Of a stretch of 33,300 bases of DNA, positions 1 to 33,300 are shown piece by piece. The stretch's first letter is position 1. The number at the start of each line of letters is the position of its first letter. This stretch comes from a virus. The notes under the pieces were generated by a model. That model saw nothing but the letters and a program-made list of their open reading frames with translations, did not search any database and was not told the DNA's origin. The DNA is taken from the IMG/VR virus record IMGVR_UViG_3300042484_002499, positions 1 to 33,300 of that record. One strand, 5' to 3'. Made by a program: the position numbers and the translations under genes.

Positions 1-20
1 AGCGCCCACCCCACCAACCG

Positions 21-52
21 GGCGCCGCCCGGGCGCGACCCCGTGCGGCGCC
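21..52. repeat. Palindromic element, left copy of the window-end inverted repeat
   Basis: The 8-bp arms GGCGCCGC (21-28) and GCGGCGCC (45-52) flank a 16-nt centre. A second copy in inverted orientation lies at 33269-33300 with the same arms and spacing and a partly matching centre. It sits just upstream of the ribosome-binding site of the first glycosyltransferase gene. If the window ends are adjacent in the real molecule, bases 21-34 pair perfectly with 33287-33300 across a 20-nt loop. No U-run follows, so a simple intrinsic terminator is not obvious. Confidence 0.7.
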
Positions 53-74
53 ACAAAGAGGAGGAGGCACAACA

Positions 75-1271
75 GTGAAGCGCATCGCATTCTTCAGCAA
101 TTCTCCGCTAGTCGGCACGGGATACGGTACACAAGCGGCCGACGTGCTGCCAAGGTTCAAGGCCGACGGCTACGAAGTGGCCGCCGTCGCGAACTACGGA
201 CTCGCCGGCGCTACGGTAGACTGGGCCGGCATTCCTATCTTGCCGCAGGGGTACGACGGTTGGAGCAACGACCTCGCTCCGCTGCATATCAAACACTGGA
301 TCAAAGACGACGGCCTCGGTGTCGTCCTCTACGACGTCTGGACCTTGAAGGGTCCTCTCTGGCAAGGCATTCCGCTCGCGTGTTGGGTGCCGGTTGATCA
401 CGACCCCGCGCCGCCTGAAGTTGTCGCGTTCTTCAAACAACCGAATGAGCGGCACTGGGCTATCGCCATGAGCGAGTTCGGCCGCGACCGGCTGACGCGC
501 GCCGGCGTTGAAGACGTCCTCTATGTGCCGCACGCGATTGACACCAACCTCTTCACACCGGAAGGCCCGAACTTCCGCGCGCAGATCGGCATCCCTGAGG
601 ACGCGCACCTTACCGTGGTGAACAACGCCAACAAGGGCAACCCGCCGCGCAAGTCGTGGCCGGAACTGCTCGCCGCGTGGTCCATCTTCGCGCAACAGAA
701 AACCGACGCGTGGCTCTACCTACACACGGAGCAGGCCGGCCTCGGTTCGGGCCTCAACCTGCTGCGCCTGCTGCACGCGGTGCACGCGCCTATGGATCGC
801 GTGAAGTTCGTGCCACAATACCAATACCGCACCGGAATCCCGACGAGCGAGATGCCCGCGATCTACCGCATGGGCGACGTGCTTTTGCAGCCGTCGCGCG
901 GTGAGGGGTTCGGTATCCCTAGCGTAGAGGCACAGAGTTGCGGCCTGCCTGTGATCGTGTCCAAGTTCAGCGCGCAGCCTGAACTAGTCGGCGCCGGCTG
1001 GCAGGTGGGCGGCCAACTGGACTGGTCCGAGGGCATGGCGTCGTGGCAGATGATCCCCGCGGTGAGCGAGATCGTTGAGGCGCTCCTAGCGGCGTACGAA
1101 GCGAAGGACGACAAAAACCTGCGCGCTAAAGCGCGCGAGTTCGCCTTAGGGTACGACTCGGCCGCGGTGTATGAGAAGCACTGGCGCCCTGTACTGGCCG
1201 AACTCTCCAGCCGGCTCGCTCCACAGTTGAACCGCGAGCAGCGCCGTGCGGCGTTGAAGGGCAAGAAGTGA
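75..1271 (+). CDS. Glycosyltransferase family 4-like protein
   Basis: Predicted 398-residue glycosyltransferase of the GT-B, GT4-like kind, transferring a sugar from a nucleotide-sugar donor. The N-terminal half begins with a Rossmann-type strand and a Gly-rich turn (KRIAFFSNSPLVGTGYG). The C-terminal half carries the donor-binding signature RGEGFGIPSVEAQSCGLPVI at about residues 276-295, with the E-x7-E pattern typical of GT4 enzymes. The start is GTG, preceded by a strong GAGGAGG site at 61-67. Its stop overlaps the next glycosyltransferase start (GTGA). Together with the two following genes it forms a sugar-transfer cassette inserted among structural genes, so virion glycosylation is the likely role. 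Acceptor and sugar cannot be read from the sequence. Confidence 0.88.
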   Translation: MKRIAFFSNSPLVGTGYGTQAADVLPRFKADGYEVAAVANYGLAGATVDWAGIPILPQGYDGWSNDLAPLHIKHWIKDDGLGVVLYDVWTLKGPLWQGIPLACWVPVDHDPAPPEVVAFFKQPNERHWAIAMSEFGRDRLTRAGVEDVLYVPHAIDTNLFTPEGPNFRAQIGIPEDAHLTVVNNANKGNPPRKSWPELLAAWSIFAQQKTDAWLYLHTEQAGLGSGLNLLRLLHAVHAPMDRVKFVPQYQYRTGIPTSEMPAIYRMGDVLLQPSRGEGFGIPSVEAQSCGLPVIVSKFSAQPELVGAGWQVGGQLDWSEGMASWQMIPAVSEIVEALLAAYEAKDDKNLRAKAREFALGYDSAAVYEKHWRPVLAELSSRLAPQLNREQRRAALKGKK

Positions 1272-1810
1272 AGAGCGGCGTGACCGTCGTAACGGCGTCG
1301 CTGCCTGAGCGCAGCGAGATGCTAGCGCAGGCGCTCGCGTCCGTAGCCGCACAGACTCGGCCGGTGCAGGCGCACCTCGTCGGAGTTGATCACGCTCGTC
1401 GCGGTGGCGCGGCGATGAAGAACGCACTGGCCAGTGCCGTCACTACCGAGTGGACGATGGTGCTGGACGACGACGATCTACTAATGCCCGAACACGTCGC
1501 GACGCTGCTGGCACACGCCAACCGGCACGACGTTGTCTATTCCGCGCCGGTGGTTGAGGGCGACCCGAACTTCACTCTCTACGCCGAGCCGTTTAGCGTT
1601 GAGATGCTACGGCGCGCGTCTATCGTGAGCCACACCGCGCTAGTGCGCACCGAGTTGCTTCTTGACCTTGGTGGCTGGCCTATCTCTGCCGGCTACGACT
1701 GGCACTTATGGCGTTCGGCCGCCGACGCCGGCGCCTCGTTCTTGAAGGTGGACGGCGCTACGTGGGTCTACCGGCTAACACCAGAATGGGCGCACGAGTC
1801 GCGGCCATGA
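1268..1810 (+). CDS. Glycosyltransferase family 2-like protein
   Basis: A 180-residue GT-A fold enzyme. The N-terminus (GVTVVTASLPERSEMLAQAL) is the usual GT2 opening. The metal and nucleotide-sugar binding acidic cluster appears in the stretch TEWTMVLDDDDLLMPEHV at about residues 60-77. The C-terminal part (GGWP...GYDWHLW) resembles the GT2 acceptor-side motif in which an Asp acts as base. It is short for the family, so it is a minimal single-domain enzyme. Its GTG start overlaps the preceding stop, and its own stop overlaps the next gene by ATGA, implying translational coupling in a three-gene cassette. Donor and target are unknown; virion proteins are the likely target by position. Confidence 0.85.
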   Translation: MKSGVTVVTASLPERSEMLAQALASVAAQTRPVQAHLVGVDHARRGGAAMKNALASAVTTEWTMVLDDDDLLMPEHVATLLAHANRHDVVYSAPVVEGDPNFTLYAEPFSVEMLRRASIVSHTALVRTELLLDLGGWPISAGYDWHLWRSAADAGASFLKVDGATWVYRLTPEWAHESRP

Positions 1811-2412
1811 CGAGGGCCGTGGTCCTCTCGGCCGGACGCGCCACAAGGCTCGGCGGCGTGAACAAGTTGCTAGTGGAAGCGGCCGGCACGCAGGTGCTTC
1901 GCTGGCACGAGCGCCTGTTCAAGGATCACAGACTGGACGCCGTTGTGCCGGTTGAAGACTGCACCGACGTGCTGCGCGCCGGCTGGACCGGTGGCACTCT
2001 CGTCGGCACTAACGAGCACGACGGACCGGCGGGCGCCCTGCGCACTTACGTGCGCGCTATTGATTTGAGTGAGCCGCTCCTCGTGGTGTTTGCCGACACG
2101 CTGCTGACTACGCTACCGCCGGACGCCGGCGACTGGGTCGCTACCGCACCGGCGCCGTGGCGCGTGTGGGATTACAAACAGGGCGACTACTGGCTCCGTG
2201 GCGTGCCACACTTTGAGGTGTGCGTGGGCCTTTACCGGTTTGAAGACGCGCAGGCGCTGCGCCTCTCGCTTGACGCTCTGCCGGTTGGCAGAGAGGTGGC
2301 GATGGTGGCTCTGCTGCGCGAATACGAGAACAAGCGCAGAATGAACACCGTGCTGGTGCACGGTTGGCAAGACGCCGGCGACTACGAAGCGCTGGCACGA
2401 GTGAAGGAGTGA
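1807..2412 (+). CDS. Sugar nucleotidyltransferase-like protein
   Basis: A 201-residue NTP-transferase-like protein. The start VVLSAGRATRLGGVNKLL matches the G-x-G-x-R-x(n)-K signature of nucleotidyltransferases that build NDP-sugars. VFADTL at about residues 98-103 supplies the Asp expected to bind metal. The start is set at ATG 1807, which overlaps the preceding stop as ATGA; an upstream extension to 1708 would run through the preceding gene and is unlikely. In context it probably makes or recycles an activated sugar, or attaches a nucleotidyl-linked group, for the two neighbouring glycosyltransferases. It is shorter than typical bacterial pyrophosphorylases, so the precise reaction is uncertain. 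Confidence 0.75.
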   Translation: MTRAVVLSAGRATRLGGVNKLLVEAAGTQVLRWHERLFKDHRLDAVVPVEDCTDVLRAGWTGGTLVGTNEHDGPAGALRTYVRAIDLSEPLLVVFADTLLTTLPPDAGDWVATAPAPWRVWDYKQGDYWLRGVPHFEVCVGLYRFEDAQALRLSLDALPVGREVAMVALLREYENKRRMNTVLVHGWQDAGDYEALARVKE

Positions 2413-2415
2413 ACG

Positions 2416-3054
2416 ATGCCAGCAACCTACACCGGCGTGCAGTACTGCGACGCTAGCGACGTGAAGGCGGCGCTCGCTATCGGCACCGCCGACACAACAG
2501 ACGACACGCTAATCGCCGAGGTAATCGCCGCCGCTAGCCGCGCGATTGACGATTACACCGGCCAGTTCTTCTACCAGATCGCAGACGGCACGGCCTTCTT
2601 CACTGCGAGCGACTACGTGCAAGTGGACACGCACGCGATCCCGATCATCTCGGTGCACGCCCTCACCACAGACGGCGACGGCAGCGGCACCTATGAAACT
2701 AGTTGGACGAATGCCGACTTCAACCTTTTGCCGGCTACGAACACGCTCACGAACGGCTCGGCAGCCAAACCGTACACGCAGATCGCCGCGACGCCTAGCG
2801 GTTCGTACGCGTTCCCTGCTGGACTAGCGAAGGGCGTGCGCGTCGTCGGTCATTTCGGGTGGGCTGCAGTGCCTAGTGCCGTGAAGTTGGCGACCATCGC
2901 GCAGAGTGCCATGCTTTTTGAGGGGCGACGCGCTCCGTTCGGTGTCATCGGCTCAACGGATCAGGGTACCGTGATGCGCATGAGCGCGCGCATGCACCCT
3001 GAGGCCGTCATGCTGTTGGAGGGCTACCGCACGCACTTGGGCGTGGGCGTATGA
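2416..3054 (+). CDS. Head-tail connector (HK97 gp6-like adaptor)
   Basis: A 212-residue protein. The N-terminal helical part (SDVKAALAIGTADTTDDTLI...AIDDYTGQFF) is typical of gp6-like head-tail adaptors, which form a ring below the portal and begin with a short helical bundle that includes a tyrosine/phenylalanine-rich 'DxxTGR/QxF' region. The middle is beta-rich and the C-terminus helical (MHPEAVMLLEGYR). A good ribosome site (AAGGAG) lies just before ATG 2416. It follows the glycosylation cassette rather than the capsid gene directly. Its stop overlaps the next start by ATGA. Assignment rests on sequence style and gene order. Confidence 0.75.
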   Translation: MPATYTGVQYCDASDVKAALAIGTADTTDDTLIAEVIAAASRAIDDYTGQFFYQIADGTAFFTASDYVQVDTHAIPIISVHALTTDGDGSGTYETSWTNADFNLLPATNTLTNGSAAKPYTQIAATPSGSYAFPAGLAKGVRVVGHFGWAAVPSAVKLATIAQSAMLFEGRRAPFGVIGSTDQGTVMRMSARMHPEAVMLLEGYRTHLGVGV

Positions 3055-3485
3055 ATGACCTCGCCATTGCGCAGGCACTCGCCGCACGCGGCACCGCGGT
3101 GGCCTCACCGGTCGGGTACGCAGCGATGCGCGCCGTGTACGCGGTACCACAAGAGTCGCTCGGCGCAACGCCGGCGCTGGTCGTGGTGCCGGCCGGCGAT
3201 TCAATGGAGTACGGAGGCCAAACGAGGCGCGCGACTGTGACGTTCACGGTGCGCATTTACTTGGACACAATCGCGGACCTGCCGCGACGGTTCACCGCGC
3301 TGCACGTGTGGCGCGCGTGGTTGCGAGATCTCTACGGTGGCGCCGTTACACTCGGCGGCTCTGTTGATCAGTGCAGCGTAACGAGCACAGAACTCGGCAC
3401 CGACGAGGTGGCGGGTGTTCAGTTCCTCACGGTAGACGCAACCGTTGAATGCGTGAAGTTGGACGCGATCGCGTTCACGGCATAG
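3051..3485 (+). CDS. Tail terminator-like protein
   Basis: A 144-residue protein in the position of the tail terminator, directly before the major tail protein. The pattern of one amphipathic N-terminal helix, a hydrophobic strand (PALVVVPAGDSMEYGG), an FTVRIYLD strand, a long helix (RRFTALHVWRAWLRDLY) and a closing strand (GVQFLTVDATVEC) is that of the lambda gpU / HK97 gp10-neighbour alpha/beta terminators, which cap the tail tube. ATG overlaps the upstream stop. No catalytic motif is expected or seen. Function is inferred mainly from synteny. Confidence 0.65.
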   Translation: MNDLAIAQALAARGTAVASPVGYAAMRAVYAVPQESLGATPALVVVPAGDSMEYGGQTRRATVTFTVRIYLDTIADLPRRFTALHVWRAWLRDLYGGAVTLGGSVDQCSVTSTELGTDEVAGVQFLTVDATVECVKLDAIAFTA

Positions 3486-3500
3486 AGAAGGAGTCAAAAA

Positions 3501-4529
3501 GTGGCGAATGGTACGCTTCTATTCAGCAAGTTGGTCATGAAGAAAGAGGCCACGTACGCGGGCGGTAGCGATACCGACTTCGCTAGCGGCGGCCGTCGCA
3601 TGACCGTAACGCCGTCCGGCGCGATCAACCTCGGCCTGACCTACGACACCGGCGAGGATCGCACCGTGGGGCTGCGCACGCCCGTCGTTGCGTCGCGTGT
3701 AGTTGAAACGGCCGAGAATCCTGAAGTCACGATTGACGCGCCGGCCGTCACAACCGACGACCTCGCGATTTGGTTCGCGATGATGGAAAAGACGACCGGC
3801 GGCACGCCGTCAGGCACCGCCGCGCCGTACACGTGGAGCCGCGCGATCGGCATGGACTCGTCCACAAACGCACCACAGTCGTATGCTGCGATCGTCGCAG
3901 ACGGCAACCAGTCCTATTATGTGAGCGGGATTCTGCCGACGACGCTGACCATCAACGCAGAGGCGTCCGGCCTCACGTCGTTGTCCATGTCTGCATTCGC
4001 CAAGAGTGTAGAGAAGACATCGCAGGCGACTGCTGAATCGCTCCCTACCGACGCGCGCGGCCTCGCCGGTCGCCTGTGGTCGGCGTCCTATGGCACGGCT
4101 TTCTTGTCCGCTGGCACGGCCGGCGGCACGGCGTTCACGCACTTGTTTGATTGGTCGCTTGAACTGAACACCGGCATCGCGCCTATCAACGCGCAGGCCG
4201 GCACTGTGACGCTCTCCGACTTCAACCAGTTCGGTGCGGCATTCGGTGGCACGCTCTCGCTTACGGTGGCGAGCAATCCGGCGGCCGTGTCGCAGTTGTA
4301 TGACAAACTCGGCACTAAGACGTTCTGGCGGCTGCACTGGCAAGACGCCGCCTCACCACAGCACAGCGCCGACCTGTTGGTTTGCGCGGTGCCGTCATCG
4401 GTGGAAGTCATCGGCGGCGACAACGAAGGCCTGACGACGTACGCGGTGGAACTCACCCTCGCCTACGACGAAACCAGCGCCGGCGTCTTTACCTATCAGG
4501 TAAAGAACGGACTCACAGCGCTGCCATAG
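3501..4529 (+). CDS. Major tail tube protein
   Basis: A 342-residue, Thr/Ala/Gly-rich, beta-rich protein lying between the tail terminator and the tail-assembly chaperones, the standard place of the tail tube subunit. The opening (LFSKLVMKKEATYAG...) is common in long actinophage tube proteins, and the C-terminal part has an extra beta domain-like stretch (VEVIGGDNEGLTTYAVELTLAYDE). Start is GTG 3501, preceded by GAAGGAG. It should polymerise as rings around the tape measure. It is a plausible target for the phage-encoded glycosyltransferases because of its many Ser and Thr residues, though this is not demonstrated. Confidence 0.8.
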   Translation: MANGTLLFSKLVMKKEATYAGGSDTDFASGGRRMTVTPSGAINLGLTYDTGEDRTVGLRTPVVASRVVETAENPEVTIDAPAVTTDDLAIWFAMMEKTTGGTPSGTAAPYTWSRAIGMDSSTNAPQSYAAIVADGNQSYYVSGILPTTLTINAEASGLTSLSMSAFAKSVEKTSQATAESLPTDARGLAGRLWSASYGTAFLSAGTAGGTAFTHLFDWSLELNTGIAPINAQAGTVTLSDFNQFGAAFGGTLSLTVASNPAAVSQLYDKLGTKTFWRLHWQDAASPQHSADLLVCAVPSSVEVIGGDNEGLTTYAVELTLAYDETSAGVFTYQVKNGLTALP

Positions 4530-4548
4530 GCAGCAGAAGGAGGTTCAC

Positions 4549-4848
4549 ATGGACGAAGGAACGGTCAAACTCGTGGCGCCGCGTACGGCCAAGGTAGCAC
4601 TACCAGAGCCGTACGCGGGTCGCTACGTCGTTGCACGGCTGGATTTTCCGGCGCGCGTGCTCATTGAGTTGCAGTCTGGCGATTTCGCTAGGACGTTGGC
4701 GGCTTTTGATAGCGTCGTCGTAGAGCACAACCTACCCGACACCGCAGGGGCGCGAGCCGCGTCGCTGCTAGATGCCGACCCGTTCAAGATGGTGGAAAAG
4801 GCTATTGAGTTGTGGGGCGAGGAACTGGGAAAAACGACACCAGCGTGA
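4549..4848 (+). CDS. Tail assembly chaperone, short product (gpG-like)
   Basis: A 99-residue protein, product of normal decoding of the chaperone gene. It follows the major tail gene and precedes the tape measure gene. The fold cannot be read, but the end of the frame contains a canonical slippery heptamer (4827-4833) and a second frame that continues to 5033, the hallmark of the lambda G/GT system. Such chaperones coat the tape measure during tube assembly and are absent from the mature virion. ATG 4549 has an AGGAGG ribosome site at about 4537-4542. Confidence 0.82.
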   Translation: MDEGTVKLVAPRTAKVALPEPYAGRYVVARLDFPARVLIELQSGDFARTLAAFDSVVVEHNLPDTAGARAASLLDADPFKMVEKAIELWGEELGKTTPA

Positions 4849-5033
4849 TCTTGGCCGCGCGCCGGCTAGCGCGCGGTAAGCAGACGAGGCCGCCCTACGA
4901 ACTTATGGCGTACCTACTCGCTAGCGAGTTCGGTGTGACGCCTGACCGCATTGGCGAGTGTTCGGCTGCCGAGGTCATGCGTTGGTGGTCGCTCTATGCC
5001 GAACTGTCGCAGAAGCAGAAAGGGGCGACCTAA
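4549..5033 (+). CDS. Tail assembly chaperone, -1 frameshift fusion (gpGT-like)
   Basis: Predicted fusion of about 161 residues, made when ribosomes slip back one base on GGGAAAA at 4827-4833. The first 95 codons are shared with the short product. Reading then continues from 4833 in the -1 frame as NDTSVILAARRLARGKQT... to the stop at 5031-5033. The downstream part (PPYELMAYLLASEFGVTPDRI) is the usual helical T domain that recruits the tail tube protein. The second frame lacks its own convincing start with a ribosome site, which supports the frameshift reading. Codon positions match the X_XXY_YYZ rule exactly. Confidence 0.85.
4827..4833 (+). promoter_or_regulatory. Programmed -1 ribosomal frameshift slippery site
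   Basis: GGGAAAA with codon phasing G_GGA_AAA in the chaperone frame. A perfect 8-bp GC stem (4855-4862 with 4869-4876, loop CGGCTA) lies about 21 nt downstream. That is farther than most stimulatory structures, so its part in slippage is uncertain. Confidence 0.85.
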
Positions 5034-5587
5034 TGCCGCTATCCAGCAGCGCGCCGTTCCAGTTTGATCACTCGGCCGAGGATCAGATTGACCGGCTCTA
5101 TGGCGCACTGAGTCACGCCTTCTCCAAGCGCACGCTGGTAAAGTTTGAACAGTTCGCCGTCGTCAATGCCGCGCGCAGCGTGCAGAAGTACGTGGCGGCG
5201 GCGGCGCCGGTAGGCGACGGTAAAACGCCGACCATGAGCAAGTTGATCGTTGGGCGAAAGTCGCGATGGAACAGGCCGCGCGCTATCGTCGGGCCTAAGC
5301 AGGGCAAAAAGGACGCGTGGTATGCGCCCTTCGTTGTGCACGGTACTAGGCCGCACCGGATTCCAGCGGGCAAACGGTTCAAGGTGTTGGCGTTCGGTGG
5401 CGTGAACACTAGGGCGGTGCAACACACCGGCACCGCGCCGAACAACTTCGTCGTGCGAGCGGCTAATGCGCACAGCGGCATCATGTTGGACGCGTTCGCC
5501 GTCACGATCACGAAGTTGATCAACGACAAGGCCTTCGCCGGTAAGGTCGCCGGACTAGAGGCACGCTACAAAGGCAAGAAGAGATAG
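5033..5587 (+). CDS. HK97 gp10-like tail completion / neck protein
   Basis: A 184-residue basic protein. The stretch DAWYAPFVVHGTRPHRIPAGKRFKVLAFGG followed by VQHTGTAPNNFVVRA (quoted in two pieces) matches the conserved core of the HK97-gp10 / tail-completion family: an H-G turn, I-x-A, then an H-x-G-x-x-P-x-x-F motif. Start is ATG 5033, in TAATG overlap with the fusion chaperone stop and with an AAAGGGG site upstream. The longer frame from 4958 lies inside the chaperone and is not used. The family usually sits between connector and tail terminator, so its place between chaperone and tape measure is unusual. The name follows the family; its role at this position is inferred. Confidence 0.65.
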   Translation: MPLSSSAPFQFDHSAEDQIDRLYGALSHAFSKRTLVKFEQFAVVNAARSVQKYVAAAAPVGDGKTPTMSKLIVGRKSRWNRPRAIVGPKQGKKDAWYAPFVVHGTRPHRIPAGKRFKVLAFGGVNTRAVQHTGTAPNNFVVRAANAHSGIMLDAFAVTITKLINDKAFAGKVAGLEARYKGKKR

Positions 5588-5600
5588 GCAAGGGGGTCTA

Positions 5601-7379
5601 ATGGCAGGAAGCGCAGCAGTCCAGTTTATCATCGCCGCGAAGGACGCGGCCAGCCGTGCCATCAACTCCGTCAATCGCAGCCTCGGCAAGTTGAACGGTG
5701 CCGCTAGGGTCGCGCGCCAAGCGGTATCCGTGGCAGCGGTAGCCGTGGCCGCTCTCGGCGCCGGCATGCTCGTCGCCGTGAAGAAGGCGTCGGACTTCAA
5801 CGAGTCGCTGAACAAAACGAAGACGGTGCTCGGCGAGGCGTCCGACGAGGTCATTGCATTCGCCGCTACCGCGGCCGACAGCATCGGCATGTCCTCAACT
5901 GAGGCGCTAGACGCCGCCGCGACCTTTGCCATTTTCGGCAAGTCCGCAAACCTGTCCGGCTCTGATCTCGCTAGTTTCTCTACCGACCTGACGAGCCTCG
6001 CGGCTGACTTTGGTTCGTTCTACAATGCATCAAACGAGGACGCCATCATTGCGATCGGTGCGGCGCTCCGCGGCGAGTCCGAGCCTATCCGCAAGTACGG
6101 CGTGCTGCTGAACGAGGCGACCCTGCGCGACCGCGCCTTCCGCATGGGCCTCATCAAGACGACGAAGCAAGCGCTCACCCCGCAGCAGAAGGTGCTCGCT
6201 GCGCAGGCCGAGATCATCGCTTCAGCGACCAAAACCGGCGCGCTCGGCGACTTCGCTAAAACGCTGGAGAACTCGCTGCCGAACCAGTTGAAGAAACTCA
6301 CGGCGCAGTTTGAGAATCTTACGACCGAGATGGGCCAGAAGTTCGTGCCTATCGCTCTCACGGTCGTCAGGTGGGCCAACAAGTACCTCGTGCCGGCGAT
6401 CAAGGCGCTAGTGCCGCGGTTCATTGAACTCGGCAAGAAAGTGCGCGACCTCGCGAAGGAGTTGGCCGCCAAACTAGCGCCGACGATCAAACAGGTCGCC
6501 GCGTTCGTTCAGCGTGACCTCGTGCCTGCGTTCAAGGCGCTTGGCGCTTTTGTGCAGAACACCGTGCTGCCGGCTATCGGCGGGTTCTTCAAGTTCTTGA
6601 GCGACAACCGCGGGGCGGTCGCGTTCCTTGTTGGCGCTGTGCTCGGTTTGGTTGCTGCGTTCAAGATCTTCGGCGTCGTGATGGCAGTGGTGCGCGTCGC
6701 GACGCTCGCCGCTGCAGCGGCGCAGGCCGTGCTCAACTTTTTGCTAACGGCCAACCCTATCGGCCTCGTCGTTTTGGCCATCGCCGCCTTGATCGCCGGA
6801 CTCGCTGCCGCGTACCTCGCGAGCGAGGACTTCCGCAAAGTGGTTGATGGTGTTTTCAAGGTGCTCGGCCAAGTCGCCGGCGTGATCTTCGGCGCCCTCG
6901 GCACCGCGTTCGGTTTCTTGGTCGGCATTCTTGAAACGGTCATGGCGGTCGTCACCCCTATCGCGCACGTAGTCGGCACCGTGCTGGGCGGCGCGTTTTC
7001 TATCCTCGGCGGCATTCTTGAGTTCGTCGGCGGTCTGTTCGGCAAGTTCATCAAGATGGTCACCGATTCGCCTCTGTTCAAGATCGCAGAGGGCATCGGC
7101 GGCATCGCCGGCGGCATCGCCGATTTCATCACCGGTGGCGACAAGAAGAAAACGGCACCGGCGACACCGGCGCAGACGCAGGCGCTCGGCGCCATGTTCG
7201 GCCGCACTGCTCCAGTCGTCGCTGGCGCGGCAGCGGGTTCGTATTCTGGCGGGCCTAGCGGCGCACCGGTCACGAATGTGAGCGTCACCCTAGACGGTAA
7301 GAACATCGCGACCTCGGTGGACAAGCGCCTTGGAGCGCAGGCGCGGGCCTTCACACCAGCGCGCGCGGCTGGGCGCTAA
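5601..7379 (+). CDS. Tape measure protein
   Basis: A 592-residue protein with the typical composition: long Ala-rich amphipathic helices, an N-terminal phage tail tape-measure domain (AAKDAASRAINSVNRSLGKL and SADIAAFATDLTSL-like repeats), then several hydrophobic segments (about 340-400 and 425-480) of the kind inserted into the host membrane at DNA ejection. Length sets tail length. At about 1.5 Angstrom per residue this predicts a tail near 90 nm, short for an actinophage. No peptidase or lysozyme insertion was recognised. Start ATG 5601 has an AAGGGGG site. Its TAA stop overlaps the next ATG (TAATG). Confidence 0.9.
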   Translation: MAGSAAVQFIIAAKDAASRAINSVNRSLGKLNGAARVARQAVSVAAVAVAALGAGMLVAVKKASDFNESLNKTKTVLGEASDEVIAFAATAADSIGMSSTEALDAAATFAIFGKSANLSGSDLASFSTDLTSLAADFGSFYNASNEDAIIAIGAALRGESEPIRKYGVLLNEATLRDRAFRMGLIKTTKQALTPQQKVLAAQAEIIASATKTGALGDFAKTLENSLPNQLKKLTAQFENLTTEMGQKFVPIALTVVRWANKYLVPAIKALVPRFIELGKKVRDLAKELAAKLAPTIKQVAAFVQRDLVPAFKALGAFVQNTVLPAIGGFFKFLSDNRGAVAFLVGAVLGLVAAFKIFGVVMAVVRVATLAAAAAQAVLNFLLTANPIGLVVLAIAALIAGLAAAYLASEDFRKVVDGVFKVLGQVAGVIFGALGTAFGFLVGILETVMAVVTPIAHVVGTVLGGAFSILGGILEFVGGLFGKFIKMVTDSPLFKIAEGIGGIAGGIADFITGGDKKKTAPATPAQTQALGAMFGRTAPVVAGAAAGSYSGGPSGAPVTNVSVTLDGKNIATSVDKRLGAQARAFTPARAAGR

Positions 7380-8713
7380 TGGCTGCCGGCCCGTTCTCTC
7401 TCACGGTGAACGGCGTGGACTTTTTAGGCGCGTACGTCGGCGGCAGCGCCACAACGCCCTACGTCGTGCCTGATTCTGTTTCAATGTCCAAGGACGGCGA
7501 CGGTGGCGGCAGCACGCTCTCGTTTGAGGTGTCGCAAGAGGTCACGCCAGCCGGCACGCCGTGGTTCGTTTCTATCCCCGACAACGCGATCGTGAAGTTC
7601 GCAGACTCGTCGCTCGCGTCGGATACGACGCTATTCGCCGGCTACCTCGCGAGCGTGGACGCGACTGTGAACGGCGGCGGCCAAGGCACGACCGCGCGCG
7701 TGACCTGCAACAGCAGCGTGAGCCTGCTGGATAAGATCGTCGTCTACAAGGGCAAAGGCACGCTAGGCGGCATCAAGGGCGCGACCACGAGCACCATCAA
7801 GTTCCCGAAAAACAAAACCGACAAGTACATCATCGGCCAGATCCTGAGCGTGTACGTGAACCCGCGCCTCGGCGCTAAGATCAGCGAACTCTTTGATCCG
7901 TCTTCGTCTGCGTCCGTCACCAGCACGTGCACCATCGCAGAAGAGGTCACTATTCCAATCGGCACGCTGCGCTCTGCGATTGAAACCGTGAAGGAGTTGG
8001 CCGAGGCCACGGACGGAATCACGCGCCGCTACTACATTGACGTGCGCACGAAGCGCCTCGTTTACAGCAAGGCGCCGGCGTCGGCGGCGTACGCAGACGC
8101 GCCCTTCAAGATCATCACCGCGACAACCGACAACCCGACCGGCGGCACCGCCACGGCGAGCACGCTCAACGTGCGCAACCTGTCCGTGCAGTACGACCAC
8201 GAGCAGACAGTGAAGAACGCGGTGCTGCTGACTGCCGACAGCAAGGCCGACGCAGACACCGACGCCGACCCGTACGTTCGCACCTACACCGGCGTGGGCT
8301 ATGCAGCGCGCACCGACGCGACTGTGCTCTCGGCCGTCGTTGATGCTGGCACGGTGAACGGCAAGAGCAAGACGGCGAAACTCACTGCCGCGGCCAAGGC
8401 GTACTACTCCGAGCGCTACAAACCGCGCCAGTCCGTCACTTTTGAGGTGGCCGGTGCGGGCACCGCGTCCGGCCAGACGTACGGCTACGGAGCCGGCACC
8501 GCGCAGAGCGGCACAGCGTCTTACACCCGCGTGGACCGCTGGGAGGTTGGTCAGTTCGTGGACATCACGGCCACGCACCTCGGCCTTTCTGGTTTGTACC
8601 GCATTGAGAGCGTTGAGCAGTCGTTTGAGTCCGGCAGTTTGATCCGTCGCTGGACGATCACGTGCCAAACGCGGCCGCTCGGCAAGTTGTCGCAGATGAC
8701 GATAGGAGGCTAA
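7379..8713 (+). CDS. Minor tail protein / baseplate hub
   Basis: A 444-residue beta-rich protein immediately after the tape measure. It opens with a beta-structured domain (PFSLTVNGVDFLGAYV, VSMSKDGDGGGSTLSFEV) and carries a central region with repeated TRRYYIDVRTKRLVY-like strands. This resembles the distal-tail/hub proteins that close the tube and organise fibres, here perhaps a combined Dit-Tal type. The C-terminal stretch (DRWEVGQFVDITATHLGLSGLYRIE quoted in part: VGQFVDITATHLGLSG) is seen in hub domains that bind via an OB-like fold. No enzymatic motif was seen. Function is assigned from position and general character. Confidence 0.7.
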   Translation: MAAGPFSLTVNGVDFLGAYVGGSATTPYVVPDSVSMSKDGDGGGSTLSFEVSQEVTPAGTPWFVSIPDNAIVKFADSSLASDTTLFAGYLASVDATVNGGGQGTTARVTCNSSVSLLDKIVVYKGKGTLGGIKGATTSTIKFPKNKTDKYIIGQILSVYVNPRLGAKISELFDPSSSASVTSTCTIAEEVTIPIGTLRSAIETVKELAEATDGITRRYYIDVRTKRLVYSKAPASAAYADAPFKIITATTDNPTGGTATASTLNVRNLSVQYDHEQTVKNAVLLTADSKADADTDADPYVRTYTGVGYAARTDATVLSAVVDAGTVNGKSKTAKLTAAAKAYYSERYKPRQSVTFEVAGAGTASGQTYGYGAGTAQSGTASYTRVDRWEVGQFVDITATHLGLSGLYRIESVEQSFESGSLIRRWTITCQTRPLGKLSQMTIGG

Positions 8714-8715
8714 GG

Positions 8716-10434
8716 GTGGCAGATAAGACGCTAAGCAACTACGCCGGAGCGACGTTGGCCGGCATCGTGGACGACCTTGGTAATCCGCTCGTGTCGCCGT
8801 CTACTAGCGGCGGCAGTGCGTTCGTCCTCGGTCCTTCTGTCTATCGGTTGATCGTCGCAGGGGTGAGCAACGGCGACATCGCTATGCCGCCGGCAGACGC
8901 GACCGCGTTGATCTCGGACGACAACCCGCTGCCCTTCTTTTCGTGGGATAACAGCGGCGGCACCGGTATCACTGCGCAGGTTATCGCAAACGGCACCTCG
9001 TCCAGCGGCAACGCGCTGCGCATCACTATCGGCACGGCCGTGACGTCCGGCACCGCGACACTCTCGCGCATTGAGCCGATCACCGGCACCGGCGACCGTG
9101 GTTTTGCGTTCATTCCGCAGATGACGGCCATCGGCACGTTGAGCGGCGGCACTGCCGCGCTCGCCGATTTGTACTTCTCATGGCTCGCCCCTGACCAGAG
9201 CACCGTGGTCGGCACTGCGCCGGCCACGCAGACGTTCAACTTCCAAGAGTTCTACAGCAGCAACGCCGTCACGCTATCAGCCGGCGACGACGCCTTTCAA
9301 GCGGCGAGCCTTTACAACTGTGCGCCGGTTGGCGCTGCGTTCTTGCAGATGACCGCGCGCTTCAGGGTAACGGCCGCCGGCACCGGCATCATCGCGCGCA
9401 CTCTTGACATTACCGACTTCGCGATCGCCGTAGGCGAGCCGATCGTGTACCTTGCCGAGCACACCGACGTGAACGAGTACGGTGCTGGTTTTATCCAGCA
9501 AGATCAAGGCAGCGTCACGATTGAGAGCGGGCGCGGCACCGCGCTCGGTTCTACTATCGGCGCCGTGCGCATCGGCAACGGCAACGCGCAGTTCGGAGAT
9601 CCGACCTACGGCTACATTCAACTAGATGCGGGTCCTACCGGCATCATCAACTTGGCCGCTGACAGCGTTGAAGCCGACAACGACATCACCGCAACCGGCG
9701 ACGTTTCTGCTGCCGTCGTCCGTACCAGCACGGTAGCAACGACTGGCGACTTGTCGCTTAGCGCCGACGGCGGCGACGTAATCGTTCGCCATGGCGCGGG
9801 CGCTGGAACTACGCCGCGCGTCCTGTTCAGAATCGGCGACGGCACGTACTACGGCGGCATTCGCATGGGCGCGCTCAATAACTTCGCCTTTTTGAGCGGC
9901 AGCACTACCACGACTTACGCCTACGTGCTGGCCGCGCGCATCTACCCTATGAACGGCACGACTGGCAGCCGGTACATCTACGACGACGGCAGCAAGACTG
10001 CCTTCACTGGTGGCATTGATACGGCTGGCAGCATCAACACGACTGGCTCAATCCTGAACGACAGCATTAGCACGACAACGGCAACGGCGAACGCTGCGAT
10101 CTGGGTCTTGTCGTCCGGCTCGTCGTACACGTTGCGCCGTAACTCGTCCTCTATCCGCTACAAGACGAACGTGACGAACGCCGACGACAACGTGCTAGAG
10201 TCGGCGCGTCGCGTAAAACCGCGCCACTACGAGAGCACGATCGCAGACGAGGCCGGCGCTACGCGGCTCGGTTTCATCGCTGAAGAAGTGCACGATGCCG
10301 GACTCACGCATGCCGTGGGCTACGATGAAGAAGGACGACCAGAATCGCTAGACGCAACGGCGTTGATCGCCGCGCTGTGGCACCGTGTTGATGACCTTGA
10401 AGCGCGCCTCGCGGCGCTGGAGGCTAAAGAATGA
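8716..10434 (+). CDS. Tail fibre with C-terminal S74-type self-cleaving chaperone
   Basis: A 572-residue protein rich in Gly, Thr and Ser with beta-repeat character, the likely receptor-binding fibre. The C-terminus (SSSIRYKTNVTNADDNVLES, then HYESTIADEAG, LGFIAEEV and a final coiled coil DDLEARLAALEAKE) matches the intramolecular chaperone domain (peptidase S74). That domain trimerises the fibre and then cuts itself off with a Ser-Lys pair; the S-x-R-x-K region is present. Start is GTG 8716 with AGGAGG at 8704-8709; an upstream extension lies inside the hub gene. Its stop overlaps the next gene. Confidence 0.85.
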   Translation: MADKTLSNYAGATLAGIVDDLGNPLVSPSTSGGSAFVLGPSVYRLIVAGVSNGDIAMPPADATALISDDNPLPFFSWDNSGGTGITAQVIANGTSSSGNALRITIGTAVTSGTATLSRIEPITGTGDRGFAFIPQMTAIGTLSGGTAALADLYFSWLAPDQSTVVGTAPATQTFNFQEFYSSNAVTLSAGDDAFQAASLYNCAPVGAAFLQMTARFRVTAAGTGIIARTLDITDFAIAVGEPIVYLAEHTDVNEYGAGFIQQDQGSVTIESGRGTALGSTIGAVRIGNGNAQFGDPTYGYIQLDAGPTGIINLAADSVEADNDITATGDVSAAVVRTSTVATTGDLSLSADGGDVIVRHGAGAGTTPRVLFRIGDGTYYGGIRMGALNNFAFLSGSTTTTYAYVLAARIYPMNGTTGSRYIYDDGSKTAFTGGIDTAGSINTTGSILNDSISTTTATANAAIWVLSSGSSYTLRRNSSSIRYKTNVTNADDNVLESARRVKPRHYESTIADEAGATRLGFIAEEVHDAGLTHAVGYDEEGRPESLDATALIAALWHRVDDLEARLAALEAKE

Positions 10435-10616
10435 CGCGCGCACAGACAGACTCGCAGATCATTGAGCGGCTGGACCGCATTGAGCGCGACCTCTCCGACA
10501 TCAAGGTGGAACTCGCCGAGGCGCGGGGTGCGTACCGGCTCGCCAAGTTCGTCATCGCTCTGCTCGGTGTGAGCGGACTCGGTGGCGTGCTCGCGTGGCT
10601 AAACGGCCAGAAGTAG
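10431..10616 (+). CDS. Small membrane protein, possible holin component
   Basis: A 61-residue protein with an acidic/basic amphipathic helix (IERLDRIERDLSDIKVELAEA, in part a heptad coiled coil) followed by one transmembrane segment at about residues 38-55 (FVIALLGVSGLGGVLAWL). This layout is like XhlA-type and other accessory lysis proteins. It lies between fibre and endolysin genes, with ATGA overlap at its start. It may be a holin, an antiholin or a membrane anchor. A second candidate holin is the C-terminal domain of the next gene. Confidence 0.55.
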   Translation: MTRAQTDSQIIERLDRIERDLSDIKVELAEARGAYRLAKFVIALLGVSGLGGVLAWLNGQK

Positions 10617-10625
10617 GAGCAACAG

Positions 10626-11621
10626 ATGAAGAAGTTCAAGATCGTAACGCAGACGGACAGCGTAGAACAGGGCAAGGCCGGCACCGTGCTGGACAACTGG
10701 ATGGACGACTGTGCTCCGTCATCGGTAGCAGCGTGCGCCAACTGGCTGCTCGGCACGAGCCTCACCAGCAAGGACGGCAACGCGCTTGCGGCGCGCGCCG
10801 GTCGCAAGGACCGCGACGGCCGCGGCGATCCTACAACACACGCGCAGAGCAGCAAGGCCGCGAAACTCGCCGGCCTAACTGTGCGTTATGCTAAGGACTG
10901 GGCCGACGTTGAGCGCGCCCTCAAGGACGAAACCAGCGCGCTCCTCGTTTCAGTTGAGCAGGCCCGCGGCTACCCCGCCGGTGTACGCATGTCGTCGTGG
11001 CACGTCAAACACCAAAAGCGCACGAAGGGCCGCACGTATGGACACAGCACGGCAGCGGCCGCCGGTCCTAAGGGAGCGCAGTGGGCCGACCCTACAATGA
11101 GCGGCAAGGGCGCCGAGGCCTACGCCGTAGACGTCACACTCGCAGAGTTGAAGCAGATCGCAGCGAGTGCGAACCCTAAGGCGCCGCACAAGAGCGTGCG
11201 CATCTTGAAGGCCGCGGCCCGCACGGTGGTAACGACTGAAACCGTTGCACCGGCGCCTTCACCGGCGCCTGTCGTGGCGCCTGTCGTGGAGAATCCACGA
11301 ACACCTACGCCGTCACGTGCTAAAGTAATCGCAGACGTTGAAGCGCCTAACGCGCTGACCGTCGCGCTCGGCGTGGTCAATCGGCTAAACGCAGCGAAAG
11401 GGAACGAAACGATGAAACAGCAGATCACGGCCGCGCTATTGGACGCGCTAACGGCAGCACTGAGCACGAGCATCGCGGTGTTCCTTGGTATGGGCATCTC
11501 GGTGTTTGATCTCACCGGCGACGGCGCGAAGGCGCTCGTCGCTTCAGCAGTGTCGGCGGCGCTCATGGTTCTGCAGCGTTGGTTGGACGAGGATAACTCA
11601 CGCTACGGACGCAGCCGCTAA
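10626..11621 (+). CDS. Endolysin with C39-like peptidase domain and C-terminal holin-like domain
   Basis: A 331-residue protein. The N-terminal domain has a catalytic Cys29 in the context DDCAPSSVAACANW, a later His in YGHSTAAAAGP (about residue 140) and Asp in WADPT. This is the C39/papain-like triad order found in lysins of many actinophages, which cut peptidoglycan stem or cross-bridge peptides. A Pro/Val-rich linker (about 205-230) leads to a hydrophobic C-terminal domain with two predicted membrane helices (about 272-290 and 300-316) and a charged tail, which looks like a small phage holin. Lysin and holin are thus encoded in one frame. An internal start could release the holin alone. 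Confidence 0.75.
   Translation: MKKFKIVTQTDSVEQGKAGTVLDNWMDDCAPSSVAACANWLLGTSLTSKDGNALAARAGRKDRDGRGDPTTHAQSSKAAKLAGLTVRYAKDWADVERALKDETSALLVSVEQARGYPAGVRMSSWHVKHQKRTKGRTYGHSTAAAAGPKGAQWADPTMSGKGAEAYAVDVTLAELKQIAASANPKAPHKSVRILKAAARTVVTTETVAPAPSPAPVVAPVVENPRTPTPSRAKVIADVEAPNALTVALGVVNRLNAAKGNETMKQQITAALLDALTAALSTSIAVFLGMGISVFDLTGDGAKALVASAVSAALMVLQRWLDEDNSRYGRSR
11412..11621 (+). CDS. Holin-like internal product in the endolysin frame (predicted)
   Basis: In-frame ATG at 11412, with a ribosome-site-like AAAGGGA at 11397-11403 and 8-nt spacing, would give a 69-residue protein starting MKQQITAALLDALTAAL. It would contain both membrane segments and the charged end DEDNSRYGRSR. That is an ordinary size and layout for a class II holin. 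Separate expression is a prediction; the alternative is that only the full-length fusion is made and acts as a membrane-tethered lysin. Confidence 0.5.
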   Translation: MKQQITAALLDALTAALSTSIAVFLGMGISVFDLTGDGAKALVASAVSAALMVLQRWLDEDNSRYGRSR

Positions 11622-11642
11622 CACGCGGCAGAGGAGGCTAGA

Positions 11643-11894
11643 GTGGGGAAGTTCGCGGACGCACTCAAAGAACAAAAACCGGCGACGCGTGGAACGCTCT
11701 GCTCGGTTCGGCTAGCACTGCAACAGGCACCAACCGGCGAGCGCGCTGAACTGGCCGCCGCGCTGGAGAACGAACTAGTGCCGGCGGTCGCCATTGAAAA
11801 GGCGATCCTCGCGGCGTACGGCGTCACGTGCCGGCGCTGGATCATTCAACGGCACCGGCGCGGCGACTGCGCCTGCGACAGGGCCGCGCTATGA
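11643..11894 (+). CDS. Small HTH-like protein preceding phosphoesterase
   Basis: An 83-residue protein of unknown role. It has a helical body (LEALAALENELVPAVAIEKAILAAYG-like pattern) and a conserved-looking end WIIQRHRRGDCAC. Similar small proteins that end in a HRRGDCxC motif are, to my knowledge, common upstream of terminase or phosphoesterase genes in actinophages and are thought to bind DNA through a helix-turn-helix. GTG start at 11643 has GAGGAGG upstream. Its stop overlaps the next gene (ATGA), implying coupling to the phosphoesterase. Function not established. Confidence 0.6.
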   Translation: MGKFADALKEQKPATRGTLCSVRLALQQAPTGERAELAAALENELVPAVAIEKAILAAYGVTCRRWIIQRHRRGDCACDRAAL

Positions 11895-13099
11895 GCCGCT
11901 TCTCCGAGGAGATGGCTCGCGCTGCACAGTTGGAGCAGGCACGCGGCACAAAGCGCGAACACCCCGACGGCTGGGCGCCGGCTCTTGAGTTGGACTCGGC
12001 AACGGGCCGCGGTTCGCTTGTTATCCGCAGCGCGACGCCGGCACCGATTTGGAACGACCTGCTGTTAGAGTGGGGCCTTGATCCGGCACTCTACGCGATT
12101 GAAGACGACCGCGTGCAGATGCGAACGTGGGATGCCGCTATCGGCGAGGGCAAGGTGCAGCGGTTCTACTACTACAAGGCCAACGTGCACGCGCGCGGCA
12201 CAAACGACGCGGCCGACGTCGCGGCTCTCGCCAACGAGATCAAGGGCAAACGCTTCAAGGTCGTAACTAAACCGGCCGGCACCGGCACGGCCACGCTGGT
12301 CGTCGTCCTCGCCGATTGGCAGATCGGCCAACGCGGTACCGACGACGCCGTTCGCCGTATCCTCTCCCTCTGCGACGAGATGCCGGCTCGGTGGCGCGAA
12401 CTCACCAAGGCCGGCGTGCCTCTTGATGACATTCTCCTCGTCGGACTGGGCGACCTCGTTGAGGGGTGTGAGGGCTGGTATCCGGCGCAGCCGTTCCTCA
12501 TTGAACTAAACGAACGCGAACAGCGCACCCTCGTCCGGCGCTTACTGTTGAAACTGGTAGAGGCGGCGCTCACCGTCGCGCCGCGCGTCCGAGTGGCGGC
12601 CGTCGGAGGCAACCACGGCGAGGTGCGCCGAGGCGGTAAGGCGATCACGGACGCGAGCGACAACGGCGACGTGGAAGTTGTTGAGCAGTTGGCCGAGATC
12701 ATCGGGGCCAGCGAGGTCGCGCCGCGCGTGTCGTTCGTCATTCCGCGCGACGAGTTGGCGCTGACTCTAAACGTTCACGGCACCATCGTCGGCATCACGC
12801 ACGGACACCTCGCTAAGCGGGGCGCTGGTGCAGCGAACAAGGTGCAGACGTGGTGGCAGGGGCAGGCCCTCGGCATGCGGCCAGTGTCTGACGCTACCGT
12901 TCTGCTCACTGGTCACTACCATCATTTGAGTGTAACGGAGCACGGCCCTCGCATTCACTTGCAGGCGCCGGCCTTGTGCGGCCCTTCTGCATGGTACACG
13001 GACCTGACCGGTGTGGGCGCGTCGCCGAGTGGCGCGCTGTCCTTGGTCATTGACGGCAACGGCTGGGATCACCTGCGCGTGTTGCCGTGCCGTCCGTAG
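11891..13099 (+). CDS. Calcineurin-like metallophosphoesterase
   Basis: A 402-residue protein with the metallophosphoesterase motif series: D-x-Q in VLADWQIGQ (instead of D-x-H), GLGDLVEG (GD-x2-E), GGNHGE (GNH-E/D), ITHGHL and GHYHHL (G-H-x-H). The fold binds two metals and hydrolyses phosphodiesters. SbcD-like nucleases are the nearest broad relatives, but no SbcC partner is present. The start is ATG 11891, overlapping the preceding stop. It lies at the end of the late operon, after lysis genes. Substrate (DNA, nucleotide or cyclic nucleotide) cannot be decided. Confidence 0.8.
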   Translation: MSRFSEEMARAAQLEQARGTKREHPDGWAPALELDSATGRGSLVIRSATPAPIWNDLLLEWGLDPALYAIEDDRVQMRTWDAAIGEGKVQRFYYYKANVHARGTNDAADVAALANEIKGKRFKVVTKPAGTGTATLVVVLADWQIGQRGTDDAVRRILSLCDEMPARWRELTKAGVPLDDILLVGLGDLVEGCEGWYPAQPFLIELNEREQRTLVRRLLLKLVEAALTVAPRVRVAAVGGNHGEVRRGGKAITDASDNGDVEVVEQLAEIIGASEVAPRVSFVIPRDELALTLNVHGTIVGITHGHLAKRGAGAANKVQTWWQGQALGMRPVSDATVLLTGHYHHLSVTEHGPRIHLQAPALCGPSAWYTDLTGVGASPSGALSLVIDGNGWDHLRVLPCRP

Positions 13100-13266
13100 A
13101 GAGAAAACCGACCGGCGAGTGCTCGCTCTGCGAGCAGGTGGCGCGAGTCTGGCGCTTTGACGAGAACATTGAGGCCGTCCTAGAAGGCGGCATCGTCGTG
13201 TCCGGTTCGTCTATCTGCGCTTCGTGTCTTGACCTCGTCTATCGCTTGGCCGTCGCTACCGATTGA
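13087..13266 (+). CDS. Small zinc-ribbon protein
   Basis: A 59-residue protein in a frame overlapping the phosphoesterase stop by 13 nt. It has two CxxC pairs (CSLC near residue 12 and CASC near residue 45) that would bind one zinc, a fold seen in small phage nucleic-acid-binding or protein-binding factors. Start is GTG 13087; no strong ribosome site is visible, so coupling to the upstream gene is likely. It is the last gene before the double hairpin at 13271-13330. Function unknown. Confidence 0.6.
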   Translation: MPSVERKPTGECSLCEQVARVWRFDENIEAVLEGGIVVSGSSICASCLDLVYRLAVATD

Positions 13267-13270
13267 CTAC

Positions 13271-13290
13271 GTTGCCGGTTCGCCGGCAAC
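13271..13290 (+). other. Perfect hairpin with TTCG tetraloop
   Basis: GTTGCCGG-TTCG-CCGGCAAC: an 8-bp perfect stem closed by a UUCG loop, starting 4 nt after the last late gene. No U-run follows. It may stabilise the 3' end of the late mRNA or assist the terminator just downstream. Confidence 0.75.
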
Positions 13291-13293
13291 ACC

Positions 13294-13330
13294 GCGCCCC
13301 GTTGCGAGCCTCCCGCAACGGGGCGCTTTT
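13294..13330 (+). terminator. Rho-independent terminator of the late operon
   Basis: A perfect 13-bp stem (13294-13306 with 13314-13326), 7-nt loop, followed directly by TTTT at 13327-13330. It separates the rightward late genes from the convergent leftward operon ending at 13348. In the other direction there is no U-run. Confidence 0.92.
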
Positions 13331-13347
13331 GCTGTATCCAGCGCGGG

Positions 13348-13686
13348 CTAGATGTCGGCCGGCTCCCTCCAATGCGTGCACTGCACGCACGCACAGAGGC
13401 CGGCCGGATTGACGTACTTACCGGCACAGACTCGTTCGCAGTCGTCGTTGAGGCAATCGGTCCAAGACGCCTGTTCAGCGAGGACTGCATCAAAGAACTC
13501 GCGCCGGAATAGGCCCTCGTCAAAACGAGGCGCTACCGAACTAAACCCGTCCATGACGGCGCCGAGTACTCCGCCAACGATCCCCTGAAAGGACTCGTCG
13601 CAATAGCGTGCCTGTGCGATCTCGCGGCCTAGCGATCGCGCTACGGCCTTGAACGTCTTGGTCGTTGGTGTGCTTGTGCTTGGCAT
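13348..13686 (-). CDS. Unknown protein with C-terminal cysteine cluster
   Basis: A 112-residue protein of unknown function, last gene of the first leftward operon. Its C-terminus is cysteine-rich (CLNDDCERVC and CACVQC with a nearby His), suggesting a zinc site. The start is ATG 13686, with an excellent AAGGAGGAGG ribosome site. An alternative GTG at 13719 would overlap the upstream stop as GTGA and add 11 residues, but the strong site favours 13686. Small genes like this in leftward phage operons are often early host-interaction factors; nothing in the sequence says which. Confidence 0.6.
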   Translation of the reverse strand: MPSTSTPTTKTFKAVARSLGREIAQARYCDESFQGIVGGVLGAVMDGFSSVAPRFDEGLFRREFFDAVLAEQASWTDCLNDDCERVCAGKYVNPAGLCACVQCTHWREPADI

Positions 13687-13710
13687 GATAGCCTCCTCCT
13701 TCACTGTTGG

Positions 13711-13738
13711 GCCGGTCACTTGCCGGCCTCTGCGATCT
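13711..13738. repeat. 28-bp direct repeat at gene junction, copy 1
   Basis: Identical to 14004-14031. On the minus strand it encodes the last residues IAEAGK of one gene and the first of the next (GTGACCGG). The copies mark two consecutive gene junctions of the same operon. Confidence 0.85.
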
Positions 13739-14012
13739 GCGCCTTCAACTGTGCCACGCGCTCGGTCCAGCGCGCGATGCTCGCTTCAACCTTCGCGATC
13801 GTCGCCTCGTAGCGCGCGATGCTCTCGTGCTGGTGCGCGACGTATTCGGCCACTTCTGCCGGATTGAACTTGAACGCGACCGAGTTCGCGATCACCTGCT
13901 TCGCTTGGTTGATCCAGCGCCGGTTGTGCGACTTCTGCGCGCGCAGGCTCTTGATCTCGTCCACCAATGACGAGATCTCGTACTCGGCTGCAGCGATCTG
14001 TGCGCCGGTCAC
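13716..14012 (-). CDS. Small coiled-coil protein
   Basis: A 98-residue, highly helical protein. Two heptad-rich regions (EYEISSLVDEIKSLRAQK and HESIARYEATIAKVEASI) flank a shorter segment, predicting an antiparallel helical hairpin or oligomer. GTG start at 14012 overlaps the upstream stop. Its own end (IAEAGK, stop overlapping the next GTG) is identical in DNA to the end of the gene upstream, over a 28-bp direct repeat. Function unknown; middle gene of a three-gene leftward operon. Confidence 0.6.
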   Translation of the reverse strand: MTGAQIAAAEYEISSLVDEIKSLRAQKSHNRRWINQAKQVIANSVAFKFNPAEVAEYVAHQHESIARYEATIAKVEASIARWTERVAQLKAQIAEAGK

Positions 14013-14031
14013 TTGCCGGCCTCTGCGATCT
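14004..14031. repeat. 28-bp direct repeat at gene junction, copy 2
   Basis: Exact copy of 13711-13738, spanning the end of the 14009-14359 gene and the start of the 13716-14012 gene on the minus strand. Confidence 0.85.
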
Positions 14032-14359
14032 TGGCGAGCGCCTTGAGCGCTCGGCCCTTCAGCCCTCGCATCATCGCCAACCGCGCACCGGCGTCGCGCA
14101 CGTCGTAGTCGTAGCGCATTTCGCCGGCAGCGTAATCGGCCTCACTGTCGGACCATGAAACGAGTTCACGAGCCGCCGCTGCATCAACGACGAGCGTCGC
14201 ACCGGCGACGATCGCGTTCTGCTCGTCCAGTTGAGTGCTGAGGTCGGTCCATACGGCCGCGATGTCGGCCTCTTCTACGCCAATGCCGGCGTAGTTGTCC
14301 ATCACCTCGGCCAACGACGCCGACACCTTGATCGTTGCGTGCGTGTTGTTTCCGGTCAT
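14009..14359 (-). CDS. Unknown small protein, first gene of leftward operon 1
   Basis: A 116-residue, acidic, soluble protein with no recognised motif. ATG 14359 follows an AGGAGG site, which itself follows the conserved leader hairpin and a strong leftward promoter. The N-terminal half (LAEVMDNYAGIGVEEADIAAVW) and the C-terminal helix (DAGARLAMMRGLKGRALKAL) suggest an alpha-helical domain. The stop overlaps the next GTG. The promoter quality suggests strong early expression. No function is proposed. Confidence 0.6.
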   Translation of the reverse strand: MTGNNTHATIKVSASLAEVMDNYAGIGVEEADIAAVWTDLSTQLDEQNAIVAGATLVVDAAAARELVSWSDSEADYAAGEMRYDYDVRDAGARLAMMRGLKGRALKALAKIAEAGK

Positions 14360-14390
14360 CTTTTGCCTCCTGCCGGCGGTGCCGGCCTTG

Positions 14391-14410
14391 GGGGTGGCTG
14401 GTGCCTCCCC
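14391..14410 (-). ncRNA. Conserved 5'-leader RNA hairpin, copy 1
   Basis: Minus-strand RNA GGGG-A-GGC-ACCA-GCC-A-CCCC: 4-bp stem, one A-A mismatch, 3-bp stem, ACCA loop. It starts exactly 9 nt after the -10 box, so it lies at the extreme 5' end of the transcript. The same element occurs at 22693-22712 and 26449-26468 with compensating base changes. A second inverted repeat (14372-14386, GCCGGC arms) precedes the ribosome site. Confidence 0.75.
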
Positions 14411-14419
14411 TCTGAGATT

Positions 14420-14449
14420 ATTTTACCACAGGCGTGGCGAGGTCGTCAA
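14420..14449 (-). promoter_or_regulatory. Leftward promoter of operon 1
   Basis: Minus strand: -35 TTGACG (14444-14449), 18-bp spacer, -10 TAAAAT (14420-14425), with TGTGG just before the -10. Very close to the sigma70 consensus and to the two other leftward promoters of the window. Confidence 0.85.
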
Positions 14450-14454
14450 TGGGG

Positions 14455-14484
14455 TTGCGCGCCGGCCGTCCGGTATGGTTTCCT
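14455..14484 (+). promoter_or_regulatory. Candidate rightward early promoter
   Basis: TTGCGC (14455-14460), 18-bp spacer ending ATGG, TTTCCT (14479-14484). It is divergent from and almost adjacent to the leftward promoter. It shares spacer length and the TGG before the -10. A small ACCG-AGGA-CGGT hairpin follows at 14491-14502. Weaker match than the leftward promoters. Confidence 0.45.
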
Positions 14485-14554
14485 AAGCGTACCGAGGACG
14501 GTCGTGGCAGGGTCCAAGTGGGGCGCCGGCGGGCTACTCGGCGGGGAGGTCCAT

Positions 14555-14776
14555 ATGGACAGGCTACGAGTTGAGCGGGTGCCGGTGTACCGGCCTAAGC
14601 CGCTGCACCGATACGGCGGCGCGATGCCGCGCTCTGAGTTTGAGGCGCAGCAGGCGCGAGCGGAGCACCGCGCTAAGGTGCGAGAGGCAGCACGCACCGC
14701 GGTCATCGCGGTGTTCACGATTCCGGTGCTCTACCTGACGCTGGTGCTGTTGCTACTGGCCGGCGGCGCGCGATGA
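14555..14776 (+). CDS. Small membrane protein, first gene of early operon
   Basis: A 73-residue protein: basic N-terminal two thirds (VERVPVYRPKPLHRYGG..., then a helix EFEAQQARAEHRAKVREAA) and one C-terminal transmembrane segment (TAVIAVFTIPVLYLTLVLLL in part). Start is ATG 14555 with GGGGAGGT upstream; the longer open frame upstream runs through the promoter region. It would sit with its N-terminus in the cytoplasm. Being the first early product it might be a superinfection-exclusion or membrane-anchoring factor; that is a guess. Stop overlaps the next ATG. Confidence 0.6.
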   Translation: MDRLRVERVPVYRPKPLHRYGGAMPRSEFEAQQARAEHRAKVREAARTAVIAVFTIPVLYLTLVLLLLAGGAR

Positions 14777-15681
14777 ACGAGCGTCTGCTGTCGGTGCTAC
14801 CGAGCAAGGCGATTGATCCAAAGCGCACCGGCCTGAGTAAGAGCACCGTGCTCGCAGCGTCGTACTGCCAGCGCAAAGCGTTCTACTCCGAAACGGTGCG
14901 CGACGCGAACGGTGCGCGCATTCAGTACGCGATGCCGGAGCGCGTCATCTTTGGCGTTGCCGTTGATACCGCGGCGCTCGCGTTGATGACGTGGTACCGC
15001 GAGGGCTGGTTGCCAGAACAAGGCACCAGCGAGCGCGCTGCACTCGTTGAACGAGCGACGACTCTCGGATTTGAGGCCGCGGCAGAGCGCGAATGCAGCG
15101 ACACGATTGACTGGGGTGCGTTCCATAACGAACTCGCCCTCTCAACGTTTGAACTTGGCCGGTTGCTTGACACCGGTGCCGTGCCGCTCGTCGGTGCGTC
15201 GTTTCAGGGGCTGCATGGCGAGAGTCTGCGCTACGTTGATCCGGTGCACGGCGAACTAATCGGCACGCCGGACGTCATCACGTACGACACCGACGGCTCG
15301 CTGTTCGTGATTGACGTGAAGGCGGCCGCTCGTGCAAAGAGCGAGAGCGACCTGTTCAGTGCAGAGATGGCCTACTACACGATGCTGGTGCGTAAGGCGT
15401 TGGCGATGCCGGCGACGGAGTACCCGCGCGTGGGCTACCTCGTCTGGGTTCGGAGCAAGAACACGCCGCGCTGGTCGTTCATTCACGGCAAGACTGGGCC
15501 GGCGCACGAGGTGCTGGCCGAGGAGTACGTGACGACGACGCTGCGCGCGGTGCGTGGCGAGGCCGTCGGATTCAACACGCAGATGTGTCGCACGTGCGAC
15601 TGGGCGCGGCCGGTTGAGGGCGCGTTTGAAGGCTGCGCGGTCGGCAGGGCCGTGCTTAGTGTAGGAGGGGCAACAGAATGA
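14773..15681 (+). CDS. PD-(D/E)XK exonuclease, Cas4/RecB-like
   Basis: A 302-residue nuclease. Core motifs are GTPDVITYD (the motif II Asp) and FVIDVKAAA (D-x-K, motif III) at about residues 157-176, followed by a helix with the AEMAYYTMLV pattern (usual Q/Y motif IV). One cysteine near the N-terminus (Cys32, in ASYCQRKAFY) plus three at the C-terminus (CRTCDWARP...EGC, about 272-288) form the four-Cys arrangement of Cas4/AddB-type 4Fe-4S nucleases. In phages such enzymes resect DNA ends for recombination. It is coupled to a downstream annealing-protein candidate, forming an exonuclease/annealase pair. Confidence 0.85.
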   Translation: MNERLLSVLPSKAIDPKRTGLSKSTVLAASYCQRKAFYSETVRDANGARIQYAMPERVIFGVAVDTAALALMTWYREGWLPEQGTSERAALVERATTLGFEAAAERECSDTIDWGAFHNELALSTFELGRLLDTGAVPLVGASFQGLHGESLRYVDPVHGELIGTPDVITYDTDGSLFVIDVKAAARAKSESDLFSAEMAYYTMLVRKALAMPATEYPRVGYLVWVRSKNTPRWSFIHGKTGPAHEVLAEEYVTTTLRAVRGEAVGFNTQMCRTCDWARPVEGAFEGCAVGRAVLSVGGATE

Positions 15682-16343
15682 AGGGGCGACTAGACGACTA
15701 CGTGGACGTGGCGACTCGCATCGCGGCGTTCAAGGAGAAGCACCCCGACGGCTCGCTGCAAAGCGAACTGGTTGAGTTCTCGGACAAGCGCGTGGTGGTC
15801 AAGGCGTACGCCTACCGCGACCGCGAGGACAAGACGCCGGCCGTGGGCCACGCCGCCGAAACGATCCCGCACCCGAATATGGGCATGCGGGGCAGCGAGT
15901 TGATGGTGTGCGAAACGAGCGCATGGGGCCGCGCTATCGCGGCGCTAGGGTTTGAGGTCAAGCGAGGCGTCGCGACTCGTGAAGAGGTGGCCAACGCAGA
16001 GGCGCGCACCTCGGCACCAACCGGCGAGCCTGAGCGGTCAGCGCCGGCGCTTCACGAGGACGAGGCTCTCACTAAGGTGTGGTTGGACGACGAAGGCACG
16101 ACGGCCACGGTGCCGGCGGCCTACGAGGTCGCGGCACAGTTGGCGGCGCAGGCCAAGACGGACGCACTCGGTTCATGCCCTACGCACCGGCGCCCTTGGG
16201 CGTACCGCGAGGGCGGCGTGAGCAAGACGACCGGCAAGGCGTTTGACGGGTTCTGGTCATGCAGCGCGCCAAAGGACGAGGCAGGGTTCTGCAAGAACAG
16301 GCCGAGCATGTCGTGGGCTAGCGCACAGGCTGGCCGACGATGA
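15678..16343 (+). CDS. Candidate single-strand annealing / ssDNA-binding recombination protein
   Basis: A 221-residue protein. The N-terminal domain (DDYVDVATRIAAFKEKHPDG, VVVKAYAYRD, CETSAWGRAIAALGFEVKRG) is the widespread phage domain with the E-T-S-A-x-G-R-A-x-A-x-L-G-F signature, common in Erf/Rad52-like and related annealing proteins. The C-terminus has a zinc-finger-like segment (CPTHRRPWAY...FWSCSAP...GFC). Lying directly after a Cas4-like exonuclease supports a recombination role. ATG 15678 overlaps the preceding stop, and a GGAGGGG site is present. The precise family is from memory and not verified. Confidence 0.65.
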   Translation: MKGRLDDYVDVATRIAAFKEKHPDGSLQSELVEFSDKRVVVKAYAYRDREDKTPAVGHAAETIPHPNMGMRGSELMVCETSAWGRAIAALGFEVKRGVATREEVANAEARTSAPTGEPERSAPALHEDEALTKVWLDDEGTTATVPAAYEVAAQLAAQAKTDALGSCPTHRRPWAYREGGVSKTTGKAFDGFWSCSAPKDEAGFCKNRPSMSWASAQAGRR

Positions 16344-16699
16344 CGGTAGCGAACGAGCACCGGCAGCCTACGCAGGCCGAGGCACTACTCGCGCACCTTC
16401 GTGCCGGCGACGAGGGCATCACCTCGTTGGAGGCGCTGAAGTTGTACGGCATCGGCCGGTTGGCCGCTCGTGTCTACGAACTGAAGCAGGACGGCCACGC
16501 GATCAGCGAGGAGTTGGTTGAAGTGGCGAACGGTAAGAGGGTGAGCCGGTATCGGCTCGCCGTTGGTGGCAAGGTCGCACCGGTGTGGCACTGTGGCAAG
16601 TGCGGCGCCGAGGTTGAACTGGCCGAGGAATCCGTCGCGAGCGGGTGGGGTTTTGCCTACTGCCGCAAAGACGGCAAGACAGTCGCGCGAAGCGCGTAG
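16340..16699 (+). CDS. Helix-turn-helix plus zinc-ribbon protein
   Basis: A 119-residue protein. The N-terminal 70 residues (GITSLEALKLYGIGRLAARVY followed by ELKQDGHAI and KRVSRYRL) are the winged helix-turn-helix domain seen in many phages near recombination and replication genes. A C-terminal zinc knuckle (CGKCGAEVEL...YCRKDG) follows. It probably binds DNA, as a regulator or a replication accessory. ATG overlaps the upstream stop, and it lies 11 nt before the purZ gene. Confidence 0.75.
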   Translation: MTVANEHRQPTQAEALLAHLRAGDEGITSLEALKLYGIGRLAARVYELKQDGHAISEELVEVANGKRVSRYRLAVGGKVAPVWHCGKCGAEVELAEESVASGWGFAYCRKDGKTVARSA

Positions 16700-16710
16700 A
16701 GGAGGAGATC

Positions 16711-17748
16711 ATGGGAGTACTCGCATTAGTAGGAGCGCAGTGGGGCAGCGAGGGCAAGGGCGTCATCGCGGCAGGCCTCGCCGGTACGGTAGGCGGCGCG
16801 GTTCGCGTCGGCGGTCCTAACGCCGGCCATTCGTTCGTTCACGGCGGCAAACTGTGGAAGATGCGCAGCGTGCCGTGCGCGTGGGTCAGTGGTGGCGACC
16901 TGTTCATTGGCGCCGGCGCCGTGCTCAACGCCGAACTGCTAGAAAAGGAACTCGCAGAGATCGGCCGCGTGCGGCCTATCTACGTGGACCGGCACGCGGT
17001 GCTGATCCGGCACGAGGACGAAGAGGCAGAGAAGGAGATCGTCGCGAAGATCGGCAGCACCGGCGAAGGAGTCGGCGCGGCGCGTATCGCGAAGATCAAG
17101 CGCGACGGCAGCGTGCTGTTGGCGAAAGACTACACTTGGACCTCGCCGCTCGTCGTGGTGACGGACACGGTGCCGCTCATTGCGGCGCTCATTGATTCCG
17201 GTGCCACGGTCATGCTAGAAGGCACGCAGGGCAGCGGTTTGTCGTTGCACCATGGCGCCTACCCGCACGTTACCAGCAGCGACACGAACGCGAGCGGCAT
17301 GGCGGCAGAGGCCGGCATCGCTCCGTCGTTGATCACGGACGTGCACCTCGTGGCTCGCACTTACCCGATTCGCGTGGCCGGCCCTAGCGGGCCAATGGGC
17401 AACGAGATCGGTTGGGAGGCTCTGCCGGTGCTGACACCAGAACGCACGACGGTCACCAACAAGGTGCGCCGCGTCGCTGAGTGGAGTGAGGAGCAGTTCG
17501 CTCGCGCGATCCTGCTAAACCGACCTACCGGCATCTGGCTCACGTTCGGCGACTATCTTGATCCGAGTATTCGCGGCGAAACGAACGCGGCGACAGTGTT
17601 GGCGAGCAGCGCGGTGCGCGAGTTCGTCGGCCGAGTTGAGCGCGACTACGCCGTGCCGGTGCTCGGCGTTGGTACCGGCGGCGACGGTTTCCAAGTTGCA
17701 CACCTTAGCGGCGACACGCGCGGCCGTTCATGGGCGTGGAAGAAGTGA
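16711..17748 (+). CDS. purZ: PurZ: phage 2-aminoadenylosuccinate synthetase
   Basis: A 345-residue PurA homologue that in Z-genome phages joins dGMP and aspartate to give N6-succino-2-amino-dAMP, first step to dZTP. The P-loop-like start VGAQWGSEGKG carries Ser13 where PurA has the catalytic Asp of WGDEGKG; this substitution is the accepted PurZ mark. GGPNAGHSF keeps the catalytic His (His40). Other PurA-type blocks are STGEGVGAARI, EGTQGSGLSLHHG, TSSDTNASG and an Arg-containing RTYPIRV loop. Length fits PurZ rather than the about 430-residue bacterial PurA. ATG 16711 follows a GGAGGAG site; an in-frame extension upstream overlaps the previous gene. The stop overlaps the kinase gene. Confidence 0.92.
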   Translation: MGVLALVGAQWGSEGKGVIAAGLAGTVGGAVRVGGPNAGHSFVHGGKLWKMRSVPCAWVSGGDLFIGAGAVLNAELLEKELAEIGRVRPIYVDRHAVLIRHEDEEAEKEIVAKIGSTGEGVGAARIAKIKRDGSVLLAKDYTWTSPLVVVTDTVPLIAALIDSGATVMLEGTQGSGLSLHHGAYPHVTSSDTNASGMAAEAGIAPSLITDVHLVARTYPIRVAGPSGPMGNEIGWEALPVLTPERTTVTNKVRRVAEWSEEQFARAILLNRPTGIWLTFGDYLDPSIRGETNAATVLASSAVREFVGRVERDYAVPVLGVGTGGDGFQVAHLSGDTRGRSWAWKK

Positions 17749-18302
17749 CCGCGCCTTTTAGGGGTCACCAGTTCGTAGCGATCACAGGCACGCCGGCCGC
17801 CGGTAAGAGCACGCTCGCCGCGGCTCTTGCCGAGGCGTTCGGTGTGAACGTGTTGAGTGCCGGCGACGTAGCGCGCTCGGTAGACGACGCGAGCCGGACG
17901 ACCGGCGCGATGGCGGCCGAGGACTCGTTCCGTGATGAGTGGGGCAAACGCGTCGCCGCTCACACGGGCGCGCCTTTGGTGCTTGAAGGAATCCCGCGCA
18001 AGCAGTCGCAGGTGGATCTGCTACCGGCCGACACGCTTGTGCTCGTGCTGCTGACAGATCAACCGACGAGCCTCGTGCGCATGTACGCGCGCAACCGCAT
18101 TGATGACGGGTTCGCAGCGGACCGGTACGAGGCGGCGCTGGTGCAGTTTGGCATGGCCGGCGGCGTGCAAGAAGCAGGCACGTGGGTGACTGACCTCGCC
18201 GGTGCGGGCCACACGCTGCGCACCGACGCGCTGACACCTGAACAGGTGAACGCCTCGGTGTTGCGCTATCTATCCGGCGCGCAGGATTCTGTGGCCGGTT
18301 GA
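17745..18302 (+). CDS. Adenylate-kinase-like deoxynucleoside monophosphate kinase
   Basis: A 185-residue P-loop kinase. Walker A is GTPAAGKS at residues 15-22. LSAGDVAR resembles the S-S-G-D-x-x-R nucleotide-binding segment of adenylate kinases, and LEGIPR resembles their L-D-G-F-P-R motif. A lid-like Arg region (MYARNRIDDGF) follows. The GTG start at 17745 overlaps the purZ stop as GTGA; an ATG at 17730 is an alternative that would add five residues. Tight coupling to purZ suggests it phosphorylates dZMP (or dGMP) to the diphosphate. Substrate is inferred from context only. Confidence 0.75.
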   Translation: MTAPFRGHQFVAITGTPAAGKSTLAAALAEAFGVNVLSAGDVARSVDDASRTTGAMAAEDSFRDEWGKRVAAHTGAPLVLEGIPRKQSQVDLLPADTLVLVLLTDQPTSLVRMYARNRIDDGFAADRYEAALVQFGMAGGVQEAGTWVTDLAGAGHTLRTDALTPEQVNASVLRYLSGAQDSVAG

Positions 18303-18321
18303 GTTGAGAGAGGAGAGAGAG

Positions 18322-18744
18322 ATGACAGAGTTGAAGTTCACCGCGGCAGCGGACGCAGTTGAGCCGACGTTCGCCTACGAAGGCGACGCCGGTATGGACC
18401 TCGCAGTGCTAGGCACGCACACGCTACAACCAAACGAGAGGCGCGACCTCCCGACCGGTGTGGCGATCCAGTTGCCAGTCGGCCACTACGCGAGGCTGGT
18501 CGGTCGCAGCAGCACGTTGAGGAAGCGCGGCCTCTTCGTCTTTGAGGGCATCATTGACCAAGGCTATCGCGGGCCTCTGTTCGTGTTCGTTGAGAACAAG
18601 ACGAGCGAAGAGGTCATCGTGTGGGAAGGTTCAAGGATCGCGCAGATCATCGTGCAGCCTATCGTGCAGCCGGCGCTCGTCAAGGTTGAGGCGCTGGACG
18701 ACAGTGAGCGCGGCGCCAAGGGTTTCGGGAGCAGCGGCCTGTGA
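18322..18744 (+). CDS. dut: dUTPase (trimeric type)
   Basis: A 140-residue trimeric dUTP diphosphatase, converting dUTP to dUMP. All five motifs are present: 1 DAGMDL, 2 GRSSTLRKRGL (unusual; common is R-S-x-L-A), 3 GIIDQGYRGPL with the catalytic Asp, 4 RIAQIIV, and 5 RGAKGFGSSGL at the C-terminus, which closes over the site. It lies between the kinase and a deoxyribosyltransferase-like gene in the nucleotide block. ATG 18322 follows GAGGAGAG; the reading frame could extend to 18304 without a start that fits better. The altered motif 2 could change activity. Confidence 0.93.
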   Translation: MTELKFTAAADAVEPTFAYEGDAGMDLAVLGTHTLQPNERRDLPTGVAIQLPVGHYARLVGRSSTLRKRGLFVFEGIIDQGYRGPLFVFVENKTSEEVIVWEGSRIAQIIVQPIVQPALVKVEALDDSERGAKGFGSSGL

Positions 18745-19190
18745 CGCCGCCGCTGGTGTACGTCGCCGGCGCGATTGACTACGCAGAGCGCGGCGATCAC
18801 AACGAGGCAGGGCCGGCGCACGTCGCCGAGTTCTGGCCGGACGGCATTGAGTTGTTCTGCCCTCGGTGTGAGAACGCAGGCGAGGAGAGCCTTGACTCGG
18901 TGATGCATCGCAACTGGGGCGCCGTCAATGACGCCGCCGTTGTCGTGGCCTTCTTGGACACGTCGGTGCTGTCAATCGGCACGCCTATTGAGATCTGGGA
19001 AAAGGCCAAACAGGACGCCGGCGCGGTGGTGTTGGTGCACTGGTCCGAGTCCGGCACGCTCGGCGTGTTCGCTCGTTGGTGGCAGTCGCGCGGTGTTGAG
19101 GTGATCAACGCCGTGGACGGACTGACACAGGGCGAAGCAGTGGCCGCGGCCGTGCGCGACGCGGTGCGCCGCAAGTTGGCCCTCCAATGA
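18741..19190 (+). CDS. Nucleoside 2-deoxyribosyltransferase-like protein
   Basis: A 149-residue protein of the NDT/DNPH1 fold. The start PLVYVAGAIDYAERG is the family's Rossmann-like strand with a Gly-Ala-Ile turn, and NDAAVVVAFLD...IGTPIEIWEKAK (quoted in parts) holds the GT-x-x-E motif whose Glu is the expected catalytic residue. The family either swaps bases between deoxynucleosides or hydrolyses deoxynucleoside monophosphates. GTG start at 18741 overlaps the dUTPase stop. In a Z-phage it might salvage or remove specific deoxynucleotides, such as dAMP; this is an inference. Confidence 0.75.
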   Translation: MTPPLVYVAGAIDYAERGDHNEAGPAHVAEFWPDGIELFCPRCENAGEESLDSVMHRNWGAVNDAAVVVAFLDTSVLSIGTPIEIWEKAKQDAGAVVLVHWSESGTLGVFARWWQSRGVEVINAVDGLTQGEAVAAAVRDAVRRKLALQ

Positions 19191-19660
19191 GCGCCGGCTG
19201 GTTGCGCCTTGATTCGCTCGCGCCTCGCAGCGCGAAGGTGGCGAGCCTCGGCAACGACGCACTGCGCTGGTTGTGGATCGTCACGCTATGCGAGGCCAAA
19301 CTGCAAAAACCGAGCGGCCGGTTCGGGTCGCGCGCGCATTGGCAGGCCGTGACCGGCGGCAAACCTGCCGCGTTCAAGGCGTTACTAGACGCCGGCCTGC
19401 TGCACGAGGCGCCTGAGTTGTGCGGCGCGTGCGAGGACGGCGCCGGCGCGCAACCTCACGGCATCGTCGTGGTGCACGATTGGCACGCGTTCCAAGTTGA
19501 TCCATCAACCGAGCGAGTGCGCCGGTTCAGGCAGCGGATTGAGCAGCAGAGCGCACCGGCGCCGGAGTTGCCGCGCGACACACGCCTCTACCGGACGCAA
19601 ACCGGTACCGAGTCCATCGGTTCAATCGTCAAGCGAGTAGCGAAGGGAGTAGAACGATGA
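19187..19660 (+). CDS. Replisome organiser-like / DnaD-type N-domain protein
   Basis: A 157-residue protein. The N-terminal half (GWLRLDSLAPRSAKVASLG, LRWLWIVTLCEAKL, SGRFGS...FKALLDAGLL) matches the winged-helix N domain of phage replication initiators, which recognise origin DNA. It is followed by VVVHDWHAFQVD and a basic segment (RVRRFRQRIEQ) as in those proteins. The usual C-terminal primosomal part is missing or very short. Coupled by ATGA overlaps on both sides. It is the only replication-initiation candidate in the window, so replication must lean on host polymerase and helicase. Confidence 0.7.
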   Translation: MSAGWLRLDSLAPRSAKVASLGNDALRWLWIVTLCEAKLQKPSGRFGSRAHWQAVTGGKPAAFKALLDAGLLHEAPELCGACEDGAGAQPHGIVVVHDWHAFQVDPSTERVRRFRQRIEQQSAPAPELPRDTRLYRTQTGTESIGSIVKRVAKGVER

Positions 19661-19860
19661 ACGCAGCAGCGAAAAAGCAACCGGCGGCCACGAAGGTCGC
19701 CGCCGTTAGCAACTGGACGCCGCGCATGTGCGGCCGGTGCAACCAACCGGTAACGACCGAGAAGGACGCGCAGCGTATCCGCATGATGACGTACTCGGTG
19801 CCGTCTACTCGCACGGATCTCATGCTATGGGTTCACAAACAGTGCGAGGGTAGCCGCTGA
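19657..19860 (+). CDS. Small CxxC protein
   Basis: A 67-residue basic protein with CGRC near residue 28 and a late HKQC, giving a possible single-zinc site. The N-terminus is Lys/Ala-rich. ATG overlaps the upstream stop; its TGA overlaps the next ATG (TGATG). No family recognised. Position between the initiator-like protein and the resolvase-like nuclease suggests DNA metabolism. Confidence 0.55.
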   Translation: MNAAAKKQPAATKVAAVSNWTPRMCGRCNQPVTTEKDAQRIRMMTYSVPSTRTDLMLWVHKQCEGSR

Positions 19861-20258
19861 TGGGCGCATTCAAAGAGCGCGCGATTGACGAGCGCAACGC
19901 GTCGCTGGACGAGATCGTGGACGAACGGCTAACAGACAAAAAGAGGCGCGGCCGCTCGTCGCGCAGGCGCGGCAACCAGTTTGAGCGCGACGTGGCTCGT
20001 GAGTTGGGCATCGCTCGCGTGGGCCAGTTCGGGGGAAAGGCCGACGTCGCCGGTGATTGGATCGCGGCGCAGTGTAAGGTAGGAGGCGCGTACTCCGAGC
20101 GATACGACGGTTGGCTCCGCAGCGTGCCGGCGAAGGCCGGCCAGTTGCGTGCGTTGATCGTTGGCGACACGCCGCCGCTAGGCAGCGCGCGCCGGCGCAT
20201 CGTGGTGCTGGATTTTGATGACTTCGTGGAGTGGTTCGGTAAGGTGGCCAAGGAATGA
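19860..20258 (+). CDS. PD-(D/E)XK resolvase-like endonuclease
   Basis: A 132-residue basic protein. The block RRRGNQFERDVARELGIARVG followed by GQFGGKADVAGDW and IAAQCKVGG shows the Holliday-junction-resolvase-like nuclease order: a Glu in the first helix (E-R-D-V), an Asp in the K-A-D-V strand, then Q-x-K. Such proteins cut branched DNA before packaging. The stretch SSRRRGNQ is strongly basic. It lies in the replication operon, downstream of a Cas4-like nuclease and an annealing candidate. The exact subfamily is uncertain. Confidence 0.75.
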   Translation: MGAFKERAIDERNASLDEIVDERLTDKKRRGRSSRRRGNQFERDVARELGIARVGQFGGKADVAGDWIAAQCKVGGAYSERYDGWLRSVPAKAGQLRALIVGDTPPLGSARRRIVVLDFDDFVEWFGKVAKE

Positions 20259-20665
20259 CCGCGCTGCTGCTCGTGCTCGCGCTGCTGACACCAGCGAAGG
20301 CGCCGGTCGCCGGAATCGCGACGTGGTTTGACGCCACACGCAACTCGGCGTGGTACACGCGGGCGCCGTACTCTTTGACCTTCTACGTGGCCGCCGGCCC
20401 TGCTCTGCGCGAGCAGTGGGGCCACAAGTACCGGCAGCGCTACCAGTTGGTAGTGACCTCGCCGGTGACCGGACGCAGCGCGCTCGTTTGGGTCACGGAC
20501 TGGTGCAGTTGCAACGGCACGAAACGGCGCGGTGATGAGAAGGTTGCGGACCTGTCGCCGGCGTTGTTCATCTACCTATGCGGTTGCGGGCTAGGGCGCG
20601 GAATTCAGCGCGTCGTGTTCTCCGAACCGTTCACAGCAGAGCAGTACAGGAGGGGGCTACGATGA
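20255..20665 (+). CDS. Secreted RlpA-like double-psi beta-barrel protein
   Basis: A 136-residue protein with a signal-peptide-like start (TALLLVLALLTPAKA, cleavage predicted after AKA, no Lys/Arg before the hydrophobic core). The mature part (GIATWFDATRNSAWY, GPALREQWGHKYRQRYQLVVTS, VTGRSALVWVTDWCS, VADLSPALF) shows the DPBB pattern of RlpA/expansin-like proteins: G-x-A-x-W/Y-F, T-x(n)-G-R, V-x-D and D-L-S-x-x-x-F. RlpA proteins bind or cut peptidoglycan. Its presence in an early replication operon is odd. It might modify the cell wall from outside after infection. Confidence 0.65.
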   Translation: MTALLLVLALLTPAKAPVAGIATWFDATRNSAWYTRAPYSLTFYVAAGPALREQWGHKYRQRYQLVVTSPVTGRSALVWVTDWCSCNGTKRRGDEKVADLSPALFIYLCGCGLGRGIQRVVFSEPFTAEQYRRGLR

Positions 20666-20985
20666 CGATCAAGGCGACGAACCGAGAGGTCGGCCGGTGT
20701 GAACATGAAAAGGCTAGCGCGCACGGTGCGCTGGTCTACGACCAACTGGACGCGGCCATCGTCGCGGTAGGTTGGCAGCACCCGAATCCGGTCGTGGTGT
20801 ACGACGAGGACAAGGCCATTGAAGTGCTGCGCGCCGACTTTGAAGAGTCTTGTGGGTGCGAGGGCCGCGGTGAGTGCGACCACGTCACTGAGGCGATTGA
20901 GTTCTTTGACTTCAACGTGCGCCTCGCCTATCTGGGCGAAGGCACGCCGGTGTTCGTGAAGATGGGGGCCTGTGATGAGTGCTGA
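20662..20985 (+). CDS. Unknown cysteine-containing protein
   Basis: A 107-residue acidic protein. Cysteines occur at residue 13 (in GRCEHEK), in ESCGCEGRGECDH in the middle and in CDEC at the end, which suggests metal binding. No HD, MazG or nuclease motif was seen. Start is ATG 20662 in ATGA overlap with the preceding stop and preceded by AGGAGGGG. Function unknown; the gene belongs to the early operon. Confidence 0.55.
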   Translation: MTIKATNREVGRCEHEKASAHGALVYDQLDAAIVAVGWQHPNPVVVYDEDKAIEVLRADFEESCGCEGRGECDHVTEAIEFFDFNVRLAYLGEGTPVFVKMGACDEC

Positions 20986-21349
20986 CGAGTTGGAGCGGTT
21001 CAAGGTTGCGAGTAGGACGCTGGCCAAGCGCGCCGGCGGTTCGCTCAATGCGTTCTTCAACGACGCCGAGGCGTACGGCCTCACACCGGCGTGGATTCGT
21101 GACCGGTACTATGGGCGCATCAACGTGCGCGCCGAGGACGCCGACGCGCTGATGGTGTTCCTGTTGAAGGAGCGCGCCGGCAAGACGGCGACGCAGGACG
21201 CGGCCGCCTACCGGACGGCGGTGCGTCGCATGTGCCTAGCGTGTGACGGCGGCGAGGACGAGGCTAAGGCGTCCTGCTGGGATAACACCTGCCCGCTGCG
21301 GCCGGTGAGTCCGCTGCCTTACAGGTTCAACGAGGACCGGCTACCGTGA
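20972..21349 (+). CDS. Unknown protein with C-terminal Cys cluster
   Basis: A 125-residue protein, helical in its first part (SADELERFKVASRTLAKRAGG), then NAFFNDAEAYGLTPAWIRDRYYG, which looks like a helix-turn-helix-like region. It ends with a zinc-binding pattern CLACDGGEDEA...CWDNTCPLRP, a common tail in phage proteins near recombination genes. Starts GTG 20972 and ATG 20975 are adjacent and both inside the preceding gene; which one is used is unclear. Function unknown. Confidence 0.55.
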   Translation: MMSADELERFKVASRTLAKRAGGSLNAFFNDAEAYGLTPAWIRDRYYGRINVRAEDADALMVFLLKERAGKTATQDAAAYRTAVRRMCLACDGGEDEAKASCWDNTCPLRPVSPLPYRFNEDRLP

Positions 21350-21876
21350 GCGAGTTGGAGGCGCTCGTCCGGTTCGCACGTAGTCGCTTTGACGGCGGGC
21401 CGGAAAAACTGCACGGCGGCGTGCGCTCAATCAAGGCCGGCCGGTACGGATTCACCAGCGAGGCAACGGCGTGGATCTTTGGCGACGACGGCGTGACGAT
21501 GAAGCAGACGAGCACAGCGCCGTGCTCTCACCAGTACAGTGCCGAACTAGGGGGCTGTGTGTGGTGCGGGGTTCACGGAGCCGACGGCCGGATCATCGCG
21601 CACAAGGGTCTGCGCACTACGAGCGAAGTCGCGTATCGGTTCCCCTACAAGGCCGCACTCGGTAAGTTGAAGCGCCTGCCGGTGCCGGCGGGCCTGCCTC
21701 GGTTGGACGCCGTCGTGCAGAGCGTCGTGAGGGCCGGCCGCGTTGATACCGGCGCGCTAGTTGAGGGCTGGCCGGCGTTGATAGACGAGGCCGGTGCGAT
21801 GCGTCACGCGGTCGTGGCCCTTCGCCGGTTTCGCGCCGTATACAGTGAGGCGCCACCGCAACACCGGCCGCGGTAG
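21346..21876 (+). CDS. Unknown protein, last gene of early operon
   Basis: A 176-residue protein with no family recognised. A CSHQ...CVWCGVHG stretch (about residues 59-78) could bind zinc. The rest is a mixed alpha/beta part ending in a Leu/Val-rich helix. GTG 21346 overlaps the preceding stop. Its end overlaps the predicted terminator stem (21847-21890), and the convergent gene ends 13 nt beyond its stop. Confidence 0.5.
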   Translation: MSELEALVRFARSRFDGGPEKLHGGVRSIKAGRYGFTSEATAWIFGDDGVTMKQTSTAPCSHQYSAELGGCVWCGVHGADGRIIAHKGLRTTSEVAYRFPYKAALGKLKRLPVPAGLPRLDAVVQSVVRAGRVDTGALVEGWPALIDEAGAMRHAVVALRRFRAVYSEAPPQHRPR

Positions 21877-21890
21877 CGCCTCGGTTCTTT
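21847..21890 (+). terminator. Candidate terminator of the rightward early operon
   Basis: GAGGCGC (21847-21853) pairs with GCGCCTC (21876-21882). An inner ACCGC/GCGGT stem lies above a single mismatch. GGTTCTTT follows. The stem includes the stop codon of the last early gene. Confidence 0.6.
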
Positions 21891-22131
21891 AGCCGTTGAG
21901 TGCGACGATGCCGCGTTCTGCGATAGCGGCCGCCAACTCAAGGCCGGCGTCGTAGTTCGCGACGCTCTTGGTGCCTTCGCCGCCGTCGGCCGTCACGTAG
22001 AACACGACCACCGGCAGCGCGCTGCTGCCGTTGATTCGCGCCATGGCGATCGCTTCGCCGGCGACGCCTCTAAAGTGACCGGTGCCGATCCATTCGGCCG
22101 TCGTGTTGAGTGCTGTCGTTAGGTCGCTCAC
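21889..22131 (-). CDS. Small protein, last gene of leftward operon 2
   Basis: An 80-residue protein starting at GTG 22131, which overlaps the upstream gene's stop (GTGA). The body (GVAGEAIAMARINGSSALPVVVFYV) suggests one helix and a hydrophobic beta strand, followed by an Ala-rich helix (AGLELAAAIAERG). No recognised motif. It converges on the rightward early operon. Confidence 0.55.
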   Translation of the reverse strand: MSDLTTALNTTAEWIGTGHFRGVAGEAIAMARINGSSALPVVVFYVTADGGEGTKSVANYDAGLELAAAIAERGIVALNG

Positions 22132-22445
22132 TTGCCGGCCTCCTTCTTTGCCTGCTGTGCGCGCCACTTAGCGGCACGCTCGCGCTTCTTGGCGACGATC
22201 GCGATGTGCTTCTCGCACATGGCGACGTCCACCTCGGCCGTGACCGCGCGCACGAACTTGCCCTCTGCCGTCCACGTGCTCGGCGTCACTTCAACCGTGT
22301 ACTGCTCAACGATGCCGGTCGCCGCGTTCTTGCAGAAGAACTTAGCCGTGCTGCCGGCGACGTTGCTGGTGCGGTAGAAGGTGCCGGTGCGGTCGCTCAT
22401 GACGATGTACGAGCAGCCGTTCTTTGCGCTATTGATGCCGTTCAT
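22128..22445 (-). CDS. Unknown small protein, leftward operon 2
   Basis: A 105-residue protein. It has a beta-rich N-terminal half (NGCSYIVMSDRTGTFYRTS...TAKFFCKNAATG) and a strongly basic helical C-terminus (KKRERAAKWRAQQAKKEAGK), suggesting nucleic-acid or membrane-surface contact. Start ATG 22445 overlaps the previous stop as ATGA. The longer open frame up to 22751 runs through the upstream gene and the promoter and is not used. Its end EAGK resembles the ends of operon-1 genes. Confidence 0.55.
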   Translation of the reverse strand: MNGINSAKNGCSYIVMSDRTGTFYRTSNVAGSTAKFFCKNAATGIVEQYTVEVTPSTWTAEGKFVRAVTAEVDVAMCEKHIAIVAKKRERAAKWRAQQAKKEAGK

Positions 22446-22660
22446 CGTGCCAACTCCATGCCGGCATCGGCGCGGACCTCTGCGCAGCCGGCGCAGGTGC
22501 AGTGCTCGGCCAACCAGAGAATGACGACGTCGCTGCGGTTGCTCAACACACGCAGCGCGCGCTGGTCGTTGAACGAGAACGTGGCGCGCTCTGCGATCTT
22601 GGCGGCCAACCGGCCTGCCACGTTGAGCGCCTTGTGCATCTTCTGCTCGGTTCCGGTCAT
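22442..22660 (-). CDS. Unknown small protein, first gene of leftward operon 2
   Basis: A 72-residue protein with a helical N-terminal half (QKMHKALNVAGRLAAKIAERA) and a C-terminal CTCAGC cluster, which may bind a metal. ATG 22660 follows GAGGAGGAACAG, right after the conserved leader hairpin and promoter. No known family. Confidence 0.6.
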   Translation of the reverse strand: MTGTEQKMHKALNVAGRLAAKIAERATFSFNDQRALRVLSNRSDVVILWLAEHCTCAGCAEVRADAGMELAR

Positions 22661-22692
22661 CTGTTCCTCCTCGCCGGCGGTGCCGGCATCTG

Positions 22693-22712
22693 CGGGCGGC
22701 TGGTGCCTCCCG
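22693..22712 (-). ncRNA. Conserved 5'-leader RNA hairpin, copy 2
   Basis: Minus-strand RNA CGGG-A-GGC-ACCA-GCC-G-CCCG: 4-bp stem, A-G mismatch, 3-bp stem, ACCA loop, starting 9 nt after the -10. Compared with copy 1 the outermost pair changes from G-C to C-G. A GCCGGC inverted repeat (22673-22687) also precedes the ribosome site as in copy 1. Confidence 0.8.
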
Positions 22713-22721
22713 TCTGGGTTT

Positions 22722-22751
22722 AGTAAAACACACCCCTAGCGAGCCTGTCAA
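22722..22751 (-). promoter_or_regulatory. Leftward promoter of operon 2
   Basis: Minus strand: TTGACA (22746-22751), 18-bp spacer, TTTACT (22722-22727), discriminator AAACCCAGA. -35 is the exact consensus. Confidence 0.85.
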
Positions 22752-22887
22752 TGGGGTAGGGGAGCCGGTAGGGGCCGGAGGCGAGCGCGGCCCTCGGAGA
22801 GTACTCTACGACGGGGGTGCTATTCGCGCCCGTCCACGCGTACGAGGCCCCTCTCCGTGGCTCGGAGATGCCAAGGAAGGCCCGCCG
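22752..22887. other. Intergenic region with small hairpins
   Basis: A 136-bp non-coding stretch between the operon-2 promoter and the end of operon 3. It holds a 10-bp palindrome AGAGTACTCT (22798-22807) and a TCTCCG/CGGAGA hairpin (22852-22868). On the minus strand a GGCCC/GGGCC stem containing the HTH gene stop is followed by TTCCTT. These may end the leftward operon 3, but none is a textbook terminator. Confidence 0.4.
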
Positions 22888-23097
22888 TTAGAGGGCCGCC
22901 GGCGTACCCCTGCCGAGGTTCTCGCGCCGGTACCGCTCCACCTCGGTCGCGGTCACGAGCCACAGGCTCCCGACCTTCGTGGCCTTGAGTTTGGCCCGCT
23001 GGATCTGCACGCGCAGGGTGACGGTCGCCAACCCTAGCGATGCGGCCGCCTGTGCCAGTGTCATCACACCGGCGAGTGTGTCGTTCGTCGTCTTCAT
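22888..23097 (-). CDS. Excisionase-like helix-turn-helix protein
   Basis: A 69-residue protein. MTLAQAAASLGLATVTLRVQ followed by IQRAKLKATKVGSLWLVTAT and EVERYRREN is the classic excisionase/MerR-like winged HTH found across phages. Start ATG 23097 follows AGAGGTGG; an upstream in-frame extension to 23127 reads into purB. It lies 13 nt after the purB stop. With no integrase in the window it is more likely a transcriptional regulator than an excisionase. Confidence 0.8.
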   Translation of the reverse strand: MKTTNDTLAGVMTLAQAAASLGLATVTLRVQIQRAKLKATKVGSLWLVTATEVERYRRENLGRGTPAAL

Positions 23098-23110
23098 CTG
23101 TGCCACCTCT

Positions 23111-24400
23111 CTAGAGCCGACCGACAAGGCCGGCGATTCGCTTGATGGTGCCTTCGTTGTCTGCTGCGAGTTGCAACGCTGCGACCAGCGGCCCGTCGGT
23201 AACCGGCTCGCTCAACTGTGACAACACCGCACCGACCAACGGCATGCCGACGTCACGCGAGTACGTCAGCCCTCGTTCCGTCGCTCTATAGGCGTCCTGT
23301 CGGTTGATGCCGTGAGCCACGAGCGTGTCCAAGATGCGGCCACTGAGCAGGCGCTCGTCGTGTAGCGAGTTAGCGCGTGCCGCCTCCTCGTTCACCTCCA
23401 ACTCGTTGATGACGCCGCGGAGTTCGCTAAGGACGAAGTCAAAAACGGCGAACGCGTCCGGCACGACCACCCGCTCGGTGCTGCTGTGCGAGAGGTCGCG
23501 CTCGTGCCAAAGCGCTTGACTCTCCATCATCGCCACGGCATACGCACGCAGGAGCCGGCTGAGGCCGGTGATGCGCTCGCTGCGCACGGGGTTGCTCTTG
23601 TGCGGCATCGCACTGCTACCCTGCTGCGCCGGTGCCTTGAACTCCGACACCTCGCCGAGTTCGTCCTGCGCCAAGAGCCGCACGCTCGTCGCGATGCGCT
23701 CAAAGGTGCCGGCGGCCACGGCCATCGTCGCCAACAGAGAGGCCAACCGGTCGCGCGCCACGATCTGCGTAGCGAACGGCTCCGGCCTTAGCCCTAGCGA
23801 GAGCAACGCGCGCCGCTCCTGCTCTGGTGTCAGCACCGGATAGGTGCCGACCGGTCCGCTTAGTTTGCCGATCAACAGGCCGGCGAGCGCCTCGTCTAGC
23901 CGGTCGTAGGAGCGGCGCAGTTCGCAGTGCCAGCCGGCCAGTTTGAACCCGAACGTGGACAGTTGGGCGCGCCGCCCGTGCGTCCTAGCCGCTACCGGTG
24001 TCGCCGCGTGCCGGTGTGCCAGAATGCGCAACTCGGCCAGCAGGTCAAGGAACTCGTCACGGACGAGGTCGCCGGCGTCGCGCAGTTGAAGCGCGAGAGC
24101 CGTGTCTGCCACGTCGCTGCTGGTCAGTCCGTAGTGAAACCAGCGCTCCCCCGCTGGGCCGGCCGTCTTGCCGGTCGCCTCAACGAAGGCCGCCGTTTCG
24201 TGCTTCAGGCGCCTCTCGGCCTCCTTGATCGCCGGCACGTCCACCCGCGCCCGCTGGATCGCCTCGGCGTCCTTGAGCGGCACGAGGCCATCGTCGGCCA
24301 GCACGTCCGTCGCGGCCTGTTCCACCATGAGCATGTGTTTGAAGCGGCCCTCGTCCGACCACACGCCGGCCATCTGTGGCCTCTGGTATCTCTCAATCAT
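23111..24400 (-). CDS. purB: Adenylosuccinate lyase
   Basis: A 429-residue full-length PurB homologue of the fumarase/aspartase superfamily. Three conserved regions are seen: YGLTSSDVADTA (first signature, about residues 89-100), ARTHGRRAQLSTFG with the catalytic His (about 139-152), and QQGSSAMPHKSNP, the flexible superfamily signature loop with the catalytic Ser. It splits adenylosuccinate and, for PurZ product, would release fumarate to give dZMP. The gene starts at ATG 24400 with GGGAGGAG upstream, 8 nt inside the end of the Mom-like gene. Encoded far from purZ and on the other strand. Confidence 0.93.
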   Translation of the reverse strand: MIERYQRPQMAGVWSDEGRFKHMLMVEQAATDVLADDGLVPLKDAEAIQRARVDVPAIKEAERRLKHETAAFVEATGKTAGPAGERWFHYGLTSSDVADTALALQLRDAGDLVRDEFLDLLAELRILAHRHAATPVAARTHGRRAQLSTFGFKLAGWHCELRRSYDRLDEALAGLLIGKLSGPVGTYPVLTPEQERRALLSLGLRPEPFATQIVARDRLASLLATMAVAAGTFERIATSVRLLAQDELGEVSEFKAPAQQGSSAMPHKSNPVRSERITGLSRLLRAYAVAMMESQALWHERDLSHSSTERVVVPDAFAVFDFVLSELRGVINELEVNEEAARANSLHDERLLSGRILDTLVAHGINRQDAYRATERGLTYSRDVGMPLVGAVLSQLSEPVTDGPLVAALQLAADNEGTIKRIAGLVGRL

Positions 24401-25064
24401 TCCGATCTCCTCCCGCTTTTGTCGGATACGGTAGCACCTTGTACTTCAAGGCCGCGCGCATCCGCTTCTTGTCCGTCTTGCTACCGACTAGGTACACGTA
24501 CCGGTGTTTACGTGAGCGCTCCACTCGCGTGACGTTCTCGGTGCCGAACCTGCCCGCGACGTCGCTATGCCCGACTCCTCTGGTCCAACTCCGCGGGTGC
24601 ACGTGCTCCAACCCCTTCACAACCGTGTCCGTGCGTTTCGCGGACAGGCCGGTGTAGAGTGCATTCGTCGCTTGGTAGACGATCCCCTCGTGACCTTGCG
24701 CCGTGTCTGCGAAGGACACCACCACAGACGGGCGCGGCAACAGCAGCAACGACGCACTGACCAACCGGCCCGCTTCGTAGCGGCGATTGTCTGCCAACAC
24801 CAACCGGCTAAGTTCTAGCACTCTAGCGCTCCATTCGTCGCCGCAGATACCGCGAATCAGCGCCGGCGTAGACGGACGGCCGTAGGTCACCACGCCGACC
24901 AGTCCGCCGCTCAAAAACAGGCCAAAGGCGTGGCTCACCGTGGGCATTCTGTGGGCGTAGTGCAACTCCAAGATGAACGGCCGCGCGTCTTGTGTCGTGA
25001 TCCGTCGCACGGCGTACCCCTCGGCCTGTTCGTTGAACGCGCCGAGTTGCTGGGGGAGAGTCAT
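24393..25064 (-). CDS. Mom-family DNA adenine-modification protein
   Basis: A 223-residue protein. H-Y-x-H-R (35-39), SHAFGLF...GLVGVVTYG (44-62), LELSRLVLAD (83-92), VVVSFADTAQGHEGIVYQATN (split: SFADTAQGHEG 117-127 and IVYQATN 128-134) and a final KKRMRAALKYKVLPYPTK are the pattern of phage Mom proteins, GNAT-fold enzymes that turn adenine into a methylcarbamoyl-adenine to block restriction. ATG 25064 overlaps the preceding stop (ATGA); the frame could extend to 25088. The target may be A or Z. Family assignment is from pattern memory, not a search. Confidence 0.82.
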   Translation of the reverse strand: MTLPQQLGAFNEQAEGYAVRRITTQDARPFILELHYAHRMPTVSHAFGLFLSGGLVGVVTYGRPSTPALIRGICGDEWSARVLELSRLVLADNRRYEAGRLVSASLLLLPRPSVVVSFADTAQGHEGIVYQATNALYTGLSAKRTDTVVKGLEHVHPRSWTRGVGHSDVAGRFGTENVTRVERSRKHRYVYLVGSKTDKKRMRAALKYKVLPYPTKAGGDRND

Positions 25065-25390
25065 ACGCCGGCGCTTCGCATCGTCCAAGGTGCGACCTCA
25101 ATAACAACGTCGCGCTCGGTGCCTACCGGCGAGGTCGCCCGCACCTGCATACGAAGCAGGCCAGCGGCGTCGTGCGTTGAACTCAACGACTCGGATAAGA
25201 CGACGCGCCAACCGTTTGGACTGGCCGCCTCCATACCGGCCGCGACCCCGTGGGCCACGGCTCGCGTCGTGTGGATAGCCGTGCCGATTGACGTCGTCCG
25301 TAGGTACACCTCGGACGAGCCGGCCCCCGACCGGATCAGCACGCTCCACTCCTCAATCACGGCGGGGTTCTCGCTTCTTTGGTTTTTCAT
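25061..25390 (-). CDS. Unknown protein upstream of Mom-like gene
   Basis: A 109-residue protein with a beta-rich centre (EEWSVLIRSGAGSSEVYLRTTS) and a closing VVIEVAPW strand. The mixed Thr/Ser/Val composition suggests a small beta-sandwich or ferredoxin-like fold; no family recognised. Start is ATG 25390 with GAGAGGAG upstream. An alternative ATG at 25420 overlaps the upstream stop. Its stop overlaps the Mom-like start. Coupling suggests a partner or control factor for Mom, but nothing in the sequence proves it. Confidence 0.55.
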   Translation of the reverse strand: MKNQRSENPAVIEEWSVLIRSGAGSSEVYLRTTSIGTAIHTTRAVAHGVAAGMEAASPNGWRVVLSESLSSTHDAAGLLRMQVRATSPVGTERDVVIEVAPWTMRSAGV

Positions 25391-25416
25391 GGTCGCACTC
25401 CTCTCTGCTCCTGCCA

Positions 25417-25833
25417 TCATTCAACCTCCACGCTCTCAACGTGCCAACCGACCGGCACCTGTTCGCTCGTCAGCAGTTTCTCGCCGACCAACTCGGAGAA
25501 GGTGTCGCGCGCTGCGTCAGCGAGCGCCTCTTCAACCTCCTCGCGTGCGGCGAACTTACCGGAAACCCGCAGGGCGTCGGCAGTGATCCGAAAGACTAGC
25601 GTGCGGCCGCTGCCGTGCAGAGCAAACGGCGCCGCGGTTGAATAACCGGCGACCTCGTATTCGCTCTCGCCGTCGGCGCCTAATCCATCAAACGCTTCGC
25701 CGTCAAGGTAGCCGGCGAAGGCTGTGACCAACTTCGTCGCTCGGTCCGTAATGTACTCGCACGCCTCCTCGTGCGTCTGCATCGCGCCGGCCGTCTGTGC
25801 CAGTTCAACGAGGACCTCAATCTCGGCCTTCAC
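25417..25833 (-). CDS. Unknown acidic protein, leftward operon 3
   Basis: A 138-residue protein. The N-terminus is helical (KAEIEVLVELAQTAGAMQTHEEACEYI). It has a mid-section with GSGRTLVFRITADALRVSG and a C-terminal acidic tail with VGWHVESVEVE. GTG 25833 overlaps the previous stop; the longer open frame up to 26130 runs inside the upstream gene. Function unknown. Confidence 0.55.
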   Translation of the reverse strand: MKAEIEVLVELAQTAGAMQTHEEACEYITDRATKLVTAFAGYLDGEAFDGLGADGESEYEVAGYSTAAPFALHGSGRTLVFRITADALRVSGKFAAREEVEEALADAARDTFSELVGEKLLTSEQVPVGWHVESVEVE

Positions 25834-26093
25834 TTGGTTGCCTCCTCTCCGCGGCCGCGGCCGCAATCGCTGCACGTGTCCTGAAACCCGCCCTCTACGC
25901 AGGTGAGCCGGCAGCAGTCGCAGAACTCTGTGGACGCGATAGGCGAGAGCCGGCGGCGATTCGTGTCGCCGACCAGCGTGTTGTGCTTCTCGCAGATCGC
26001 GTACCAGTTGAGTCCTTCGTCCATGCTGAGGTGCGCGGCCGAGGTGATCGTCACACCGGCGCGGTTGGTGTAGGGCTTTGTGTAGGCGCTCAC
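25830..26093 (-). CDS. Cysteine-rich putative zinc protein, leftward operon 3
   Basis: An 87-residue protein. It has CEKH near residue 34, FCDCCRLTC near the centre and CSDC near the end, enough ligands for two zincs. The mid-part (AHLSMDEGLNWYAICEKHNTLVG) recalls the small 'C-x-x-H' binding modules of phage early proteins. GTG 26093 overlaps the preceding stop. Function unknown. Confidence 0.55.
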   Translation of the reverse strand: MSAYTKPYTNRAGVTITSAAHLSMDEGLNWYAICEKHNTLVGDTNRRRLSPIASTEFCDCCRLTCVEGGFQDTCSDCGRGRGEEATK

Positions 26094-26416
26094 TTGGACA
26101 CCTCCACACCGGCGGCGCGAAGGATCGCACGCGCCGAGTCCAAACCGGCGACGACCTTGCCGGCCTCGTCGGTCGTGAGGTCGGTGCCGGTCAGCGCGTT
26201 GGCGAACTCGGACACCGACACGAAGCGGAAGAGGTCGGCCTTCAGTACGTCGTGCGCGTAATCGCGTCCGGCGAATGCGTAGATGAAGCACCAGCCGCGC
26301 GAGCCGCCGGTGTAAGACAACTTGCCGACGGTGCCGGCCTTGATCGTCCAACCGTCGCGGTCGGTCACGTCGCTCACCGGTGCGACGTTGGTGCGTGGTG
26401 CTGGTCCGTTCTTCAT
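26090..26416 (-). CDS. Unknown protein, first gene of leftward operon 3
   Basis: A 108-residue protein with a beta-rich centre (WTIKAGTVGKLSYTGGSRGWCF, YAFAGRDYAHDV) and a helical C-terminus. ATG 26416 is preceded by GAGAGGAG after a promoter and the conserved leader hairpin. Start of the operon that runs through the Mom-like and purB genes. No family recognised. Confidence 0.6.
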   Translation of the reverse strand: MKNGPAPRTNVAPVSDVTDRDGWTIKAGTVGKLSYTGGSRGWCFIYAFAGRDYAHDVLKADLFRFVSVSEFANALTGTDLTTDEAGKVVAGLDSARAILRAAGVEVSK

Positions 26417-26448
26417 TCTGCTCTCCTCTCGGCCTGCCGGCCGTTTCG

Positions 26449-26468
26449 CGGGTCGCTAGTGCGCCCCG
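26449..26468 (-). ncRNA. Conserved 5'-leader RNA hairpin, copy 3
   Basis: Minus-strand RNA CGGG-G-CGC-ACTA-GCG-A-CCCG. The inner stem is CGC/GCG where the other copies have GGC/GCC, a compensatory change in both arms, and the loop is ACTA. Position (9 nt after the -10) and length are identical to the other copies. Confidence 0.8.
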
Positions 26469-26477
26469 TCTGATATT

Positions 26478-26507
26478 AGTAAACCACACCCGTGCCGAGC
26501 CTGTCAA
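26478..26507 (-). promoter_or_regulatory. Leftward promoter of operon 3 (Mom/purB)
   Basis: Minus strand: TTGACA (26502-26507), 18-bp spacer ending TGTGG, TTTACT (26478-26483), discriminator AATATCAGA. Same layout as the two other leftward promoters. Confidence 0.85.
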
Positions 26508-26542
26508 TGGGGTACCCGCGGCACCCCCCTCGCCCCGCGTAT

Positions 26543-26574
26543 GGAACGCCTGCGGAACGTTTCGGAACGGTTCC
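26543..26574. repeat. Triple GGAACG direct repeat with inverted end
   Basis: GGAACG at 26543, 26554 and 26564 (one helical turn apart), the last forming GGAAC-G-GTTCC with the bases that follow. It lies 36 bp upstream of the operon-3 -35 box. Candidate operator or replication-protein sites. One direct and one inverted GGAACG-type word also lie in the non-coding gap before the small terminase. Confidence 0.6.
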
Positions 26575-26593
26575 CGTCACGCTCCTGAAACGA

Positions 26594-26632
26594 GGACAGG
26601 ACAAGGACACGGACAAAGACAAGGACGAGGAC
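26594..26632. repeat. Short tandem GGAC repeat (period 6)
   Basis: Seven GGAC-type units (one AGAC), mostly 6 bp apart, between about 26594 and 26632 in non-coding DNA, next to the GGAACG repeats. Possible iteron-like replication origin or regulatory repeat; no AT-rich stretch lies beside it. Confidence 0.6.
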
Positions 26633-26701
26633 AGTCTTGTGCTGTAAGAAAAAAGGCCACACGATCCACGAACCGGCGCACTCAACGGCGCACCGGTGTG
26701 G

Positions 26702-26707
26702 TACACT
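26702..26707 (+). promoter_or_regulatory. Candidate rightward late promoter -10 box
   Basis: TACACT preceded by TGTGG, the same extension seen before the leftward -10 boxes, and followed by AAACGAGA, similar to their discriminators. No good -35 is at the 17-18 bp distance, so an activator may be needed. Confidence 0.4.
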
Positions 26708-26842
26708 AAACGAGAAGGCAGCGCAGCGCTGGCCCTCGGCCTACAAGACACGCCAACCTGATCGGCCTCGTGTGAGTTGGCAACAGTTGAGCCGCTGCAT
26801 ACCTGCGCACCGAGCAGGCTGCCGCCTGTCCGGTGCACAACC

Positions 26843-26881
26843 GGCCAGTGCGCGCACTCTCCTCGTGTTGTCGCACTGGCC
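26843..26881. repeat. 10-bp inverted repeat in late leader
   Basis: GGCCAGTGCG (26843-26852) and CGCACTGGCC (26872-26881), 19-nt loop, ending 11 nt before the ribosome site of the first late gene. It could shape the 5' leader of the late transcript. The 26417-26905 gap otherwise holds only the promoters and repeats listed. Confidence 0.6.
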
Positions 26882-26905
26882 TCTATTCTAGTGAGGAGCC
26901 GAGCA

Positions 26906-27334
26906 ATGAGCAGACACGACGACCGCACCGACCAAGTTAGTGAATGGGTCGCTTCAGTTCTGCCAGCGCTCTCACTCTCGCACTGGTTGGTGCGCGTCGT
27001 AGAAGACGCTGCACCAGACGACGCACACGCAGACACGTCACCACACTCACAAGCGAACACCGCAACCGTCCGGCTCGGCGCGTCCTTTTGGACGCTGCCA
27101 GCGGACGAACAACGCAGCACACTCACGCACGAACTCGTGCACCTGCTGCTCTGTCGTATTGACCAGATGAGCGACACGCTAGAAGACACGCTCGGCTCTA
27201 CCGGCTGGGCCGTGTGGCGTCCGTTGTGGGAGAACGAACACGAGCGCGCAGTTGATGCGATCTCTCTGCTGTTGGCTCCGCACCTGCCGCCGTTTGAGTT
27301 GCACACCGCGCCGGCACAGAAGGGGAAGAAGTGA
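26906..27334 (+). CDS. Putative HELVH zinc protein
   Basis: A 142-residue protein. THELVHLLLCRID holds an H-E-x-x-H zinc-peptidase motif; a downstream ENEHERAVDAISLLL could give the third ligand, as in ImmA/IrrE-like small metallopeptidases with their H-E-x-x-H...E-x-x-A layout. Start is ATG 26906 with GAGGAG upstream; the frame to 26777 lies in the leader. Unusually low in GC-rich codons and rich in Asp, His and Thr in its first half. It precedes the HNH gene. It may be a peptidase, or a pseudo-enzyme with a structural role. Confidence 0.6.
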   Translation: MSRHDDRTDQVSEWVASVLPALSLSHWLVRVVEDAAPDDAHADTSPHSQANTATVRLGASFWTLPADEQRSTLTHELVHLLLCRIDQMSDTLEDTLGSTGWAVWRPLWENEHERAVDAISLLLAPHLPPFELHTAPAQKGKK

Positions 27335-27639
27335 GAAAACCCTGCCTCGTGTGTGGCACACCGTCCAACGGATCGCGCTGCGCGCGTCACCTTCTCTTCG
27401 GACACAAGACGCCGCGCCCTGAGTATCAAACGAAGGAATGGCGCGCTCTCTCCAAGAAGATGCGAACGGCTCAACCTTGGTGCTCTAAGTGCGGCACCGC
27501 TAACGACCTCACACTGGACCACGTCGTGCCGCTCTCTAAGGGAGGGCCGGCGCTACCGGACGAGTCCGGCGTTGTTGTTCTCTGCCGGCGGTGCAACAGC
27601 AGCAGGGGGGCAGGCACTCCGGCGCATGCACGGGCATAA
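27331..27639 (+). CDS. HNH endonuclease next to terminase
   Basis: A 102-residue HNH nuclease. CSKCGTANDLTLDHVVPLSKGG and VVLCRRCNSSRG show the beta-beta-alpha-metal core with D-H, N and two CxxC zinc pairs; a further CLVCG...CARH knuckle lies at the N-terminus. In HK97-like phages an HNH protein beside the terminase is needed for cutting at cos and for packaging. GTG 27331 overlaps the upstream stop. Likely partner of the terminase. Confidence 0.88.
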   Translation: MRKPCLVCGTPSNGSRCARHLLFGHKTPRPEYQTKEWRALSKKMRTAQPWCSKCGTANDLTLDHVVPLSKGGPALPDESGVVVLCRRCNSSRGAGTPAHARA

Positions 27640-27737
27640 GAGCATATGGGGATAGGGTAAAAGTCCTACGCGCGTCCGTTCCTTACCCCGCACCGAGTCA
27701 GGAACGCATACCGTCAATCGGGGGGTAGGGGAGTCTT
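27640..27737. other. Non-coding gap before terminase, candidate cos region
   Basis: A 98-bp gap between the HNH and small terminase genes. It contains CGTTCC and GGAACG arms about 18 nt apart (around 27679-27708) and ends in GGTAGGGGAG, the terminase ribosome site. Position next to HNH and terminase genes fits a packaging site, but no cut site can be read from the sequence. Confidence 0.35.
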
Positions 27738-28235
27738 ATGGCTGAACGTCTACCGAACGAGGTGAAGCGCAAGCGTGGCACGCTCCGACCGGACCGAGTG
27801 CCGACGCCTATCACCAGCATCGCCGCGCTACCCCCCGCCGCGCCCGCCTCGCTTGACGAGCCGCCGGCGCACCTAGGGCCGGCCGGTGCCGAGTCATGGC
27901 GCAGGGTCGTCGGTCACTGTCGCAGTTGGCTCGCCGATTCCGACCTTGCCGCCGTTCAACTACTAGCCGAGGCGATGGATAAGCGCGCCGACCTCATGGC
28001 ACGGCTCCAGTCCGAGGGTTGGACGCTCTACACCGACAAGGGCTACGCCTACGCACACCCCGCCGCGGGCCAGTTGCAGGCGGTCACGGAGGAGGTGCGT
28101 AAATGGATGCAGTCGCTGGGCCTGACACCGGCCGACAGGAGCCGGCTGGGAGTGGCCGAGGTCAAGGCAAGAAGCGCGCTGGAAGAACTCGCAGCAAAGC
28201 GCGACGCACACCTACGAAGGAGCCGACAGGCGTAG
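27738..28235 (+). CDS. terS: Terminase small subunit (P27 family)
   Basis: A 165-residue protein. A Pro-rich, basic N-terminus (NEVKRKRGTLRPDRVP) is followed by AAPASLDEPPAHLGPAGAESWRRVV and a helical body with DSDLAAVQLLAEAMDKRADL, then GLTPADRSRLGVAEVK, the usual P27-family ending. It binds the packaging start site and recruits the large subunit. ATG 27738 with GGGGAG upstream. Its last 133 nt overlap the large terminase frame. Confidence 0.85.
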   Translation: MAERLPNEVKRKRGTLRPDRVPTPITSIAALPPAAPASLDEPPAHLGPAGAESWRRVVGHCRSWLADSDLAAVQLLAEAMDKRADLMARLQSEGWTLYTDKGYAYAHPAAGQLQAVTEEVRKWMQSLGLTPADRSRLGVAEVKARSALEELAAKRDAHLRRSRQA

Positions 28236-29737
28236 CGGGTTGGCCGCCGGCGCACCTCTCGCCCGCCTCGGTTGAGGAGATGGAGCGAGGCGACGGCGTC
28301 CTAGTCCGCGAGTTCATCGCGGCGAAGGGCCGTATCACGAAGGACAGCGTCGCGGGCCGCACCGGTGAACCGTTGCGACTCCGTCCGTGGCAGTCCTCGC
28401 TAGTTGATCACGTTTTTGCTCGCCGGCAAGACGGCCGGCGCCGTCATCGCGTCTATCTCGCGGGCCTACCACGCAAACAAGGCAAGACGGCGCTCGCCGC
28501 GGCGATCGCGCTCTACGGCCTGACGATGGAGGGCCAAGGCCAAGAGGTCTATTCGTGCGCAGCAGACAAGGACCAGAGCCGGCTCGTGTTCGGCGCAGCG
28601 AAGCGCATGGTAGAGTTGGACCAAGAACTGAGCGCGCGCCTCACTCTCTACCGCGACACGATTGAGGACAAACTCACCGGCTCGTTCTATCGGGCGCTCT
28701 CCTCCGAGGCCTACACCAAGGAGGGCCTTTCTCCTACGCTGGTCGTCTACGACGAACTGCACGCCGCACCGAACCGCGACCTCTTTGACGTCATGAGCCT
28801 CGCGATGGGCGCGCGCCCTGAGCCGCTACTGCTAGCGATCACGACCGCCGGCCAACGCAGCGACTCAACTGGCCACGACTCTGTGGCGTTCACGCTCTAC
28901 CAGTACGGCCGCACCGTCGCGACCGGCGAGAACGCAGACGCGTCTTTCGGTTTTTCGTGGTGGGAGTCGCCTGAAGGCGCCGACTACCGCGATCCTAAGG
29001 TGTGGGCTATCGCGAACCCCGCGATCGGCGACCTTACCGACGCAGAAGACTACTCCAGCGCGTTGCTGCGCACACCAGAGGCCGAGTTTCGTACTAAGCG
29101 CATGAACCAGTGGGTGAACAGTGCGACGAGTTGGCTGCCAGCCGGCTCGTGGGATGCACTCACCGGCGAGCGCAAACTGCAAGACGGCGAGCGCGTCGTG
29201 CTCGCGTTTGACGGCGCCTTTAGCAACGACAGCACCTGCATCGTGGCGTGCACGCTTGACGGGCATATTGAGATCGTGGCGCATTGGGAGCGCCGCCTTG
29301 ATGATCCGCACTATGAGGTGCCGATTTCAGAGGTTGAGGAGAAGATGCGCGAACTCGCGCGCAGGTACGACGTCGTGGAGATCGCGGCCGACCCTTACCG
29401 GTGGGCGCGCACTCTGCAAGTTTGGGAGAGCGAGCGCCTGCCGGTGCTCGTGTACCCGCAGACGCCGAGCCGTATGGTGCCGGCGTGCGCTCTCTTCCTG
29501 CAGGCAGTAACGCAGCAACTCGTGACGCATTCGGGCGATCCGGTTCTGGCTCGCCACTTAGACAACGCTAGCGTGAAGTTGGACCGTTTTGGGCCGCGGA
29601 TCGTGAAGGAGCACCGCTCTAGCCCGCGCCGCATTGATGCGGCCGTGTGTGCGGTGATGGCCTACGATCGCGCGCGCTACCACGCAACGGCTGAAACGCA
29701 GCAGAATGAGGTGACCGTGGAGTTCTTGACGCTATGA
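28103..29737 (+). CDS. terL: Terminase large subunit
   Basis: A 544-residue packaging motor. The ATPase has GLPRKQGKTAL (Walker A, about residues 132-142) and TLVVYDELHA (Walker B). The nuclease part has AFDGAFSNDSTC (first Asp) and, near the end, RRIDAAVCAVMAYDRA (last Asp). The start at 28103 is deep inside terS (133-nt overlap). It is backed by a strong GGAGGAGG site at 28088-28095, and the overlapped part is Lys/Arg-rich, as is usual for terminase N-termini. The next in-frame ATG lies at about 28280 but lacks properly spaced ribosome site. Confidence 0.93.
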   Translation: MDAVAGPDTGRQEPAGSGRGQGKKRAGRTRSKARRTPTKEPTGVAGWPPAHLSPASVEEMERGDGVLVREFIAAKGRITKDSVAGRTGEPLRLRPWQSSLVDHVFARRQDGRRRHRVYLAGLPRKQGKTALAAAIALYGLTMEGQGQEVYSCAADKDQSRLVFGAAKRMVELDQELSARLTLYRDTIEDKLTGSFYRALSSEAYTKEGLSPTLVVYDELHAAPNRDLFDVMSLAMGARPEPLLLAITTAGQRSDSTGHDSVAFTLYQYGRTVATGENADASFGFSWWESPEGADYRDPKVWAIANPAIGDLTDAEDYSSALLRTPEAEFRTKRMNQWVNSATSWLPAGSWDALTGERKLQDGERVVLAFDGAFSNDSTCIVACTLDGHIEIVAHWERRLDDPHYEVPISEVEEKMRELARRYDVVEIAADPYRWARTLQVWESERLPVLVYPQTPSRMVPACALFLQAVTQQLVTHSGDPVLARHLDNASVKLDRFGPRIVKEHRSSPRRIDAAVCAVMAYDRARYHATAETQQNEVTVEFLTL

Positions 29738-29880
29738 AGCAGACAGTCAGCACCGTCCTAGAACTCGCCGGCGCCGGCCTCGTCGTTGCCGGCGTCGCCA
29801 TGTTCGCGCCTCCCCTTGCTTTGATCCTGTGCGGGTTGGTCGTCGTAGTGAGCGGGTACACGCTCGGAGGTAAGCGATGA
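29734..29880 (+). CDS. Small two-helix membrane protein between terminase and portal
   Basis: A 48-residue protein starting MKQTVSTVLELAGAGLVVAG. It has two hydrophobic segments (about 10-24 and 26-42), probably a membrane hairpin or single long span, with a basic end (GGKR). It overlaps the terL stop and the portal start (ATGA on both sides). Such small ORFs between terL and portal occur in actinophages; the role is unknown. Confidence 0.6.
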   Translation: MKQTVSTVLELAGAGLVVAGVAMFAPPLALILCGLVVVVSGYTLGGKR

Positions 29881-31145
29881 GCGTGCTGCGCAGGCTATTG
29901 GAGTCCGGCGAGATTCGCGCTATCGGTCGCGTCGGCGGTTTTGTGCCGTTTGACCGCGTGCCGCCTGTTGGCGACCACACCGACGTGCACCAAGCGCTCA
30001 ACCTCAACGCCTACCTCTCCGGCATTCGCCTGCTCGCCGACACCGTTAGCACGCTGCCAGTGGACGCGTACATTCGTCAGGACGGCGTGCGCCGCGCGTA
30101 CCGGCCTAAACCGAACTGGCTGACGTCACCCGACCCGCGCAACCCGACGCAGACGATGCAGAGCGTCATCTCGCAGGCGATCATCTCGCTATACAGCGAC
30201 GGCAACGCGTTCATCGCGACGCTGCGCGACGACTCCGGCGAAGTGCAAGAGTTGCACGTGCTGGACCCTAAGCGCGTCACTATCCGCCGCGGTGCAGACG
30301 GCGCGCCGGTTTACGTCATTCGCCACGCGAACAACGCGACCGTGGAGGCCGGACCGGACGAGATCAAGCACGTGCCTCTCATTCGGCTCGCTGGTGAAGA
30401 GCGCGGCATTGACTTGCTGCGTGCTAGCGCCGGCGCGTTGAACACCGGCCTCGCGATTGAAGAGTTCGCCGCTAACTACTTCTCAAACGGCGCGAGTCCG
30501 TCCGGCGTCGTCACTGTGCCGAGTGAGATGAAGGCCGACGTCGCTGCGTCGCTGCGCGATCAACTCGCGCGAGCGCAAACCGGCGGAAAGCGTTGGTCGT
30601 TGATGATGCTGACCGGCGGCGCCGACTTCAAGGAGTACAAGGGCATTGACCCTGAGCAGACGCAGTTGCTATCGTCGCGCACGTTCACCGTGTTGCAGGT
30701 GTGCCGACTGTTGCGCATTCCGCCTATGATGCTCGCGGTGACCGAGGGCAATGCCATGAGTTACAGCAGCGTAGAGCAGCAGTCGCTCGCGTTCGTGCGC
30801 GACACAGTGCGACCGCTCGCCGGCATCATTGAGTCAGCCCTCTCGCCGCTGATCACGAACCCGCAGGCCTTTGTGCGTTTCTCGTTGGAGGGCCTCCTTC
30901 GTGGAGCGAGCGCCGACCGCGCTGCGTACTACACGCAACTGCTAGGCAATGGCGTGCTCTCCGTCAATGACGTGCGCGCGCTTGAAGATCAGCGACCGGT
31001 GGACGGCGGCGATTCGTATCGCATGCCGCTCAACGAGGCGCCGAACTTTGCACTCGCAGAAACGAAGGCGAAGGCCGACGTGCTCGCTTCGCTCGTGTCG
31101 TCCGGCGTCGCGCTGGACGAGGCGCGCAGGATCGTCGGGGTTTGA
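29877..31145 (+). CDS. Portal protein (HK97 type)
   Basis: A 422-residue portal. VPPVGDHTDVHQALNLNAYL and LLADTVSTLPVDAYIRQDG mark the N-terminal region, and LYSDGNAFIATLRDD and LLSSRTFTVLQVCRLLRIPP with EGNAMSYSSVEQQSLAFVRD are typical HK97-type portal blocks. It forms the dodecameric ring at the packaging vertex. ATG 29877 overlaps the preceding stop. Confidence 0.92.
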   Translation: MSVLRRLLESGEIRAIGRVGGFVPFDRVPPVGDHTDVHQALNLNAYLSGIRLLADTVSTLPVDAYIRQDGVRRAYRPKPNWLTSPDPRNPTQTMQSVISQAIISLYSDGNAFIATLRDDSGEVQELHVLDPKRVTIRRGADGAPVYVIRHANNATVEAGPDEIKHVPLIRLAGEERGIDLLRASAGALNTGLAIEEFAANYFSNGASPSGVVTVPSEMKADVAASLRDQLARAQTGGKRWSLMMLTGGADFKEYKGIDPEQTQLLSSRTFTVLQVCRLLRIPPMMLAVTEGNAMSYSSVEQQSLAFVRDTVRPLAGIIESALSPLITNPQAFVRFSLEGLLRGASADRAAYYTQLLGNGVLSVNDVRALEDQRPVDGGDSYRMPLNEAPNFALAETKAKADVLASLVSSGVALDEARRIVGV

Positions 31146-31147
31146 CG

Positions 31148-31963
31148 ATGCAGGACGCACCAAACGACAACGACGAACTAAACCAAAGCGAAGGAGAAAA
31201 CGAACACATGGCTAAGACTGAGTACCGCGCGACCGTCGCGGAGTTCACACCGGACACGGCCGACGGATTCACGTACCGCGGCCATATCGCTCTCTTTGAC
31301 TCGCCGAGTTCGCCGGCTCTCGGTTTTACCGAGGTCATCAAGCGCGGCGCGTTCTCCAAGTCGCTCTCCGCTGCGAGCCGCAACGAGTGGGAAGTGAAGG
31401 CCTATCAAGATCACAAGCCGGACCTCTTCCTCGGCAGCACCAAAACCGGCACGCTCTCGCTCGTTGAAGACGAGCGCGGCCTCCTCGCCGAGATCAAACT
31501 GAACCCCGCCGTATCGTACGCGAGCGACCTCGCTGCGAACCTGCGCCGCGACGGTGCAGCGATGGGCGCCTCGTTCGGTTTTACCGTACCGGCCAAGGGC
31601 GAGCGTGTTAGCGAGGACGGCGCAACGCGCGAACTCGTAAACGTGCGACTGCACGAGGTGAGCCTACTCACTGGCCACGACCCCGCCTATCCCGCAACCG
31701 TTGGCATGGGCGCGGTGCGCGCCCTAGCACAGCGCACCAACCACGAGGCCGCTGAAGTGCGCGACGCAGTTGATGCGTTGCTCGCCGGCGAAGTGAGCGC
31801 AGAGCGCGCCGCATTCTTGCGGGCGATCCTCGGCGCCGTAACAGACGAAGCAACGAACGAGCCAGAGCCTGTTGTGACCAGCGAGCCAGAGCCTGCCGCC
31901 TTTGATGGCGTGCCGGTGTCGGTGCGCGAGTTGATGCTTGCACTGGAGCGTCTGAAGCGTTAG
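31148..31963 (+). CDS. Prohead protease (HK97 family)
   Basis: A 271-residue protein. FTYRGHIALFDSPSS, VIKRGAFSKSLS, QDHKPDLFLGSTKTG (the His), GLLAEIKL and GAAMGASFGFTV (the Ser-containing loop), then LHEVSLLTGHDPAYPAT are the conserved order of HK97 U35 prohead proteases, which trim the capsid scaffold domain. Start is ATG 31148 just after the portal stop; ATG 31208 (MAKTEYRATV) with AAGGAG 11 nt upstream is a reasonable alternative. The C-terminal Glu-Pro-rich stretch may be a scaffold-like tail. Confidence 0.88.
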   Translation: MQDAPNDNDELNQSEGENEHMAKTEYRATVAEFTPDTADGFTYRGHIALFDSPSSPALGFTEVIKRGAFSKSLSAASRNEWEVKAYQDHKPDLFLGSTKTGTLSLVEDERGLLAEIKLNPAVSYASDLAANLRRDGAAMGASFGFTVPAKGERVSEDGATRELVNVRLHEVSLLTGHDPAYPATVGMGAVRALAQRTNHEAAEVRDAVDALLAGEVSAERAAFLRAILGAVTDEATNEPEPVVTSEPEPAAFDGVPVSVRELMLALERLKR

Positions 31964-32050
31964 GCACTAGGGGCGCGCACGAGAGCCGTAAGGCGTCACT
32001 GCGGTCGTCACCACTGCACAAACCAAACCCGTAGAAGAAAGGACAGACTA

Positions 32051-33247
32051 ATGTCTGAGATCGTAAAGGGCCTCATTGAGTCGCGCGCGAACGACTGGGA
32101 GCAGGCTAAGAACCTGATCACCCGCGCGCAGGACGAGAAGCGCGAACTCACCGGCGACGAGTCGGCGCAGTTTGATAAGTACATGGCCGCCATGTCCGAC
32201 AAGGACGCCAAGGTGCAGGCAGTAGCCGGCGCCGAGGAGCGAGCCGCGAAGGTTGACGCTGTGCGCGAGAAGTTCGTGGTGCAGGCCAACGAGATCGCTA
32301 AGATTGACCAAGAAGCAGCCAGCGGCCTCCGCGCGGTAGCCCTCGGTGAGAAGCGTTCAGCAGAGTACGCTCTGCGCGCACTCACCAAGTCAAGCAACAC
32401 CGTCGCGACGACGTTCGCCGACTTCATCGTTCAGTACCTGACCAGCATCGCACCGGTGTACGACATCGCTCGCAAGTTGCGAACGACCACCGGCGGCGAC
32501 ATCGTTATCCCGCGAGTGACTGCGAATCAGTCCGTTGCGTGGATCGGTGAAGGGAGCACCATCACGGCCGCAGATCCTACGATCGGCAGCGTGACGCTCG
32601 GCGCCTATAAGTTGGCGAGCATCACCCTCCTCTCGTCGGAGTTGGCCAGCGATGCCGCCTTCCCTATTGAGCAGGTAGTTGGCGAGCATGCCGGTAGGCA
32701 GATTGCACTGGTAGCGGGGTCGGCGTTCACGCTCGGCACCGGTTCCACGCAGCCGACGGGCTTCGTCACCGCAGCAACAACTGCCGGCGCGTTGAGCACC
32801 GCAAGCAAGGGCGGCACTGGCGCAGTCCAGACGTTCTTCGGCGCTCTTGACGTGCTGGATCTCATCTATTCGCTGGAGCCAGCCTACCGCAACGTGGATA
32901 CTCGCATCATGGCGAGCACCACGGCGATGGCGAAGATCCGCAAGTTGCAGGCCACTGACGGCCAGTTCCTCTTCCAGCCTTCGCTGGTTGAAGGGCAGGC
33001 TGACCGTTTCGCAGGCTATTCGCTGCTTGAGAACGTTTCAATGGCTGCAGTAGGTTCAGCGTCCAAGAGCGTCGCGATCCTGCACGGGCCGTCGTTCATC
33101 GTTCGCGAAGTCGGCACCGTTGAAGTGGCGCGTTCTATGGACCGCTACTTTGAAACCGACCAGATCGCAGTTCGCACACTGTACCGCGTGGACAGCAACC
33201 TGCTGGACACGAACGCAGTGAAGGTACTCGTCAGCGCCAACTCGTAA
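32051..33247 (+). CDS. Major capsid protein (HK97 fold)
   Basis: A 398-residue HK97-type capsid. The first about 100 residues are a charged coiled-coil (ANDWEQAKNLITRAQDEKREL) that acts as a delta/scaffold domain and is removed by the protease. The mature part has VIPRVTANQSVAWIGEGSTI, KLASITLLSSELASD, AFTLGTGSTQPTGF and IMASTTAMAKIRKLQATDGQ, the conserved HK97 P-domain, E-loop and A-domain elements. ATG 32051 with AGAAAGGA upstream. 87 bp of non-coding DNA separates it from the protease. Confidence 0.93.
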   Translation: MSEIVKGLIESRANDWEQAKNLITRAQDEKRELTGDESAQFDKYMAAMSDKDAKVQAVAGAEERAAKVDAVREKFVVQANEIAKIDQEAASGLRAVALGEKRSAEYALRALTKSSNTVATTFADFIVQYLTSIAPVYDIARKLRTTTGGDIVIPRVTANQSVAWIGEGSTITAADPTIGSVTLGAYKLASITLLSSELASDAAFPIEQVVGEHAGRQIALVAGSAFTLGTGSTQPTGFVTAATTAGALSTASKGGTGAVQTFFGALDVLDLIYSLEPAYRNVDTRIMASTTAMAKIRKLQATDGQFLFQPSLVEGQADRFAGYSLLENVSMAAVGSASKSVAILHGPSFIVREVGTVEVARSMDRYFETDQIAVRTLYRVDSNLLDTNAVKVLVSANS

Positions 33248-33268
33248 GAGCGCGCAACCGACGAAACC

Positions 33269-33300
33269 GGCGCCGCACGTGCGTGAGCCCGGGCGGCGCC
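33269..33300. repeat. Palindromic element, right copy of the window-end inverted repeat
   Basis: Arms GGCGCCGC (33269-33276) and GCGGCGCC (33293-33300) with a 16-nt centre; reverse complement similar to 21-52. The terminal 14 bases (33287-33300) are the exact reverse complement of 21-34. It follows the capsid gene by 21 nt. Confidence 0.7.

Follow-up and report, generated by a model that had tools for sequence, protein, structure and literature searches.

The 33.3-kb stretch of viral DNA analysed here (hereafter the window) carries two modules of interest: a plus-strand block of candidate genes for synthesis of 2-aminoadenine (Z), and a minus-strand cassette in which a gene of the Mom family directly precedes purB (Table 1). 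An earlier note on this DNA had placed a Mom-like gene next to purB in a Z-type phage, with an 8-nt overlap suggesting that both are made from one message. The coordinates of mom are correct, with the minus strand to be added, the overlap and coupling are borne out, the profile search that the note had proposed upholds the Mom-family assignment, and the Z type holds at the level of gene content (PurZ, DutZ-like and DmtZ-like genes).

Table 1. Features of the window, and the tandem mom genes of a second virus contig, with their positions and supporting evidence.
Feature	Position	Strand	Description	Evidence
purZ-like (P0003)	16711..17748	plus	345 aa, GSEGKG motif	PHROG 1211 8.5e-68, tree
P-loop nucleotide kinase-like	17730..18302	plus	possibly acting on dZMP	PF13238 AAA_18 4e-8
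dUTPase family, DutZ candidate	18325..18744	plus		PF00692 7.2e-30
DmtZ candidate, deoxyribosyltransferase fold	18741..19190	plus	149 aa	five functional residues kept
purB (P0002)	23111..24400	minus	429 aa, adenylosuccinate-lyase family	PF00206 Lyase_1 9.5e-40
mom stop/purB start overlap	24393..24400	minus	exactly 8 nt	ATGATTGA
mom (P0001)	24393..25064	minus	223 aa	PF25680 5.3e-36, PHROG 1384 3.7e-49, fold match to Mu Mom 8bv8
mom codon 99	24768..24770	minus	Gly	GGC
119-aa ORF	25061..25420	minus	hypothetical	ATGA overlap with mom at 25061-25064
138-aa ORF	25417..25833	minus	hypothetical	ATGA overlap with 119-aa ORF at 25417-25420
Promoter-like element, TTGACA...TTTACTAA	26476..26507	minus	32 nt, operon head; repeated at 22720-22751	TTGACAGGCTCG..GGTGTGGTTTACTAA
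Two tandem mom genes of G036	L129 18176-19581

Operon structure around mom and purB

The mom gene starts with an ATG at 25064 and stops with a TGA at 24395-24393; an alternative TTG start at 25088 would give a protein of 231 aa. A Shine–Dalgarno-like sequence, GGGAGGAG, sits inside mom just 5' of the purB ATG, and the encoded PurB is 37% identical to that of Streptomyces phage Hiyaa. Given the mom–purB overlap and the two ATGA overlaps further upstream, the minus-strand operon comprises at least four tightly packed genes. The 119-aa ORF upstream of mom gave no match in the family search and has no cysteine; no Com-like gene was seen in the window. At the operon head lies a TTGACA...TTTACTAA element, of which the window has two copies and shuffled sequence has none. 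Both are held, on the minus strand, by a 67-nt direct repeat (82%; 22692-22758 and 26448-26514), and the element is probably a shared promoter. A general sigma-70 scan of the window found no promoter, and the spacer in the TTGACA repeat is longer.

Mom family membership and a replaced serine

Mom of phage Mu is a methylcarbamoylase, an enzyme that decorates DNA bases by attaching its group to N6 of adenine. The window protein matches nearly the whole Pfam Mom profile (residues 17-214; 124.6 bits against a curated cut-off of 27.1) as well as the PHROG family annotated 'Mom-like', and phmmer comparison with Mu Mom (PDB 8bv8) gave 5e-11. Modelled by AlphaFold2 from 64 Mom sequences (pLDDT 90.9), the protein has Mu Mom as its best PDB match (E 1e-13, TM about 0.67). 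The core motifs HY..R, E-L-x-R, (S)xAD and GxxYxAxN are present, although the Ser position itself is occupied by Gly, and the core residues H35, Y36, R39, E84, R87, D120, H125, Y130 and N134 are kept. The two proteins thus have family and predicted fold in common, with about 29% identity and 25 of 37 family-conserved residues shared, and we regard membership of the Mom family as settled on these profile and model comparisons. The window protein differs from Mu Mom in the Gly that replaces the conserved Ser and in adjoining purB in a probably Z-making phage. Moms of Roseobacter CRP-902, Microbacterium BarnCat and Listeria LP-026 belong to the same family (38-43% identical to the window protein); PurZ was not detected in the whole record of any of these phages. 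The bacterial genomes searched held no close relative of the window Mom, and no near-identical phage DNA to the window was found.

Position 99 is Ser in 62 of 64 Mom family members and Gly in the window. In a leave-one-out comparison over the 64 Moms, 40 columns are strongly conserved, and the window protein differs at five of these (S66T, N96Y, S99G, F135A and K215T), against a family median of 0. Position 99 aligns with Ala115 of the 8bv8 chain, in an entry whose title reads 'inactive mutant S124A'. Mu Mom is, we assume, also numbered on a 241-aa form, hence Ala115 would be the S124A site, and Gly99 apparently corresponds to the residue that was replaced in the structure of inactive Mu Mom. 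If this equivalence is right, the window Mom lacks a residue that Mu Mom needs, so its activity cannot be assumed, and because of the replaced Ser we file the protein as a Mom homologue and not as a proven methylcarbamoylase. The Mom of record L089 also has Gly at this position, which suggests that Gly may be tolerated.

Candidate genes for Z synthesis

The window PurZ has Ser in its GSEGKG motif in place of the catalytic Asp of PurA, a Ser that each of the 147 phage PurZs in PMC12884076 also carries. In our tree it belongs to a supported group of metagenomic PurZs that lies apart from both characterised groups, PurZ and PurZ0, the latter being the clade of Ghobes, Wayne and Hiyaa. Records L107-L126 form a well supported metagenomic PurZ clade, distinct from characterised PurZ0 and PurZ and usually with an adjoining dUTPase. 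A single-sequence search of IMG/VR found nothing closely related to the PurB or PurZ of the window.

The DutZ candidate shares 41-45% identity with the DutZ proteins of Ghobes and Wayne, DutZ being a dUTPase-family enzyme that hydrolyses dATP/dGTP. The DmtZ candidate has no Pfam match, but all five functional residues tested, which were taken from PMC12884076, are kept (Y7, D13, P41, N58 and E84, equivalent to Y6, D12, P57, N77 and E103 of Ghobes DmtZ). Its model, of moderate confidence, matches the folds of DNPH1, MilB and deoxyribosyltransferases, and in other Z loci homologues of the protein occupy the place between PurZ and the dUTPase. PurZ with the catalytic Ser, the kinase, the DutZ-like protein and the DmtZ-like protein with its functional residues together make Z synthesis likely, and we infer that the window phage likely makes Z. 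Ghobes, Wayne and Hiyaa resemble the window in having PurZ with Ser and DutZ-like and DmtZ-like enzymes, and Ghobes also in encoding PurB; they differ in having no Mom and in the clade of their PurZ. A PurB-type lyase is likewise encoded in eight of 50 PurZ-bearing records (e.g. L143, L160 and L180), which makes phage PurB a recurrent but optional part of Z synthesis.

Polymerase content, completeness and lineage

Family A DNA polymerase (PolA; PF00476), the family expected of a phage's own Z-selective polymerase (DpoZ), is absent from the window, whose large ORFs can all be assigned to non-polymerase functions. Unlike the window, Ghobes and Wayne encode PolA, as do G036 (see below) and 18 of the 19 nearest relatives of the window PurZ that were tested (L107-L125). 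The contig appears nearly complete: its capsid gene runs to 33247 and a glycosyltransferase gene starts from position 75, and L239, a terminase relative, has the same order with a gap of 101 nt. No terminal repeat was found in the window. Its last 32 nt (33269-33300) match nt 21-52, on the other side of the likely circular junction, as an inverted repeat with imperfections; this is either a terminator hairpin or an assembly artefact.

Where Z-cluster genes worked with host polymerases in E. coli, about every fourth plasmid adenine was converted to Z (PMC8342488). The lack of PolA favours a mixed A/Z genome, with both A and Z as substrates, and the DNA of the window phage may be such a mixture. 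Cyanophage S-2L makes Z-DNA without a Z-selective PolA, through dATP removal (PMC8065100); since S-2L also lacks a family A polymerase, the window phage may have Z-DNA all the same. The means differ, however: S-2L uses PrimPol, DatZ and MazZ, whereas the window has DutZ- and DmtZ-like genes and no polymerase.

Among 34 terminase relatives of the window (within L194-L246), PurZ is found in none and Mom in four. L239 is collinear with the window but has neither the block from PurZ to DmtZ nor the PurB–Mom cassette, and L006 has a mom 60% identical to that of the window at a different place, in an early operon. This indicates gain (or loss) of each module as a block. An assembly chimera is unlikely, as the L239-collinear backbone surrounds the Z module (16711-19190) as well as the PurB–Mom cassette and GC is even (62-66%).

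Recurrence of PurZ with Mom

Examination of about 114 PurZ-bearing IMG/VR records revealed a convincing Mom in just two further ones, G187 (L286) and G036 (L129), and the pairing is therefore rare. G187 (41.6 kb) has the gene order PrimPol, PolA, RuvC-like, hypothetical, mom, purZ, DmtZ-like, DutZ and terminase, with mom (9312-9977) 32 nt upstream of purZ (10010-11047). Its PurZ belongs to PurZ0, and its Mom has retained both the Ser and the core residues; with a complete PurZ0 cluster, G187 is a cleaner example than the window. L179, a syntenic Z relative of G187 (PurZ 73%, PolA 83% and PrimPol 87% identical), has no mom between the hypothetical gene and purZ; a Z cluster thus either acquired mom or lost it.

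G036 (105 kb) carries purZ, a deoxyribosyltransferase-like gene, PolA and, about 7 kb from purZ, two tandem Moms. The first keeps the Ser; the second is degenerate, with 19 of 40 conserved residues changed, and was left uncounted as an enzyme. Two Moms also occur in L071 and L047. Near purZ and the deoxyribosyltransferase-like gene, L129 encodes a DeoC-like aldolase (13550-14236), which could use deoxyribose 5-phosphate from DmtZ-type hydrolysis. A 'Mom' match in G082 (L191, 12401-14488) is the C-terminal part of a homing-endonuclease-like ORF and was likewise not counted; L191 is a large phage with PurZ, and this ORF ends in a weak Mom/GNAT-like domain and has one in-frame TAG near its end.

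In the trees, the PurZs of the window, G187 and G036 stand on separate branches, and the Moms of the window and of G036 each join a different set of Moms, from records in which PurZ was not detected. This indicates that the PurZ–Mom pairing apparently arose separately in the three viruses. No Z-specific Mom clade was seen in the Mom tree, the nearest relatives of the window Mom (L002 and L005) lie in fragments without PurZ, and PurZ was not found in 73 Mom-bearing records. A collection of named phages holds 215 PurZ and 121 Mom records, their overlap having been checked through representatives only. As gene content, the coupling of a Mom gene to Z-synthesis genes is solid, and it is recurrent though rare.

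The earlier note had known of no report of such a pair. Our literature search agrees, in that no paper was found that has PurZ, Mom and aminoadenine together (subscription literature and preprints lay outside the search), and the pairing itself is strengthened by G187 and G036. At the sequence level, what is new is the recurrence of PurZ with Mom in two other virus contigs and the Gly99 that replaces the conserved Ser in the window Mom.

Possible roles of Mom in a probable Z-making phage

Z base replacement and post-replicative Mom decoration are known as separate phage disguises. That the two occur together in what appear to be no fewer than three cases, in one of them with mom immediately ahead of purZ, suggests that the protection given by Z is sometimes insufficient and that phages layer several defences on a single genome. 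For the window, we lean slightly towards a Mom-family, GNAT-fold DNA-modification enzyme at work in a phage that makes Z. PurZ would convert dGMP to the succino-Z nucleotide, PurB, co-translated with Mom, would free dZMP, kinases would raise it to dZTP, and DutZ and DmtZ would drain dATP and dAMP. Host polymerases, in place of PolA, would then insert Z plus some residual A, and after replication Mom would put a carbamoylmethyl-type group on the exocyclic N6 of Z, of the remaining A or of both. Such a group, as a second layer of nuclease protection, is most likely what Mom adds, but the copy in the window could be an altered enzyme or an inactive one. Weighing against this reading are the replaced Ser together with N96Y and F135A, the nearest Mom relatives in fragments lacking PurZ, the absence of a Z-specific Mom clade and the rarity of the pairing.

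In vitro, methyltransferases also accept Z, although their activity is at least tenfold lower than with A, and N6-methyl-Z is resistant to an endonuclease (PMC8342488); chemically, then, Z can be modified at N6. Mom-bearing Z-phages might then contain the doubly modified base N6-(carbamoylmethyl)-2-aminoadenine, a Mom group atop Z, and the Ser-to-Gly change in the window might even have been selected to accommodate the additional 2-amino group; we put this forward tentatively, as a proposal that may well fail. To our knowledge, no such DNA base has been described. The pairing brings it within reach of standard enzymology with DNA that contains Z, and the natural Ser-to-Gly variant offers a probe of the poorly understood Mom mechanism.

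Alternative explanations

Through the loss of Ser, the window Mom could be crippled or changed, i.e. a decaying relic, or a GNAT that moves another acyl group or only binds DNA. This would suit a Gly at the apparent site of the inactive Mu mutant, where nearly the whole family has Ser, the residues Y96 and A135, which are unusual too, and the retention of Ser in the Moms of the other Z-phages (G187 and the first copy of G036). We nevertheless consider it rather unlikely: the ORF is intact and otherwise conserved, the operon is well formed, Gly recurs in L089, and the equation of Ser99 with S124 depends on the alignment and on the assumed numbering.

Alternatively, an active Mom could modify only those adenines that escaped Z replacement; Z would be no substrate, no doubly altered base would arise and the two systems would share the work. 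Residual A is expected in a genome without PolA, as in the E. coli plasmids mentioned above, N6-methyltransferases are poor on Z (PMC8342488), and the nearest Moms come from phages without detected PurZ. Yet Mom is also present in G187 and G036, which encode a family A polymerase, possibly Z-selective, so that little residual A would be expected there, and we give this explanation the same rather low probability as a crippled Mom.

Somewhat less probable still is that mom and purB are neighbours by chance in a region of accessory genes, with Mom and Z functionally unlinked. The PurB–Mom cassette does lie in a variable region absent from L239, the window's phage lineage has mom without PurZ at another place (L006), and PurZ with Mom is a rare combination; against this, the window mom overlaps a Z-pathway gene by 8 nt and mom adjoins purZ in G187. 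Finally, an ordinary GNAT acetyltransferase with no kinship to Mom is ruled out, since other GNAT folds match the model at 3e-5 or weaker, and the Mom profiles and the Mu Mom structure match far better.
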